NCBI GenBank assembly: GCA_029251085.1
Contig: JAQXDZ010000065.1
Span: forward strand, 1-64,000
Direction of reading: 5' to 3'
Origin: Mariniblastus sp.
Lineage (GTDB): Bacteria; Planctomycetota; Planctomycetia; Pirellulales; Pirellulaceae
Length of the DNA: 64,000 nucleotides
This document shows, piece after piece, positions 1 to 64,000 of this stretch (the first letter of the stretch is position 1; the number at the start of each line of letters is the position of its first letter). Made by a program: the position numbers and the translations under genes. Below the pieces are notes generated by a model. The model saw only the letters and a list, made by a program, of their open reading frames with translations, made no database searches and was not told the origin of the DNA.

Positions 1-1515
1 CTCTTTCTTATCTGCCTCTTTCTTGGCCTGTGTCGCTGGCTTTTTGTACGGAGCGACCACACCGATTGCCTCAATATCTGAATAGTCCAGTTCATCAGTC
101 GAATCGATGACACTGTTAAACCATTCGCTCAAATCCTGACCAGCAAGTTCACTTGCAGCAGCCCGAAACTCTTCGGTTGTGTAGCCAGTTGTCACGTATT
201 CGGCAAATAACTTCCGCATCAAGTCGTCCAGGCTTTTTTCGCCTTTGGTTAGTTTTCTAATTCTGGCGTCAAGTAAAAAGGCTGCCACGGCGCCTTTTGA
301 GTAGTAACTGACCCTCGTATTCGATGAATTTTCATCCGGTCGATAGTACTTAATCCAAGCATCGTAAGAGGAATCTTTCAAGCTTTGTAGTTTCCGTCCG
401 CCGGTTCGCTGAACACCTTCTACGTTTCCAGAAAGCCGTGAGAGGAATTCACTTCGAGAAAGTAACCCTGCTCGCAAGAGTAGGAGATCTTCATAGTAAC
501 TTGTAATTCCTTCAGCGATCCAAAGGCTATCGGTGTATACCTCATTCTCATAATCGTAAGTCACCAAAGATTTGGGCCTTAACCGTCGAATGTTCCACGT
601 GTGAAAGAATTCATGACTGGCAAGACTCAACCAGCTCTTATATCTGCCACGATCACGAAAGGACCATCGACTGGTCATAAGAACCGAGGAATTATCGTGT
701 TCCAGGCCGCCGCCGCTCTCAACAATCATGTTGATAAACATATAGCGATCGTACGGCACAACACCCCACATCTCCTGATGAGCTTCCACGACCTTTTTCA
801 GATCAGTCGCGGCTTTGGTACCATCCCAATAACCTGCCTCACCAACATTCACTAATTGATGCTCAATGCCTCCTACAACAAACGGGTAGACACTGACATT
901 TCCAGCGACGATTGGGCTATCAACTAATTCATCAAAATTTTCAGCAACAAATCGATGCGGGTCATCTCCTACCGATTTCAAACTTGTCGCACTTCGTGTC
1001 CAGTTCCTTGGCAACAACAATTGCACTTCGTGCTGCTTGTCCAATCGATCAGGCACTGTAATGAATGTTGGTGCACCGTTAATCATTGCATACTGATTGC
1101 CGACCCAGTTCGTCCTAACTGACATCTCATTACAATACAGACGATAACTCACCTCAAATGATTTAATCCCTTTGGTTTCAACCAACCACCGGTTCTTGCG
1201 AATCTTTTCGAATTCCAATTCACGTCCCTCGGAGGTGACCGTCATCGAATCGATATTGCGAGCGTACTCTCGAACCAAGTAAGAGCCGGGAGTCCAGACG
1301 GCCATCATTAATTCGGTCGTATCGGAATCGACAGGCACCTCAACCTTAATTGTCAGATAGTGATTTCTGGTGTCTTCCAGATCAACCGTGTACCGGAGAG
1401 CAAGATTCTCGTCGTCCGCCGCAGCAAAGATCTCAGCAGATCCGAGAAGCAACATGGCCCATAAAATGGCACTCAGAGTTTTATATAAATTGGTTTTGGT
1501 TCTTAGGAGCTTCAT
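1..1515 (-). CDS. M61-family glycyl aminopeptidase-like protein, C-terminus cut off by the window
   Basis: The reading frame is open from an ATG at 1515 to the window edge (505 codons seen). The N-terminus has a hydrophobic signal-like stretch (residues about 12-32, ending near AEIFAA), so the protein is probably exported. Zinc site: HEFFHTWN around residues 301-308, the M61 signature, followed by IAEGITSYYED near residue 333, which carries the third ligand Glu. M61 enzymes are metalloaminopeptidases that usually end in a PDZ domain; that part would lie outside the window. The last visible residues are Lys/Ala-rich and look like a linker. The next gene on this side (adk) is divergent. Family assignment is firm; substrate is unknown. 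Confidence 0.85.
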   Translation of the reverse strand, partial: MKLLRTKTNLYKTLSAILWAMLLLGSAEIFAAADDENLALRYTVDLEDTRNHYLTIKVEVPVDSDTTELMMAVWTPGSYLVREYARNIDSMTVTSEGRELEFEKIRKNRWLVETKGIKSFEVSYRLYCNEMSVRTNWVGNQYAMINGAPTFITVPDRLDKQHEVQLLLPRNWTRSATSLKSVGDDPHRFVAENFDELVDSPIVAGNVSVYPFVVGGIEHQLVNVGEAGYWDGTKAATDLKKVVEAHQEMWGVVPYDRYMFINMIVESGGGLEHDNSSVLMTSRWSFRDRGRYKSWLSLASHEFFHTWNIRRLRPKSLVTYDYENEVYTDSLWIAEGITSYYEDLLLLRAGLLSRSEFLSRLSGNVEGVQRTGGRKLQSLKDSSYDAWIKYYRPDENSSNTRVSYYSKGAVAAFLLDARIRKLTKGEKSLDDLMRKLFAEYVTTGYTTEEFRAAASELAGQDLSEWFNSVIDSTDELDYSDIEAIGVVAPYKKPATQAKKEADKKE

Positions 1516-2027
1516 TATGTAATCGCTAAAAAAATTCACTTACTTAGGTCTTATATTTCTGACTGAGACCGATAAAAGGGTAGTCGCCGCGGCGCCAATC
1601 AGAAGTTGTAATTTCACTCGGAGAAACTAATGCCTCATCGGCTTCTGCTGTTCCTCGATCCTCTGTCTCCAATCCTAACACGGGGAAACACAGGATCATG
1701 AATTTCCACCAAAATTGTCGGCGGTAACCGTAAAACGAGACCTTAGTTATGCTAAATATGTGGGATGACACTCATATTACTTAGTTTCCGAACCACGCGA
1801 GAAGCCCTCACTCGGTTTCAGAGACTTTTAGGAACCGCTGACGGGTTCCCACCACCCCTCGCTTGAACTCGTTTTCATGACTTTACTCGAAGCTACTTTA
1901 CTCACTCAACGACGGTTAGAAATTTTGTGAATCATCGATTTTTAGCTTGTGAGGCTCTCGCGCGCTCGACACAATAGACCGGCACACCCCAACCCTAACA
2001 CCACCATGTTTCGATCTGAGGCGTCCT
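1516..2027. other. intergenic region between divergent M61 peptidase and adk
   Basis: About 510 bases without a convincing gene. A 75-codon minus-strand frame (1544-1771, GTG start) has no recognisable domain and no clear ribosome binding site, so it is not called. The region should hold the divergent promoters of the two flanking genes, but no strong -35/-10 pair stood out. Confidence 0.5.
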
Positions 2028-2654
2028 ATGGATAATTCTTCACGCTATCGCTCAATCTTACTCTTTGGTCCTCCTGGAGCAGGGAAGGGGACTCAGGGGA
2101 AAATCCTTGGGTCGGTGCCAGGGTTTTTTCACCTCTCCGTTGGCGATGTTTTTCGATCCATTGATATCGGCTCCCCAACCGGACAACAAATCTACAAATA
2201 CACTTCTAACGGACAACTCGTTCCCGATGAACTTACCGTCGAGATCTGGAAAAAGACAGTTGACGCCTACGTCGCTCTCTCCACCTACAAACCTCGCGAG
2301 GACTTACTCGTACTCGATGGAATTCCTCGTAACGTTGCCCAAACAGATCTAGTAAAAGACCACCTCGATATTCTTCAAGTAGTCAGCCTCAGTTGTGAAT
2401 CCGAAGAAGATATGATTCTTAGAATGCGACGTCGCGCAATTCGAGAAAACCGAGCTGACGATGCGAACGAAGATGTCATTCGGAGTCGATTTCGAATTTT
2501 CCACAGCGTTTCCAAGCCAGTACTTGAATGCTACTCCGATGAAATCATCTCTACCGTCGAGGCGGATGGTTCGCCAGCTGAAGTCTTTCAGAAAATCCTC
2601 ACCGCTGTCGTTCCGATTCAGAACAAACATTTCCAGGATCAATACAAATCCTGA
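2028..2654 (+). CDS. adk: adenylate kinase
   Basis: Cytoplasmic nucleoside monophosphate kinase, 208 aa, interconverting ATP + AMP and 2 ADP. The P-loop GPPGAGKG lies at residues 14-21. The AMP-binding segment contains DGIPRN (the family usually has DGFPR). The LID region is short (around RRRAIRENRADD) and has no zinc-binding cysteines, so this is a short-LID form. It is convergent with serS, with only 12 bp between the stop codons. The fold is certain. The Phe to Ile change in DGFPR and the short LID are mild departures that could hint at a divergent adenylate-kinase-like paralogue. Confidence 0.88.
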   Translation: MDNSSRYRSILLFGPPGAGKGTQGKILGSVPGFFHLSVGDVFRSIDIGSPTGQQIYKYTSNGQLVPDELTVEIWKKTVDAYVALSTYKPREDLLVLDGIPRNVAQTDLVKDHLDILQVVSLSCESEEDMILRMRRRAIRENRADDANEDVIRSRFRIFHSVSKPVLECYSDEIISTVEADGSPAEVFQKILTAVVPIQNKHFQDQYKS

Positions 2655-2666
2655 AACAAACTTGCT

Positions 2667-3968
2667 TTAAGCAGATTCAGCTGCTGGCGTTTGCCCAATC
2701 ACTGACTTGCCTACCCATAGCTGCAGGCACTCGGGAACGTTAACGCTTCCATCCGCATTCTGATGATTCTCGAGAATTGAAATTAATGCGCGACTCAATG
2801 CGAAAGCCGTTCCATTGAGCGTATGAACAAAATGGGTCCCTTTCTTATCTTTTACTTTGTACCGAATGTTTAGCCTTCGCGACTGATAGTCGGTGCAATT
2901 CGAGGTACTGGTCACTTCTCCCCACTCTCCGCTTTCACCTCGACCGGGCATCCACGCCTCTAGATCGTATTTCCGATAAGCTGGCCCCCCTAGATCGCCT
3001 GTTGCAGTATCGACGACCCGATAAGGAATTCCGATTGCATCAAAAAGATCACACTCAATCTGCCGCAATTCCTCATGCATGGCGTCACTCTGCTCGGGAC
3101 GCGCAAATACAAACATCTCAATTTTCGTAAATTGGTGAACGCGGTATAAACCCCGTGAAGCACGACCGGCCGCTCCCGCTTCGGTACGATAGCAGTGGCT
3201 GATACCACACAAGCGAATCGGCAATTCAGACTCGGCAATCGTCTTTCCGCTGTACAGTCCCCCCAAGGTAATTTCAGAAGTTCCAATCAGCGACAAATTC
3301 ATATTTTCAATGCTATAGATCTGGGTTTCCGGTCCCCGCGGCATAAACCCGATCCCCTCGAGTACAGAATCCTGAGCCAAATCCGGGGTAATGGTTGGCG
3401 TAAACCCTCGCTTACTTAATTCAACCATCGCGAACTGTTGGAGTGCCAAGTCAAGCATCACCAAGTCGCCTTTGAGGAAATAGAAACCGTTTCCAGTCGT
3501 CCGAGATCCTCCTTCGAAATCGATCCAATCGTGTTTCTCCCCAAGCTCAAGATGGTCGAGCGGCGCAAAGTCAAATTCTCGGCATGTGTGCTTTCCACGA
3601 GCAAGCTCTAAATTTGATTTATCATCAACACCCACCGGACAATCCGAGTGCGCCATATTCGGCACCTGCAACTGGAGCTCTTTTATCTCCCGATCGATAA
3701 CATCATGTTCTGCTTGAGCCGCATCCTTCTGCTCTCGCAACGCACGCGCACTGACTTTGAGCGATTCACGTTCTTCGCTATCCTTCGCCTGCCCAATTTT
3801 TTTCGACTCTGCATTTGACTGGGTGTTTAAATCCTGAACGAGCTGCAGTTTTCCTCGCCGCTGCAATTCCAGTTCAACTAGCCGATCAACATCGACGCTG
3901 ATATTTCGGTTAGCGCAGTTTTGCTTTACAGCTTCGACGTTGTCAACAATGTATTTTCGATCAAGCAT
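2667..3968 (-). CDS. serS: seryl-tRNA synthetase
   Basis: Class II aminoacyl-tRNA synthetase (433 aa, normal bacterial length) that charges tRNA-Ser. The N-terminal tRNA-binding coiled coil covers residues about 25-110, rich in Glu, Lys and Gln. The catalytic core follows, with motif 2 around YRTEAGAAGRASRGLYR and motif 3 around the C-terminal NGTAFALSRALISILE, plus the GEVTSTSNCTDYQSRRL segment typical of SerRS. Start ATG at 3968. Stands alone between convergent adk and the M20 dipeptidase gene. Confidence 0.97.
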   Translation of the reverse strand: MLDRKYIVDNVEAVKQNCANRNISVDVDRLVELELQRRGKLQLVQDLNTQSNAESKKIGQAKDSEERESLKVSARALREQKDAAQAEHDVIDREIKELQLQVPNMAHSDCPVGVDDKSNLELARGKHTCREFDFAPLDHLELGEKHDWIDFEGGSRTTGNGFYFLKGDLVMLDLALQQFAMVELSKRGFTPTITPDLAQDSVLEGIGFMPRGPETQIYSIENMNLSLIGTSEITLGGLYSGKTIAESELPIRLCGISHCYRTEAGAAGRASRGLYRVHQFTKIEMFVFARPEQSDAMHEELRQIECDLFDAIGIPYRVVDTATGDLGGPAYRKYDLEAWMPGRGESGEWGEVTSTSNCTDYQSRRLNIRYKVKDKKGTHFVHTLNGTAFALSRALISILENHQNADGSVNVPECLQLWVGKSVIGQTPAAESA

Positions 3969-4091
3969 GGCGTAAATTTAGATTTTGGTTATTTAAATAG
4001 GAAACGGCAACATTCCAATAAAGTCCGTTGAATGTCACTAAAAAATCTCTCAGAAATCAATTGTCTTATTCAACGATTTCTTTTTACCGCA

Positions 4092-5483
4092 TCAATTTGC
4101 GATCTTGGCAACTTCATCCCAAAGACAGCAACTCGACTTGATTCCTCGGTGAAAGTCCTCGAGAGAAAACTTTTCATTAGGGCTATGAAGATTATCGTCA
4201 TCCTGCCCCCAGCCCAACAAAAGGGTATCAATTCCCAGCATTTCTGTGAATGCGTTTACGACGGGAATACTGCCTCCCGAACGCACAAAGACCGGCCGAA
4301 CGCCGAATCCTTTTTCAATTGCATCCGCCGCGGCCTCCATGAAAGGGCTGTCGAGCGAGAGCACGAACCCAGGTGCTCCATGCAGGGCAATGAATTCCAT
4401 TTCAATTGAATCTGGGCAAAGCTCCTCAAGCATCTTCCTCATCCCCTCTTGGATGACTTCCGGATTCTGATTGGGTACCAACCGGCAACTAAACTTGGCA
4501 CCAGCCTTGGCCGGCAACACGGTCTTCGCTCCTTCTCCCTGATATCCACTCCACAGCCCGTTAATATCAAAGGTCGGCCGCGCCCATCGTCGCTCCAAGG
4601 TCGTATACCCCTCTTCTCCAGCGAGAGCCTTTAACCCTAATTCTTCCTGGTATTCCTGATCAGAAAAACCAAGCTGCGAAAATTGCTCACGCTCGCGGTC
4701 ACTTAATTCTTCAACATCATCATAAAACCCTGGAATCTGAACTCGCCCCTTTTCATCAATTAACGCCGCCATCATCTTACATAAAACATTTGCGGGGTTA
4801 GCAACCGTTCCACCGAATCCGCCGGAATGTAAATCTCGATTGGGTCCAGTCAAATTGACTTGGTAGTAAGTGATTCCTTTGAGCCCATAAGTGATCGCTG
4901 GTTGACCTGGCCCGTACTGAGAGCAATCACTTATCACGGCGATGTCCGCGCTAATCTTTTCTTTCACAGGCACCTCAGCGTCGTATTCGCCATTCAGGAA
5001 TGCCTCCAGACCGGCGCCACCGGATTCCTCTTCACCTTCGATTAAGAATTTTACCTGAATCGGCAGGGAGCCTTTGGTTTTCAAATAGGCTTCCACGCCA
5101 AAGACATGTGTTATCATCTGGCCTTTGTCATCAGTCGCGCCTCTCGCAAAAACCTTTCCATCACGCACGGTGGGCTCAAACGGAGGTGTTTCCCAAAGCT
5201 CTAGCGGATCTGGCGGCTGAACATCGTAGTGCCCGTAAACCAACACTGTTGGCGCTCCTTCCACTTTGGGTGATTCGGCATAAATCAACGGATGGCCGCA
5301 AGTTTCAATTGTCTCTGTCTTCAACCCCATATCGATAAACTTCTGCGCCAACCACTCCGCGGTCTTACGGATGTCAGCATCGTAGGCACTGTCAGTGCCA
5401 ATGCTGGGCATCCGCAACCACTCGAACAAATCGGACTCAAACCGGTCATGGTTCTCATTTAAGTAGCTATCGAATTCGGACAT
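4092..5483 (-). CDS. M20-family metallodipeptidase
   Basis: Zinc-dependent dipeptidase of the M20/ArgE/DapE family, 463 aa. Metal-binding landmarks are VYGHYDVQPPDP (first His and the following Asp) near residue 83, RGATDDKGQ near 115, and the GEEESGGAGL catalytic/metal Glu pair near 150. A late SGGSIPVV and a C-terminal DDDNLHSPNE provide the last ligand. The overall pattern matches the cytosolic nonspecific dipeptidase (CNDP/PepV-like) subgroup. No signal peptide, so probably cytoplasmic peptide turnover. Start ATG at 5483 gives a typical family N-terminus. Confidence 0.92.
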   Translation of the reverse strand: MSEFDSYLNENHDRFESDLFEWLRMPSIGTDSAYDADIRKTAEWLAQKFIDMGLKTETIETCGHPLIYAESPKVEGAPTVLVYGHYDVQPPDPLELWETPPFEPTVRDGKVFARGATDDKGQMITHVFGVEAYLKTKGSLPIQVKFLIEGEEESGGAGLEAFLNGEYDAEVPVKEKISADIAVISDCSQYGPGQPAITYGLKGITYYQVNLTGPNRDLHSGGFGGTVANPANVLCKMMAALIDEKGRVQIPGFYDDVEELSDREREQFSQLGFSDQEYQEELGLKALAGEEGYTTLERRWARPTFDINGLWSGYQGEGAKTVLPAKAGAKFSCRLVPNQNPEVIQEGMRKMLEELCPDSIEMEFIALHGAPGFVLSLDSPFMEAAADAIEKGFGVRPVFVRSGGSIPVVNAFTEMLGIDTLLLGWGQDDDNLHSPNEKFSLEDFHRGIKSSCCLWDEVAKIAN

Positions 5484-5853
5484 AACAGACTCTCTGATTC
5501 ATGTTGGCAACCAATTTTCAGTTGCGGTTTTTAAAAAACGATGCAAACTTGCCTCCTGATTTCTCAGAAACGCTCGGAAGGGCGGCAGATTTGCAAACAG
5601 GCTGATTTGGAAACAAACTAAAATTTCAAAACGAAATCCTTGATTGTCGCTCCAATATAGCCCTGACCTGCGATTGCGACCACGGACCCTAGCTTCAACT
5701 CGCCCACGGGGCTCCCGATGCGTGAATAAAAAGACAAGAAATGCTGCTGGTTTCTGCAATACGCAAAAAAATTTACTTGAATCCCGAGAGAATTTCAGTC
5801 AAAGTAGGCGAAATTCGAAGTGGAACGGTGTCCAAGAATTTAGAGAAACGATA
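5484..5853. other. intergenic region upstream of clpS
   Basis: About 370 bases. The frame of clpS is open upstream to 5644, but the translated extension is basic and low-complexity and unlike ClpS. A minus-strand frame at 5499-5759 has no recognisable content. No gene is called; the region probably carries the divergent promoters of the dipeptidase gene and clpS. Confidence 0.5.
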
Positions 5854-6207
5854 ATGTCCGACAAGGATTCAGCAACGCTTACCGCCGAGCCGGTGGTAAA
5901 ACCAAAAAACAAAAAAGATCAGCGACCGAAACGTCAACCAAGGTTTCACGTGATTCTTTGGGACGACGATGATCATTCCTACGAGTACGTCATCTTGATG
6001 ATGCGGCAAATCTTCGGACACTCGATTGACCGGGGTTTCAAAATTGCCAATGCAGTCGATTCGGACGGTAGAAGCGTTTGCTTGACCACCACGCGGGAAC
6101 ATGCCGAACTCAAAGTCGAGCAAATTCATTCATTTGGAAAAGACTTCCTAATTCCCCGCTGCAAAGGGTCGATGTCAGCGACCATCGAAGCCGAAGCGAG
6201 TGATTAA
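5854..6207 (+). CDS. clpS: ATP-dependent Clp protease adaptor ClpS
   Basis: Adaptor that delivers N-degron substrates to the Clp protease. The protein is 117 aa from the ATG at 5854; the frame runs further upstream, but the extension is not family-like. After a Lys-rich N-terminal tail (residues 1-32) comes the ClpS core: FHVILWDDDDHSYEYVI, where the Asp/Asn-type gate residues sit, then the MMRQIFGHS helix and a LTTREHAELKVEQI segment. The usual NDD of ClpS is WDDDDHS here, as in other planctomycete ClpS-like proteins. Followed 120 bp later by mtaB on the same strand. Confidence 0.87.
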   Translation: MSDKDSATLTAEPVVKPKNKKDQRPKRQPRFHVILWDDDDHSYEYVILMMRQIFGHSIDRGFKIANAVDSDGRSVCLTTTREHAELKVEQIHSFGKDFLIPRCKGSMSATIEAEASD

Positions 6208-6326
6208 CTAACGCCTGCTTAGCCGTTGCGGCCTCCCTCCTTCAAAGTCGGAATTTCGCGTTGCAGAAGTACCGCAATAGTGTCCAATAGGGACTGCAGA
6301 ACATCTGATCCAACAAGAGACATGGC

Positions 6327-7595
6327 GTGGGCGCGAAACTAAAAACAGCGACTCTCGGTTGCAAAGTCAATCAATACGAGACCCAACTGGTACGAGAAGG
6401 CTTGTTGGGTGCCGGATTTTCGGATGCCGAATCAGACCAACCTGCTGATCTTTGCATCATCAACACGTGCACGATCACTGGAGAAGGCGATTCCAAGAGT
6501 CGTCAGATCATCCGCCGGATGAACCGTCACAATCCCGATGCCAGAATCGTGGTCATGGGCTGCTATGCGACACGGGAACCCGAGGAGGTCGCTGCCCTCC
6601 CCGGAGTTGCAGAGGTTGTCACCGACAAACGCGAAATCCCTGATTTGCTTGGACGGTTCGGAGTTGTCGATATCCCCAACGGTATTTCGGGACTCAATAA
6701 CCGTCATCGGGCTTATGTCAAAGTTCAAGACGGCTGCCTACTCCGCTGCAGCTATTGCATCATTCCCACGGTTCGACCAGACATGTTCAGCCGTCCACTT
6801 CAGGACGTGCTCGATGAAGTACGGGTGCTGATTGACAATGGCTTTAGCGAAGTCATTTTGACGGGGATTCATCTCGGACACTACGGAGTTGACTTTAATC
6901 AGGGAAAACCAAAGAGTGACTGGGTTAGACTCTCCCATCTCGTTCGCGCCATCTGTGAGCTTTCCCCTTCCGTGCGTGTGCGACTCTCCAGCATTGAAGC
7001 GACGGAGGTAACTCGCGAACTGATCGAAGTCATGAAAGATTTTTCGTCGCAGGTCTGCCCTCACCTCCATGTCTGCCTGCAAAGCGGCAGTGATAAAATT
7101 CTCCGCGGAATGAAAAGAAGATGGACGCGGCGGCATATCATCGACCGTTGCGAACTGGTCAAAAATGAACTTCACTTGCCGGCATTCACCACCGATGTAA
7201 TCGTTGGTTTCCCGGGGGAAACCGAAGATGATTTTGCGGACACAATCGATGCCTGTCGGCAGATTGGATTTTCAAAAATCCATATGTTTCCTTTCAGTCC
7301 GAGAAAGGGAACTCCAGCAGCAGAAATGGAAGAGCAAATCCCCAAAAAAATTAAATCCGAACGTGGCGCTAAGATTGCCGCGTTGGAAAAAGAACTGAAA
7401 CGAGAATACTTTGAGAGCCTCGTTGGGGAACAACTGCAGCTACTTGTTGAAAACGTAAATGACGACAAAACGGTAACTGGCACCTCCTGCCGGTATGCCA
7501 CCGTTAACGCCATTGCTCCAGAAGCCAAGGAAAATGAACTCATTACGGTTCAAATTGAAACTGCTGGCGATATGCTCTCGGGTCGAGCAATCTAG
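6327..7595 (+). CDS. mtaB: tRNA threonylcarbamoyladenosine methylthiotransferase MtaB-like
   Basis: Radical SAM methylthiotransferase (422 aa) that adds a methylthio group to t6A37 in ANN-decoding tRNAs. Order: N-terminal UPF0004 domain with TLGCKVNQYETQ (first cluster Cys) and further cysteines at CIINTCT and MGCYA; radical SAM domain with CLLRCSYC (CxxxCxxC) around residue 136; central SGSDKILRGMKRRWTR and DVIVGFPGE motifs; a C-terminal TRAM-like part. The GVxxxxxxRAYVKVQDGC layout favours MtaB over MiaB. Start is GTG at 6327; an ATG five bases upstream (6322) is in another frame and stops after six codons. Convergent with the NtrC-type gene. Confidence 0.9.
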   Translation: MGAKLKTATLGCKVNQYETQLVREGLLGAGFSDAESDQPADLCIINTCTITGEGDSKSRQIIRRMNRHNPDARIVVMGCYATREPEEVAALPGVAEVVTDKREIPDLLGRFGVVDIPNGISGLNNRHRAYVKVQDGCLLRCSYCIIPTVRPDMFSRPLQDVLDEVRVLIDNGFSEVILTGIHLGHYGVDFNQGKPKSDWVRLSHLVRAICELSPSVRVRLSSIEATEVTRELIEVMKDFSSQVCPHLHVCLQSGSDKILRGMKRRWTRRHIIDRCELVKNELHLPAFTTDVIVGFPGETEDDFADTIDACRQIGFSKIHMFPFSPRKGTPAAEMEEQIPKKIKSERGAKIAALEKELKREYFESLVGEQLQLLVENVNDDKTVTGTSCRYATVNAIAPEAKENELITVQIETAGDMLSGRAI

Positions 7596-7626
7596 AAAAA
7601 TTCCGATTGGAAATTTTAGGAATCCG

Positions 7627-9048
7627 TTACCACTCCGTGGCAACCGCACGTGGATTCTCAAGCCCCAACTTTTTCATTTTCTTATACAAAGTGGTTCGGT
7701 TGACACCTAGTTGCTCCGCTGTTTCATTGCGGTTCCAGTTATTCTCACGCAACGATTGCAAGATAATTTGCCGTTCCGGACCCTCTAAAGCCGCCTTTAG
7801 CGTCTGCCGTTGTGCTAACGGGGAAATCGTAAGCGTCTCGGTCTGGCAAGCACTAATGTGAGACGGCAGGTCTTGAATTCCTAACTGTGGACCACTACCT
7901 AACAGTACTGCCCGTTCAACAATGTTCTGAAGTTCTCGGACATTACCTGGCCATTTGTATTGTTGCATCGCTTGCAACGAAGCCTGATCAAATCCTGTAA
8001 TTTGCTTTCCCTCTTCCTCACAGACCTTTTCAAGAAAGTGTTTCGCCAATGTCGGAATGTCGGAAGGACGCTGATGAAGTGAAGGCAATTCAATGTTGAT
8101 TACGTTGACTCGATAGTAAAGATCCTGCCGAAAACGGTCTTCAGCGACTGCTTTCGCTAAGTCTTCATTGGTCGCCAAAATGATACGGGTGTTCACACGA
8201 AATGTCTCAGTGCCGCCGACTTGCTCAAATTCCAACTCCTGCAAAACGCGCAACAGCTTGACTTGCAATGACGGTGACGCCGTGCCAATTTCATCTAAAA
8301 AGATTGTTCCGCCATCGGCTTGTTTGAATTTCCCAACCTTATTTCCAGTTGCTCCAGTAAACGAACCCGCAACATGCCCGAACAACTCGCTCTCGAGCAA
8401 ATTATCAGGCAACGCCCCGCAAGCGACCTCAACAAAAGGAGCCTTACGTCGATTAGATCGCTGATGAATCGCTCTCGCAATTAATGATTTTCCGGTTCCG
8501 CTTTCGCCCGTGATCATCACAGTTGCTTTGGTATCCGCAATGTTGTCCACCATATCAAACGTCTTTTGCATTCGGTGATCATTGCCAATGATGCTATGCC
8601 GACCGAATCGTTTATCTAGTTGTGTTTTTAACTGCTCATTTTCTTCGATGACTTTTTGCTGCGATAACGCGCGATCAAAACAAATTAAGATTTCGTCGTC
8701 GATCAAGGGCTTAGTTACCAGATCGAAGGCTCCCGCACGGATAGCCTCAATGCCTGTGTCGACCGTGGCATACCCAGTCATTAAAACGACGACCACATTT
8801 GGATGATGCTTTTTACACTCGGCAAGTAATTCGAATCCATCGTCATGCCCAATCCGGACATCGAGTAATGCCAAATCAAATGTTGTTTCATTTAAGCGCT
8901 GACGAGCCGATTCCCCATCGGATGCTAGAGAGACCTGAAATCCCTGGTCTGCTAACCATGCGCCCATTGATTCCAACAAATGCTTATCATCATCCACCAA
9001 GAGGATTTTCGAATTCTTCGGGGTTCTCATGTTCATCTTCAACTTCAT
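7627..9048 (-). CDS. sigma-54-dependent response regulator (NtrC family)
   Basis: Transcriptional activator, 473 aa, in three parts. Receiver domain residues about 14-125: acidic VDDD and phospho-acceptor Asp63 in LLDVRIG. AAA+ sigma-54 interaction domain residues about 150-385: Walker A GESGTGKS and a sigma-54 contact loop reading GSFTGA instead of the usual GAFTGA, followed by GTIFLDEIG (Walker B). C-terminal Fis-type helix-turn-helix: NRNETAEQLGVNRTTLYKKM. No partner histidine kinase gene lies next to it. The precise start is uncertain, because three Met codons fall within the first seven residues and none has a clear ribosome binding site. Confidence 0.94.
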   Translation of the reverse strand: MKLKMNMRTPKNSKILLVDDDKHLLESMGAWLADQGFQVSLASDGESARQRLNETTFDLALLDVRIGHDDGFELLAECKKHHPNVVVVLMTGYATVDTGIEAIRAGAFDLVTKPLIDDEILICFDRALSQQKVIEENEQLKTQLDKRFGRHSIIGNDHRMQKTFDMVDNIADTKATVMITGESGTGKSLIARAIHQRSNRRKAPFVEVACGALPDNLLESELFGHVAGSFTGATGNKVGKFKQADGGTIFLDEIGTASPSLQVKLLRVLQELEFEQVGGTETFRVNTRIILATNEDLAKAVAEDRFRQDLYYRVNVINIELPSLHQRPSDIPTLAKHFLEKVCEEEGKQITGFDQASLQAMQQYKWPGNVRELQNIVERAVLLGSGPQLGIQDLPSHISACQTETLTISPLAQRQTLKAALEGPERQIILQSLRENNWNRNETAEQLGVNRTTLYKKMKKLGLENPRAVATEW

Positions 9049-9372
9049 TTCTTATCCGTCTCGGCTGTTCGATTACCGAAGTAGCAAACGTGCCGCAGGT
9101 GATTAAATACAACGCCTATGTTTATTTAGGTCACCGTTGCCGGATTAATGCCTGATTTTGTTAAGAACCCTGAATTTGAGGGATATTTCCGATTGTTAAG
9201 ATTGTGCGGTACTTCCCGATAAAGTTGCCCTCACGAGAGATTTCCTTCCCCATCTAGGTTATAAATGGATCGGTTTAGTCCGAACCAACGTCTTGTGACC
9301 CATTCTTTTGCTCACGGCCGTAAATCCTGACTTTAAGCATACTCATCTAGGTCTAACTGCATCCTACTACCC
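9049..9372. other. divergent intergenic region between two response-regulator genes
   Basis: About 320 bases separating the divergent NtrC-type and LuxR-type regulator genes. No sigma-54 (-24/-12) element or strong sigma-70 promoter could be recognised by eye, and no open frame looks like a gene. Confidence 0.45.
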
Positions 9373-9999
9373 ATGACGCCGAAAATACTGCTCGCGGACG
9401 ATCATCCCATTGTTGGCCTCAGCCTCTGCACACTTGCCAAAGAAGCGCAGATGGACGTTGTTGAACAGATTCGAAACTCCTCCCAAATTGTGCCTTCGAT
9501 CGAAATTCATCGCCCGCAAATCTTGATCACTGAAGTTCGGCTCGGTCGGCAGGACGCTCTGAAGTCACTTGAGAAAATAGATCCCGAGTTAAATTTAAAG
9601 GTGATCGTTTTCACCTCCCATTCCAACCCAACCAATATCGCTCGCGCAAGTGCATTGGGTTGTTTTGAGTTCATTCAAAAAACATCCCCGATCGAGAATC
9701 TGCTTACCGCACTTCGAGGTGCCGCCGCCGGCGAATCTACGCCGCCCACGAGCTTGCTGGCCACGACCAAAACGAGAATGAAACGAATCGGCTCAGGCCC
9801 TGCAGAGAGTCCGCTTACCAAGCGTGAGTCGCAAGTATTGCAGCATGTTGCCATGGGTCTGAGTAACCGCGAAATCGGGAAATCACTTGGTATTAGTGTT
9901 GAGACGGTTAAAGAGCACGTCCAAAATATCTTGCGTAAGCTCGACGTCAATGATCGCACACAAGCCGCAGTCTGGGCCCTAAAAAACGGGATGATCTAA
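9373..9999 (+). CDS. LuxR/NarL-type response regulator with Glu at the phospho-acceptor site
   Basis: Protein of 208 aa with an N-terminal receiver domain (residues 1-120) and a C-terminal LuxR-type helix-turn-helix (about 145-208: LTKRESQVLQHVAMGLSNRE, then ISVETVKEHVQNILRKL). The receiver keeps the acidic pair (ADDH, residues 8-11), the switch Ser/Thr (FTSH) and the conserved Lys (IQKTSP). At the position of the phosphorylated Asp it has Glu54 (ITEVRLG). Glu at this site often mimics the phosphorylated state, so DNA binding may be constitutive or controlled otherwise; that is inference. No histidine kinase is adjacent. Confidence 0.9.
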   Translation: MTPKILLADDHPIVGLSLCTLAKEAQMDVVEQIRNSSQIVPSIEIHRPQILITEVRLGRQDALKSLEKIDPELNLKVIVFTSHSNPTNIARASALGCFEFIQKTSPIENLLTALRGAAAGESTPPTSLLATTKTRMKRIGSGPAESPLTKRESQVLQHVAMGLSNREIGKSLGISVETVKEHVQNILRKLDVNDRTQAAVWALKNGMI

Positions 10000-10043
10000 G
10001 GACCGCCTAGCGGTTTACACCCTCGCGGCAAACCTCGTGACGG

Positions 10044-11162
10044 TTACCGAGCAGGCTGTTTCAACTCTTGGTAAAAGCGTTTCATGCGTGCTTCTAACTC
10101 CTTGAAGTTACCCCCAAATGCTTTCGCAAAGTCGGCCGACCGTTGCTTCCTCGAATAAGAAGCAAAATCAGTTCGTGCTGCATCATTTTTTAGAAACTGC
10201 TTGTATTTGCTCGGCATTGCTTCACTAAAATAAAACGTCATGCCCCAGGAAATCGCGTAAGCAGCCTGAGCATCGGCTCGAAATAAGTCGTCGCTGACCA
10301 CTAATTCAGACATCTTCCCGTGGACTTTGCCTTCGCGATATAGCTGCTTTAATTGCGACAATCGAGACGCATGTATGCGATCTTCCTGACGAGGGAAATT
10401 CTGACTATTATTGACGCCACGGGCCTCAAATAGCATCGCAAGCCCTTCGCTCTCCCAACGCACGACGGGGGCAAAACGGCTGTGTAACCCGGTATTGAAT
10501 GCCGTCTGGTGAGTGGCTTCATGCAAGATCGTTCCGGCATTAAACAACCATGACTTGTCTTTTGAACGCCCCTCGGTTTGATCATAAGTGATAATTCGAT
10601 TGCTCTTGGGTGAGTAGTAACCAAGAATCGATGGATCGTAATTGTGAAAAGCCTTCAACATTCGGTCGAACTCACCCCGAGTCCTTAACACAATCGCTAC
10701 CATCGGGAACTCAGGATCCTGCAATCGAAATCCCCGAGTTGAAAAGTAAGCTTGAAATCGTGCGTACAATTGCTGAAAGGGAGTCGCCCAAACCTGTGGA
10801 CTCCCGGGGGGGTGAACGACGACGAAATCATGAGTCAAAGAGACATCGTACTTATTTCCAAATTCTGACTGCAAACGTCTTCTCATCTCCGCAGCGGAGT
10901 AAGGCTTGAAGTCCGCACTCACCGTTGAATAATCACGATCAGTTTTTACTGGCAAAATACTGACTTTACCGTCGCGGCGAAGCAGCATCATTTCACGACC
11001 GTCCCATGCCAACGGCCTGCCGAGGTAAGACTTTTGTTGATACGGAACCTCAATGGTTACCGGGGACTGCTTTGATTGCCCGCTTCCAGCTTCGACAACG
11101 AACAAAATCATGACACAGGCAAAGCTGACAATGAGTCCCTTTTTAATTAAATTTTCCCGCAT
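10044..11162 (-). CDS. exported DUF1570-type putative metallopeptidase
   Basis: 372 aa with an N-terminal signal peptide (hydrophobic residues about 9-27, cleavage near SGQS). The central/C-terminal part resembles DUF1570, common in planctomycetes. Zinc-type motif HEATHQTAFN near residue 217 (HExxH), followed by WESEGLAMLFEARG near 245, where a Glu could be the third ligand. The N-terminal third has an SHD1-like beta segment (LAWDGREMMLLRRDGKVSIL) as in other planctomycete secreted proteins. Peptidase activity is predicted from the motif only. Convergent with the LuxR-type regulator. Confidence 0.8.
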   Translation of the reverse strand: MRENLIKKGLIVSFACVMILFVVEAGSGQSKQSPVTIEVPYQQKSYLGRPLAWDGREMMLLRRDGKVSILPVKTDRDYSTVSADFKPYSAAEMRRRLQSEFGNKYDVSLTHDFVVVHPPGSPQVWATPFQQLYARFQAYFSTRGFRLQDPEFPMVAIVLRTRGEFDRMLKAFHNYDPSILGYYSPKSNRIITYDQTEGRSKDKSWLFNAGTILHEATHQTAFNTGLHSRFAPVVRWESEGLAMLFEARGVNNSQNFPRQEDRIHASRLSQLKQLYREGKVHGKMSELVVSDDLFRADAQAAYAISWGMTFYFSEAMPSKYKQFLKNDAARTDFASYSRKQRSADFAKAFGGNFKELEARMKRFYQELKQPAR

Positions 11163-11319
11163 CGCTGTTCCCTTCCGTTTAAATGTCCATCGAAATCTAC
11201 GTCACCTCACTCCTTTCGCAAACTGATTCCCGAATGAATAGCATTCAAAGCAAATTTTTCACCCCCGGATCGGACTCAATTGTTAAGATAAGGATTGATA
11301 TCGGACTTAAGGAATTAAT

Positions 11320-12702
11320 ATGCAACGTTCTCCCCTTCAATTTGCCGTCACACTGTTAATAGCCATTAGTTTCATCAGCCCTTTCGCACTGGTCGGCCAG
11401 GAAGAATCACCCCGGGACACACCTCCCAATCAACAAGACAAAGTTCTCGGTGATATGGAACTCATCGATCGTGTGGATGTGCTGAGACAACAACTTGAAT
11501 CTCCTTCCATTCCCCAGCGAGACAAAGCACAACAAGAACTGATAGCCCTTGGGATTCGCGTCCTTGACCATCTTGATCCCGCGGAACCAACCGTGGCCAC
11601 TGATGTAATTCAGCGCATCAGCAAGGTCCGGACGGAACTAGAAAAAGCAGTTGCTGCCATTACTACCCAATCTTCCCGAGTTACTCTCAGTGGAAAAATG
11701 ACCGTTGGCGAAGCACTTGCCGCCTTGAAAAAACAAACTGGAAATGACGTCGCCCTGACAGAAACGACGCCTGATATTTTTAGTAAGCGAGAGATTGAAC
11801 TTAAAGTTGAAAATGGCACATTCTGGGAAGCCCTCAACAGCATCATCCAAACGGGAGAAATCAAAATTTCCCCGTACGCAGCAAGCGCCGGCCAGCTTCG
11901 TCTCGACCCAACGCAGGCCGCAATGCAGCAGGCCGTTAGCCCCGATGAAAACAAGGCAGCGGCTTCGACCGAGCAGCCTCCGAATTGTGTCTCCGGCATT
12001 TTTGGAATCTCCGTAACCCAAGTAAATGCATCTCGAAACCTCGTCAATCCAAATCTTAACTATTGCAATATCAGCACGGTCGTTCGCTGGGAACCCAGAA
12101 TCACTCCCATCTCGTTCCAACTTCCTGCCGCAAGTATCAAAGCCGTAGACAAACAAAACAAACCAATCAAACTTACCAACAGCGAAGCCGTATTTTATGG
12201 AACTGTCCAATCGGAAATTGCTGAAATCGAGTTCTCGATCCCTATCGAACTCACAGACCGTTCGACCGCAAAAATCAAATCACTCACCGGCACTGGCGAG
12301 GCAATCATCGCAGGACGCACCGAGACGTTTCGTTTTAAAAAACTAGGCCGTTTAAATGATGGCTATCAACAAACTCGGGCAGGTGCCACGGTGACTTATC
12401 AAGGAATTGAAAAGAACGAACAACTGTTTGGCCTGGCAATCAAACTTGGATTCGACGCCGAACAAAATGCACTTGAGTCCTACCACAGTTGGGTCTACGA
12501 CAACAAAATCTATCTCGAAAACAAAACAGGCGAGCAGATCGCCCCCATTGCTTACGACGGAATCGGTCAAACTGAGAATGAAATCACCGTTCGCTACTAT
12601 TTCGACACAGACCCCAGCGCCTTGAATCTCGTTTACCAAACGCCTGCTTCGATTGTTAGAGTCCCGGTCAAGTTTGAACTGGCTGATATCCCGTTACCAT
12701 AA
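11320..12702 (+). CDS. exported protein of unknown function with an STN-like segment
   Basis: 460 aa with a clear signal peptide (residues 1-28, cleavage near ALVGQ). Residues about 40-115 are helical and charged. Residues about 125-175 (VGEALAALKKQTGNDVALTE onward) resemble the secretin/TonB short N-terminal (STN) fold found in many planctomycete exported proteins. The C-terminal half is beta-rich with no recognised catalytic motif. It lies 42 bp upstream of a parvulin gene on the same strand, so the two are probably co-transcribed. Function unknown. Confidence 0.75.
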   Translation: MQRSPLQFAVTLLIAISFISPFALVGQEESPRDTPPNQQDKVLGDMELIDRVDVLRQQLESPSIPQRDKAQQELIALGIRVLDHLDPAEPTVATDVIQRISKVRTELEKAVAAITTQSSRVTLSGKMTVGEALAALKKQTGNDVALTETTPDIFSKREIELKVENGTFWEALNSIIQTGEIKISPYAASAGQLRLDPTQAAMQQAVSPDENKAAASTEQPPNCVSGIFGISVTQVNASRNLVNPNLNYCNISTVVRWEPRITPISFQLPAASIKAVDKQNKPIKLTNSEAVFYGTVQSEIAEIEFSIPIELTDRSTAKIKSLTGTGEAIIAGRTETFRFKKLGRLNDGYQQTRAGATVTYQGIEKNEQLFGLAIKLGFDAEQNALESYHSWVYDNKIYLENKTGEQIAPIAYDGIGQTENEITVRYYFDTDPSALNLVYQTPASIVRVPVKFELADIPLP

Positions 12703-12744
12703 CACGACCTTCAGCACACGTCGCTTTCAATTTGGAGTGCGGAT

Positions 12745-13719
12745 TTGCCCCCTCTTGCCCCTCAATTCAGTTTTGTCATTTCGACAAAAACAAAGCTCCT
12801 CGCCTGCTGGCTGACGTTCGGTTTTTTGAGCCTTGCCTCGCCGCACGCCTACGGCTACCAACAAATAGACTCCGACGATGCAGCTACGCAGAATATCCTT
12901 GCAACTATTTATGGCCTGACCATCACGCGAGACCAGGTTGCACGCGATCTAAAACGCACCCTGGGCGACCGGCAACTCTCAGCCATCGACAAAAGAAAAG
13001 CGATGGAACTGACCACTCAAAAACTGGTCGACCAGCATGTAGCCTTGGACTTTCTTTCCAAAAGGGGATTAGCAGCCAACCCATCTGAAGTCGATTTCCA
13101 AATAGAGAATTTAAAATCCGAACTTCAAACGATTGATTTAAGTTTTGCAGAATTTCTGAAAGAAACCTACCAAACAAGCGGCGAGTTGAGATTTCAGACG
13201 AAGTGGCAGCTCAGCTGGGAACGCTATCTTAAGAATAAACTTACGGATGAATTCCTTGAGTCCTATTTCGAGCGTAGCAAGCGACGCTTTAATGGGACGG
13301 AAATCAAAGCAGCGCATCTACTGATCAAACTGCCCGCAAACCATTCTCAAGCACAAGAAGAACGCATCAACCAACAGTTGCTTGAAATTCGAAAACAAGT
13401 CCTTTCAAAAACTGTTTCCTGGCCAGAGGCAGTGAAAGAGCACTCAGAGGCTCCGACTCGACTCTCAGGCGGCTCCCTCGGATGGATTTCACGCGAAGGG
13501 CCCATGTCCCCCTCGTTTACAACCACCGCTTTTCAACTTTCAGAGAATGAGATTAGCTTGCCGGTAAAAACTAAATTTGGCTTCCATCTTGTTCGCTGCG
13601 AATCTGTCCGTGATTCTGCATTAGGGTGGAAAGATGTTAGGACCGAGCTTGAGAAAAATGCAGCCCGCGATCTTTTGAAAGCGATCGTCAAGCAACACAA
13701 ACCCCAAAAAGTGGATTAG
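12745..13719 (+). CDS. exported parvulin-type peptidyl-prolyl isomerase
   Basis: 324 aa, TTG start at 12745 supported by a GGAG seven bases upstream; no in-frame ATG gives a sensible N-terminus. Signal peptide in residues about 15-38. Residues about 45-185 form a SurA/PpiC-like N-terminal chaperone region (helical, with YGLTITRDQVARDL). The parvulin domain spans about 188-300 (IKAAHLLIKL, GGSLGWISREGPMSPSF, TKFGFHLVRCE). It probably assists folding of exported proteins. Its stop region and that of the convergent acyltransferase share a small hairpin. Confidence 0.88.
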   Translation: MPPLAPQFSFVISTKTKLLACWLTFGFLSLASPHAYGYQQIDSDDAATQNILATIYGLTITRDQVARDLKRTLGDRQLSAIDKRKAMELTTQKLVDQHVALDFLSKRGLAANPSEVDFQIENLKSELQTIDLSFAEFLKETYQTSGELRFQTKWQLSWERYLKNKLTDEFLESYFERSKRRFNGTEIKAAHLLIKLPANHSQAQEERINQQLLEIRKQVLSKTVSWPEAVKEHSEAPTRLSGGSLGWISREGPMSPSFTTTAFQLSENEISLPVKTKFGFHLVRCESVRDSALGWKDVRTELEKNAARDLLKAIVKQHKPQKVD

Positions 13720-13720
13720 A

Positions 13721-13739
13721 CGGAGTCGTTTTCACTCCG
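13721..13739. terminator. small hairpin at a convergent gene junction
   Basis: CGGAGT and ACTCCG pair around a 7-base loop exactly between the parvulin stop (13719) and inside the acyltransferase stop (13732-13734). There is no long T-run, so termination strength is doubtful. Confidence 0.4.
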
Positions 13740-15423
13740 AACCTTTGCTCCAAATATATAGCTGCTGCATTTTTGCATTGCGAGGACCTTTATTGACTTC
13801 CGCAAACCCACGGCCTTTCTCAAAAAAGCCAATCGCAATTTTTTCTACGCCCTTCAGATCGTCACGTTTCATTTTGACCCGATCAATCACTGTTTCTTGA
13901 GGCTCCAAATTCGAGAATACAGCTTTATTGGCACTTCCTCGCTTCAAGATCTTATTCTCAACACTCAAAAAATTTAAAACACGAATCTCTCGTCGTTCTG
14001 CATTCAATTTCCACACAGCCTCTATCTGCAATCCATCATTTTCATCGCGAGTCACTCGTACTCCACGAAGAACAGCATCGCCACCAAATTGCACATCTTT
14101 AAATTCACTCGATGTGGCTGCAATAATCGCATCAGCTAACTTCCTACTATTTAAGTTAAATCGGGTTTGTTGGATGCCCCCCCAGCACGCCAAAAAGAGC
14201 AAAGAAACTATCACAATTTTTTTAATTGCAATCTCATTGGCTAAAGCATGGACCAAAGTCTTAATAAACGGCGCGGTAGTTTTTTTATCGAATCGAGCCA
14301 CGATCGCTTTACGAAATGGAACTTCAACCAAGTGGTAAAGCATTGATGCCAGGGCAAGTGAGATACCGAAGCAACCAGCAATCTGCAGCGGCGCAACCCA
14401 ACTCCCCTCAATTCGGGCATGCCGCGCAATGACAAGTAACACGCTCATGTGAACCATATAAAATGAATAACTTATTTCTCCGAGATATACGAACAATCGA
14501 CTCGATAAGAACCATGCTCCCCAACCCTGACTCCGGGCAAAGACAAAAATCAAAATCACAAATACGGGCGCTGCACCTGAGAACCGATACCAGTAATTGA
14601 AACTCGCACTTACCCCGAGCGGCTGCTCGTGACTGTACAAACCCAGCCAGTTCGAAAAGTAAAAAAATAAAATGATCAGCAAGACGCTTAACAATTCAAC
14701 AACCGTATCAAAAGTCCCTGAGTGTTCAGACCTCTGAGACCGTGACAAGAAAAAAATGCCACAGGCTATTCCCGAGGCGAATTCAAAACAGCGAACCGGA
14801 GGGAAGTTACGTATCAAAGTATCGAATTGAATCCCCTTGCTTTGCCAGGCCGGCCCATAAACACCAACCAAAAAGACGACAGCCAATGTGAAAAGCAAGA
14901 CTCCGAGATACTTAAAAACAAACCTCTTCGACCGCCCCATCAGAAACCATGGGAAGACAACATAAAAGAATGCCTCCACGGACAAACTCCAGGCGGGGCC
15001 ATTTAAAAAATACCCCCATTTGTGGCTGGGAACCCAAGCCTGAAGAAGAAAAACGTTGGTAACTGACTTCAGCAAGACATCGTCTTGCCTTAAGAATGCG
15101 GACCAACCCAGAACTGCGAAAAGGGCAATCAGGAGTGTAACGAGATGCAGTGGCCAAATCCTTGCCACTCTTCGCAGATAAAATTCCTTCAAAGGAAATT
15201 TGTTTGAGGTGGAAGCCTCCAGACGGGGCACGTACACGTAGGCGAGGATAAAACCTGAGAGTACGAAAAAAAAGCTTACTCCAGCGGCACCTATGGGTGC
15301 TTTGCCAAAATCATATTCTGGCCATTGCCCCGGAATATGCGCGACAAAAACTGCCAGTGCGGCCAAGAACCTTAATCCTGTAAGAGATTTTAGTTGCGTG
15401 TTTTGATACTTCAGTGTTTGCAT
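13732..15423 (-). CDS. membrane acyltransferase (acyltransferase 3 / OafA family) with extra C-terminal domain
   Basis: 563 aa. Residues about 10-385 hold roughly ten membrane segments typical of acyltransferase family 3, with LTGLRFLAALAVFVAHIPG at the N-terminus (the conserved His of the family) and FFFVLSGFILAY. Such proteins acylate exported sugars or glycolipids. After a further membrane segment (about 400-418) there is an additional soluble domain of about 150 residues, predicted to be outside the membrane, which I do not recognise. Start ATG at 15423. Substrate cannot be deduced from neighbours. Confidence 0.87.
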   Translation of the reverse strand: MQTLKYQNTQLKSLTGLRFLAALAVFVAHIPGQWPEYDFGKAPIGAAGVSFFFVLSGFILAYVYVPRLEASTSNKFPLKEFYLRRVARIWPLHLVTLLIALFAVLGWSAFLRQDDVLLKSVTNVFLLQAWVPSHKWGYFLNGPAWSLSVEAFFYVVFPWFLMGRSKRFVFKYLGVLLFTLAVVFLVGVYGPAWQSKGIQFDTLIRNFPPVRCFEFASGIACGIFFLSRSQRSEHSGTFDTVVELLSVLLIILFFYFSNWLGLYSHEQPLGVSASFNYWYRFSGAAPVFVILIFVFARSQGWGAWFLSSRLFVYLGEISYSFYMVHMSVLLVIARHARIEGSWVAPLQIAGCFGISLALASMLYHLVEVPFRKAIVARFDKKTTAPFIKTLVHALANEIAIKKIVIVSLLFLACWGGIQQTRFNLNSRKLADAIIAATSSEFKDVQFGGDAVLRGVRVTRDENDGLQIEAVWKLNAERREIRVLNFLSVENKILKRGSANKAVFSNLEPQETVIDRVKMKRDDLKGVEKIAIGFFEKGRGFAEVNKGPRNAKMQQLYIWSKGSE

Positions 15424-15494
15424 TACTTCATTGTAATGAAACCACGGCTATCAATACAGACAAATGCAACCAATGGCTACCCTTCAGCCTCGGG

Positions 15495-16667
15495 CTACAG
15501 ATTACCCCGGCGAGCCTGCTCCAATTCGAGCGATTCGAACAGGGCTTTGAAATTGCCCTTCCCGAATGATTCACTGCCGCGTCGGCAAATGATTTCGAAA
15601 AACATCGTAGGACGGTCTTGGAGAGGCTTCGTGAAAATTTGCAACAAGTACCCTTTGTCATCCCGATCAACCAGAACGCGGAGATCTTTAACCTGCTGAA
15701 TGTCTTCATCGATCGTACCAACGCGATCCCAGACCAATTCGTAGTAAGCTTCCGGGATATCGAGAAAATCAACTCCCCGCGAGCGAAGTTCGCCGACGGT
15801 GTTAACTTCGTCCTTGGTTAATAATGCGAGGTGCTGAATGCCGCCAGTGTTGTTATGCCAATCAAGATACTCCTCGATCTGACTCTTGTTCCTGCCATCG
15901 GCCGGTTCATTAATCGGAATCTTAATTAGCTCGCGACCAGAATCCATCACCTTCGACATGAGCGCGGTGTATTCCGTCGAAATATCTTCGGCATCGAAAT
16001 GCTTGAAAAGCTTAAAACCAAGTACATCTTCGTACCATTTGACCCACACATCCATCTCGCCCATCGGCACGTTTCCGACGCAGTGATCCACGTAGAAAAG
16101 GCCCGTTGGATTCTCGCGATTGTATTTATTGATCGCCAGCTCATCGAGAACGCGGAAACCGGGAAGAAATTGCTCCCCCCTCTGCTTCACATTTTCAATC
16201 GCATACTTTCCAGTTCTGGAAATAAATGTGTGCACAAAACGCCCAAACGATTTCACACCGGATTTGACAACAGTTCCCAGCTCGTCCGTAATTTCGATCG
16301 GTTCGTAAGCAGATTCAGCACCATTCTTCAGAGCTTGCTCATAAGCTTTGACTGAATCCTCTACCGTGAACGCAATATCCTTAATCCCATCTCCATAAAG
16401 CTGAACCTCTTGTTGGGCCGGGTGATCCGGATGCAAACCAGTCGTCAACAAAAATCGGATATTGCCCTGAGTTAGCAAATACGTCGCCGCTTCTCTTACG
16501 TTGGTTGTCAGATCACTGATTTGCTCGATTTCAAAACCAAATGCCTGAGCGTAAAAATAAGCCGCCTGCTTGGCATTCCCAACATAGAATTGGACATAAT
16601 CAACATCTATCAATCTCAGGGGATCGTTCGAATTTTCCGTTTCAGAAAGCGTTTCTGGAGAACTCAT
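15495..16667 (-). CDS. hpd: 4-hydroxyphenylpyruvate dioxygenase
   Basis: Non-heme Fe(II) dioxygenase converting 4-hydroxyphenylpyruvate to homogentisate in tyrosine degradation; 390 aa from the ATG at 16667 (a GTG 54 bases upstream adds an unlikely tail). Two vicinal-oxygen-chelate repeats: N-terminal YVQFYVGNAKQAAYFYAQAF and C-terminal, with iron ligands in VDHCVGN (His), GIQHLAL (His) and FFEIICRRG (Glu). FFEIICRRG is the HPD signature. No homogentisate dioxygenase or fumarylacetoacetase gene lies in the window. Confidence 0.95.
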   Translation of the reverse strand: MSSPETLSETENSNDPLRLIDVDYVQFYVGNAKQAAYFYAQAFGFEIEQISDLTTNVREAATYLLTQGNIRFLLTTGLHPDHPAQQEVQLYGDGIKDIAFTVEDSVKAYEQALKNGAESAYEPIEITDELGTVVKSGVKSFGRFVHTFISRTGKYAIENVKQRGEQFLPGFRVLDELAINKYNRENPTGLFYVDHCVGNVPMGEMDVWVKWYEDVLGFKLFKHFDAEDISTEYTALMSKVMDSGRELIKIPINEPADGRNKSQIEEYLDWHNNTGGIQHLALLTKDEVNTVGELRSRGVDFLDIPEAYYELVWDRVGTIDEDIQQVKDLRVLVDRDDKGYLLQIFTKPLQDRPTMFFEIICRRGSESFGKGNFKALFESLELEQARRGNL

Positions 16668-16915
16668 AGCGAAGACTCTTGTGGTATGTAGTGGGTGGTC
16701 AAAAACTGGAACTCGCGTCACTTGGCGACAAAGCTTCGTTCCGCTGGTGCTACGCAGAGTCTAACAGAAACAAACAATTGTTTAAGTTCAAACCTCAATC
16801 ACCTCCCGAAACCATCGCTTCCGAGCGTGCTTCGTCCACATATTGGTAGCGAACGTGTCGTTAGCAATTTTACCCCAGTGCTGGACGACCGTTTTTAGAT
16901 TGCCACGGGTGAGTG

Positions 16916-18481
16916 CTATCTGTCCTCGACAATCTCAAAGACCAGTGGACGGTGATCCGATACGACCGGTTCCTCGATAACATCAATCTCTGAAACCGAC
17001 CATCTCGAGCCCTTGTGAAGCAAAGCGTAATCGATTTCTACATCGGGACGATCCGATCGAAAGGTGAAATGATCCGGCCCTTTGTCGGGAATCTCCCAGT
17101 CGCTCTGAAATAAATCAATGACTGGACTTTGAGGCTTAGAATTGAAATCACCTACAATTGCGATATCCTGTTGCTCCCCATCAAGAAATTCGAGCAGCCG
17201 CCGCGCCTGAGCCAGACGCTCTTGCTCAGTACGATAAAAATGCACGTCCGCAATCTTCAATTGTCTTTTTGCATCGAGTTTGACATCGACGACCAACGAT
17301 GTCCGCGGTTCTGAACCCGCTGGCAAACGCAGATTCTTGACTTCTCCCAATGGGTTGCGAGATAAAACCGCCATCCCATATTGTCCGCCCTGATAGTCAA
17401 AGAAAGAACCGAACGCGTGATACTGTAAACCGGTCAACGAAGCAAGTTCGCGTGCTTGATCGATTCCTCCACTGCGTTGAACTTGTTGATCCACCTCTTG
17501 CAACGCGACAAAGTCCGGATGCAACCGGCGAATCACCTCAGCAGTTCGCTTTAAATCAACTTGATTATCATTCCCCCGACCGTGCTTAATATTGTAAGCC
17601 AAGATGCGAAAACTCCGCCTCCCCAGCTCTCCGCCGCCCATCGGGACCGGTAAGTCGAGGGGAGGTTTTCGCTCAGCTTTCGGAAGCCGAAGTTTGGAAT
17701 CTTCAATCACGTCAATTGCTTCTGAGTTGGGCTTCGTTCGCAAAAAGAATCGACCGCCCTCGACCCCAACCATTGACCCTTCCGCTGTTTTTGCGCCGGA
17801 GCCTGTTTTTGCGATCACTGCCGGTTCCCATTTTTCCTGCACCAGAATCCAAGGTGATTCAACATCGCAACTACGCTGTGGTTGCCCGGCAATTTCGTCA
17901 ACCGGCATGGCACCGATAAAGCTGTGAAGACCACTCAACAACTTGCCGCCAGAATTCAACGAGCACGTGCCTAGATGCAACCAACGATTCTCTTTCATCA
18001 GATAACAGTAAGCTGCGTAAAGTGTTTCTGTATCTTTAGTTTCTGAGTAGACAATAAAACGAAGCGGATCTCCAATTGCCCACTCCAAATCATAAGACAA
18101 CTCGGTGGCACCATGATCGGCGAGGGAACGCTCCCTGACCCCTCTCCCCAAGGTCACAACTTTGACTTGACTGTCTCTGGCCGCAGCAGACTCAGACAGC
18201 TTTGAATTGGGCGTCGCTGACACAGAAAAAACAACAGTTTTCTTCCCGCCCTCAAGCTCCTGAACTCCCAGCCAACCGTGACTGAATCCACAAGCCGCAT
18301 AGGAGGAGTTAGCACTCGATTCCCGTACCGTGAGTTCACCGTAGAACGCTGAAGCCGATGCACTTTTGAAATCAATTCCAGCTAATGGAGTGACTTTGGT
18401 CTGAGCCCCAATAAATGTCGGTGCAAAGCCCGTGATGCAGAAAACAAGTAACCACCCCAAGGTTGCCAGCGATAATTTCAT
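16916..18481 (-). CDS. exported endonuclease/exonuclease/phosphatase-family protein
   Basis: 521 aa with a signal peptide (residues about 5-26, cleavage near FIGAQ). Residues about 27-260 form an unrecognised N-terminal domain. The EEP domain occupies about 280-521: RILAYNIKHGRGN, ALQEVDQQ (metal-binding Glu), IADVHFYR, IVGDFNSKP (catalytic Asp/Asn) and VVSDHRPLV (catalytic His). The family cleaves phosphodiesters or phosphomonoesters; target unknown. It follows the SUF island on the same strand after about 100 bp, but is probably not functionally part of it. Confidence 0.87.
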   Translation of the reverse strand: MKLSLATLGWLLVFCITGFAPTFIGAQTKVTPLAGIDFKSASASAFYGELTVRESSANSSYAACGFSHGWLGVQELEGGKKTVVFSVSATPNSKLSESAAARDSQVKVVTLGRGVRERSLADHGATELSYDLEWAIGDPLRFIVYSETKDTETLYAAYCYLMKENRWLHLGTCSLNSGGKLLSGLHSFIGAMPVDEIAGQPQRSCDVESPWILVQEKWEPAVIAKTGSGAKTAEGSMVGVEGGRFFLRTKPNSEAIDVIEDSKLRLPKAERKPPLDLPVPMGGGELGRRSFRILAYNIKHGRGNDNQVDLKRTAEVIRRLHPDFVALQEVDQQVQRSGGIDQARELASLTGLQYHAFGSFFDYQGGQYGMAVLSRNPLGEVKNLRLPAGSEPRTSLVVDVKLDAKRQLKIADVHFYRTEQERLAQARRLLEFLDGEQQDIAIVGDFNSKPQSPVIDLFQSDWEIPDKGPDHFTFRSDRPDVEIDYALLHKGSRWSVSEIDVIEEPVVSDHRPLVFEIVEDR

Positions 18482-18585
18482 TGACCTTCCTCACTTCCCT
18501 AAATCTCGAATTCTTGCACCGAACAGCTCGCCTCACAGACAACCGCAACGACACTCGATTGAACGCCGGTCAATTCACAATGGAC

Positions 18586-18879
18586 TTACCCCTCTTCCCC
18601 AACAACGCCACCAAAATCACGAAAAACAGTCTTCACGTGGGGCAGCAATTTCTTCACCAATGGAGGACTAGCTCCACCGATTGATCGTCCCCCATCAAGG
18701 TCACCGCAACGGACAGCAAGAACTATCGCAGCCAGCACATGCTCAACGTCGACGGGGAACCCCGCCGGTTCTTCCAGTTCCAACGCTAGGTCGAACAAAA
18801 CGTCCCCCATTTCTTTTGAAATGGTCGCTTCGCCAGCCGAATTTACGAAAATACCTGGCAAGACTTTATTATCTCCCAT
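18586..18879 (-). CDS. small unknown protein at the end of the SUF island
   Basis: 97 aa from the ATG at 18879, chosen because a GGGGAAG lies just upstream; the longer frame from 18975 would overlap the preceding gene. No signal peptide and no membrane segment. The middle (MGDVLFDLALELEEPAGFPV, then DVEHVLAAIVLAVRCG) looks helical and contains a single Cys. I do not recognise the family. Its position directly behind sufT (65 bp gap) suggests a role linked to Fe-S assembly, but this is context only. Confidence 0.65.
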   Translation of the reverse strand: MGDNKVLPGIFVNSAGEATISKEMGDVLFDLALELEEPAGFPVDVEHVLAAIVLAVRCGDLDGGRSIGGASPPLVKKLLPHVKTVFRDFGGVVGEEG

Positions 18880-18943
18880 GAATCTTCCCCGCTCTCCCAC
18901 CCGAAACGATTGGAATTTGACCGCGTGCAACGCCAGCCGATAA

Positions 18944-19267
18944 TTAGAAAATTCCCAATTGATCTCTGGCGTCATCGGACATCATATCCTGCGTCCATGG
19001 GGGATCCATCACGACCTTGACTTCAACGTCGTCCACGCCGTCCATTTCGCCAGCATACTTTTTCGTTTCCGCAACCAACTGCGGTCCGGCAGGGCACATG
19101 GGACTCGTCATCGTCATTTCAATATTGACTTTGAATTTTTCTTCATCTCCATCAATCGACGCGACGTCGACGACATAGATCAGTCCAAGATCAACAATGT
19201 TTACAAATAATTCTGGGTCAATTACCTGTTTGAGTGCTTCGCGCACTTGGTCTTCCTGAAGCGGCAT
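18944..19267 (-). CDS. sufT: MIP18/DUF59-family Fe-S assembly factor (SufT-like)
   Basis: 107 aa, one DUF59/PaaD-like domain: VIDPELFVNIVDLGLIY, a TSPMCPAGP loop with the family's conserved Cys, and DPPWTQDMMSDDAR near the C-terminus. SufT-type proteins help mature Fe-S proteins alongside SufBCD. It sits 55 bp behind the Rieske-type gene in the SUF island, which supports that role. Confidence 0.88.
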   Translation of the reverse strand: MPLQEDQVREALKQVIDPELFVNIVDLGLIYVVDVASIDGDEEKFKVNIEMTMTSPMCPAGPQLVAETKKYAGEMDGVDDVEVKVVMDPPWTQDMMSDDARDQLGIF

Positions 19268-19322
19268 GGTCTATATTCCTGAAACTAAAAGATCGTGTTT
19301 AATAAGGTTAAATTGAATAAAT

Positions 19323-19640
19323 TCAAGACTCATTTAATCGAATCATAATCGATCCGTTTTCAACTTTAACTTGATGGGAAGCAGTATCCTGCGTCGCCGG
19401 CATCGAAAGTGCCTTCCCAGTCCTCAAATCAAATTTCGCACCGTGGCGAGGACAGGCGATCTCGCACCCCTCATGAGGGCCGTCACTCAATGTCCCACCG
19501 TCGTGGGTGCAAATATCGTCGATACAATAAAAGTCATCTCCCATTCGAGAAAGGATGACCAATCGATCATCAACCTCGACAAGACGAGTTGATCCGTCAT
19601 CAACATCAGCGACCGATGCAACAGTTATATATTCACTCAT
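19323..19640 (-). CDS. Rieske-type [2Fe-2S] ferredoxin
   Basis: 105 aa, a single soluble Rieske domain. Cluster ligands are in CTHDGG (Cys/His) near residue 43 and CPRHGAKFD (Cys/His) near residue 63. No signal peptide, so a cytoplasmic electron carrier. Rieske ferredoxins of this kind occur inside SUF operons of several phyla; the partner enzyme is not evident. Lies between the desulfurase fusion (127 bp) and sufT. Confidence 0.93.
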   Translation of the reverse strand: MSEYITVASVADVDDGSTRLVEVDDRLVILSRMGDDFYCIDDICTHDGGTLSDGPHEGCEIACPRHGAKFDLRTGKALSMPATQDTASHQVKVENGSIMIRLNES

Positions 19641-19767
19641 AAGTATCCGTGTTAGTTAACAACAAAGGCCTCTCGACCTCTTAAAAGATTGAAATTGCAA
19701 TTTCAGCATTTGATATTTTTTAATAGCGGAGCCATGAATCCAAATCTGACATTGAAATAAGACAACA

Positions 19768-22173
19768 TTAGATCATGTACCCCATCTGCTCCGCTTCCAG
19801 TTCTGAAGCAAACTTATGCTTCACGTTTAACGCGATTCCTCCCGAAATGTGCCGTGCCGTATCAACACCGATCCGACGCGCCACCTCTGCCGCTTTCCCG
19901 CTTCTTCGCCCGCTTCGACAAAGGAAAATAACATCTCGCGGCGACTCACGATGAGCGGCCAACAGCTTGGGTAGATATCCACTCAACCGCGTCAGCGGGA
20001 TGTTCTTGGGCGGAGAGTGAAAACCTAGCTCTTTCCAGTCTTGAGCAAATGCAAATTCATGCGGTTCGCGAACATCGATAATCAACGAGTCCTGATGCTC
20101 TTGAAAAAAGTGCTTCAGCTCCTCCCGTCCAATCTCGATTGAGCCTTCCTGTTCCACCGTAAAATCTTTGATTAAACCGCACACCAATTCGGAATTGGTA
20201 GCATCAGCGATCCCCGCATCAATGCCAGGTTTCGTTTCTACAAATGTCTGAAGATCCAAAGGCGTTTCCGGACAAAGAATTTTCGCTAAAAATTCGTTAT
20301 CCTTTCGCTCGAACTCGAGGGTCGTCGAAAAGTCATTATTGTAATCGTGAGTGGGACAGAGAATCGTTCGATTTGAAACCAGATTGGGTAGCCGTCTAAG
20401 CGATCCATACATTTTGTCAATCGAGCTGCATGGAAAATCAGTCCGACCAATGCCGCCCATCAAGATCATATCCCCCGTAAAAGCGAACACGACGTCCTCC
20501 GCCTTCAACTGGTTCCCCTCAGACAAGGGACCTACCAAGTAAGCACAACCAATTAAGGTGTGGCCTGGTAGATCTGTCTTGGCAACAATCCAGTCATCTG
20601 AAAATTGCAAGTAAGGAGCTTCGCTTCCATCGGAAAGCACTGCCACTCCATCGACCGTTTCCGGCCAGCCTAATTCGTCTTTCGTTTCTGCCGAAGCCGC
20701 CGCATGGTCGCGAATCACCCCCAGCAGCATCTTGCGGCAAGAATCATGATCGACGTGGGCATGGGAATCAAGAATCGCAAGCACCTTGCTTTTCTGGCAC
20801 CGGATAAGTGCCTCCGTCCGATCCGCCAATTCCTCAAACGGATCAACCACAATGCAATTTCGAGTCTTCGAGTCCATCAGGAGCCAAGTGCACATCGACC
20901 CATTCTTTAGCTGCACCAACCCGTCGACGACTTGCCCGGGCACACTGTCTGAATCGCTCGCGACAACCAAACAGGACTCACACAACGCCTGCCCAGCCTG
21001 CTCAATTCGCTCACACGCCGAATTAATTTCAGTAGCCGTTGCCAACGGACCGAATGACAAACGAATCGCTCCGTAAGACCGCCATTCAGGAACTCCCATC
21101 GCATCGAGCACATAAGACCGCTGTACCATCGAACCGCAAGCAGAACCCGAACTCACACGAATACCCGCAGCATCAAACAGGTCAAGCAACTCTTTGCTTG
21201 GAAAACCTTTGACTGAAAAATTAATCGTGGTGGGGACGGATGTCTCCATTGGCATATTGTATTCAATCGTCGGAAATGCGCTGTCGAGCGCCCCAAGTAA
21301 TTGTTCTCGATAGCCGTGCAAGACAGCTTCGTCGGCAAAAGTCTTAGCGTCAGAGTCCGCCAACTTTTTCATCACTGCTGCGATCGCAGCAACCCCAGGC
21401 AGATTCTCCGTTCCGCCACGGGCACCTTGCTCTTGTCCACCGCCTGCTAACAAGGGCACCAACGGTGCACCTTCACGGACGTACAACAATCCAATTCCTT
21501 TGGGTGCGTAAATTTTATGACCGCTGACTGCAGCGTAATCAATGGTCGAGCTTGACAAATCCAGGGCAATTTTCCCAACGGCCTGAACACTATCGACCAA
21601 CCATCGAACGGCTGTGTTCTCGGCACGAATCGTTTTCTCGACCGCTTGAAGATCGGTCACCACACCCGTTTCGTTGTTGACCGCCATCGTACAAATTAAA
21701 TCAGCATTAGCAGCATGGCTTCTCAGGAAATCCAAATCGAGCGACCCGTTCTGGTCGACCGGGATCTCCAGGATCTGGTTATTGACGCCGAGCAATTGAT
21801 TCCAATGCTGCAATGCCTGAGGAACCGCTTTATGCTCGGTTGCTCCATACAACAGCGTCCGAGGTTCTTGGCTCTCCTGACTTTCAGAGCGATGCTCACG
21901 AATGTCGCAGAGAGTCGAAAAAATTCCCATTTGAATCGCTTCGGTAGCCCCGCTGGTGAACACGATCTGCCCACCCTCCGCCGCGAGCACCTCCCGAACT
22001 AGATCTCGCGTTGATTCAAGAATGTACCGTGCTCGCAACCCGGAAATATGGGCGCTGCTTGGATTGCCAAACAACTCCTCCATTGCGTCATGCGCTTCCT
22101 GAGCCGCCTCGGGCAACACCGGGGTCGTCGCATTGGCATCGAGGTATATCTCCGAAGCTGACCGAATAATCAT
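19768..22173 (-). CDS. three-domain fusion: cysteine desulfurase, persulfide dioxygenase-like metallo-beta-lactamase, rhodanese
   Basis: 801 aa from the ATG at 22173, chosen for the GAGG just upstream and the family-like N-terminus; a longer frame starts with TTG at 22248. Domain 1 (about 1-395) is a NifS/IscS-class PLP cysteine desulfurase: PLP Lys220 in SGHKIYAPKG and catalytic Cys346 in SSGSACGS. Domain 2 (about 415-680) is a metallo-beta-lactamase fold with HAHVDH (about 471-476), GDMILMGGIGRTDF and PTHDYN, resembling ETHE1-type persulfide dioxygenases. Domain 3 (about 690-790) is a rhodanese with IDVREPHEF and catalytic Cys752 in CRSGRRS. It lies between sufD and the Rieske gene and no separate sufS, sufE or sufU is present, so it probably supplies and handles sulfur for SufBCD. 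Confidence 0.9.
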   Translation of the reverse strand: MIIRSASEIYLDANATTPVLPEAAQEAHDAMEELFGNPSSAHISGLRARYILESTRDLVREVLAAEGGQIVFTSGATEAIQMGIFSTLCDIREHRSESQESQEPRTLLYGATEHKAVPQALQHWNQLLGVNNQILEIPVDQNGSLDLDFLRSHAANADLICTMAVNNETGVVTDLQAVEKTIRAENTAVRWLVDSVQAVGKIALDLSSSTIDYAAVSGHKIYAPKGIGLLYVREGAPLVPLLAGGGQEQGARGGTENLPGVAAIAAVMKKLADSDAKTFADEAVLHGYREQLLGALDSAFPTIEYNMPMETSVPTTINFSVKGFPSKELLDLFDAAGIRVSSGSACGSMVQRSYVLDAMGVPEWRSYGAIRLSFGPLATATEINSACERIEQAGQALCESCLVVASDSDSVPGQVVDGLVQLKNGSMCTWLLMDSKTRNCIVVDPFEELADRTEALIRCQKSKVLAILDSHAHVDHDSCRKMLLGVIRDHAAASAETKDELGWPETVDGVAVLSDGSEAPYLQFSDDWIVAKTDLPGHTLIGCAYLVGPLSEGNQLKAEDVVFAFTGDMILMGGIGRTDFPCSSIDKMYGSLRRLPNLVSNRTILCPTHDYNNDFSTTLEFERKDNEFLAKILCPETPLDLQTFVETKPGIDAGIADATNSELVCGLIKDFTVEQEGSIEIGREELKHFFQEHQDSLIIDVREPHEFAFAQDWKELGFHSPPKNIPLTRLSGYLPKLLAAHRESPRDVIFLCRSGRRSGKAAEVARRIGVDTARHISGGIALNVKHKFASELEAEQMGYMI

Positions 22174-22392
22174 CGCATCCTCAAATCGTTTATCTAGGAA
22201 CTTAGAGGACAAAAACCGAGCTGTTTTGCCCGGAATCATTGTATCCAACCGCTGTCAGATTTACGACCGAAGATTCCAGTTTTGAAGAGAGAGTTGCCCG
22301 CGAAACCTACCGATTGGGGGAGCTTTGCGGTGGGCTGGACTGGATCTCTCCCACAAATTTCGGAGTTAAAAATCACTCCAACATCCGTTGAT

Positions 22393-23712
22393 CTATTCGT
22401 AATCCCTGACGCGTCGAGAAATCGCCAAAGCCAATGCTTCCCGGACACTCTCAATTGTGACCCGATCAAAGACCTGTTGGAAAAACCCGGTCACAATCGC
22501 CCGAATCGCTTCCTTGCGAGTAAACCCGCGACACTGAGCATAGAAGATCAACTCCTCGTCCACCCGACCGCTGGTTGAACCATGCGTGCACCGCACGTCA
22601 TCCGCCTCAATTTCCAAGCCGGGAATAGAGTCGGCCCGTGCCTTACTCGACAACAACAAGTTATCGTTTCGCTGATAACCATCGGTCTGCTGAGCTTCGA
22701 CGTCTACCTTGATCATTCCTCTCCAGACCGTTCGCGACTGGTCCTGAAGCGCACCTTTGTAAAGAAAATCACTGGTGCAATCTGGTTTTTCATGATGCTG
22801 AAGGGTGTGGTAACTGAGGTGCTGTTTGTTCTCTGTAAACATGACACCGTTGACTTGGCAAGTTCCACGCTTCCCCCTAAGAGAAACGTGCTGATTCACC
22901 TTCGCCAAACGAGCCCCTAACGCACCCACCGTCCACTGGAGGTTCGAATCCTGCCCAATGACGGCCTTTTGATGCGCAAAATGCCAAACCTTCTGACTCC
23001 AATCTTGAAGATTGACGTAACGTAGATTGCCACGGTCGCCGACAACAATCTCAATCGCTCCACAATGTAAACCGACAGCGTCCTTGGCGTTATTGGATTC
23101 GGCAAGAACGGTCGCTTCCGCTCCCTCCTCGAGTACGATCAGCGTATGAGTGAAATCACAACCGCCATCAGTCATCGTGGAAAAGGTATGGATTGGGTTT
23201 TCAACACAAACATTCCGGGGCACATAAAGAAAAATCCCGCTTGTCCAGGTTGCTTGATGAAGTGCAGCAAAACGATCTGCTAACCCGTCTACCACTTGGA
23301 ACAAGTGCTTTCGAATCAGTTCACCGTGTTCTTCGAGCAGTTCGTTGATAGTCCCAAAAATCACTCCCTTTTCTGCCATCGCAGAATCAAACTGAGAAGC
23401 ACCCGAAGCCACGCCGTCACACGATGCCGCCGAACCAACCAAGTCCACACCGTCGGCAAGCACTGGAGTTCCAGTCGCGACTTCGCCCCGCGCCGAGGGA
23501 ATAAAAAACTTTTCGAGATGGAACAAACGAATGTCGGTTCGCATCCACTCTTCGTCACGATTACTCGGCCACGGCAGTTCCTTGAATCTCTCCCAGGCCG
23601 CCGTGCGAATCTCAGTTAACCATTCAGGTTCGTTCAACGTTTCAAGAAACGCCGCGAAACCTTCATCGGTAAATGTCAGTTGCATTTTTTCAGTTAGTGT
23701 TGTTGGTGTCAT
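22393..23712 (-). CDS. sufD: Fe-S assembly protein SufD
   Basis: 439 aa. SufB/SufD-family beta-helix scaffold: SGIFLYVPRNVCVENPIH, HCGAIEIVVGDRGNLRYV, and the C-terminal HGSTSGRVDEELIFYAQCRG, which carries the conserved His and the C-terminal helical part. Shorter and more divergent than the neighbouring SufB, as expected for SufD, which forms the SufBC2D complex. 56 bp downstream of sufB in the same direction. Confidence 0.95.
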   Translation of the reverse strand: MTPTTLTEKMQLTFTDEGFAAFLETLNEPEWLTEIRTAAWERFKELPWPSNRDEEWMRTDIRLFHLEKFFIPSARGEVATGTPVLADGVDLVGSAASCDGVASGASQFDSAMAEKGVIFGTINELLEEHGELIRKHLFQVVDGLADRFAALHQATWTSGIFLYVPRNVCVENPIHTFSTMTDGGCDFTHTLIVLEEGAEATVLAESNNAKDAVGLHCGAIEIVVGDRGNLRYVNLQDWSQKVWHFAHQKAVIGQDSNLQWTVGALGARLAKVNQHVSLRGKRGTCQVNGVMFTENKQHLSYHTLQHHEKPDCTSDFLYKGALQDQSRTVWRGMIKVDVEAQQTDGYQRNDNLLLSSKARADSIPGLEIEADDVRCTHGSTSGRVDEELIFYAQCRGFTRKEAIRAIVTGFFQQVFDRVTIESVREALALAISRRVRDYE

Positions 23713-23768
23713 TTCAAATTCTTGTATCGTGTCGTTTAAAACTGCAAAATCTCAGCCCGAAAAAGTGA

Positions 23769-25181
23769 TTAACCCACGGAACCTTCCATTTGCAACTGAA
23801 TGAGCCGGTTCATTTCGACCGCGTATTCCATCGGGAGTTCTTTTACCAGCGGTTCGATAAATCCGTTCACGATCATCGTGCTGGCTTCGGCCTCGGACAA
23901 CCCGCGACTCATCAGATAGAACAATTGTTCTTCACCAATTCTGGAAACACTTGCTTCATGCCCCATTGAGACATCCTGTTCATTGATCTCAATGTACGGG
24001 TAAGTGTCGCTTCGACTGGCGTCGTCCAGAATTAAAGCGTCACAGACAACCGAGCACTTTGAATTGACCGCGCCTTTTTCAACTTTCGCCAGGCCACGGT
24101 AACTGCTGCGGCCTCCGTTTTTCGAAATTGACTTGGAAATAATGGTGCCGGTCGTGTCAGGGGCACAGTGTACTAATTTCGCACCGGCATCCTGATGCTG
24201 CCCCTTACTCGAAAACGCAATCGATAAAATCTCACCGCGTGCTCCAGGCTCCATCATGTAAACTGCCGGGTACTTCATGGTCAGCTTGGAACCCAGGTTT
24301 CCATCCACCCATTCCATTGTCGCGTCTTGATAAGCGAACGCTCGTTTCGTTACCAGATTATAGATATTGTTTGCCCAGTTTTGGATCGTCGTGTAGCGGC
24401 AGCGTGCATTCTTCTTGACCACCACCTCGACCACCGCCGAGTGCAGGGACTCGCTGGTGTACATTGGTGCTGTACATCCTTCAACGTAATGAACTTGCGC
24501 GCCCTCATCGACAATGATCAAAGTTCGCTCGAACTGCCCCATGTTCTCTTCATTGATACGAAAATAGGCTTGCAGAGGAAACTCAATGCTTACGCCCGGC
24601 GGAACGTAGATAAACGACCCACCCGACCAGACGGCGCTGTTGAGAGCCGCAAATTTATTATCGGTGGAAGGGATGATCTTGCCAAAATACTCACGCAGCA
24701 ATTCTGGATGCTCGCGAACGGCAGTGTCCGTATCGGTAAAAATCACACCCTGATCCGATAGATCCTTTTTCAGCGATCCGTAAATCACTTCCGATTCAAA
24801 CTGAGCCTTGACTCCCGCCAGGTACTTGCGCTCTGCCTCAGGAATCCCCAGTTTTTCAAAAGTATCTTTGATTTCTTCAGGGACATCATCCCACGATTTA
24901 CCCTGTTCCGTCGTCGGCTTTAGGTAATAGAAGATATCCTGAAAATCCAAATCGATATCACCGCCCCACTTAGGCATTGGCTTCGATTCGAAAATCTCAA
25001 GTGCCTCCAACCGGAATTGACGCATCCAGTCTGGTTCGTTCTTGATATCGGAGATCTGGTTTACGATCTCAGCATCAACACCCTTTCGGGCTTTGAAAAC
25101 CGCAGTCGTTTCAGTTTTAAAATCGTACTTATTGATTTCAGTCGCTTTTAACTCTTGGCTCTCAGTCAAATCAGTTGACAT
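23769..25181 (-). CDS. sufB: Fe-S assembly scaffold SufB
   Basis: 470 aa, typical SufB length. Diagnostic segments: [62 protein letters not shown], and the C-terminal [21 protein letters not shown]. The nascent cluster is assembled at the SufB/SufD interface. Second structural gene of the operon, 145 bp after sufC. Confidence 0.98.
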
Positions 25182-25326
25182 ATCTATTTTTCAGGTATCG
25201 CCGCTGTTTTCACTGATTCGGAAACGTTGGGCGACTAACCTGCCTTTCTTTGGATCACTAAATTGAACGATCAGCGATTTTCGCGACCATCCGGTTCTTA
25301 TTGAGACTCTTGTGCAATTTTTAAAC

Positions 25327-26145
25327 TCAAACGACCGCTTCGGCTTCCGCTTCGGCTTCGTCGTTCACTTTGGCAGCCTCTGGGTACTGCTTTCTAATAC
25401 GCTCGTAACCTTGAGCATGTAGTTCCTCGGCTAGTTCTTTTCCGCCGGTTTCGACGATTCGCCCACCAAGGATAACGTGGGTGAAATTCGGCGGGTTGTG
25501 CTCTAGCAATTTGTCGTGGTGCGTAATGATTAGCAGACCCATCTTGTTGTGGCCAATCTCATTGATTGACTGACTAGCCAGCCGAACCGCGTCTGCATCG
25601 AGCCCGGAATCCGTTTCATCAAGAATCGCAAACTTGGGCTGCAGCATCGCGAGCTGCAGAATCTCAGCCCGCTTCATCTCGCCGCCCGAGAAACCATCGT
25701 TCACGTAGCGCCGTGCAAATTCGCTGTCCATCTGCAACTGTTCCATGTTGGCCTTGATTTCCTTGCGAAATTCTCGCATCGGAATCAGGTCTTCACCCTC
25801 TTTACGTTCCGGGTTCCGGACATTGGTCGTCGCATGGCGAAGAAAATCAGCCATCTTTACGCCAGGAATAGCAACAGGTCGCTGGAAGGCCATAAAGATA
25901 CCGGCCCGAGCCCGTTCATTCGGTTCCAGCTCAAGAATGTTCTCACCGTTAAGCAGGATCTCTCCCTGCGTACAATTGTAGTTAGGATGGCCCATGATGG
26001 CTAAACCCAGTGTACTCTTGCCTGATCCATTCGGCCCCATCAAGGCATGTGTTTCACCTTCGGTTATTGAAAGGTTAACGCCTCGGAGAATTTCCTTGTC
26101 GCCAATCGACACGTGAAGATCAACTATCTTTAGTACGTCGCTCAT
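25327..26145 (-). CDS. sufC: Fe-S assembly ATPase SufC
   Basis: ABC-type ATPase of the SufBC2D complex, 272 aa. Walker A GPNGSGKST near residue 37, family-specific signature NDGFSGGEMKRAEILQ, Walker B FAILDETDSGLDADA and switch His in LLIITHHDKLL. The C-terminus ends in an acidic EAEAEAEA tail longer than in model SufC proteins. First structural gene after the regulator. Confidence 0.98.
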   Translation of the reverse strand: MSDVLKIVDLHVSIGDKEILRGVNLSITEGETHALMGPNGSGKSTLGLAIMGHPNYNCTQGEILLNGENILELEPNERARAGIFMAFQRPVAIPGVKMADFLRHATTNVRNPERKEGEDLIPMREFRKEIKANMEQLQMDSEFARRYVNDGFSGGEMKRAEILQLAMLQPKFAILDETDSGLDADAVRLASQSINEIGHNKMGLLIITHHDKLLEHNPPNFTHVILGGRIVETGGKELAEELHAQGYERIRKQYPEAAKVNDEAEAEAEAVV

Positions 26146-26259
26146 TTGCTTTTTTCTAATCTAAAAATGACTGTCTCGGCTCGAGCTTATCCCGATGCCA
26201 ACTGAAAATAATTTCGAACAGGAACACTTCTGTGCTCACTGACAACTCTTGTTTTTAAA

Positions 26260-26922
26260 TCAACTAACCCCGGCTTCGCGATTGTGATCCGAAGAATCCT
26301 GCCCCACCTCAAACGTACAACAACTGTCGCCGTCTTGCCGGCACTGGCATCTGTCAACCGGATGACCAATTACACTCTCAAGCAAAGCTTGCTCCATGTC
26401 ACAAATCTCGTGATTCTCACCGGCGAGTGTTGGATAAGGACAACCACCAACTTTGATCAACGGCAACGCCGAATTTTCGTCAACACTAATTGATATCTGA
26501 CGCTCCGCGAACATCTCCACCAAAGACCTTGTTCTCTCTTCAGCAGTGTCGCCTCGAATGGCCAGTTGGTACCTCTCCGATAACCGTTCCACAGCACCCG
26601 TAATAACTTTCCGCTTAACGCTCGGATCCTCGATTTTTTGCACCTGTTCCCACAGCACCACTGCCAAGTCATCTAAATTATTAGCACTGCTGCGTTTGCC
26701 CTTATCGGTCAATAAATAACGATGACTCGGTCGCCCTCGGCCTTCCACCGTTCGCGAACGCTCCACAAGTTCAAGTGCCATCAACCGATTCAAACGCTGC
26801 CTCACGGCAGTTGCCGTAACTTGCATCGCATCGGTCAGTTCACAAATCGACATCGAATCCGCACCACGAAGAACCGAAATCATGGCTCGATCGTTTTGCG
26901 ATAAATGAGAGTGAGGATTCAT
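26260..26922 (-). CDS. sufR: SufR-like Fe-S-sensing transcriptional regulator
   Basis: 220 aa. N-terminal winged helix-turn-helix (residues about 10-75: SICELTDAMQVTATAVRQRL, then GRGRPSHRYLLTDKG), a helical middle, and a C-terminal cysteine set: GGCPYP, HEICDME, and RCQCRQDGDSCC. That arrangement matches SufR/DeoR-like repressors that bind an Fe-S cluster. It is the promoter-proximal gene of the SUF island (114 bp before sufC), so auto-regulation and control of the operon by cluster status are likely. Confidence 0.88.
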   Translation of the reverse strand: MNPHSHLSQNDRAMISVLRGADSMSICELTDAMQVTATAVRQRLNRLMALELVERSRTVEGRGRPSHRYLLTDKGKRSSANNLDDLAVVLWEQVQKIEDPSVKRKVITGAVERLSERYQLAIRGDTAEERTRSLVEMFAERQISISVDENSALPLIKVGGCPYPTLAGENHEICDMEQALLESVIGHPVDRCQCRQDGDSCCTFEVGQDSSDHNREAGVS

Positions 26923-27043
26923 GGTATGTGGACTTGTAAACGGACGGACTCGGCTTTCACTGGATTAACCGTCGAGAAATATATTCATTAAAAACAATTT
27001 TCACAACCACATATGTCAAAAACAAGCCAAATTCCACAAATCA

Positions 27044-27072
27044 TTGACTGTTGGTGCTTTGTTCGATAAAAA
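27044..27072 (+). promoter_or_regulatory. candidate sigma-70-type promoter of the alanine symporter gene
   Basis: TTGACT and TAAAAA separated by 17 bases, about 70 bases upstream of the start codon at 27142. The -35 is close to consensus, the -10 only moderate; planctomycete promoter rules are not well known. Confidence 0.35.
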
Positions 27073-27141
27073 CGGCTGATTAAAGCTGCCCCTGGCAGTA
27101 GCATAAACGCGACTTAATTACCCCGAATCCGGTGGAAAATC

Positions 27142-28824
27142 ATGACATCTTCAAAATGGTTGAAAATTGCGGCACTTGCACTGCTGCTAATTATTGCAAT
27201 TGGACATCTCCCCAACACGGGTGAAACATTCGCTCAGGTTGCCGCAGAAGCAGATGCAGATGGGGCCGCAACGCTTGGAATCGACGAGAAAATTGACAAA
27301 GCCTTCAAGCCAGTGGCTGACTTTTTTGGCGGTGTGGTTTTCTTCCAAATACCCGAAGCAGTACCCTTTCTAGGCGGTGTACCGTTTGTTCTTTTGCTCC
27401 TCGTGTTTAGTGCTCTGTTTTTCACCATTGCTTTTGGTTTTGTCAACATTGTTCATTTTTCCACCGCAATTAAAGTCGTATGTGGAAAATATGACAAACT
27501 GGATCATCATTCGGCAGACGCAAAAGCGGAAGTCAACATTGTCGACGGAGATGTCGTCGACACAATTGCCGATGAATCAGATGGCGAGGTAACCCATTTC
27601 CAAGCTCTAGCCACCGCTGTTTCAGGCACCGTGGGCAACGGCAATATCGCGGGTGTCGCCCTCGCAATCGCACTTGGCGGACCGGGGGCAACCTTCTGGA
27701 TGATCGTTTGCGGTATCCTGGGAATGTCAACTAAATTCGTAGAGTGCACGCTCGGTGTTCAGTACCGAGATATTGGCGAAGATGGCACGGTCCATGGCGG
27801 CCCCATGTACTACCTGGCCAAAGGTCTCAAAGAAAAAGGCTTTGGTGCTGCGGGCACGGTTTTGGCTATCCTGTTTGCGATCTTTTGTATTGGTGGCTCC
27901 TTTGGCGGTGGAAACGCGGCCCAATCAAATCAGGCCACTCTTGTCCTGAAAGAACTTTTAAATCTTGAAGGTACTGCTGCAGGGACGGGAATTGGTGTCG
28001 TGCTCGCCATCCTTGTCGGGATCGTCATCATCGGTGGCATCAAGAGAATTGCCTCGGTGACTGAAAAGATCGTCCCCTTCATGGCAATTCTTTACGCGGT
28101 GGCTTGCCTCTACATCATCATTACCAACATCAACCTTCTCGGTGGAGCAATTACGCTAATCTTTACTGAGGCATTTACGCCTCAGGCTGGAGTCGGTGGC
28201 GTGATCGGTGTTTTGCTGATCGGCTTTAAGAGGGCAGCCTTTTCCAATGAAGCAGGTGCCGGTTCGGCATCGATTGCTCACTCGGCAGTCAAGACGAAGT
28301 ACTCTGCTTCCGAAGGCCTCGTGGCGCTACTCGAACCATTCATCGACACAGTTGTCATCTGCACAATGACCGCACTGGTCATTATTATTTTCAACACAGG
28401 CGGCGAACAATTTGCTTACGGTGGTGACGGAACGGGTGCTGTTATTATTGACGGCCAATCCTTCGAGGGGGCGGGAATCACTTCCAAAGCCTTTGCCGAG
28501 TACATTAAATATTCCAATGTATTTCTAACGGTCGCTGTCGTTCTGTTCGCCGTTTCTACCATGATTTCCTGGTCCTACTATGGTCTTCAATCATGGAAGT
28601 TTCTCTTTGGACGAAGCAAGGCAGCCGACCTTTCCTACAAATTGCTATTTTGCGTTTTTGTTGTGATTGGCTCCGCTGCCAACATGAGTTCGGTTTGGGG
28701 TTTTTCTGACGCAATGATCTTTGCGATGGTCTTCCCCAACATGGTCGGCCTGTTTTTCTTGTTCCCAGTTGTGAAAAAGCAGCTAGATCGATACCTCGAA
28801 GCAATTCGCAGCAGCAAAGCTTAA
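27142..28824 (+). CDS. alanine/glycine:cation symporter (AGCS family)
   Basis: 560 aa integral membrane protein importing alanine or glycine with sodium. The family signature is present as VGNGNIAGVALAIALGGPGA (about 170-190), and about ten further membrane segments follow. RAAFSNEAGAGSASIAHSA is also characteristic. Unusually, there is an N-terminal hydrophobic leader plus acidic linker (residues 1-60) and a soluble acidic insert (about 112-150) before the signature, making it longer than typical AGCS members. Followed by a strong terminator; divergent from sufR. Confidence 0.93.
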   Translation: MTSSKWLKIAALALLLIIAIGHLPNTGETFAQVAAEADADGAATLGIDEKIDKAFKPVADFFGGVVFFQIPEAVPFLGGVPFVLLLLVFSALFFTIAFGFVNIVHFSTAIKVVCGKYDKLDHHSADAKAEVNIVDGDVVDTIADESDGEVTHFQALATAVSGTVGNGNIAGVALAIALGGPGATFWMIVCGILGMSTKFVECTLGVQYRDIGEDGTVHGGPMYYLAKGLKEKGFGAAGTVLAILFAIFCIGGSFGGGNAAQSNQATLVLKELLNLEGTAAGTGIGVVLAILVGIVIIGGIKRIASVTEKIVPFMAILYAVACLYIIITNINLLGGAITLIFTEAFTPQAGVGGVIGVLLIGFKRAAFSNEAGAGSASIAHSAVKTKYSASEGLVALLEPFIDTVVICTMTALVIIIFNTGGEQFAYGGDGTGAVIIDGQSFEGAGITSKAFAEYIKYSNVFLTVAVVLFAVSTMISWSYYGLQSWKFLFGRSKAADLSYKLLFCVFVVIGSAANMSSVWGFSDAMIFAMVFPNMVGLFFLFPVVKKQLDRYLEAIRSSKA

Positions 28825-28888
28825 TCTTCACTTAAAACCCTCGCAGAATGCACCTCCGCTTGACGCCTGGGGATATTTAAGAAAAAAA

Positions 28889-28928
28889 GAGGGCGGTGTT
28901 TCAGTACGAAAACACCGCCCTATTTTTA
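28889..28928 (+). terminator. intrinsic terminator after the alanine symporter gene
   Basis: GGGCGGTGTTT pairs perfectly with AAACACCGCCC around a short loop, followed by TATTTTTAT. It lies about 65 bp behind the symporter stop codon and is preceded by an A-run, so it may act in both directions. Confidence 0.85.
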
Positions 28929-29056
28929 TGCAATCGACGCTCCCAGCCGCTGGACGCCGAGTGATTGGAAACATTTTTTTATTATTTCCCAAGGTTTTGT
29001 AATTCCCATCGAATAAAGAAGGAAGTTACCTAAAAACCATCGGAGATTTTGAATAG

Positions 29057-29710
29057 ATGGCGTTCCACACCCCCTTCAATCAACGGGCATCTGCCAAAAA
29101 ACAAGCGACACCGGTATACATCGGTTTTCAACCGCCTCGTCCCGAGAGACGGAAATTCAATTGGTGGGGATTTAACGGAATGTGGCTCGCTTTTGGCAGC
29201 CTTCTTACCGCTGGCTTTGCATCACCAATCCCATTGTTGATTAGCCTTAACGGACTTCGTCGCCCGGGGAAAGCAATGGCCTCCATCGGCACCATCGTTT
29301 CGATTGGCGGCGTGGTGATGGCTACGACGATCGTCTTACTTATTTCCAATGCCCATCACCATCGCACGCATACCAGAGAGACCGCCCAACGCAATAAAAT
29401 TGTAAAAAAACAAACCAAGGAAACTGGCGTCTTACTGGCGGTTGCCGCGAACAAAGTCAAAACATTTCAAACAGACGCAGGGGATAATGCTGACTTCGAT
29501 ATCGAAGCTAACATGCTGATTGTCGAACACATTGACCCGTGGGGAGAATCGTTACGATTTGATGCTGGGCCTGATTCAGGGCTTGTTCGCAGCGCAGGCC
29601 CCGACAAAACCTTTAACTCCCAAGACGACATTATGCTCGCACTGTACCCAAAACAAAAATCAAATTCTAAAGTGGCAACCCACAAGTCTCCCGGACATGT
29701 TCACAATTAA
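29057..29710 (+). CDS. membrane protein with DUF4190-like N-terminus and pseudopilin-like C-terminus
   Basis: 217 aa. Basic N-terminus, then two membrane segments (about 42-66 and 75-100) with GLRRPGKAMASIGTIVSIGG between and after, reminiscent of DUF4190. After a His-rich loop and a helix, the C-terminal part (DPWGESLRFDAG, then SAGPDKTFNSQDDI) resembles the end of GspG-type major pseudopilins, where DPWG and the GPD..DD motif form a calcium-binding loop. There is no prepilin cleavage motif. Function unknown. Confidence 0.65.
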   Translation: MAFHTPFNQRASAKKQATPVYIGFQPPRPERRKFNWWGFNGMWLAFGSLLTAGFASPIPLLISLNGLRRPGKAMASIGTIVSIGGVVMATTIVLLISNAHHHRTHTRETAQRNKIVKKQTKETGVLLAVAANKVKTFQTDAGDNADFDIEANMLIVEHIDPWGESLRFDAGPDSGLVRSAGPDKTFNSQDDIMLALYPKQKSNSKVATHKSPGHVHN

Positions 29711-30082
29711 ACAGCGAACGGGCGTGACAACGTGATAAAGCGTCTCAACAGTGACACGTATTTGTGAAGAACTCACTGTAAGAAAAACGGGAATTCGCTC
29801 GCGAACCACACGAAGCTTTACTTGCCTCATGGCCGTGAACTTAGCTTCTCGGCCCGAGTCACTTCAACTGCCCTCGTCCGGCCTGTTTACTTGAAACGAA
29901 CGAAAGTAAACATAATTGAAACCGTTGTTCTCGGTACGATCGGACGCTTATTACCAACGCCAACGACGAGCACGCCAATACAATCAAGACCACCTCGATT
30001 GTCAGGCGATAAAAAATTGGAAGGCGCAACTGTATTTCCCTCGAATACAACGCTAAACCAATTCAAAGCAAGGCGGGCAAAA
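29711..30082. other. intergenic region
   Basis: About 370 bases. The frame of the next gene is open back to 29822, but its extension is not convincing, and the ATG at 30083 begins a normal signal peptide. I see no RNA gene or clear promoter here. Confidence 0.5.
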
Positions 30083-30652
30083 ATGTTTCGATCCAAACTC
30101 TTCGGTTTAGTTCTACCGGTATTGATGATCGTTACAGTTCTGGCGTCGACGGGCTTTGCGCAAACAAAACGGTACATGCGATGGGTTGGTTACGGGATTA
30201 GCGACGGCTACCACGTTGCCACCCCCGGCCCAAACTCGGACTACTACAATCCGTACACCAAACACAACTCTGCTTTGTGGATTCAAGCCAACGAGCCTGC
30301 CCCAAAGCAAATGACTGCCCCGCGCTCCTCCGTTTCAGGTTTTAGCAAGTATCCAAAATTTTCATCGCCGAATCGTCGCCCTTCAAAACGACAGGCTGCC
30401 AGCGCTTCACAGACGATTCGTGAATCAGCAAATTCATTCCAGCCCGTCCCAAATAAAATCAATGCTCCTGCTCGATTTAAACCCTCGGCACCCGCCAATC
30501 CGCCCCAAGCACTTCCCAAAAAGATCTCAACTCTAAAGTCTCAGCGTTCCCCTCAAACAGCCACTCCAATTTCGATCGCCCGTTCACTCCCTTCTCCCAA
30601 TTCAAACAGCACCCATCTCGAATCCGTTGTTATTGCGGGCGGCATCAAATAA
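30083..30652 (+). CDS. exported proline/serine-rich protein of unknown function
   Basis: 189 aa from the ATG at 30083, with AAGGCGGG upstream. Signal peptide residues 1-26 (cleavage near GFAQT). A short conserved-looking block (RWVGYGISDGYHVATPGPNS, then DYYNPYT) follows, and the rest is low-complexity, rich in Pro, Ser, Lys and Ala, probably disordered. No catalytic motif. Followed by an intrinsic terminator. Confidence 0.65.
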   Translation: MFRSKLFGLVLPVLMIVTVLASTGFAQTKRYMRWVGYGISDGYHVATPGPNSDYYNPYTKHNSALWIQANEPAPKQMTAPRSSVSGFSKYPKFSSPNRRPSKRQAASASQTIRESANSFQPVPNKINAPARFKPSAPANPPQALPKKISTLKSQRSPQTATPISIARSLPSPNSNSTHLESVVIAGGIK

Positions 30653-30710
30653 CGCTTACCTGCGAGTCCCGAGATTAACTTCTTAGATTTCAAACCAACT
30701 TTATTCTCTC

Positions 30711-30741
30711 AGCGGCTCCGCATTTCCGGGCCGCTTTTTTT
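30711..30741 (+). terminator. intrinsic terminator
   Basis: AGCGGC and GCCGCT pair around a 13-base loop and are followed by a run of seven T residues, about 60 bp behind the stop codon at 30652. Confidence 0.75.
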
Positions 30742-31010
30742 ATGAATTGCCGGTTGGCAGGCAGCCTACGTTACTATCCTTGCTTGACTTCCAAGCCGAA
30801 CTGCTAGCTGTTGGCGAACTCAAGCAGACCCGATGAATGACGCCCGCGACAAGCCTAGAAATCGCTGGCGTTCTCCCAGCACGATGCTGTCTCCGATTTG
30901 TCTTGACCGCTTGGGAAAGTCAGCCCTATACTCCACGCGATTGGATTCCCGGCTTGCACACTCATTGATTAAGCCGGATTAAAACGAGATCGGTTAATGG
31001 AGAAACCGCG
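30742..31010. other. upstream region of the tandem parvulin gene
   Basis: About 270 bases without an open frame of interest. A GGAG eight bases before the ATG at 31011 is a good ribosome binding site; no clear promoter could be picked out. Confidence 0.4.
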
Positions 31011-32870
31011 ATGGCAAAAAAAGCCAGCATCAGTTGTATTGCAGTCTGCACCCTAGCAGTGTCCTTTGTTGTTTTACCGGGCTTAGACAGCGGTCGGGCA
31101 TTGGGACAAACCAATGCCAACACTCCCGCTCAATTAGCGGCCTCAAAACAGAAACACATCGAAACGCTTGCCGTCGTCAACGGGCACCCAATCACCCGCC
31201 ACCAAATCTCTCAAGAATGTATGCGTCGTTTTGGCGAAGAGGTTCTTGCAAGCCGGATCAAGAAACTCCTCGTACTCGACATGTGCAAAAAAAATGGAGT
31301 GATGATTACCGAGGGAGATGTAAACAATGAGCTGATTGAAAAAGCTAAAAAATTCGGCATGTCAGGTGACAAATACGTACAAATGATTTGCAGTCGTCGT
31401 AACATTACCGTCGACCGTCTTAAAAACGACATTACCTGGCACGAATTGGCCATTCGCAAGTTGGCCGAAAAAAACGTGAAGGTAACGAATCAAGAAATCA
31501 GCGAACGGATGGAGTTCGAATTCGGCCCGAAGGTTCAAGTTCGCCAAATTGTTGTTGATTCGCTTCAGCAAGCTAACCAAATCCATTCCCAACTTCAAAC
31601 GGCTCCCGAAAACTTCGAACGCCTCGCAAAACAGTTTTCACTGGACTCCAATAGTAAATCAATGGGGGGATTACTGCAGCCTATCCGGCGGAACTCAGGT
31701 CTTCCCGAATTTGAAAAACTCGCATTCTCATTGAGTCCCGATGAGGTTTCCCGTGTTCTCGCAATCGCTAACAATTTCGTTATTTTACGATGCGAGCGAT
31801 TCTACCCGGAAGCTGACTTGTCTCCTGCAGAAACCGCATTTCAGCACGAGAGAATCGAGAAACAACTTGCCAGCGACAAGCTTCTTGAATCGGCTCGCGT
31901 TTTGTTTTCGACGGAACAGAAAAACGCCAAAATCGTCAACGTCATGAATGACGAAGTTCTTGCGAAAGAGATGCCGGGCGTGGCCGCAATCGTCAACGGC
32001 CTGCAAATTTTTAAGCGGGATGTTGCGGAAGACTGTATCACCAGATACGGATCGCAAATGCTTGACACCGAAATCAACCGGATGATCCTAATTCAACAAT
32101 TAAAATCAGCTTCGCTGCGTGTCGAAAAAGCAGACATCACGGAAGAAATCACACGGGCAGCCGAATCCCTTGGCCACCTGAATCCAGACGGCAGCGTTAA
32201 CGTTGACGACTGGCTTCAACTCATGACCAACGACGACCTCTCCAAGGTCGATCTTTATATCGAAGATCAAGTCTGGCCAACGGTCGCATTGAAAAAACTA
32301 GTGCAAGACAAAGTCACTGTCACACAAGAGGATATGGACAAAGGATTTGAAGCCAACTTTGGCCCTCGCGTGGAAGTCCTCGTGATCGTTAGCAATGATC
32401 ACAGATCCGCCTTGAAAGTCTGGAACCTCGCCAGCGCCAACCCCACCCCCGATTACTTTGGCAAACTGGCCAATCAGTACTCAATCGAACCAGCCTCAAA
32501 AAACAACTTTGGTGCAGTCCCTCCGATTCAAAAACACGGTGGTCAGCCCGACCTGGAAAAAGAGGCATTCAATCTGCAGGCGAATGAACTTTCCAAAGTT
32601 GTCCAGATGGGCGAGTACTGGGTGACGATGCTCTGCCTCGGACGCACCGAACCCGTTGTCTCTGATTTTGACGCGGTGAAGGAGGAACTTCAAAAGAATA
32701 TTCTTGAAAAGAAGCTCAACATTGAGATGGCCCAGAAATTCCAAACGCTTCGCCAAGACTCTCAGATTGATAATTTCCTCAGTGGCACGTCTCAGCCTGG
32801 AGCATCCGCCATACGATCTGCCCGGCTACAGAATACGAACCACAGTTCGACCCCATCGAACTTTAAATAG
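31011..32870 (+). CDS. exported protein with two parvulin-like modules
   Basis: 619 aa, signal peptide residues about 1-32 (cleavage near ALGQT). The protein is an internal duplication. Module 1: SurA-like N-domain starting at VVNGHPITRHQISQECMRRF (about 50) and parvulin domain at about 170-270 (VRQIVVDS, FSLDSNSKSMGGLLQPI, FVILRCERF). Module 2: IVNGLQIFKRDVAEDCITRY (about 330) and parvulin domain at about 460-555 (EVLVIVSND, SIEPASKNNFGAVPPI, WVTMLCLGR). The second catalytic domain is more degenerate. Probably a periplasmic chaperone/isomerase. Followed by its own terminator. Confidence 0.85.
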   Translation: MAKKASISCIAVCTLAVSFVVLPGLDSGRALGQTNANTPAQLAASKQKHIETLAVVNGHPITRHQISQECMRRFGEEVLASRIKKLLVLDMCKKNGVMITEGDVNNELIEKAKKFGMSGDKYVQMICSRRNITVDRLKNDITWHELAIRKLAEKNVKVTNQEISERMEFEFGPKVQVRQIVVDSLQQANQIHSQLQTAPENFERLAKQFSLDSNSKSMGGLLQPIRRNSGLPEFEKLAFSLSPDEVSRVLAIANNFVILRCERFYPEADLSPAETAFQHERIEKQLASDKLLESARVLFSTEQKNAKIVNVMNDEVLAKEMPGVAAIVNGLQIFKRDVAEDCITRYGSQMLDTEINRMILIQQLKSASLRVEKADITEEITRAAESLGHLNPDGSVNVDDWLQLMTNDDLSKVDLYIEDQVWPTVALKKLVQDKVTVTQEDMDKGFEANFGPRVEVLVIVSNDHRSALKVWNLASANPTPDYFGKLANQYSIEPASKNNFGAVPPIQKHGGQPDLEKEAFNLQANELSKVVQMGEYWVTMLCLGRTEPVVSDFDAVKEELQKNILEKKLNIEMAQKFQTLRQDSQIDNFLSGTSQPGASAIRSARLQNTNHSSTPSNFK

Positions 32871-32910
32871 TCTGTAAACAATGCGATCCCCATCGCCCTG
32901 TTAGAACTAC

Positions 32911-32946
32911 CAACAGCCGTACTGATTCAGTTCGGCTGTTTTTTTG
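32911..32946 (+). terminator. intrinsic terminator after the tandem parvulin gene
   Basis: AACAGCCG and CGGCTGTT pair around a 13-base loop, immediately followed by a T-run. Confidence 0.8.
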
Positions 32947-33049
32947 TCCACATCGATTGCTTTCCTTTCTACAGTCGCAAATTAGAATTTAACCAGCGTA
33001 AAATCCCAACGTTAAATTCTTTCAACCTGAATGAGTGATCACTGAGAGC

Positions 33050-33640
33050 ATGAATAAACGCCCCTCTACACCACCACGCATCCCAAAAATCACCGTAAAA
33101 AAATTACTGAGTGCAATAATCATCGTTCTGATTATTGCCTATCAATGGTACGCCGAGTCAACGTCGATCACCGACACGGTGGCCACGCCGCAACCTAGTG
33201 TTTTTTCTACGACGACGTCTCAGACGCCCGACAACGCGACTGCGACTTTGGAGCACCGTTACCTGCGCGACGGACGGGGTGAAAACCTCTTATCTCCAGC
33301 CGGACTCGTTTACACCTCCGGAAGAAGCGGACATCGAAGTAAACACGTAATGCGACACGCAAGCGACGAACCAGACCGCCCGGGGCCACATGGCGTCTTT
33401 GATGCTCAAGGAGATGATGTTTTCCGATTGATTGACGAAGCTTACGAATTGATTCAATCAGGTTCGAATCGCGTTAAAACAATCCCTGAAGGAAACGGGA
33501 AAACGGAATACATCATTCATATGAACCGGCGAATCGGTTACCTTGGAGGAGAGACCGGAGCACGCAAAAACCACCCCTCCCTCGACAGACTCAACTTAGT
33601 TCTTGGCGAAAACCGGGTGATTACCGCGTACCCTTATTAA
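33050..33640 (+). CDS. membrane-anchored putative RNase-fold (BECR-like) protein
   Basis: 196 aa from the ATG at 33050 (GAG just upstream; a GTG at 33035 would add five residues). One N-terminal membrane segment (about 17-36), a Thr/Ser-rich linker, then a C-terminal domain of about 110 residues. It starts with SGHRSKHVMRHASDEPDRPG, continues with PHGVFD and DDVFRLIDEAYELI, and ends in a beta strand RVITAYPY. The spaced His/Arg residues and the ITAYP ending recall barnase/EndoU/colicin-type (BECR) ribonuclease domains of toxins. No immunity-like gene is adjacent (the aminotransferase follows convergently). The nuclease role is inference. Confidence 0.6.
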   Translation: MNKRPSTPPRIPKITVKKLLSAIIIVLIIAYQWYAESTSITDTVATPQPSVFSTTTSQTPDNATATLEHRYLRDGRGENLLSPAGLVYTSGRSGHRSKHVMRHASDEPDRPGPHGVFDAQGDDVFRLIDEAYELIQSGSNRVKTIPEGNGKTEYIIHMNRRIGYLGGETGARKNHPSLDRLNLVLGENRVITAYPY

Positions 33641-33727
33641 CGCATGCTTGGAATCAGCGCACACAAGCGTCAACTCGTCCACTACGATCCCAGCGTCTAA
33701 AATCAAGGGTTTAGAAATTAGGATTGA

Positions 33728-34918
33728 TTAAACCACCGAGGCAATTGCATCGCACAACCGGTCTAGGTTTTCGCTGTTAATACCCGCGACGTTGATCCTA
33801 CCGCTTCCCAGAATGTAGATGGAGTACTCACTTTTCAGTCGCTCCACCTGCTCCGGTGTCAATCCTGAGTAACTGAACATTCCGCGTTGCCGATTGATGT
33901 ACTCAAAGTTTTTCTCAGGAACCCGAGCCTGCATCGCGGCAACAAATTTTTCACGCAGCTCAAGAATTCGCTGTCGAATTTCGGTCAACTCAGATGTCCA
34001 GAGTTTCCTCAATTCGGAATCATGCAGGACCGTATTGACAATCGCGCCACCGTGCAACGGAGGGTTGGAGTACATCGTTCGAATCGTCAATTTAATTTGA
34101 CTTAGCATCGCTGCCGCAGTTTCTGCGTTTGGTGAAATTGCTGAAATCCCGCCCACGCGTTCGGCATACAAACCAAAATTTTTCGAAAACGAATTACAAA
34201 CAAGAGCTTCACCGCCACTCTCAATGAAATTTCGGATTGGGAATGCATCCGCGTCTAAGCTCTCGCCAAACCCCTGGTAGGCAAAATCAAAGATTGGAAA
34301 CAGTTGGCGTTCCTTGATGAATTCACCCAGAACTTTCCACTGCTCAATTGTCGGGTCCACTCCCGTTGGATTGTGACACACCGTATGCAGCAAGACCGCC
34401 TCGTTCGGTTGAGCATGACGGAGGGATTCGAGGATGCGATCAAAATCCAACCCTGTTCCCTGCTCATCGAGATAGTCGTACTTTTTTACTTCTAAACCGG
34501 CGGCGCCATAAATTTTTGGATGGTTAGCCCACGTCGGATTGCTCATCCAAACCGTGTTTACATTGAATACACGACGAAGCAGTTCTCCCGCCAACCGCAA
34601 GGAAACGGTCCCGCCCGGCGTTTGAGCCGACACCGAATGAACCGACGGCGAGTCGTATAGCGACTCACCGAGGATTAATTTCCCAATCGCTTGATTGTAT
34701 GCTGGAGCACCATCGATGGGGAGATAACTTTTGGTTCCATGCCCAGCAAGTAATTTCTCCTCGGCCAATCGAACACATTGCATGACGGGGGTTGTCCCCG
34801 ATTCGTCCTGATAAACTCCGACAGACAGATTAATCTTGAGCGGATTTTCATCCTTTTTAAATTGTTCAATCAGCCCAAAAATGGAGTCTGGTGGGTTTAG
34901 CGGTGCAGATTCAAACAT
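33728..34918 (-). CDS. aromatic/aspartate aminotransferase (class I PLP)
   Basis: 396 aa from the ATG at 34918, chosen for the AAGG upstream and the family-like MFESAPLNPPDSIFGL start; the frame extends 18 codons further. Fold-type I PLP enzyme of the AspC/TyrB group: SVGVYQDESG, the PLP-stacking region (QTPGGTVSLRLAG), HTVCHNPTGVDPT, DFAYQGFG, PLP-binding Lys in CNSFSKNFGLYAERVG, and a C-terminal Arg in SGRINVAG. It transfers amino groups between aspartate or aromatic amino acids and 2-oxoglutarate. Divergent from the inositol phosphate synthase gene. Confidence 0.93.
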   Translation of the reverse strand: MFESAPLNPPDSIFGLIEQFKKDENPLKINLSVGVYQDESGTTPVMQCVRLAEEKLLAGHGTKSYLPIDGAPAYNQAIGKLILGESLYDSPSVHSVSAQTPGGTVSLRLAGELLRRVFNVNTVWMSNPTWANHPKIYGAAGLEVKKYDYLDEQGTGLDFDRILESLRHAQPNEAVLLHTVCHNPTGVDPTIEQWKVLGEFIKERQLFPIFDFAYQGFGESLDADAFPIRNFIESGGEALVCNSFSKNFGLYAERVGGISAISPNAETAAAMLSQIKLTIRTMYSNPPLHGGAIVNTVLHDSELRKLWTSELTEIRQRILELREKFVAAMQARVPEKNFEYINRQRGMFSYSGLTPEQVERLKSEYSIYILGSGRINVAGINSENLDRLCDAIASVV

Positions 34919-35228
34919 CAACTTGCCTTCTGTCTTCTTTAAATTTCCAACTATCGACCAACAATTTAACACGGTTGGACGCGTCCGAAAGACCCCAAAC
35001 TTTACTTCAGAGGATTTACCTGTGGACGACCATGCAATCGCTACTACTCATCCACAGTGCCAAAACGCACGCTCGACTCGTTCAGATTTCTCTATCCCCA
35101 TTGCGACGCCGTTGCAGCGAGGTGATTGGCTAGTAATAATCCATAGCTCAGAAAACGGTGTCTGAGACCCGCCCTAACGGTGGCTTTACTTTTAACGAAC
35201 TTCCTTGATTCCCAGTTTCAGAAATTCT
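34919..35228. other. divergent intergenic region
   Basis: About 310 bases between the aminotransferase and inositol-3-phosphate synthase genes. Open frames here are short and not gene-like; no clear operator or promoter was identified. Confidence 0.4.
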
Positions 35229-36425
35229 ATGTCAAAACGTGTTGGACTATGGCTAATCGGAGCCCACGGAGGCGTTTCCACTACTGTTGTCGTCGGCCTT
35301 GCTGCACTCAAATTAAACCTTGTGGATGACTGTGGATTGGTAAGTCAACTCGAGCAATTCTCTGATCTGGACCTGATCGATTGGAATCAAATCGTGATGG
35401 GTGGGCACGAGATTCGAAAAACAGACAGCCGCACCGAAGCATTTTTACTTTCTGGAACCACGCCAGCTATCAGCCGTGAACTTGTGATCCAATGCGAAGC
35501 TGAACTGGCAGAGTTTGATAAGAATGTTCGACCGGGCGTGCTGTTCAATGTTGGAGAGACAATTACGAAATTGGCGACAGCGGAATTTGTCAACCAAACG
35601 GAAACCGCCCAATCGGCAATCGATCAAATTCAAAGTGATCTCCTCGAGTTTAAGGAGAACAACGAACTCGACCAAGTCATTGTTTTGAATCTTGCTTCGA
35701 CGGAACCTCCTGTCGATCCAGAATCCATTCCAGATACTTGGGATGCACTTCAACCCACGCTCACCGATTCCAATTGCGAGTTGCCCGCGAGTTCGCTTTA
35801 CGCCATTGCGGCGCTAGACAAAGGCTGGCCTTTCATCAATTTCACGCCTTCGTTGGGAAGTTGCCCAAAAGCAATCGACGAATTAGCGGTAACGCGTGGA
35901 ACCTGCCACATTGGTCACGATGGCAAAACTGGCGAGACTTTTCTGAAGAGTGTACTTGCCCCCGCTTTTGCGAATCGAAATTTAGAAATAATGAGCTGGG
36001 TTGGGCATAACATTTTTGGCAACATGGATGGACAGGTTCTCGACGATCCAATTAATAAACAGACAAAAGTAACCAGCAAGGATCGCCTCTTGGGGCAGAT
36101 TCTGGGCTACGACCCGCAGACCCATATCAGCATCGAATACATCAAAAGTCTTGGAGATTGGAAAACCGCCTGGGATCACATTCACTTCCGAGGTTTCCTT
36201 GGGACCCCCATGATCATGACATTCACTTGGCAGGGTTGCGATTCCATTTTGGCGGCTCCCTTGGTCCTCGACCTATTCCGATTTACCGAAAAAGCCAATC
36301 GAAATGGCGAGACGGGTTTGTTGACCTTCCTTGCCAGTTTCTTCAAATCCCCGTTGGGCACAGACGAAAACGATTTTGCCGCTCAATTTAAAATGCTGAC
36401 AGATTGGGCAGACCAAAACAAATAA
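35229..36425 (+). CDS. inositol-3-phosphate synthase
   Basis: 398 aa from the ATG at 35229; a TTG 24 bases upstream is possible but unlikely. NAD-dependent isomerase making inositol 3-phosphate from glucose 6-phosphate. Rossmann start GLWLIGAHGGVSTTVVVGLAAL, then NLASTEPPVD, INFTPSLGSCPKAIDELA, GHDGKTGETFLKSVLAPAF, and SWVGHNIFGNMDGQVLDDP in the catalytic domain. Products could feed inositol lipids or osmolytes. No downstream inositol gene is adjacent. Confidence 0.9.
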   Translation: MSKRVGLWLIGAHGGVSTTVVVGLAALKLNLVDDCGLVSQLEQFSDLDLIDWNQIVMGGHEIRKTDSRTEAFLLSGTTPAISRELVIQCEAELAEFDKNVRPGVLFNVGETITKLATAEFVNQTETAQSAIDQIQSDLLEFKENNELDQVIVLNLASTEPPVDPESIPDTWDALQPTLTDSNCELPASSLYAIAALDKGWPFINFTPSLGSCPKAIDELAVTRGTCHIGHDGKTGETFLKSVLAPAFANRNLEIMSWVGHNIFGNMDGQVLDDPINKQTKVTSKDRLLGQILGYDPQTHISIEYIKSLGDWKTAWDHIHFRGFLGTPMIMTFTWQGCDSILAAPLVLDLFRFTEKANRNGETGLLTFLASFFKSPLGTDENDFAAQFKMLTDWADQNK

Positions 36426-36518
36426 ACCCAACTTCAGGCTGCATTCAATTCTCCATGGCCTTGAGATCCAAAGCTGAAATCCAAGGCCAGAGTTTTCCAA
36501 CACCTTTTGGGTGGCTAC

Positions 36519-36546
36519 AAATGGGTGGCTACAAATTAAGCGAACG
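36519..36546. repeat. 14-bp tandem duplication
   Basis: The unit GGGTGGCTACAAAT occurs twice in direct succession (36519-36532 and 36533-36546) in the spacer behind the inositol phosphate synthase gene. Probably a replication slippage product. Confidence 0.6.
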
Positions 36547-36717
36547 GTTCTGTGAGCTTGTGACCAAGCAACAGGCTCTCAAACCCCACATCAAAAGATC
36601 TGTACGTTTCCAGATTCAATGGACTTAGGAATCAAGAAGATCGAGGTTAGCTTGTTCTTCACGGCCTCTGCTTCTTTAGTAGAACAGCGGCAACACACCC
36701 TCGAGCCGTGGGCAAGA

Positions 36718-37371
36718 TCAAGGATTACTGATGCGACGGAGATACTCGGAAAGTCTCGCTTGAACATCAATCATTTTCTGCCACTGTTCCCGCGTCAGTT
36801 CGACATTCTTCTTCCGCTTATCCAGCTCGACATCACTGACGACTCGCCGGACGTGCATGTGTAAAAATTCAACGACCTCTGAAAGCTGAGCCGCTTGTCC
36901 AGGAGAAAGTCGATCGGGAAGTTTAGGAGGCGTATGAGCAAGTAATGCTTTGCGGCAACTGGGATCCTCTTGCCGGTCTGACTTGACCGCAACATTCTCT
37001 CCTGAAGGCCGAGAGCCTGCTTCTTTTGAATCAACTTTCCGGTCAGCATCGCCTCGGTCGAGCCGATCATTTATTTCAACCCGACTTCCAAAAATCAGAG
37101 TACTTCTTCCGAGTGTGATCAGATCGCCATGCCGCAGGATACGCAACTGGACTTCTTCGTTATTAACTTTCGATCCATTAGTGCTCTCGAGATCCGTAAG
37201 CACGAGATCTTCATGATCTTGTTGGATTTTAAGATGAAACCTAGAAATCCGCTCGTCATTAAGCTGGATTGTATTTCCTTCTTCACGACCAATCGTAACG
37301 GGCGCTGCAATAGATTCGAAAACCTTACCGCGGTCTGAGCCGTCTAGTACCCTTAGAGTGATCGTTGACAT
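36718..37371 (-). CDS. FHA-domain protein
   Basis: 217 aa from the ATG at 37371 (the frame runs 27 codons further without support). N-terminal forkhead-associated domain, residues about 1-95: TIGREEGNTIQL (phosphothreonine-contact Arg), SRFHLKI and DLESTNGSKVNN are the classic FHA landmarks. The C-terminal half is charged, with a helical end (about 150-217), and has no recognised domain. Binds phosphothreonine peptides; partner kinase not in the window. Confidence 0.9.
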   Translation of the reverse strand: MSTITLRVLDGSDRGKVFESIAAPVTIGREEGNTIQLNDERISRFHLKIQQDHEDLVLTDLESTNGSKVNNEEVQLRILRHGDLITLGRSTLIFGSRVEINDRLDRGDADRKVDSKEAGSRPSGENVAVKSDRQEDPSCRKALLAHTPPKLPDRLSPGQAAQLSEVVEFLHMHVRRVVSDVELDKRKKNVELTREQWQKMIDVQARLSEYLRRISNP

Positions 37372-37806
37372 TCGCAAATTGTCCTGAACAATAACGTTTC
37401 GCAAGTTGACGTACCCAAAAAGACAAGAGGCACGCTGGCACAATTGTATCACACATGGAGCCCGAGCTACCGATACAAGTAAGATTACCTTATAATTTTC
37501 GTCATTTTGACTTCCACACCGTTAATCGGCGGCAATAGGGAAGAAATTGACGATTGTCCGGATGTTGTTACGGAATTTCCCGACTTAATCAACATAGTCC
37601 GATCACAAGATCAATGAAAAGACTTGCACAGACTTTTCAAAAATCCAACCTACTGATTTAAAAAATCAACAAAATCCGGTTGGTAAAGAATCAAAAAACA
37701 CGAGAATCCGTGGAACAGATTCGCCATTTGGCGTTGTGATAAATCTTCGCGATGGTAGAATTTCGCCCTGTCACTTAGTCCGGTTCTGCCGCAGACTATT
37801 GTGGAT
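37372..37806. other. divergent intergenic region before tRNA-Arg
   Basis: About 435 AT-rich bases between the FHA gene and the tRNA. Apart from the candidate tRNA promoter listed separately, nothing recognisable is present. Confidence 0.5.
37734..37761 (+). promoter_or_regulatory. candidate promoter of tRNA-Arg
   Basis: TTGTGA and TAGAAT are separated by 16 bases and end 45 bases before the tRNA 5' end; a reasonable but unproven sigma-70-type match. Confidence 0.4.
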
Positions 37807-37880
<74 letters not shown>

Positions 37881-37893
37881 CTTTTTGAAATTG

Positions 37894-37928
37894 AAAAAAC
37901 CGAGGTCGGAAACGGCCTCGGTTTTTTT
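37894..37928 (+). terminator. bidirectional intrinsic terminator after tRNA-Arg
   Basis: AAAACCGAGG pairs with CCTCGGTTTT around TCGGAAACGG, with an A-run on one side and seven T residues on the other. It can serve the tRNA (plus strand) and the convergent PepSY gene (minus strand). Confidence 0.88.
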
Positions 37929-37950
37929 GTGCGCTGAATTCACCAAACGC

Positions 37951-39090
37951 TCATCCGTTAACGAGCTGCCAGTGCATTCCGATCGCCAACCAGGTCGCTA
38001 CGATTGCACTGGCAAACAGCAACAGAAAACCCAATGTTCGCGTTCGCTTGATTTGCCACCACATCACTACTCCAGACAGCCCCCAAAAACACATCGATGC
38101 AAACATCAGGTCTACGGCGACCGCCCAAAACCAACGAGAATTGGTTTGTACGCCGTAACCATGTGCCATATGCAATCGCAGCAGGAAGCTTCGAGCACTC
38201 AGGTCACGTGGGGATTGGCCGACAATTGAGAGCCGTCCTTGGTAAGCAGGAGCCTCGCTCTTGCTATCCAAATCACCAGACGAATCATCGCGTACTGCAG
38301 AACCTCCTCCCCGCTGCCGTTCTCGATTTTGAGATAGTCGCATCCGCATTCTCTGACCATCGACAATCGCATCGAATTCAACATTCGGCATCGAACGGAG
38401 GCGAAGACCATCAGTAGCCATTTCATGCGGAACGAGAACGTCGTTAACACTTTTCTTAAAAGCTAAAACAGGATCCTGTGGAAGCGTTAACTCCAACCCG
38501 TTTTCTAACGGCAGAGAAGCAGATTCAATTTCGCTTTGTTTGTCGTCGTCTTGCTCTTTGGTACGATTTCGCAGGTAACCTTTGCCATTGTTCAAATTTA
38601 AAACAACACTGATTGTTCGCTCATCATTTTCAACTGATCCCGAAACCTGACGGGTAAAAATTGCGTTCGGTGACTCAGCTTTTTTAATTGTCTGCGAACT
38701 CTCCTCTGCCTCTAATTTACTCAATGCGGCAGCAACCGCATCACTAGCCATTGCGTTGGCCATTGGCATTTCCTCAGCTCGATCCCCCGATAAGGAAAAA
38801 TGCTCGATCTGCGTTCTTGAGTCCGACAAATAAGTCGGGTGATTAAACAGTAAAGCTGTGAAACCGTACAACAAAACCCAGGGAAGCATAAACAAACCAG
38901 AAAACAAGTGGATTCGTCGAATCCACATATTCACTCTCGAGCTGAGCTTTTTCTTTCGACGCTTGCGGGGCTTATCAACACTGGAACTTCCGCCCCGTTG
39001 CTTTGTAACAGCGCTATCTTTGGGGGAAACACTAGATCCAACCAGGATATCGAGCGCGGTATGCCCGGCGACTTTGGGATTTGATTCCAT
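37951..39090 (-). CDS. PepSY-associated membrane protein
   Basis: 379 aa from the ATG at 39090 (AGGTGA upstream; a GTG at 39129 would add 13 residues). Membrane segment at about 62-82 (IHLFSGLFMLPWVLLYGFTALLF, whose His is typical of the family), a long periplasmic region with acidic repeats, then RSFLLRLHMAHGYG, two further membrane segments and a MWWQIKR motif at the end. PepSY-TM proteins are often tied to iron or other metal reduction/uptake. Last gene of the operon that begins with the DUF1559 gene. Confidence 0.83.
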   Translation of the reverse strand: MESNPKVAGHTALDILVGSSVSPKDSAVTKQRGGSSSVDKPRKRRKKKLSSRVNMWIRRIHLFSGLFMLPWVLLYGFTALLFNHPTYLSDSRTQIEHFSLSGDRAEEMPMANAMASDAVAAALSKLEAEESSQTIKKAESPNAIFTRQVSGSVENDERTISVVLNLNNGKGYLRNRTKEQDDDKQSEIESASLPLENGLELTLPQDPVLAFKKSVNDVLVPHEMATDGLRLRSMPNVEFDAIVDGQRMRMRLSQNRERQRGGGSAVRDDSSGDLDSKSEAPAYQGRLSIVGQSPRDLSARSFLLRLHMAHGYGVQTNSRWFWAVAVDLMFASMCFWGLSGVVMWWQIKRTRTLGFLLLFASAIVATWLAIGMHWQLVNG

Positions 39091-39154
39091 ATTTAATTTA
39101 TCACCTGCCTGTTTTCTTTTTTGTTTCACTCTGAGCCTGTTTCACTCTGAGCAA

Positions 39155-39499
39155 TTAAGGATCTGACGCGTCATGGCTAGACGCGTCGAAAGTAACGACC
39201 ATCCGCAAATCAGTTTCCGCCTCGATCTGATGTTCACAATGAGGAGGAATTTGCAAGGCTTCATTGACCGAGAGTTCCCTAACGTCCTCCCCAATCACAA
39301 TCCTTCCTTTCCCGCTAACCACAATCAAAGACATGTTGGACCAGGACATTCGATAAGGAAGGATGTGTGATGCCTTGATAGAGACCTTTCTTGATACCCG
39401 AGTCGAAAACCGAACGGGTTTACCGATCCAGACCGGCGATTCAGTAATAATGCACGGTGAGAACGCCATCGACAGTTCGTCTTTAAATTTTTCAACCAT
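39155..39499 (-). CDS. cupin-domain protein
   Basis: 114 aa from the ATG at 39499, chosen for the GGGAG six bases upstream; this start overlaps the stop of the preceding TPR gene by 8 bases (ATGGTTGA), which points to translational coupling. Longer alternatives begin at 39529 and 39538. Single cupin fold: SWSNMSLIVVSGKGRIVIGE (motif 1 without the usual His pair) and IPPHCEHQIEAE (motif 2 His). Small-molecule or metal-binding role unknown. Confidence 0.8.
   Translation of the reverse strand: MVEKFKDELSMAFSPCIITESPVWIGKPVRFSTRVSRKVSIKASHILPYRMSWSNMSLIVVSGKGRIVIGEDVRELSVNEALQIPPHCEHQIEAETDLRMVVTFDASSHDASDP
39164..39187. repeat. two GACGCGTC palindromes
   Basis: Two copies of the self-complementary octamer GACGCGTC, 8 bases apart, inside the 3' end of the cupin gene. 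A similar pair sits at 42342-42374 at the other end of the same operon. Confidence 0.5.
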
Positions 39500-40226
39500 T
39501 TTGAGCTCCCAACTCTGCGAGTCGCTCATAGTCTTCAAAATGAAGGTAAATGTCTTTCACCCGTTCAACCAAACAACCACATGACAGATTTCGAACTTCT
39601 GAGACTTGAACCTGCGTTGTTTGAAAATAGGCTTCCGCCCACTGCCCAAGCTCTGCGTGTACGATTGCAAGATTGACTCGATACATCGAGCAAAGTGGGT
39701 TAAGTTCGACCGCTCGGCTCATATACATTTGAGCCCATTCCAGCGAACCACCACTGCGATATATATAAAACCCAACTCCAAATGCAGCGTTGTCGTCACC
39801 AGGATGCCGAGACAGTGCGGCTCGGCAAACCTCGATGGCGAGATCATCGCGACCGATTTCAACGAGATTGTGAGTGAGATCTAACAGCATGGCACAAGGA
39901 ACTCGATCAACGCACTCAACCAAGAAGGACAACGTCGTTTCTGCCGTCGCAACGTTGCCTACTTTAAGACAAGCATTCGCCAGAGTCAGTTGGCCGGAAA
40001 TCGAAAGGCAAACCTCAAACATGGCTGCCTCAATTAACCGGATCGCCTCTTGATACTGACCGCGTTCATACGCCATCATCCCCGCAATCTCAAGCAACGA
40101 CGCAGCCGATTTAGTTTCAATGAGCGCTTGCTCCATCAGTTTGGTCGCCAATGGATAGTTACAAGAAACATAGGCCGATCTGACCCTCTCGATCCAAGCT
40201 TTTTCAGTTACTTTTGATGGCATCAT
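39492..40226 (-). CDS. tetratricopeptide-repeat protein
   Basis: 244 aa from the ATG at 40226, fixed by a near-perfect AAGGAGG six bases upstream; the open frame extends 75 codons further but into the kelch gene. The start overlaps the end of the kelch gene by 23 bases. TPR-like helical pairs throughout, e.g. SLLEIAGMMAYERGQYQEAI, DLAIEVCRAALSRHPGDDNA, and WAQMYMSRAVELNPLCSMYR. No signal peptide, so a cytoplasmic scaffold. Coupled on both sides to its operon neighbours. Confidence 0.85.
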   Translation of the reverse strand: MMPSKVTEKAWIERVRSAYVSCNYPLATKLMEQALIETKSAASLLEIAGMMAYERGQYQEAIRLIEAAMFEVCLSISGQLTLANACLKVGNVATAETTLSFLVECVDRVPCAMLLDLTHNLVEIGRDDLAIEVCRAALSRHPGDDNAAFGVGFYIYRSGGSLEWAQMYMSRAVELNPLCSMYRVNLAIVHAELGQWAEAYFQTTQVQVSEVRNLSCGCLVERVKDIYLHFEDYERLAELGAQNG

Positions 40227-41988
40227 GTTCGCCTCCTTTTTGGTTGGCAACCTTTTCGGGCGTGCCTTTGACGATTTGAAAAACCTCCACCTCCAAATGG
40301 CTTCCATGCTCCATATGCGAACCTCCAAGCAGGGCGAATTTTGATTCGCCAATTGGCACCATCTGGTGAAAGAAACGGCCGCATTCAAGTTGGTGGATCT
40401 TGTGCCAGTCCTGCTTGCTATCACCATGCTTACTTTGGCTATCGGAGGCATTAGCTAGATGGAATATTCCACCGTCATAAGTACTAACTAACAGATCTCC
40501 ACCAATCGAAACTGCTGAGCATCCAAAAGCTCCTAAATCCCCATCTGCTGGAACCTCGGGGCCAACCGTCCATTCCTCCGTTTCCAAATCAAAGAAATGA
40601 ACATCATTGGTGGGTCCACCAGATTCCTGAATCCCACCAATCACGGCCAGTTTTCCCCGGTGACTTCTCACGGCAAGTGCTCGCGTTTTGAAGGGAGCCT
40701 TAATGCTCTCCCATTTCGATTCAGCATCGCTTAAATCAAATTTGAGAATATCACTGGCCCAAACCGATTCTGTGTCACCAGCCATTGTCCATCCTCCGAC
40801 CACGAAGATATTGCTTCCGACGATGCAAGCGTCAAAAGAAGAACGTCCCTCCGGTAACACGGGCAGTTCCGCCCACGACTTCTCTACTGGATTGAATGCG
40901 AGCACTTGACCAATGGAATGGAGATCATGATCGTCTCCTTCATCATTACGTGCCTCGAGACCGCCAATGCGATAGATCGTCTTTCCACGACCTACGATGG
41001 CGAGTCCTTGCAGTCCCAAATTATCGCCAACGATTTCCCAGTGAGCGTCAGCATTATTTAGGTTGAGTCGATACACATTTCGATTTTGATAGGACTTCGC
41101 ATAGGAATGAGCCCGGCCTGATTTGCCACCCATGACGTAGATGCTGTCATTTAAAGCAGTCGCTCCAAAACTCGTCATTCCCTTGGGGAACTCAGGAATC
41201 CGTGATTCAATCTTTTGAATCGTTAACGTTGCTGGCTTGGACGCTTCAGTAACTTTATTACTCGCAGGTTGGTCGATTGCTGCTGATCCCTCCCCGGCTG
41301 TATCAAGGACCATCGTGCAATAATAGCGACGCTCTGAAAATTTCTTACCTTCGAATTCACCTGATTCTGCTACCGTATACTTTGCACGAATCACGTAACG
41401 CCCCGTAGGACTCAATACAACTTCTCCCGTTTCGCCTGCTGTTTGCATCGCGAATTTAGTATCCACACTATCCACGGAAACCTCGGCACCACGGGCAGGT
41501 CGGCCTTGGAAGTGGGCAACGATGGAGAGATTTCCACCTTCCAATTTTGGAACAAGATCAAGTGCCAAATTTGGCGAGGGCTTGCCGTCGTTCAGCTCAA
41601 TACCGCTGGTAGGCAAGACCACATATTTTGCGCTATAGTTTAAGAACATTGCCTTATCCCCACGCCCAAAAACACCGTAGGGGCAGGCCACTTCAACTAC
41701 TGACCCGAAATTAGCAGCAGGGGCTTCCAACCAACCGTCGTCACCTTCGACTTGCTTTTGCAATTCAAAAATCTCGAATGAATCATCGCGAAGCGCAAAT
41801 GCTTTCAAGTCCGAAAGACCACTCAAAAATTGAGCTTGATCGGGTTCAAGGTCCTCGCCAAACACGACCTTAACTTTGCCGTCTTCTTTGTAAACCCAGA
41901 CGAAATGAGCTTTAGCTTTCACGGAAAAGCAAAGCACGAATAAAGTGATCAACAAAGTCACTTTTAGATAAGCTTGTTGCAGTCTCAT
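40204..41988 (-). CDS. exported DUF4198-like plus kelch-repeat protein
   Basis: 594 aa, signal peptide residues about 8-27 (cleavage near VKAKA). Residues about 28-240 resemble DUF4198 (HFVWVYKEDGKVKVVFGEDL; PARGAEVSV), a family linked to nickel/cobalt uptake. Residues about 265-575 hold five or six kelch repeats forming a beta-propeller (SIYVMGGKSG, TIYRIGGLEA, NIFVVGGWTM, KLAVIGGIQE, KFALLGGSHM). The C-terminus is rich in His and Lys. A periplasmic, possibly metal-related binding protein. Its end overlaps the start of the TPR gene. Confidence 0.85.
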   Translation of the reverse strand: MRLQQAYLKVTLLITLFVLCFSVKAKAHFVWVYKEDGKVKVVFGEDLEPDQAQFLSGLSDLKAFALRDDSFEIFELQKQVEGDDGWLEAPAANFGSVVEVACPYGVFGRGDKAMFLNYSAKYVVLPTSGIELNDGKPSPNLALDLVPKLEGGNLSIVAHFQGRPARGAEVSVDSVDTKFAMQTAGETGEVVLSPTGRYVIRAKYTVAESGEFEGKKFSERRYYCTMVLDTAGEGSAAIDQPASNKVTEASKPATLTIQKIESRIPEFPKGMTSFGATALNDSIYVMGGKSGRAHSYAKSYQNRNVYRLNLNNADAHWEIVGDNLGLQGLAIVGRGKTIYRIGGLEARNDEGDDHDLHSIGQVLAFNPVEKSWAELPVLPEGRSSFDACIVGSNIFVVGGWTMAGDTESVWASDILKFDLSDAESKWESIKAPFKTRALAVRSHRGKLAVIGGIQESGGPTNDVHFFDLETEEWTVGPEVPADGDLGAFGCSAVSIGGDLLVSTYDGGIFHLANASDSQSKHGDSKQDWHKIHQLECGRFFHQMVPIGESKFALLGGSHMEHGSHLEVEVFQIVKGTPEKVANQKGGEHDAIKSN

Positions 41989-42057
41989 TTAATTATCTCT
42001 CAATTACCATGTTTTTTATTTAACGTATTTACAATTTCAAAACTTACCCAACCAGAC

Positions 42058-42318
42058 TCAGTAGGTTGTCGGGATGTCCTTGCGTCGCTCAGGCACAACA
42101 ACATCTCGCATGAACCGATTCCAGTTCCGTTCATTTTGAAGTTTGGAATTATTTAGTCTCAAACGGTCTAACGTTTCCGGGGCATATTTATCGACGACTT
42201 CAAATTGCTTCCAGGCTTCGACCGAAATTGGACCGCCCGCCGAGGCCAAAGGGGATTCGGGGTCACCGCTGCAACCCGCAAACACACAAAACAGTACGAC
42301 GATTAAAATTCGTTTCAT
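42058..42318 (-). CDS. small lipoprotein
   Basis: 86 aa from the ATG at 42318 (AAGGA directly upstream). Type II signal peptide with lipobox FAGC at residues 13-16. The mature part has helical segments (VEAWKQFEVVDKYAPETLDR, then LQNERNWNRFMRDVV) and no known domain. Sits between the DUF1559 and kelch genes in the same direction. Confidence 0.75.
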   Translation of the reverse strand: MKRILIVVLFCVFAGCSGDPESPLASAGGPISVEAWKQFEVVDKYAPETLDRLRLNNSKLQNERNWNRFMRDVVVPERRKDIPTTY

Positions 42319-42341
42319 TTCCTTCACTTTCAAGTTGAAGA

Positions 42342-42374
42342 AAATCAAACGCGTCACATGGACGCGTCTGATTT
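42342..42374. repeat. GACGCGTC-containing inverted repeat
   Basis: AAATCAAACGCGTC and GACGCGTCTGATTT form a long inverted repeat with one mismatch around a 5-base centre, in the 70-bp gap between the DUF1559 gene and the lipoprotein gene. It could be an RNA hairpin within the operon transcript or a protein-binding site. Confidence 0.6.
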
Positions 42375-42388
42375 CCATTGCCAAATGC

Positions 42389-43321
42389 TTACCGTTGCTC
42401 GACGACCTCTTCGCCGGCGCGTGTTGCTAGTCCGTCGTACAAAACTCGATCAATGGATCCCGCAGTAAAACGAACCGAGCCATCACTCATGGCGAAATTT
42501 GCCCCGCCAGGGTGTTCGCTTCGGAAAGCACCGTAGACCGGCGACTGATTGTCGTGCTTGTTGAAGGGGTGATGCGTCGTTCCCCACGAATATCCGATGT
42601 AGCCAAATGCCCAAACACCGCCATATTCAGTTGACGGAACTCCTCTTGGCATAAAATCCGTTTCTCCGAGAAAAAACGTATTGGACGTTCCATCAGAAAT
42701 ACTCCGCATCCCCGTTTCCGCTTTATAATTCGCACTGGCGGTATCATTGAGATCGGTGCGAGTTGGAACGATCGCTCCATCATATTGAGGTTCGGCAATG
42801 CCATAGTATCGGGCGTAGTGCAACAAGGCGACGTCTTGCGTCCCAGCAGAGAACAAGTAACTACAGGGAGCGCGATTCTCTCTCAATGGGCCCGAAGGAG
42901 GGTTCATCGCTGGGCAGAGAAAGGTCGGGATTTCCATCTGCGTCAACATTGCGTTGGTGAACCCATCACCATCATTATCATTCGTACTGTCTCGGCGTTC
43001 CTGTGGATCCCAGCGACTGGCAATATCATCCCGTTCCACAAACGGCATGATCTGCATATAGCCGGTCGCCCAGGTATCGCTGTCGTCTCCAACAAGACGA
43101 TCGCGTGTTGCATAAGGGAACGCTTGAAAAGCACTTTCAAAGTTGTGAGTTGAAAGTGCAACTTGCCGCATATTGTTAAGACAACTGGTTCGGCGGGCAG
43201 CCTCCCGAACCATTTGAACCGCTGGCAATAGCATTCCAATGAGAATACCAACGATTGCAATCACTACGAGCAATTCAACCAGGGTAAATCCTGATCGAAT
43301 TTTAAATCGACAACTTGACAT
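42389..43321 (-). CDS. DUF1559 protein with prepilin-type N-terminus
   Basis: 310 aa from the ATG at 43321 (GGAG upstream). Type IV pilin-like start: [20 protein letters not shown] with the prepilin cleavage site before Phe, then the [20 protein letters not shown] segment and body typical of DUF1559, the large planctomycete family of pseudopilin-like surface proteins. The C-terminus has [13 protein letters not shown], the family's end motif. First gene of the operon running to the PepSY gene. Confidence 0.93.
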
Positions 43322-43375
43322 AAGTTTCTCCAAAAAGGTCGACATTAAATTCGTCGACGCCACGTAAGACTAAAA

Positions 43376-43387
43376 ATTGAATTCAAT
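43376..43387. promoter_or_regulatory. palindrome ATTGAATTCAAT, candidate operator
   Basis: Perfect 12-base palindrome about 55 bases upstream of the DUF1559 start codon, so it could be an operator for that operon. Not recognisable as a known box such as Fur. Confidence 0.3.
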
Positions 43388-43428
43388 CAAATAACGACTG
43401 AAATCAATCCGATGGGGTGACTACCGTA

Positions 43429-43473
43429 CGTGGCTGGCATGGCTCGGCATTTTTACCGATTGGCTTGCTGCGA
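43429..43473. repeat. paired box, copy A
   Basis: CGTGGCTGGCAT (43429-43440), a CGG...CCG mini-hairpin with a T-rich loop, then TTGGCTTGCTGCGA (43460-43473). The same two end sequences recur in the same order at 43830-43885. Confidence 0.6.
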
Positions 43474-43725
43474 GGCTTGTCTAAGAAAAATGCGGCTCAA
43501 GCAAACGCCTGAGCCTTTAACTCAACAGCTTGTTCTCTCGGGTCTCAAAAGCGCGAACGCTTCGACAACCCGAATGGAATTCGCGTTTCGAATACAGGTA
43601 TCATCGAGTGCAGAACTTGCGCAGACATAGGATCCCGTCGTGACTGCAAAACCTCGAGAACAAACACCCGAGACGGCAATGTTAATTGCACGTAAAATTA
43701 CCCTTCCGAATAAGTCGGCGGGGGC

Positions 43726-43746
43726 CGCCCGATACATCAACGGGCG
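43726..43746. repeat. GC-rich hairpin
   Basis: CGCCCG and CGGGCG pair around the loop ATACATCAA, in the segment between the paired boxes. Confidence 0.45.
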
Positions 43747-43829
43747 CGCGGATACGCAAACAGAAACAATCATCAAAAGGGCTCCAAAACCACGACTTTC
43801 AACACTGATTACTCAGTGGACTATCTTTG

Positions 43830-43885
43830 CGTGGCTGGCATCAGAGTGCGGAAAAATTCCGGCTGACCATCTTGGCTTGCTGCGA
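43830..43885. repeat. paired box, copy B
   Basis: CGTGGCTGGCAT (43830-43841), a central CGGAA-AAA-TTCCG hairpin, then TTGGCTTGCTGCGA (43872-43885). Outer sequences are identical to copy A, the centre differs but again forms a CGG/CCG hairpin. Confidence 0.6.
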
Positions 43886-44481
43886 ATGCGATAATCTAAA
43901 ATTATCGAGCCGCTTCCCATTTGCAGAAGCGGTCGACTGAAAAAAGATTAGCTGCGGAGTTTTCTTGCTGCAAGCCCCTTCTCAGAAAATTAACAAAAGA
44001 TGAAAAACAGTCATCTCAAACCCAACCTACAAATCATTCGTTTGATTATTTAGTCAGTAGCCTATCGGTTCGCCGAAACTGGCATCCAATTGCCAGAGAG
44101 ACATCAATAAAAAAGTCGATGCGGTTCGAACCAAACCATCCAACATCACTCGACAAAGGTGATCACCCTGGCTTGTCGAATGTCTGAAACTGACTGTCTC
44201 CTGCTGCACGCAGTTTCGTTGCAAACACAGTTCGCCGCACGCTAATCCATCCAATGGCTATCTAAGCACCCGTAACCAATTTCAATTTTCAGGGGCATCG
44301 ATGTGACTGTGATAATCAACAAGTGAATACAGAGGAGATAATAATTCGTGTAAAAAACCGGACCAACATGCACCCTCGAGTTACGAATTATGCCAGAAAT
44401 ATTTGCCCTACCCGCTCGCGAGTTTGTAGAATGGCAGCGTTAGAAAAATTTTCAAAACAGTTTTGAGGTCACACTGGCGAT

Positions 44482-45591
44482 ATGATTGCTCGGTTACGCA
44501 TTCTCTCTTTACTGCTCGTAGTTTTAATAAACTTGCCCAGTTGCACCGCAGGGCAAGAGATCGACATTGCACAATACCGCGACCGAAGCTCTTCAAAAAA
44601 TCCAGTAAAGGATTCCTTAGAGAATGATCATCGCGCACTGGCTGATTTCTCATTCGCCGATGGAGTTGCCTCTCTGGTGGAAGCAAAACAGTCTTGGCGA
44701 GAAAAACTAAACTGCATCAGCTGCCATACAAATGGATGGGGCCTTGCTGCCCAACCGGTCATCGATCCACGCTCCACGGAAGTCATCGACGGACGCGCCT
44801 TCGCCCAGCAATATTTAACAAAATATATCGATGGAGATGAAAAGCCTCACAACCGGCATGGCAGCGTTGAAGGCATGGTCGCAACGGCAGCGTTTCTAGC
44901 CATGAGCGATGCCCGGAGTGGACAACAAGTACATCCAACTACGCGAAAAGGACTTGATAATGCATGGGAATTAATGAACGAAAGCGGGAGCTGGGAAGAT
45001 TGGCTGCAGTGCAACTGGCCACCGTATGAGTCGGATGCAGAATTTGGACCGACATTAATGTTGGTTGCTCTGGGAGAATTAGAAGAGATTACCGATCTCA
45101 AATCGCAAGACCAAGCTGCTGCTCAACGACTGCTCAGCTACCTAACCGACAATCCCCCTCAAAGCCTTCATGATAAAACCATGCGGCTCTGGGCTGCTAA
45201 ATCTTGGCCAAACCTCGTTCGCGAAGTAGATAAAACCCAATGGTGCCAAGAATTGCAAAAGGCGCAAGCTGTTGATGGTGGCTGGTCAATGGCCTCGCTT
45301 GCCGGCCCTTCCTGGAAACGGAATGGCGGGGAAGGGCAGACCACCACAAGTGAGGCTTATCCGACCGCGTTCGTGACCTACGTTCTCCTCAAAACTGGGC
45401 TGGCCACTCAAAATACCATTACTGACGAAGGCCTTCTTTGGTTAAAGAAACATCAGCGCAAAGCTGGCGACTGGTATACACGTTCTCCAAGACGCGATCG
45501 CAAACACTACATCAGTCGTGCTGCAACCGCCTTCGCTTTAATGGCGCTCGCCGAAAAAAACTCAGAGGTAAACCCCCAACCGGCGAAGTAA
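44482..45591 (+). CDS. exported CxxCH-containing alpha-toroid (squalene cyclase-like) protein
   Basis: 369 aa, hydrophobic leader residues about 5-23 ending in a Cys (possible lipoprotein). A single heme-type motif CISCH at residues 78-82. The rest consists of repeats typical of prenyltransferase/squalene oxidase alpha/alpha barrels: WELMNESGSWEDWLQCNWPP, LQKAQAVDGGWSMASL, LWLKKHQRKAGDWYTRS. Acidic DxDD of real cyclases is not present, so it is probably not a terpene cyclase. Combination with CxxCH is known from planctomycete exported proteins of unclear function. Same strand as the next large gene, 142 bp apart. Confidence 0.75.
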   Translation: MIARLRILSLLLVVLINLPSCTAGQEIDIAQYRDRSSSKNPVKDSLENDHRALADFSFADGVASLVEAKQSWREKLNCISCHTNGWGLAAQPVIDPRSTEVIDGRAFAQQYLTKYIDGDEKPHNRHGSVEGMVATAAFLAMSDARSGQQVHPTTRKGLDNAWELMNESGSWEDWLQCNWPPYESDAEFGPTLMLVALGELEEITDLKSQDQAAAQRLLSYLTDNPPQSLHDKTMRLWAAKSWPNLVREVDKTQWCQELQKAQAVDGGWSMASLAGPSWKRNGGEGQTTTSEAYPTAFVTYVLLKTGLATQNTITDEGLLWLKKHQRKAGDWYTRSPRRDRKHYISRAATAFALMALAEKNSEVNPQPAK

Positions 45592-45733
45592 CTTTTAGTG
45601 CGGTCAATTCTTCAAATATCGCTGAAAAACAACACGGCGACGTCACCAACTTTTCTCGAAGAAACTCAATTATCGCTCAGAGCAAATTGGCATTTGCTCC
45701 CCATCGAATTCAGTACTCAAAAGGAAGCGAACG

Positions 45734-48700
45734 ATGAGTCAATTAGATCGTCCAGATTTCCTCCGAAAATTGACATTGACTGGCATGATCCTGATCGCTG
45801 TTCTTTTTTCAGTGTTTCCAGCCGATGCCACCAACTGGCAGGCCAACATCAAACCCGGGTCTGACATTGTCATGCACGACTTGCGTTGGCCAGAGTGGGA
45901 TGCGGGAACTTATTATTGCTTCTGGTATATGAGTTTTTATCCCAAATACTCTTCACTTTACGGCGGCGTCGCGGTTCATGGCCCCGACAAAACCCCTGGC
46001 ATGTTCACGTCCTATTGGTGCCCTACCGAAACCGTTTATGAAGGACCTGAGTTCTACGGGAAAGGTTTTGGCGCGGAAGGAAGCAAAGGGGGTGCGAATG
46101 GTTCACCCAGCTTCCAGCGTCCCAATTCATGGTATCGCATGGTTAAACGCACCTTCCCACCGACTCGCGGCGACAAGGGAAAAACAAATGTCGGTTGGTG
46201 GATAAAGGACGTTGAACAAAACAAGTGGTACACCCATAGCGTACTGAGTATTCCTCAAGTAGTTACGGGATTTCAGGCCAACAGTGGATTCGTGGAAGCG
46301 TTGGCACCTGAAACAACTCCACGCGCTTTCGAACGCCGACTAGGCTATTGCCGCCTCAATGGAAAATGGCACGATTCACCTCTCAGTGCTAATGATGCGA
46401 CGAAGTTTAAACTTATCGAAAACAACTCGGTCGTCAGATTCGATCGTTCAGGGCCGGACAGTCGCGACACCTGGAAAAAAGAGCCAACTTTCTTCCGCAC
46501 CGAACAGCCTGACTCGCCAATTTTAGATAGACCTGAGATCGATCAAGCCGAAGCAAATGCGTCGGGCAACCAGATCAACGTGAGATGGAAAATACCCAAC
46601 AATGCATCACCACAACTCGGATATAAAATCGAAGCCTTTACCGATAGTGAGGCCCGCGGCGACTTGATTGCCTTCTGGGAGGATGCGGCTCCCCATGTTA
46701 ATAACAAGCGTCTCGATACAACTTCGCCCGCAAAGTCGGTAAGGCTAACAATCAAGGATATTTTTGATCAACAAATCGAATTAGTTTTTCCTGTCAAAAA
46801 CATCCTGATTCCCGCAGCCACTTCCAGCCCAACCAAGATCCAAACGGGTTTGAAATATACCTACTATGAAAATTTAAGTGGTAAAACCTGGACCACGCTC
46901 CCGGACTGCTCCACTGTTCAACCGGTGAAACGAGGCTATGTCAAAGACCTCGACGACACTATCAAAGAGGATCGGCTAACTGACTATGCCGTTAACTTTG
47001 AAGGATACCTTCGCGTTCCCAAAGATGGTCTTTATGTAATTTCTGCCGGAACCAGTGACGGTAGTCGTCTCTCTATCGATGAGAAACTGATTGCCGACAA
47101 CGATGGAATTCACAGCACATCCCCGAAACGCTATTCAGTTGCGTTACGCGAAGGCCTGCGTCCTTTCAAATTGGAATATTTCAAAGGAGCCAACGATGGA
47201 AATAGCAAACAATCGACAACTGCCAAGATCGACCTTCGCTGGGAGGGGCCAAACTTTGAACTCTGCAAGCTGACGCGGAAAGATTTCGCGTGCGGTCTAA
47301 ATGCCAAGATCCCCATCGCCTCTCTGGCCCTCAACGAGCAAGTTTCCAATAGCGTCTTGCAGGACAATCTAGCCAGCCTCCAAGTCAAAATCCAAAACCT
47401 TGTACAACCAATCAAGAAACTGCAACTATTTGCTGGAAAGGTGCTGCTGACAACCAGGTTCCCAACGGATATGAACGAAGAGGGTAAATTTGACATCAAA
47501 GCCCTTATCCCCGAGGGTCGAAATCAAATTTGGGCACGCCTTTGGTTCGGCGATGGGCATTCTATCGACTCGACCAACGAACTGGTTCTCAATGCAAAAA
47601 ATCAAACGGTCGCACCATGGCAGTTCACAAGCATGCTAAAAGGTGGATTTCCTTTAGCCGTTCGCAGCGATGCAAGTAGTGCATCTTTTATGGGGGAAGG
47701 GTTTGGATTTGTGCACCAAACAATCGAAGGCGATTTCACGCTTTCTGCCCGGATCGCCAGCATGCCTCTGACTTCTACTGAGAATGGCCTCTGGAAATCC
47801 AATTGGCTAGGTCTCTCAATTTTCTCCAAGCACTCCAACCCCAAAGTTCGCATCACGGACAAAGGCCCCTACAACCCTGAGATTAGCCTCTTTCTAACGG
47901 CCGAGGGAAAGATGAAAGGAGCAAAAGATTTCCCCGACCTCGCTGGCACTAACAAAAGCATCGCTTCATTTGAAGGAAACCACCGCTGGCTAAGACTCGT
48001 TCGCCGCGGAGCTCGTTTTCAGTCTTATACATCCGCGGATGGAAGCACGTGGCAGCTTGCTGATGAGCGGTTTACAAGCCACTCCCCCAAAGAAGTCTAC
48101 GCTGGGATCTGTTTCCGATCCGGGCCGAACAAAAGTCGCAGCCTATTTCAGGGGGAAATCGATGAGCTCAAATTAGAGTTTACAGTCCCCAAAGAATTGC
48201 GTGAACTGCCCCAAAAAAGTGACCTGCGGATCGAGGATCGTATCACTGCCTTGATACAGTCGCCCAAAAACACAAAAACACTTTTTGCCAGAAGCGCCGG
48301 AACAGGATTGTTAAAATCAAATGACCACGGAGAGACTTGGCTCCCTCTTAATAACGGGCTATCAACCCGCGCTGAAATGGCGGTTCGTTCGGTTGCGGTG
48401 CACCCCGAAAACAGCTCGATTGTTCTTCGCGGTGGAGGAGGGGTTGTTAACAGCAATCTGATAAGCGGTCTGTGGCGGAGCGAGGATGCAGGAAAACACT
48501 GGAAACTTATAACGGACAAAATTGATTTTGATGGTCGCGGCCCAACCACATTGTTTGGCGAAGTCATTTTATTCTGCCCCCAAGACCCCAATCTCGTGAT
48601 CGCCGGCGGAGAAACCAAAGGCCTTTTCCTCAGCAGGGATGCGGGGCAGACGTGGGCAAACATTGGCCTGAATGGTGAACGAATTACAAGCATGGCATTT

Positions 48701-49321
48701 AGCCCTGCAACGGATCAACGTACGAAGACTCCTACACTGGTCGTGGGAACATTTGACGACAGCGAATTCAGCACATTAGGTCTCGGAAAACCGGCAACAC
48801 CCACCGAAGCACCGGGGCGGATTTACTGGTGCTCCATTCCGGCCAACGACACTACGGTCAAATTTTCAAAAGTAGGTGAGATCAAAGATTTTGGTGTCAC
48901 CAACATGGTTTTCGACACCGAAAAAAACTTCGTGAACTTCGCCACGACACGAGGCATTTACTACACCTGGGTCCACGGTGCGATGTACGCCAAACGTAAA
49001 CTGGGCACACCTAATGACAGGTTGTTTACTGCTATCGGCGCCCGGCCGTTTGACAAATGGAGCAAACTGACCTGTGCTGCACCGTTTTCCAGTTCCGAAC
49101 CAAGCCCGGTCTACTTCACCAATCAACGCAGTCGTAACTGGACGGCACTGTCCCCAACAACCGAGAAAGTCAATGGAAACAAAGGGGGACGTTTGAACAG
49201 GGGCATCTCTTGTATCCTTCCTGACATCCATGATCAAGAAATACTCTTTCTCTGCAACAACGAAGGCATTTTTAAAACGACTGACGGTGGGCGATCTTAT
49301 CGCAACGTTCACCTTCGTTAA
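45734..49321 (+). CDS. large exported multidomain protein (DUF3472, PA14, beta-sandwich, sortilin/BNR-like)
   Basis: 1195 aa. Signal peptide residues about 12-33 (cleavage near ADATN). Domains in order: DUF3472-like N-terminal region (about 35-270; TYYCFWYMSFYPKYSSLYGG); a fibronectin-like strand region; PA14 (about 375-515; YAVNFEGYLRVPKDGLYVIS, then TSDGSRLSID); an Ig-like linker; a concanavalin-like DUF1349-type domain (about 630-825; RWLRLVRRGARFQSYTSADG); and BNR/YCF48 or sortilin-like repeats (about 840-1195; LLKSNDHGETWLPL, LWRSEDAGKHWKL, LFLSRDAGQTWANI, IFKTTDGGRSYRNV). Likely carbohydrate or glycan binding at the cell surface; no glycosidase site recognised. Confidence 0.82.
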   Translation: MSQLDRPDFLRKLTLTGMILIAVLFSVFPADATNWQANIKPGSDIVMHDLRWPEWDAGTYYCFWYMSFYPKYSSLYGGVAVHGPDKTPGMFTSYWCPTETVYEGPEFYGKGFGAEGSKGGANGSPSFQRPNSWYRMVKRTFPPTRGDKGKTNVGWWIKDVEQNKWYTHSVLSIPQVVTGFQANSGFVEALAPETTPRAFERRLGYCRLNGKWHDSPLSANDATKFKLIENNSVVRFDRSGPDSRDTWKKEPTFFRTEQPDSPILDRPEIDQAEANASGNQINVRWKIPNNASPQLGYKIEAFTDSEARGDLIAFWEDAAPHVNNKRLDTTSPAKSVRLTIKDIFDQQIELVFPVKNILIPAATSSPTKIQTGLKYTYYENLSGKTWTTLPDCSTVQPVKRGYVKDLDDTIKEDRLTDYAVNFEGYLRVPKDGLYVISAGTSDGSRLSIDEKLIADNDGIHSTSPKRYSVALREGLRPFKLEYFKGANDGNSKQSTTAKIDLRWEGPNFELCKLTRKDFACGLNAKIPIASLALNEQVSNSVLQDNLASLQVKIQNLVQPIKKLQLFAGKVLLTTRFPTDMNEEGKFDIKALIPEGRNQIWARLWFGDGHSIDSTNELVLNAKNQTVAPWQFTSMLKGGFPLAVRSDASSASFMGEGFGFVHQTIEGDFTLSARIASMPLTSTENGLWKSNWLGLSIFSKHSNPKVRITDKGPYNPEISLFLTAEGKMKGAKDFPDLAGTNKSIASFEGNHRWLRLVRRGARFQSYTSADGSTWQLADERFTSHSPKEVYAGICFRSGPNKSRSLFQGEIDELKLEFTVPKELRELPQKSDLRIEDRITALIQSPKNTKTLFARSAGTGLLKSNDHGETWLPLNNGLSTRAEMAVRSVAVHPENSSIVLRGGGGVVNSNLISGLWRSEDAGKHWKLITDKIDFDGRGPTTLFGEVILFCPQDPNLVIAGGETKGLFLSRDAGQTWANIGLNGERITSMAFSPATDQRTKTPTLVVGTFDDSEFSTLGLGKPATPTEAPGRIYWCSIPANDTTVKFSKVGEIKDFGVTNMVFDTEKNFVNFATTRGIYYTWVHGAMYAKRKLGTPNDRLFTAIGARPFDKWSKLTCAAPFSSSEPSPVYFTNQRSRNWTALSPTTEKVNGNKGGRLNRGISCILPDIHDQEILFLCNNEGIFKTTDGGRSYRNVHLR

Positions 49322-49560
49322 CTTGCCGGCGCTCCCCCCGAAACCCCCAGCACCTGTCGACTGCGTAACGCAGGGCAATTGAAGTGCTTCGAGAATCGTA
49401 AATATCAGCGGCATTGCTCAGATCAACACTCTCGAATTCTTTGCAGCGAACGCGAACACATCAACGAAGGTGTGTGCTTTTCTTGACTATCCCAGACAAC
49501 ATAAAAGTGCGATAAATACATTCTCGTGCGTCTAAATTTGAAACTTTGACAAGGCAGTTT

Positions 49561-50631
49561 ATGTTTGACCGCTCCATTGCTCATCACTACGAAGACCCGA
49601 TCGACATGATTTGGATTCAGGCTGCAAGAGACCTGGGAATAGAAATTGTGCGTTCACCAGACGCATTCGCAACCTACGATGGAAAAGGCACACTCACGAT
49701 CGCCGAAGCGTCCTATTTCGACGCTGATGACTGTTTAGCTCAAATGATCTTCCACGAACTCTGTCACTGGCTGGTTGCTGGACGTCGCGGTCTGCATTTG
49801 GCAGATTGGGGCTTAAGCAATTTAGACGATCGCGACTTGACACTTGAATATGCCACCCATCGCGTCCAAGCGGCACTCTCGACTCCCTACGGACTACGCG
49901 ATTTCATGGCCGTGACTACCGATTGGCGACCTTACTGGGACGCACTACCGCCGAACCCTCTCCAAGACGGCGACGACCCAGCTATTGCAATAGCGCAGTC
50001 CGCTGCCCACTTGGCTCGACTATCACCATTTGATTCCGTGTTAACACGAGCCTTGCAGGCTACCGCGACAATCGCCGATGTTGTTCGAAACGTATCTGAC
50101 GGATCTTCCCTATGGAATGTTACGCACGCTCGCCATCGACTCGGCTCGTTACTAACCAACTCTGAAGGTCTTCAATGCGGGATGTGCGCTTGGGCAGTTC
50201 CAAGCGCAGTTCCAACAGAACTGGATGCGTCGGCAACACCATCTCTTAGCTGTCGCCAACACAATCTAGATGAAAACAACCTCCCCACCGTTTCTCCTAC
50301 CGAGCAAGCTTGCGAGCGCTGGGAAAAGCGATTCACATTAGCAGACTGCGGTTCCTGTGGTGCATGCTGCCGTCAAGGGTTTGATCTTTTGACAGTCTCT
50401 GCAGAAGACCCCTTCATTAACTTACATCCGGAACTTATCCAATTACGAGACAGTGGAGAATTTTGTGTACCTCGTCCAAATGGGGTTTGCATTGCACTGC
50501 ATGGAGACGGTGATGACACCCATCCATATCGCTGTGGACACTACGACACACGCCCTCGGAACTGTTCAGATTTTGAGGTCGCGGGAACAGCCTGCCTACT
50601 CGCCCGCCGGCGAGTTGGACTCAGTCGCTAG
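49561..50631 (+). CDS. zincin-like N-terminal domain fused to a YkgJ-type cysteine cluster
   Basis: 356 aa from the ATG at 49561 (AAGG upstream; a TTG 15 bases earlier is possible). N-terminal half: metal motif FHELCHWLVAG (HExxH) near residue 63 in a domain otherwise unlike known peptidases. Middle: CGMCAW and SCRQH add three cysteines. C-terminal part: CGSCGACCRQGFD (CxxCxxCC) near residue 272, then CVP, CIALHG, CGHYDTRPRNCSDFE, the pattern of YkgJ/Fe-S or zinc cluster proteins. Cytoplasmic. No known function for the combination. Confidence 0.75.
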   Translation: MFDRSIAHHYEDPIDMIWIQAARDLGIEIVRSPDAFATYDGKGTLTIAEASYFDADDCLAQMIFHELCHWLVAGRRGLHLADWGLSNLDDRDLTLEYATHRVQAALSTPYGLRDFMAVTTDWRPYWDALPPNPLQDGDDPAIAIAQSAAHLARLSPFDSVLTRALQATATIADVVRNVSDGSSLWNVTHARHRLGSLLTNSEGLQCGMCAWAVPSAVPTELDASATPSLSCRQHNLDENNLPTVSPTEQACERWEKRFTLADCGSCGACCRQGFDLLTVSAEDPFINLHPELIQLRDSGEFCVPRPNGVCIALHGDGDDTHPYRCGHYDTRPRNCSDFEVAGTACLLARRRVGLSR

Positions 50632-50726
50632 AGCTAATTCAACACTGACACCTAGCCAACTACCTTCGTATGGCATTATCATAACAACCGAAAATTCATC
50701 AATCTTTGATAAAGCGTGCGTCATTT

Positions 50727-53700
50727 ATGAAAATTCTGACATCCATCCTGATCTGCATTTTCATTGGTCTTGTGACTCTTGAGCCCCTGTTTAGCCAGTC
50801 AATCCCACAAGATAAACGGCCACCCAAAATTGAATCGCTCCGATCCGACTTGGACGCACTCAACGCTGACAGCACAATCGACGAAAAAGATAAGCTGGCA
50901 CTTATCAATCACTACAAGGCGGCAATTCAATTTCTTCAGAATGCTGAACAAAGCAAAGCTCAAACCGAAACCTACAACGCCGAGGTAGACGACTCGCCAG
51001 ATGAAACAAAAGGTTGGTTAGCAAAACTAGAACGGCTTGAATCGAAAAAAAAGACAGACACGCCAATTGCATTACCTGAAGACACTAGTAATCTTCAAAA
51101 AATCATTGACACCAAAAGCGATGAATTGGAAGCCTTAACAGAAAGAAGATCCTTTCTGGCCAATGAGATAAGCCAAAGCAATACGAGACCAATTGAAATC
51201 AGTACGCGGACTCGTGAAATTCAAATGCGTCTAAGTCAGTTGAATGAATTTCTCGATCAACCGGCAGCTAGTAACTCGGCAAAACAAACCGCTCAGAATC
51301 AGGAGCTTTCATCAGAAGAACATGCGTTAGAAGCCGAAGATCAAATGCTCAAAGCAGAACAGAAGAGCATAGACGTTAATCTTGCCAGATTCGAAGCCGA
51401 ACTGAACTACCAGAATCAGGATTGGGAAATTAAATCTGAAGAATTGAAAAACCTCAAAATTGAGCAGAGCAAGCTCAACCAAAGCGAAGCTCAAAAAACA
51501 TTATCAAACATTAGAAAATTCAACTTCCCAAACAACCCCGACCTCACTGAGGCTACTACTAATCTCGAAGAACTGATCAAGGAATACGAAGCCTCTGTTA
51601 ACCAGCGAAACCAAATTGACGATTTCTATAACGCAATTGTTCAAAAACTGAAAAAGATCACAGCCGAATACGATAGTTTTGCCGCCGAACTAAAATTCGG
51701 AAGCGGTGGTCAGGCAATGGCTAAAAGTCTGTTTTACCTTCAAACGGAAATCCACAGTGGTTTTCTTGAGATTGAGCAGAAGCAACCGGACGCATTGCCA
51801 AGTGTTGATGATACGTTCGCGAAAGAACGTGAGAATTTATTTCAAATTCGACAGCAGAAAGATCTGGTGGATCAATACAAAGACACGGACTCCTCTGACA
51901 TTCAACAACTTTTAGACTACCGAGACAAATACCTTACCGACTTAAAAGACCAATATAAGAATCTGACAGGCGACCTCGCGAAACTCAAAGCCAAGAAGCA
52001 AGAGTTTTTTGAAAAAACTGATGAGATCGATAGATCGATCAAAGAATCATTACTCTGGATGAGGACATCCAATTCTTTTGACTTGGATTCCGCTCTGGCC
52101 TTAAAAGATGGAATTCAATGGGTTGCAGATCCCAAACATGGGTTTGACTTTATCAATGGCTTGTCTCTCACTCTCCAACGCTCCCCCATCGCCAGCACCA
52201 TTTTTTTAACTCTGTTTCTCTCTTTGGCTTTACTTCGATTTAAGTTCATTTCATTACTTTTAAAAATCAAAACCCATGTAAAAAAAATATCGACAGATCA
52301 GTATTACTACACTTGGCAAGCTCTGCTCTTGACTGTCCTGATGTCGCTACCGGGGGCATTTCTCTGCGCGGGACTTGGGGTCGCTTTCTCTCAAATAGAA
52401 AACAGTGATGGGTGGCTCGACGGGTTGGCACACGGTCTGAAATTAAGTGCGTTCGTCATCCTGTCCTTACAACTCATTTACAATGCCTGTCGGAAAGATG
52501 GCCTGGGAGATACACACTTCCATTGGGATGCCCGCTCACTTGCCTTAACAAGACGTGTCATTCGCTCATTCACTCTCGTATTTATTCCCGCGATCCTGAT
52601 CACTTCCATTACAGTCCACGGAGATGCGGCCGTTCATTTTGGCGGCCTCGGACGGATCATGTTGCTGCTCGCCAGCCTGTGCATGTTCCTTGCGCTCTAT
52701 CGATTGTTTCGATTCTCAGATGGCATTCTTGCCGATGTAATCCGCGACCATCCGTTACGGATGATATGTCGCTTAAGGTATGTCTGGTTTCCAATTTTGC
52801 TAAGCTGCCCGATCGCCATCAGTGTTTTAACAATTTACGGATACACCTACACTGCGCTGCAGATGGGGATGGGCATGATGACTGCGATTACTATTTCAGC
52901 AGGCGGCGTCCTTACTTACAGCTTAATTATTCGCTGGTTCGCCATTCGATATCGGCGGCTTGCACTTGCGGAAGCCTTGGAAAAACGTCGCTTAAAGCAA
53001 GAACAAGAGGACTCGAATCCTATTCCTGACTCTGCCGGAGACCACTTGATCCTCATGGAAGATCAGGAGGAGGTCATTGATCTCGCTTCCGTAGGTAATC
53101 AAGCCCGGGAGTTAATCCGCCTACTCGTGAGTCTGGCAACCCTATTCTTAATCGCCCTCGCTTGGTCACAATCGGTGCCAATCTTTGAAGCAGCAAACAA
53201 TATCAAGATCCCCTTCTTTGGATCTCCCACTCTGCTCAGCCTCATCAAAGCCGGCCTCGTGATTGTCGTGACCTACGGCGCAGTACAAAACCTCTCAAGC
53301 CTGATTGAGCTGTTACTTTCAAGTGACACTCGCATCAACATGGGAACACGCACTGCGATTACAACACTCTGCCAATACGGAGTTATTGCCATCGGGGTTG
53401 CGGTGTTCGCAAACATCCTAAAATTAGAGTGGTCTCAATTTGGCTGGATTCTGACAGCATTAAGCGTTGGCCTCGGGTTCGGATTACAGGAAGTCGTTGC
53501 AAATTTTGTGTGTGGACTCATTCTGTTGTTTGAGCGGCCAATTCGCGCAGGTGACATCGTGACCGTAGAGGGGACAACGGGAAAGGTTGTCAAAATTAAT
53601 ATGCGGGCAACCATCATTACCAACTGGGATCGGCAAGATTTAGTCGTTCCCAATAAAACGCTAATTACCGGTTCCTTTATTAACTGGACATTGACCGCAT

Positions 53701-54047
53701 CAATCAATCGGGTGCAAATCATTATTGGAATCGCGTACGGAAGTGATACTCAACTCGCGAGAAAGCTCCTTGTTGACATTGCAAACGAACACCCCAGTCT
53801 GATGCAAGAACCACCGCCCATATCAACCTTTGACGGGTTCGGCGACAGCGCTTTGACGATTTCATTACGCGCCTACTTGCCGGATCTTGAGGATCGCTTG
53901 AAGGTCATTACTGAGTTGCACACCATGATCAACGACCGGTTCGCCAAACACAATATTGAGATCCCGTTTCCACAGCGAGATCTTAATTTACGGTCGGGAT
54001 GGTCAGAGCTTAGCGGACCTCAAGCTGCACCGACTTCCGACGCTTAA
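50727..54047 (+). CDS. very large mechanosensitive channel (MscS/MscK-like)
   Basis: 1106 aa from the ATG at 50727 (a TTG 21 bases upstream would add seven residues). Signal peptide (about 1-23), then a long periplasmic coiled-coil region (about 40-460, rich in Glu, Gln, Lys). From about 490 on there are eleven or so membrane segments, and the conserved MscS core lies at about 885-1085: GLGFGLQEVVANFVCGLILL (pore helix), FERPIRAGDIVTVEGTTGKV, VPNKTLITGSFINWT. Same architecture as MscK/KefA. Protects against hypo-osmotic shock. Convergent with the selenoprotein-like gene. Confidence 0.93.
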   Translation: MKILTSILICIFIGLVTLEPLFSQSIPQDKRPPKIESLRSDLDALNADSTIDEKDKLALINHYKAAIQFLQNAEQSKAQTETYNAEVDDSPDETKGWLAKLERLESKKKTDTPIALPEDTSNLQKIIDTKSDELEALTERRSFLANEISQSNTRPIEISTRTREIQMRLSQLNEFLDQPAASNSAKQTAQNQELSSEEHALEAEDQMLKAEQKSIDVNLARFEAELNYQNQDWEIKSEELKNLKIEQSKLNQSEAQKTLSNIRKFNFPNNPDLTEATTNLEELIKEYEASVNQRNQIDDFYNAIVQKLKKITAEYDSFAAELKFGSGGQAMAKSLFYLQTEIHSGFLEIEQKQPDALPSVDDTFAKERENLFQIRQQKDLVDQYKDTDSSDIQQLLDYRDKYLTDLKDQYKNLTGDLAKLKAKKQEFFEKTDEIDRSIKESLLWMRTSNSFDLDSALALKDGIQWVADPKHGFDFINGLSLTLQRSPIASTIFLTLFLSLALLRFKFISLLLKIKTHVKKISTDQYYYTWQALLLTVLMSLPGAFLCAGLGVAFSQIENSDGWLDGLAHGLKLSAFVILSLQLIYNACRKDGLGDTHFHWDARSLALTRRVIRSFTLVFIPAILITSITVHGDAAVHFGGLGRIMLLLASLCMFLALYRLFRFSDGILADVIRDHPLRMICRLRYVWFPILLSCPIAISVLTIYGYTYTALQMGMGMMTAITISAGGVLTYSLIIRWFAIRYRRLALAEALEKRRLKQEQEDSNPIPDSAGDHLILMEDQEEVIDLASVGNQARELIRLLVSLATLFLIALAWSQSVPIFEAANNIKIPFFGSPTLLSLIKAGLVIVVTYGAVQNLSSLIELLLSSDTRINMGTRTAITTLCQYGVIAIGVAVFANILKLEWSQFGWILTALSVGLGFGLQEVVANFVCGLILLFERPIRAGDIVTVEGTTGKVVKINMRATIITNWDRQDLVVPNKTLITGSFINWTLTASINRVQIIIGIAYGSDTQLARKLLVDIANEHPSLMQEPPPISTFDGFGDSALTISLRAYLPDLEDRLKVITELHTMINDRFAKHNIEIPFPQRDLNLRSGWSELSGPQAAPTSDA

Positions 54048-54065
54048 GACGGAAGGCTAGGTCTA

Positions 54066-54115
54066 ATAAAAAACTCGATAGGGAAGAGGCTAACCAGCCT
54101 ATTCCGTATCGAGTT
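54066..54115 (-). terminator. intrinsic terminator of the selenoprotein-like gene
   Basis: On the minus strand AACTCGATA pairs with TATCGAGTT, with an inner GGCT/AGCC stem, and is followed by TTTTTTATTA. It begins 30 bp behind the stop codon at 54145. There is no T-run in the plus direction, so it serves the minus-strand gene. Confidence 0.85.
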
Positions 54116-54144
54116 CTGTTGAAGCAACCGCTCAACGTGCTGTA

Positions 54145-55350
54145 TTACAGTCGATTCATCGCGTTTAAACGTTTGATTTCTGTTCGAGTGAACGATTGAT
54201 CTCGTTTGCTCAACCTCGAAAGTGGTACATCTATTTCGACCTGGTCAGATCTTCTCAGCAGGATGACATTCCCACCTTCCATACCAACCAACCGTGCCTC
54301 CACCTGAAATTTCCCATTGGAGTCTTCGAACGTGCGCCACTCACTAATGAATGGCCCCCCTTCGGCCCCAGCTCCTTCAGCACGAGCCACCAATTGTTCA
54401 ATTGCTGTATCTAATTGGCTACCACGCAAGTTTTTAGCCTGAATAACTCCCTCGTGGTCAATCAAAAATATCGTCGGCCAACCTCGTATTTGAAAACTGG
54501 ATGAAATGTCACCTTGCGTACTCTTATCCCACCAGCTCCGCCAATTCAAATTATTATCCTTGACTGCATCTTTGGCTTTCGTTTTTTCTTTGTCGCTGTT
54601 AACCCCTAACAAAACAAAGGGGCGTCCTTTCATCTCATTGACGAGCGTCCGCTCGTGTCCGTACATCGCACGGCAAGGCGGTCACCAATCCCCCCAGAAA
54701 TCCAACATGATAACTTTGCCTTGATAATCCGAGAGCTGAAATTTGATGTTATCCAAATCCTTACCGCTGACTTCGGGGATCATGTCTCCGACTTCCAATC
54801 CCTTCGCGCCGGAAGCAGAAGCAAACTCCAACTTGTACTCCCGCGGCACTGGCTGACGCCCTGCCCCCGGTTGTCGTGAAGCGTCTGGATTTCGTGAAGC
54901 ATCTGGATTTCGTGAAGCATTATCACGAGACGCCATTCCTATTCCAGACGAAGCATCGCTTAAATTATTTCCACCAGGCGGTCGAATGCCTGGCAATGCG
55001 GTCCCCCCAATGCTGGATCCAACTCCCATACCGGGGCCGTCAGGCTGAGAACCTCTCGACTCAGATGAGCGTGAATCACGTGACTCCGGCGGTCTCGAAT
55101 TACGCAAGTTGGGTGATTCGGAATTGGAACGGTCGCTATCTACTGCTGCCATGTCCCGACCGTTTCGATCCTCGACGTCTGCAGGGCGAGTGTCTGGCCT
55201 GTCAGGACCACGGGAAGTGGATGATTCACGTTCTGAATTTGTTGCTGAGCCAGATGTCTTAGTCACCTCTGGTTCCGGATCAGCACAACCTGCCATGCTA
55301 ACCATTGCGATTAAAACAGCACATGTATTTAATATTCCGAGTTTTTTCAT
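54145..55350 (-). CDS. predicted selenoprotein: TlpA-type thioredoxin-fold lipoprotein with in-frame TGA at the active site
   Basis: Read through one TGA (54682-54684) the gene encodes 401 aa. Order: signal peptide with lipobox MAGC (residues 18-21), a low-complexity Ser/Arg/Asp/Pro linker (about 25-165, including 18-bp repeats), a TlpA-type thioredoxin fold (about 175-330) and a C-terminal SHD1-like domain (about 335-395; FQVEARLVGMEGGNVIL). The motif reads IMLDFWGDW-[TGA]-PPCRAMYGHE, so residue 223 is at the first Cys of WCPPC; homologues known to me have Cys there. Frame is intact on both sides. A GGGGAG precedes the ATG. Other genes here end in TGA (39492, 40204), so UGA is not globally reassigned. 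Selenocysteine is inferred; a nonsense mutation or sequencing error remains possible. Confidence 0.75.
54641..54656 (-). promoter_or_regulatory. candidate bacterial SECIS stem-loop
   Basis: On the minus strand, ACGAGC-GGAC-GCTCGT forms a 6-bp perfect stem with a 4-base loop beginning GG; 31 bases separate the TGA from the loop. From memory, the bacterial SECIS consensus needs a 4-16 bp stem, a 3-14 base loop with a G in its first two positions and 16-37 bases to the TGA; this fits all three. It lies in coding sequence, as bacterial SECIS elements do. Confidence 0.6.
54875..54920 (-). repeat. 18-bp tandem repeats in the lipoprotein linker
   Basis: Two and a half near-identical 18-base units (54875-54892, 54893-54910, then a partial third) encode the repeating residues SRNPDA/SRQPGA in the linker between lipobox and thioredoxin fold. 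Confidence 0.75.
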
Positions 55351-55400
55351 TTCGAACTCCCCTGTTTGGACAGCCGCAAACTAATATTTCCATCGCTCCC

Positions 55401-55428
55401 AGTATAGCAGCACCTTCGTTAATCACGA
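55401..55428 (-). promoter_or_regulatory. candidate promoter of the selenoprotein-like gene
   Basis: On the minus strand an extended -10 TGCTATACT (hexamer at 55401-55406) lies 16 bases behind a weak -35 TCGTGA (55423-55428), about 50 bases before the start codon at 55350. Confidence 0.4.
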
Positions 55429-55709
55429 GGAATTTCGACTTTCCCTGCCAAACCTATCCAAAATTGCCATGCTGGTGACACCAGATATAAAACCCAAGCA
55501 AAACCGGTGCTTTTTTACCCAACTCTACACAACAAAGGGATGGGCAATGCTAAAGCAGGCATCCATTTAGAAGAAATTAAAGAATTTACGGAGTTCGAGC
55601 GGACTGAAAGATCTTCACGCAAAGGAGAAACCGAAAATCTCTTACCGGTCAAATTCTTGAATCTCTTTTCTTAGTTTTGCTAGACGAGAACGCCCTTCCA
55701 ACGCGGTCT
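55429..55709. other. intergenic region behind the cupin gene
   Basis: About 280 bases with no gene-like frame, no hairpin of note and no RNA gene recognised. Together with the promoter region it separates the cupin gene from the selenoprotein-like gene by 360 bases. Confidence 0.45.
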
Positions 55710-56153
55710 CTATTTGCCTTCGACTTTGGCAGATTCCTGTTTCACAGTCACCGGTCTGCCCTCGACGCCAGCATAGAACACAATGATCTCTGCGGGCTCG
55801 TCCGTTGCATTTTCGCCAAAATGCAGTTGGTTGACGAGTTCAACAATGGAATCCCCCGCCTTGATCTTTAACTTTCGATGATCATCGGTCACCACAGTTA
55901 ACTCGCCCTTGAGCAAGACCCCGGCATTGATATAGGGATGTCGATGCATCGCTAGTTTTGTTTTAGGCGGAACCGTTATCTTCAAAATGGTGACCTCCGG
56001 TTGCCCCTTGGGATAGGCGGGAAGTAGTTCACCATTCCAACTCTTGGTCGATTTGGCCAGTTCCTTAATTCTAATGTTGGTGTCGTGAACCTCGTGATCG
56101 TCATGGTTTCCAACTGCCACGCAGGCAAGAACAAAAACAATTAAATATTTCAT
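55710..56153 (-). CDS. exported cupin-domain protein
   Basis: 147 aa. Short signal peptide (residues 1-15, cleavage near AVGNH) followed by a His/Asp-rich stretch. Cupin motif 1: HRHPYINAGVLLKGELTV; motif 2: GDSIVELVNQLHFGEN, so metal ligands (His, His, Glu, His) look complete. A small periplasmic metal-binding cupin; substrate unknown. Independent of the downstream selenoprotein-like gene because of the 360-bp gap. Confidence 0.85.
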   Translation of the reverse strand: MKYLIVFVLACVAVGNHDDHEVHDTNIRIKELAKSTKSWNGELLPAYPKGQPEVTILKITVPPKTKLAMHRHPYINAGVLLKGELTVVTDDHRKLKIKAGDSIVELVNQLHFGENATDEPAEIIVFYAGVEGRPVTVKQESAKVEGK

Positions 56154-56450
56154 CTAATCCCCACTCTTCCATTAGTTCACTTTGAAAACCACGACCGCCA
56201 AAACCACGACCGCCCAATAGACCTGTATCCCGATCATTGCACCTGCACGAAATTAAGAACCGTCAGATGATCCGCGCTCCGATTCTAGCCCACTCACTCT
56301 GGCTTAGCACCTTCCGTCCCAATTTCGAATGAAAATCGGAAACCCTGCCTTTGAAAAAATCCACAAACTCACTTAGACGAAGAGTTTTGCGAAAATCGGC
56401 GACCAGGCTCATCCGCCTACGGCACTGGGATTAAACTAAGCGGAAAGCAG

Positions 56451-57095
56451 TTAGCCAAACAATTTTGGAAGGAACCGGCCCGTTCTTTGCATGTACCGCT
56501 TGTAGTCTTCTCCGAACATCTCCAACGCATCCCGTTCCTCAGCGATCGCTAACCTGCGATACACCCAGCATAATGCTGGAAGGGTGAAAAGGGTAAGTAG
56601 AGTTGGCCAGTTAATGACGCTGCCGATCAGAAATAGATAAAACCCCGTGTATTGCGGATGGCGGATAAACCGATAAAGCCCAGTTTGAGCCATCGAATTT
56701 GAGGCGACAGCACGATGAATTTCCCGCCAACCAATGACGGCCAGCAAACCACCAGCCACAATTAGCAGTTGACCAATGACGGTCAGCCAAACTTGCGTTG
56801 GACGAAGATATTCCTCGGGAATCGAGAGGATGATTGGCCAGAGATGACCATTGAAGTGATTTTCAGCATCTGCTTGCGTCCGCCCAACCCAAGTCATGAC
56901 AAAGTACGCGGTAAGAGGTACTCCATACATTTCTGCATAAAGCGCCATTACCCACGCCTGAGCAACCCCCGCCGACTTCCATTCAACCTTTCGCCGTGGT
57001 CTCAATATCCCGAACAGGAAAACCCCAACCACTACGATGTAAATCGCAACGAGCCAACCGTTGAAATACCCAATTTTAAAAAAACTAAACTGCAA
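56451..57095 (-). CDS. isoprenylcysteine carboxyl methyltransferase-like membrane protein
   Basis: 214 aa with five or six membrane segments. C-terminal family signature RFIRHPQYTGFYLFLIGSVI and EERDALEMFGEDYKRYMQRT matches the ICMT/PEMT-like (phospholipid methyltransferase, DUF1295-like) superfamily that binds S-adenosylmethionine at the membrane. The true substrate in bacteria of this type is unknown. Divergent from the DUF3050 gene. Confidence 0.83.
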   Translation of the reverse strand: MQFSFFKIGYFNGWLVAIYIVVVGVFLFGILRPRRKVEWKSAGVAQAWVMALYAEMYGVPLTAYFVMTWVGRTQADAENHFNGHLWPIILSIPEEYLRPTQVWLTVIGQLLIVAGGLLAVIGWREIHRAVASNSMAQTGLYRFIRHPQYTGFYLFLIGSVINWPTLLTLFTLPALCWVYRRLAIAEERDALEMFGEDYKRYMQRTGRFLPKLFG

Positions 57096-57270
57096 CTTCC
57101 CCCTCCTTCGAAAGCGACCTTAAGCACCCACCAGAATAGGTGGTTTTGTATGGGGAGGGCAAATTAGTCGTTACCCCATCGCTGGTTTGACCCCGCAGGA
57201 ACTGGTTAACAATCACTAAAAAATTTCGGGTAAAAACATAGTAATCAGAACGTTTACCCAGCGATAACAA

Positions 57271-58083
57271 ATGACGACCGATAGCAAAATTTTAAAAATC
57301 AATGCGAGCCTTGAGCCGCAGCGTTTGGCCTTAGTCAACCATCCAATTTATGAAGATATTTCCACCCTTCGTGATCTTCAAATCTTTATGGAGCACCATG
57401 TTTACGCAGTTTGGGATTTTATGTCGTTGTTAAAAAGTCTTCAGCAGCAAATCACTGGCTCAAACACCCCGTGGCTGCCATCAAGCAACAAAACAGCGAC
57501 TCGCCTAATTAACGAGATTGTGCTCGGTGAAGAAAGCGATGAAACAACCGATGGAAAATTTAGCAGCCATTTTGAGATGTATCTGCAGTCGATGATTGAC
57601 TGCGGTGCAAGCGTCTCGCCGATCAATGATTTTTTAAACTTCGTTCGCGATGGAGTCGGTGTCCGCGATGCCGTCTCGCGAGTAGACGCTCCACCGTCAG
57701 TGCAGACCTTCGTAGGCAATACGTTCTCTACAATAGAATCAAATCAAACGGTTCGAATCGCCGCTGCTTTTACGTTCGGCAGAGAGGATTTACTTCCAGC
57801 GATTTTCGAAAAAATTGTCGACCGGCTGAACTTGCAAAACCACGGCAAGCTCGATAACTTTCGCTACTACCTGAATCGTCACATCGAGCTGGATGCCGAT
57901 GAACACGGGCCCATGGCGGAGCGAATGGTAGAGTCGCTTTGCGGAAGCAGCACAATCAATTGGCAACTAGCTGAACTAGCAGCAAAAGACGCATTGCAGG
58001 CTCGCTTGTGCATGTGGGATGGGATGCACCAACGAATCCAAGCGGCCGGGCTCGCCCTACCATCGCTGAAATTGCAGAGTTAG
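57271..58083 (+). CDS. DUF3050 family protein
   Basis: 270 aa, soluble, mostly helical. DUF3050 landmarks: FMEHHVYAVWDFMSLLKSLQ (residues about 38-57), EMYLQSMIDCGAS, AAFTFGREDLLP and NRHIELDADEHGPMAERMV (about 206-224). Heme-oxygenase-like/TENA-like fold with His, Glu and Asp residues that could bind a di-metal centre, by analogy with relatives. Role unknown. A weak CTCTCT/AGAGAG hairpin follows the stop codon. Confidence 0.86.
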   Translation: MTTDSKILKINASLEPQRLALVNHPIYEDISTLRDLQIFMEHHVYAVWDFMSLLKSLQQQITGSNTPWLPSSNKTATRLINEIVLGEESDETTDGKFSSHFEMYLQSMIDCGASVSPINDFLNFVRDGVGVRDAVSRVDAPPSVQTFVGNTFSTIESNQTVRIAAAFTFGREDLLPAIFEKIVDRLNLQNHGKLDNFRYYLNRHIELDADEHGPMAERMVESLCGSSTINWQLAELAAKDALQARLCMWDGMHQRIQAAGLALPSLKLQS

Positions 58084-58627
58084 TTCCTTTGCCTCTCTCC
58101 TTGGTAGAGAGCAGACAATTATTAGCAAAACTTAACAATCAGCTCCATCGCTACGGGGGAAAGAAAAAGCTTCCCTAGTTGCACCTCGAACGCTGAAATT
58201 AGATGCAGCGGGGAGAGGTTTCTTTTTCGGTCGTTTATTTTTCTCGGTGTGTATTTATCGGGAAACTCAACACAGACCAAGCAAACATCAAACTTGGCCG
58301 TCACAATTTTTTAAGAGAATAAGTGTCCCTAGCACGTTTTACGAATTGCCGCACGTGGTGAATCAGTCCCCAGGAATGTATCGAAGCGTAACAAACCGTT
58401 TGGATGTGAATCAATTCTTTGACCTCTCGCCGTTTTTAATGCATTATTCAGAACGACGTTGTTTTTATTGTTTTCGAGGTATCAAAATGACGAACGTTAA
58501 ATTGAGTCATTCCTCTGCCACTCCCCTTTCAGAATGACTGTCTTTTTCTGAGGGAACTGACAACTACTGCAATCACAGAACCACACCTTGCCTTTACAAT
58601 TTGCAACCGCGAACGGAAAGCCCTTCC
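58084..58627. other. intergenic region
   Basis: About 540 bases. Only a weak hairpin without T-run at 58092-58112 behind the DUF3050 gene was noted. The plus-strand frame at 58247-58537 has no recognisable content or ribosome binding site. Nothing else supported. Confidence 0.45.
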
Positions 58628-58855
58628 ATGCTTCAACTCATGTGCAAACGAATCGAACAGATTTCCGATGGAAGTTTTCTCGTAGACGTCATGTTTGAGT
58701 TAATCTTGAATGGCGAATCAACTGACCAGTTCGTGAAATTTAAACTGCAACCTGATTACTGCGAAGTTGGCGACTTGTACGAACTTACCGCCCATGACTT
58801 CGCCAGTGCTCAAGGGCAAAGTATCAATTCTTCTCTGATTGCTTCGCTAAATTAG
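58628..58855 (+). CDS. small hypothetical protein
   Basis: 75 aa from the ATG at 58628; the frame could start nine codons earlier. Predicted two-strand/helix mix: CKRIEQISDGSFLVDVMFEL and VKFKLQPDYCEVGDLYELTA, with no signal peptide. The codon usage and charge pattern look like a real protein but I recognise no family. Convergent with the M1 peptidase gene. Confidence 0.5.
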   Translation: MLQLMCKRIEQISDGSFLVDVMFELILNGESTDQFVKFKLQPDYCEVGDLYELTAHDFASAQGQSINSSLIASLN

Positions 58856-58909
58856 GCTTATCGCAACGGACTTCAGTGAATCTCAGCGACGTTCCGCGAG
58901 GGACTTCTC

Positions 58910-60565
58910 CTAGCGTGCCTTCGAATCGATGAAAAAGTTCCGATCCACTTCGAAGGTCTTAATCGCTTCGTTTCGACGCAATTCTTGCATTCCTTCTGTT
59001 GGCTTTATCGAAACGACCTCACCATTTATCCGCACTCTTAGCGGATAATCGTAGCCTGGCACCACATTTTGATACTGATACTCGAGTCGATTTCCATCGA
59101 TCTGATACCTTAGAACAGGTATTTTTGTAGTTCGGAGGTATTGGTCGAAAAACAAGCCAAAATCAATACCGGATTCCTGACTAATGTAAGACTCAATCTT
59201 TTTGGTTCCCACGGTTTGATGCCGAAATTTCTTGTTGAGCCCTCGCAGGATACTCCGCCACTTTTTATCGTCATTGATCGTATGGCGAATTGAATGCAGC
59301 ATATTGCCGCCCTTGTAATACATATCCCCAGATGACCCACGGCCATTGACATTGTATTCCCCAATAATGGGCTGGTCATTCTTGACCAATTTTCGACAAC
59401 CAAGAACGTAGTCCTGCGCTTCTTTTTCAGTGAAGTGATACTCAACAAATAAATTCTCAGAGTAGTTTGTAAAACTCTCATGGATCCACATGTCTGCACC
59501 ATCCTTCATCGAGATGTTGTTACCGAACCACTCATGCCCCGACTCATGAACAATAATGAAATCAAACTTTAACCCAACTCCCGTCGCACTGAGGTCTCGA
59601 CCGCGATAACCATTCTTGAATCCGTTTCCGTAAGTTACTGAACTCTGATGCTCCATCCCCAAATAGGGAACCACCACTAATTTGTAGCTATCCTCATAAA
59701 ATGGATACGGTCCAAACCAGTGCTCGAATGCTCGCAATGTCCTCGGCGCTTCCTTAAAGTGTTTCTGAGCAGTTTCGCGTTGATGATCGAGAACCCAATA
59801 ATCAACATCCAAATCGCCGCCCTCACCAGAAAAGGTTTCTGAAAAATTGACATAGTTTCCGATGTTCATGTTCACGCCGTAGTTATTGATTGGATTAGTG
59901 ACTTCCCACAAAAACGTCCGGGTCTGATTCTTTTGATCGTGCAACTTTTGCTTAAGACGACCGTTGGAAACCGCAACTAAATCCTCAGGCACCGTTACCT
60001 GAATCGACATTCCCCGATCAGGTTCGTCGTATCCATGATCTTTATTCGGCCACCAAACACTCGCTCCGATACCTTGGCAGGACGTCGCAATAAAGTGATT
60101 TCCTTTGATGTCTTTCTGCCAAGACACGCCTCCGCTCCACGGAGGATTTTCAGCTACGATTGGTTGACCACCGTACTTAACGATAATTGAACTAGCAGTA
60201 CCAACTTTCAAGTCGTTATCAAATTCAACGAAGTACGCGTTCCCCTCCCGGACAAATTTCAACTCTCTCTCACCTACTTTGACCCACTCGATCTGAAGCG
60301 GCGCCTGTAAATCAATTTGAAGCCGTCTGCCCGGACTCACAGGAATGAATGTAATTTCGTTCGTGCCCTCAATCGTCCTTGCTTCAGGGTCAACCTCGAT
60401 CTTCAAGTCATAACGTTGAAGGTCCCACCACGCCCGTTCAGCAGTTACCGTCCCTCGGAGTTCGACGGCTCGCTGGTCAGACACAGTCGTATCGGTCTGT
60501 GCAAAAACTGCCGAAGGGACCGAATTTAGAAACAGCATCAAAAACAACAATCTACAAGCGTGCAT
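58910..60565 (-). CDS. exported M1-family metallopeptidase
   Basis: 551 aa, signal peptide residues 1-22 (cleavage near VFAQT). N-terminal beta domain (about 45-240) of the M1 type, catalytic part with GMEHQSSVTYG (replacing GAMEN), zinc site HESGHEWFGNN near residue 340 and WIHESFTNYSE with the third ligand Glu. It lacks the long C-terminal domain of PepN, ending shortly after the catalytic domain plus a small beta domain. Likely a periplasmic aminopeptidase. Divergent from the IclR gene. Confidence 0.92.
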   Translation of the reverse strand: MHACRLLFLMLFLNSVPSAVFAQTDTTVSDQRAVELRGTVTAERAWWDLQRYDLKIEVDPEARTIEGTNEITFIPVSPGRRLQIDLQAPLQIEWVKVGERELKFVREGNAYFVEFDNDLKVGTASSIIVKYGGQPIVAENPPWSGGVSWQKDIKGNHFIATSCQGIGASVWWPNKDHGYDEPDRGMSIQVTVPEDLVAVSNGRLKQKLHDQKNQTRTFLWEVTNPINNYGVNMNIGNYVNFSETFSGEGGDLDVDYWVLDHQRETAQKHFKEAPRTLRAFEHWFGPYPFYEDSYKLVVVPYLGMEHQSSVTYGNGFKNGYRGRDLSATGVGLKFDFIIVHESGHEWFGNNISMKDGADMWIHESFTNYSENLFVEYHFTEKEAQDYVLGCRKLVKNDQPIIGEYNVNGRGSSGDMYYKGGNMLHSIRHTINDDKKWRSILRGLNKKFRHQTVGTKKIESYISQESGIDFGLFFDQYLRTTKIPVLRYQIDGNRLEYQYQNVVPGYDYPLRVRINGEVVSIKPTEGMQELRRNEAIKTFEVDRNFFIDSKAR

Positions 60566-60727
60566 GACAAAGTATCCGTCAGAATGGATTCAGGTTCGTT
60601 AACGCCTCAATTGTAACGCCACTCCCCCAATATCCCTCCCCGCAAATCACTATCCGTCCGATTGCTACCCAAAAAACCTGACCAAATCGCGCCCTCAGCA
60701 ACCGGATCGCCTAAAAACCAAAAAACT

Positions 60728-60757
60728 CCACCATTTGAACCGTTGTTCAAATGGTGG
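60728..60757. promoter_or_regulatory. 13-bp perfect inverted repeat, candidate operator
   Basis: CCACCATTTGAAC and GTTCAAATGGTGG flank the centre CGTT. It lies about 90 bp before the IclR-family start codon and about 160 bp before the divergent M1 peptidase start, a typical place for an autoregulatory operator; an RNA hairpin in the leader is also possible. Confidence 0.5.
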
Positions 60758-60847
60758 CGGAGGGGTAAACTTAAGTCGCTATCGGATCGCGACTCTTCCC
60801 CAACTAACGCCCCTATATCTTTCATTAAACATTCGTGAAGTGAAATT

Positions 60848-61762
60848 ATGAGCCAATCATCACAAATCAAAGATACTGAACCGACCCAACTAGATGGTCA
60901 ATTCCCGGACAACTTAGAAGCCAGTGAGGGGGCAGACTCCTTGAACGACGGCGTTGTAAAAGTGACAACTGAACCTCGTAAAACAAGTCTGGCAACGAAT
61001 GCAGTCAAAGGAGCCGCGGCTTTTTCGAAGAGCATTGCGATTTTGCAAATGATTGCGGATTCCGAACAACCTCCATCAATTTCAATGCTGGTTCGGCAAA
61101 GCAATTTACCTCGCCCTACGCTCCATCGCCTTTTAAAGGCACTCGCTGCTGAGGACATGGTTGAGCTCAGACCCAATAAGACCTACGCCGTTGGTGCACG
61201 TACGCTTCAGTTAGCTGGACGCGCTCTCGCTCAAAACGATTTGGCTAAAATCGCTGCACCCGAGATGAGTTTGTTAAGTGCTCAGACGCAGGAAACGGTG
61301 CACCTCGCAATCCGAAGTAGCAACGATCTTGTTTACATCTACAAAAAAGATACACCGCATGCGGTTCGCATTGCCTCAACAGTCGGCGCGCGAGTTCCCT
61401 GCCACGCGAGTGCCGTTGGTAAATGCCTCATCGCATTTTTATCAGAAGAAGAACGAATTCGTGTCGTTGATTCATTGGACATGCGGAGGTTGACGGATTT
61501 CACAATCACCGACCGCAACGATTTGCTCGCAGAATTTGAAAAAATCCGCAAGCATGGTTATGCAATCTCTCATCAGGAAAGCGATCTTGAGATCCAGTGT
61601 TTTGCAACTTGTATTTTTGATCGCAACGGACAACCGGCCGCTGGAGTTAGCATTAGTGTGCCAATCTATCGCCTCAAAACAAACCGTGATGAATATTTAA
61701 AGCCGCTTCTGGAATGTCGAGATCGGATCATGCAAAAACTGGGTTGCGCTCAAGTCAAATAA
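60848..61762 (+). CDS. IclR-family transcriptional regulator
   Basis: 304 aa. An acidic N-terminal tail of about 50 residues precedes the winged helix-turn-helix (about 60-120: SISMLVRQSNLPRPTLHRLL, then KTYAVGARTLQLAG). The C-terminal effector domain (about 125-300) has VPCHASAVGKCLIAF and YAISHQESDLEIQCFATCIF, IclR family signatures. Longer tail than usual. Binds an unknown small molecule. A perfect inverted repeat upstream may be its operator. Confidence 0.93.
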   Translation: MSQSSQIKDTEPTQLDGQFPDNLEASEGADSLNDGVVKVTTEPRKTSLATNAVKGAAAFSKSIAILQMIADSEQPPSISMLVRQSNLPRPTLHRLLKALAAEDMVELRPNKTYAVGARTLQLAGRALAQNDLAKIAAPEMSLLSAQTQETVHLAIRSSNDLVYIYKKDTPHAVRIASTVGARVPCHASAVGKCLIAFLSEEERIRVVDSLDMRRLTDFTITDRNDLLAEFEKIRKHGYAISHQESDLEIQCFATCIFDRNGQPAAGVSISVPIYRLKTNRDEYLKPLLECRDRIMQKLGCAQVK

Positions 61763-61908
61763 TTGCCAACGGTTTTAAATGTGTGAACGCGGTTCACTCA
61801 GTTGCCTCCTCAACTAAATCTTCGCCCTCGATCCTCTCGCGGTAGACCTTTGCGCAAGTTAAACGATAGGCACTTGCCATCTCGCAAATCTATTCTGTGG
61901 AAAAATCA

Positions 61909-62430
61909 ATGCAATTCAATTCAGCCCCCACACCCAATGAGTATCACCAATTCTACGGGAAGTACATTTCGCTGGTTGATCCCGACAAGTTGCCAGATGA
62001 ACTTACTAGCCAAGCGGGCGAGTTAAAAAAACTGCTCGCCAACCTCTCGGATTCTGAAGTCAATTGCCTGCACGAACCATACACGTGGACGCTCAAGCAG
62101 GTAGTTGGCCACCTAATTGACTGCGAGAGAATTTTCAGCCATCGCCTGAATCGAATTGCGGTTGGTGACGAAACACCAATTCCCGGCATTGATCAAAATA
62201 AGTATGTTTCGGCAATCGATTACTCGCCTGTTCCCATGGCCAGTCTTCTGGATGAATTCGAACATCTTCGGATCGCCAACTGTTTACTTTGCGATCGTCT
62301 ATCAATCGCTTCGATGACCAACATGGGAATCGCTTCCGACAACCCTGTCTCAGCTCGAGCCAATCTCTTTATTTTGGCGGGACACGTACGATACCATCTA
62401 GAAATCATCAAACAGCGAATCGAGTCGTAA
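61909..62430 (+). CDS. DinB-family protein
   Basis: 173 aa from the ATG at 61909 (GTG at 61897 is less likely). Four-helix DinB fold: WTLKQVVGHLIDCERIFSHR (first metal His and the following residues, about 63-82) and a C-terminal GHVRYHLEIIKQRI with two His. The three His are the usual metal ligands. Many members use bacillithiol or mycothiol; here the cofactor is unknown. 146 bp downstream of the IclR gene. Confidence 0.88.
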   Translation: MQFNSAPTPNEYHQFYGKYISLVDPDKLPDELTSQAGELKKLLANLSDSEVNCLHEPYTWTLKQVVGHLIDCERIFSHRLNRIAVGDETPIPGIDQNKYVSAIDYSPVPMASLLDEFEHLRIANCLLCDRLSIASMTNMGIASDNPVSARANLFILAGHVRYHLEIIKQRIES

Positions 62431-62458
62431 ATGAAGGCGAATTATTTTTTCGCCAGCA

Positions 62459-63787
62459 TTACGAATTGCTCACCATAGATAGCCGTCCCCACCGAACCAT
62501 CATTCCGAGTGCAATCAAACCCGCGACCGCAGCGAGCACCTTCCAGGGGATGAATAAAACCAATCCGCAACATCCAAGCAGACCGAGCCACGCAAACCCT
62601 GCTGGAAAAATTCGCTCGGCAGGTTCAACACGAATAGCGCACAAATTTGTCAGCGCATAGTAAATTAAAACCGTCGTAGCGCTGAACGACCACGCCAGCT
62701 TCACGTCACCAATCAAAACCAAAGTACCAACCACCGCAGCCACTGCCAGCGTCGCCCGGAACGGCACTCCCCGACGGTCAATGACGGCCAGCGATTTTGG
62801 TAGATCAGACCTGCGAGCCATTGCGAGAACCACACGGGATAATCCCAAGACGAGATTTAACATTACCCCAAGCATTGCTGTAATCCCGCCGATACTCACC
62901 AATACAACAACCCACCCCATCCCGGTCGACTCAGCTACCCGAAAAAGAGGCGCAGCCCACTTCCCAGTCGCGTCACTCAGTTCGACAGTCCCAATGGTCG
63001 CCATGCCGACCCAGGCAACCGACACGTAAACGGCCATTGCAAGTGCTAGAGTGATGATCATCGCTCGAGGAATAATCCTCCGCGGATCAACGACCTCTTC
63101 GCCCATCGTTGCAATTCGCCCATAACCGGTATAGGCGACAAACATAAGAGCGGCGGCAGATAACAGTGAATACCACGATTCACTTCCCTGTCCCGACGGA
63201 AAAATCTCAACAGCTTCCGGTGCCTTCACGAACCTGAAGTCTCCCTTGACCAAAAAACCAGCAACGACAAGAACCGTCAAAGAGACAAGGGTAAGACAGA
63301 CAATCACTGTATTAATTCTGGCAGTCCGACGAATGCCAATTAACACAATGGCAGTGATGCAGACAACAATAAAGAGCCCTCCCAACACATTGCCGGTATA
63401 GGATACTCCTTCGATTTGAATCATCGACTGGCCTCCTAAAGCGGCTAGATATCCCGACAACCCCAGAGCTGCCGTCGCTGCCGAAGCTGATTTCGCGCAA
63501 AGAAACAACCAACCAGCAGCGAAGCCCATTGGCGGGGAAAGCCATCGATAACCGTACTCGTAAGTTCCACCACTTACCGGGTGGACAGCAGCTAATTGAG
63601 CGCTACTCAGGCCGTTGCAAATAGCAACCACACCTGCAATTAAGATTGCCCAGATTATATTTGTGCCGCAAACACCACTCCCAATGCCAATGCTGACAAA
63701 TACGCCTGTCCCTAAAATTGAGCCCAGACCCAACATAACAGCGCCGACTCCGCCGATTTGGCGTGGCAATTCTTGTTTTTCAATCAT
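62459..63787 (-). CDS. APC-family amino acid permease
   Basis: 442 aa with about twelve membrane segments. N-terminal GLGSILGTGVFVSIGIGSG (the APC substrate-binding GxGxGxF-type loop) and YTGYGRIATMGEEVVDPRRI (helix 6 region) are characteristic. Amino acid or polyamine import by proton or cation symport; exact substrate unclear. Convergent with the DinB gene. Confidence 0.93.
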   Translation of the reverse strand: MIEKQELPRQIGGVGAVMLGLGSILGTGVFVSIGIGSGVCGTNIIWAILIAGVVAICNGLSSAQLAAVHPVSGGTYEYGYRWLSPPMGFAAGWLFLCAKSASAATAALGLSGYLAALGGQSMIQIEGVSYTGNVLGGLFIVVCITAIVLIGIRRTARINTVIVCLTLVSLTVLVVAGFLVKGDFRFVKAPEAVEIFPSGQGSESWYSLLSAAALMFVAYTGYGRIATMGEEVVDPRRIIPRAMIITLALAMAVYVSVAWVGMATIGTVELSDATGKWAAPLFRVAESTGMGWVVVLVSIGGITAMLGVMLNLVLGLSRVVLAMARRSDLPKSLAVIDRRGVPFRATLAVAAVVGTLVLIGDVKLAWSFSATTVLIYYALTNLCAIRVEPAERIFPAGFAWLGLLGCCGLVLFIPWKVLAAVAGLIALGMMVRWGRLSMVSNS

Positions 63788-64000
63788 ATTGCACGAATTC
63801 AGTTATGAGACAAGAGACAAACCAGAAACAAGACAAACCAGAAACAGGGGACGTACCTCGAGAAAATCTTCGTTCCCGTTTTTTGATTTGTCTATTTTAA
63901 TTTTCTAATCAGCTTCCGAAAAGAGCAAGCACTGAGGGGAACCCCTGCCATCCCACCGGGGCAGCCATACCCGCCCCCCTGTCCTGTAGCGTCTCCTCGA
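63788..64000. repeat. region with direct repeats and a REP-like imperfect palindrome
   Basis: GACAAACCAGAAACA occurs twice (63816-63830 and 63832-63846). It is followed by GGGGACG (63847-63853) and CGTTCCC (63871-63877), an imperfect inverted repeat. Similar GGGGACGTACC-type sequences flank REP-associated transposase (RAYT) remnants in other genomes, as I recall. No transposase frame is present within the window. Confidence 0.4.

Follow-up and report, generated by a model that had tools for sequence, protein, structure and literature searches.

The minus strand of the window, by which we mean the whole 64,000-nucleotide stretch of Mariniblastus sp. DNA analyzed here, carries a gene whose product, as judged from sequence, is almost certainly a selenocysteine (Sec)-containing and probably membrane-anchored lipoprotein that combines a TlpA/ResA-type thioredoxin domain with a C-terminal SHD1 domain (Table 1). 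An earlier note, made from the letters of this DNA, had proposed a selenoprotein at this place; our analysis strongly supports that reading and adds a SECIS hairpin, for which the note had no evidence. The coordinates it gave were correct, and the strand, which it left unstated, is the minus strand. As the note had anticipated, ordinary ORF calling under translation table 11 yields two truncated genes, one of 222 aa (55350..54682, minus strand) that ends in MLDFWGDW followed by TGA and a second of 173 aa (54666..54145, minus strand) that starts with MYGHERT. When the TGA is taken as a residue, the frame behind GDW-TGA continues just as the note had described it, giving 402 codons without a frameshift, of which codon 223 is the one TGA and the last is TAA. 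Since ordinary calling splits the gene in two, such proteins are easily misannotated. The gene is carried by contig 50 of a 5.49-Mb draft genome that is 92.67% complete.

Table 1. Positions of the features discussed in the text, numbered along the window
Feature	Positions	Strand	Basis
Sec-protein gene, predicted TlpA/ResA-like thioredoxin-fold lipoprotein, 401 residues with Sec223, TAA end	54145..55350	minus	frame, orthologues, Pfam
In-frame TGA (UGA), codon 223, first position of W-U-P-P-C	54682..54684	minus	read-through frame, comparison of loci
Putative N-terminal signal sequence up to lipobox-like SMAG-C22	55285..55350	minus	by eye; orthologues
Thioredoxin-fold domain (AhpC-TSA, residues 187-305; Sec223, Cys226, GWPT)	54436..54792	minus	Pfam, model, Foldseek
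SHD1 domain, residues 335-390	54181..54348	minus	PF03983 and model
Bacterial SECIS hairpin ACGAGC-GGAC-GCUCGU, 25 nt past UGA, apical loop at 31 nt	54641..54656	minus	comparison, bSECIS criteria

The domain composition is supported by profile searches and by a predicted model. PF00578, PF08534 and PF13905 all score above their cut-offs and jointly cover residues 187-310, and the C-terminal part, which the earlier note had called SHD1-like, matches PF03983 with 43.5 bits against a cut-off of 23.7. The model has a mean pLDDT of 64.2; the thioredoxin and SHD1 parts are mostly predicted with high confidence and the active-site block with moderate confidence (69 for residues 221-230), and the linker stays below 50 (residues 18-167). 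SHD1 is modeled as strands and a helix, with a pLDDT of 71 for residues 331-340 and of 87-93 from there up to residue 390. At the N terminus, residues 18-22 read SMAGC, which by eye we take to be lipobox-like, and the N termini of all eight orthologues compared (see below) show, also by eye, a comparable [AT]GC. The GWPT of the thioredoxin domain is presumably its cis-proline-type motif.

The TGA and the frame behind it are conserved. We searched 147 genomes, namely the organism's own and those of relatives (the records of the named relatives are all MAGs), and found a match to the protein in 141 of them at E ≤1e-10. The closest among the matches listed are eight same-genus orthologues, counting the window's own copy (80-100% identity, or 80-95% for the other seven), and all eight keep the TGA. 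Random stops or frameshifts in the downstream half of relatives, which the earlier note had named as a sign against its reading, were looked for in these eight genes, and an open frame follows the TGA in each, of 178 codons in seven and of 194 in the eighth. The TGA also sits exactly at a Cys site, as had been claimed, with homologues carrying either TGA or a Cys codon there: 28 of the best 30 loci have TGA at this very codon and the other two have TGC and TGT. A further TGA count of 50/51 is biased, because Sec forms typically carry the query peptide MLDFWGDW and several loci duplicate other sampled contigs. The genomic surroundings are partly shared. Apart from the window's own contig, seven contigs carry an orthologue; six of them encode an MscS-type channel nearby (the seventh, from G008, ends there) and six a cupin (absent on L093). 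None of the neighbors was seen in the available stretches around three more distant homologues (L025, L026 and L097).

Selection acts on both sides of the TGA. Among the pairs formed by the eight orthologues, median dN/dS is 0.209 in the N-terminal part (28/28 pairs), 0.026 in the 42 codons preceding the TGA (26/28 pairs) and 0.058 after it (28/28 pairs), while mean pS falls from 0.567 in the 42 preceding codons to 0.023 in codons 1-15 past the TGA, as against 0.577 beyond them. One orthologue (L024, G022:C303) has an odd end: it keeps the TGA and the hairpin and matches only to residue 340, after which an unrelated tail follows, and a search of every frame in the stretch examined did not recover its SHD1 part. 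A frameshift was considered as the cause, but no shifted copy of the tail was found. When G022 is left out, the median dN/dS values are 0.214 (N-terminal part), 0.018 (42 codons before the TGA) and 0.044 (after the TGA, 21/21 pairs), and the SHD1 part has 0.044 (20/21 pairs); the mean pS values are then 0.583, 0.026 and 0.556 for the 42 preceding codons, the next 15 and those beyond. The low dN/dS and the near-zero synonymous difference together indicate that translation continues past the TGA and that an additional RNA constraint lies directly behind it. Stops were also reported inside two other matches. In that from G011 (L029) a TAA falls in the linker region, ahead of the TGA, and in that on contig 93 of the own genome a TAG, which at first looked odd, is the natural end of a Cys paralogue.

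These data bear on the possibility that the TGA is a true stop, the locus being a pseudogene, a sequencing error or two genes with a restart at the ATG at 54666 (MYGHERT...). Such a reading would account for the exactly two ORFs obtained under table 11, the ATG five codons past the TGA and the altered C-terminal tail in one of the eight orthologues. We nevertheless regard it as very improbable, given that eight of eight orthologues, all from different genomes, have the TGA, as do 91 of 92 hairpin sites (see below), that dN/dS is low on either side of it with hardly any synonymous difference right behind, and that a stop here would cut between both catalytic residues of the domain, which Cys paralogues keep whole.

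The RNA behind the UGA of the proposed selenoprotein gene contains a bacterial SECIS hairpin. The accessible text of PMC13188914 gives as bSECIS criteria a loop of 3-9 nt, a stem of 4-16 bp, a G in the first two loop positions, a spacing of 16-37 nt and an MFE of ≤-7.5, and the hairpin taken alone lies within all of these, with a loop of 4 nt, GG, a stem of 6 bp, a spacing of 31 nt and -7.9 kcal/mol. Its general form across the family is ACGAGC-GGNC-GCUCGU. The six-pair stem is complete in 66 of 70 distinct TGA windows and its inner four pairs in 70/70, as against a complete stem in one of eight distinct Cys windows, four of which are orthologues of a single Cys gene and one a distant gammaproteobacterial record; the seven Cys windows lacking the hairpin include the Cys paralogue of the same genome. 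Three of the six stem pairs are invariant, and one alone of the other three shows a two-sided change (G-C to A-U, in four sequences); the loop pair 35-38 changes from G-C to A-U in three. As most pairs hardly vary, covariation by itself gives modest evidence. A variant hairpin, ACGAAC-GGUC-GUUCGU, occurs in L122, L125, L126 and L131, where the compensating pair change also turns Leu into Phe in the protein.

Codon choice offers the strongest test of the hairpin. In 56 of 56 distinct loci that encode HERSLV, the codons GAG CGG TCG CTC for Glu, Arg, Ser and Leu are invariant, and His is CAC in 55 and CAT in one, while elsewhere in the HERSLV genes the same codons are used for 172/351 Glu (49%), 66/367 Arg (18%), 76/364 Ser (21%) and 149/453 Leu (33%). 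The third base of the Val codon, which lies outside the stem, varies freely in these loci. In the window's own gene, which does not belong to the 56, the residues are HERTLV and the stem is intact. Single-sequence folding was rejected as proof of a SECIS: the lowest-energy fold of the window's 53-nt stretch is another structure (z -1.65 against dinucleotide shuffles), and z-scores are modest. For this orthologue, therefore, the hairpin rests on comparison and not on single-sequence energy. Between the UGA and the SECIS, a possible first hairpin (alignment columns 14-16 with 24-26) has 86.2% of its cells paired and two-sided changes in 20/70 sequences at one pair; this is no more than suggestive of a second hairpin that may covary as well, and pairing is imperfect in the window's own sequence.

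The hairpin is also closely tied to the UGA and to this protein family. A search with the exact pattern (TGN, 24 free bases, C, ACGAGCGGNCGCTCGT) finds 92 sites in 38 of the 147 genomes, 91 of them with TGA and one with TGC, and its reversed control gave one site in the 147 genomes. Searched in 28 genomes of the genus, the bare 16-mer gave 56 sites (control, one); these are the same sites that the exact pattern finds in the genus, and each lies within a match to the protein among the matches listed, so within the genus the exact hairpin is restricted to the family. The exact hairpin-plus-UGA pattern is thus a simple search key. A looser pattern that allowed two mismatches matched in at least 98 of the 147 genomes, but its reversed control matched in many as well, and we used the exact pattern instead. 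A second hairpin-like match in the window, at 14616, overlaps an ORF of 563 aa, acyltransferase-like by eye, without a TGA, and was judged unrelated.

The earlier note had suggested looking for selA, selB, selD and the gene for tRNA-Sec, and all four are present in the same genome. SelA scores 592.8 bits (cut-off 267.9), SelD 255.5 bits (cut-off 125) and tRNA-Sec, with the anticodon TCA, 67.4 bits (cut-off 47); SelB is full-length at 644 aa, with 367.1 bits against 242.25 and a SelB winged helix at its C terminus. In a 738-aa frame (L059 2913-5129, G000:C164), a pyridine nucleotide-disulfide oxidoreductase domain precedes SelD, which makes up the C-terminal part. That the TGA is instead read as another amino acid (e.g., Trp, in a table 4-like code) or passed by general read-through would likewise leave the frame open on both sides. 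We consider this so improbable as to be almost negligible: homologues without the TGA have Cys at the site, the Sec machinery is complete and the hairpin is tied to the TGA, and TGA apparently also serves as a stop, since the window has 32 frames that run from stop to stop over at least 250 codons, not all of them necessarily genes, and 7 of these end in it.

Across the order, SelA was found in 102 of 147 genomes at E ≤1e-20, in 89 of them above the cut-off. Among the matches listed, 39 genomes have one that bears the TGA, and SelA is present in 34 of these versus 68 of 108 others (Fisher p 0.0046); for the exact hairpin the figures are 34 of 38 genomes versus 68 of 109 others (p 0.0019). The association holds but is weak, SelA being widespread in the order in any case, and we set it aside as a main argument. 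No SelA match at E 1e-20 was obtained from four genomes that bear the hairpin (G003, G004, G018 and G023); G003 and G018 have SelB and tRNA-Sec, and in G004 (80% complete) and G023 (71%) no SelA, SelB or tRNA-Sec was found at thresholds of E 1e-20, 1e-60 and 1e-9. In G002, which has a TGA copy and no exact hairpin, tRNA-Sec was the only part of the machinery detected. The gaps in these five genomes likely reflect missing contigs.

The fold and the motif bear on what the selenoprotein does. Pfam, the predicted model and Foldseek agree on a thioredoxin fold with the (C/U)xxC motif of the TlpA/ResA-like superfamily; the best Foldseek hit of the model is 4grf (TMt 0.86, 32% identity), with ResA (1su9_B) at 0.85 and CcmG (2b1k) at 0.77. 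Most likely, judging from fold and motif, Sec223 acts as the nucleophile and Cys226 as the resolving residue in the reduction of disulfides outside the cytoplasmic membrane. A different main job, for example as a peroxidase-like or metal/selenite-handling surface protein whose SHD1 domain binds the partner, seems rather unlikely. The best Pfam matches, AhpC-TSA and Redoxin, would be compatible with such a job, as would the scores of the named NCBIfam models, which stay under their cut-offs (ResA 73.1/170 bits, TlpA 47.4/230), but the UxxC motif and the TlpA/ResA/CcmG-type fold neighbors favor thiol-disulfide exchange.

In the mechanism that we propose for disulfide reduction, SelB with Sec-tRNA(Sec) would bind the hairpin 25 nt past the UGA, so that Sec would be inserted at codon 223 in place of termination. 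Once the protein had been exported and, presumably, lipidated, the Sec223 selenolate would attack a substrate disulfide outside the cytoplasmic membrane, and Cys226 would resolve the resulting selenenyl-sulfide, as in CxxC thiol-disulfide reductases. Synthesis may depend on the selenium supply: when selenium is low, the product would end at residue 222, without the larger part of the catalytic domain. Sec could also render the enzyme more reactive, a point that the earlier note had put too firmly.

The selenoprotein kind to which this gene belongs is known. In the accessible text of PMC13188914, UxxC selenoproteins appear under cd02966, PF00578 and PF08534, alongside a UGC-type TlpA and, within PF00578, a UxxU form, and PMC9312934 has, in its accessible part, a similar selenoprotein table. 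Trx-like and Prx-like UxxC selenoproteins are reported from ocean samples in the part of PMC2398784 consulted, and the corresponding part of PMC5029168 includes Prx-like thiol:disulfide oxidoreductases among selenoproteins. With the cd02966/PF00578 UxxC (UxxU) class, as described in the available text of PMC13188914, the window protein shares the thioredoxin fold and Sec as the first residue of UxxC, a likeness by description only. It is set apart from that class, likewise by description, by its lipobox-like N terminus, its long low-confidence linker, SHD1 and a near-invariant SECIS, and its subfamily has the signature WGDWU[PG]PCRAMY-HERSLV. With ResA, TlpA and CcmG (DsbE) it shares the fold, whereas it has Sec in place of Cys, an SHD1 fusion and scores under the cut-offs of the named models. 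UGC-type TlpA selenoproteins (NF041054, ResA-like WAxxUGC) have in common with it a TlpA-like fold and Sec, but the window motif is UPPC, not UGC, and NF041054 reaches 23.2/300 bits.

Planctomycete selenoproteins have been published as well. As far as its accessible text goes, PMC4807772 describes Sec machinery and selenoproteins in two planctomycetes from Porphyra, P1 and P2, and Sec-insertion genes in two more; the phylum and the type of machinery are shared with our genome, and its main text mentions FmdB in P2 and FdhA, which is among six P1 candidates with antioxidant activity. According to the review PMC13188914, in its available text, selenoproteins are rarely retained by aerobic bacteria. 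The string "planctomycet" is absent from the main text of PMC13188914, PMC9312934, PMC2398784, PMC5029168 and PMC12013277. The literature searched, largely without subscription papers or supplements, gave us no description of this subfamily of planctomycetes, in which one genome can hold several copies and the SECIS hardly varies, nor anything more specific on selenoproteins of Mariniblastus or Pirellula. The earlier suggestion that the gene could be undescribed is only partly right, the class being established and selenoproteins of the phylum already published. In effect, the window protein represents a new lineage-specific subfamily of a known selenoprotein kind, and the planctomycetes gain a well-supported selenoprotein subfamily together with its SECIS.

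Sec and Cys forms of the protein occur side by side. Among the matches listed, the window's own genome has five, with Sec on contigs 50 (the window), 154, 23 and 124 and Cys on contig 93, and such coexistence in one genome makes the purpose of Sec testable. The Cys copy on contig 93 reads WCPPCRAMYGHEQEL and lacks the hairpin, as do its three orthologues that were examined. The residues that follow the site differ accordingly, Sec copies having HERSLV, HERTLV, HERSFV or HEQLLV and Cys copies without the hairpin HEQEL or HEREI. One locus (L141, G026:C166, about 29798-29841) has the Cys form WCRPC, with TGC, and an intact hairpin, which suggests that it is probably a recent change from Sec to Cys. 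We lean toward a broader reading of these sequences, in which an order-wide family of surface Sec-thioredoxins has expanded by duplication and carries one nearly unchanging SECIS at a fixed distance from the UGA, and in which the RNA, rather than protein function, would fix the residues behind the active site. If true, this would be a clear example of a recoding element that dictates protein sequence and serves a single duplicating family across an order.

Several further loci deserve mention. Close pairs of Sec-TlpA genes on G078:C3 (91432 and 92117, around L034) and on G011:C1 (380555 and 381731) suggest tandem duplication. The same Sec-TlpA gene and hairpin are found in MAGs titled Proteobacteria (L124) and Verrucomicrobia (L138), through either transfer or misbinned contigs. 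Finally, in three TlpA-like loci (L142, L143 and L145; G051:C60, G099:C90 and G137:C27) the active-site motif is U-L-T-U and so contains a pair of in-frame TGA codons, with the same hairpin behind it; three other sites of the exact pattern (G051:C393, G088:C312 and G097:C119) look similar.
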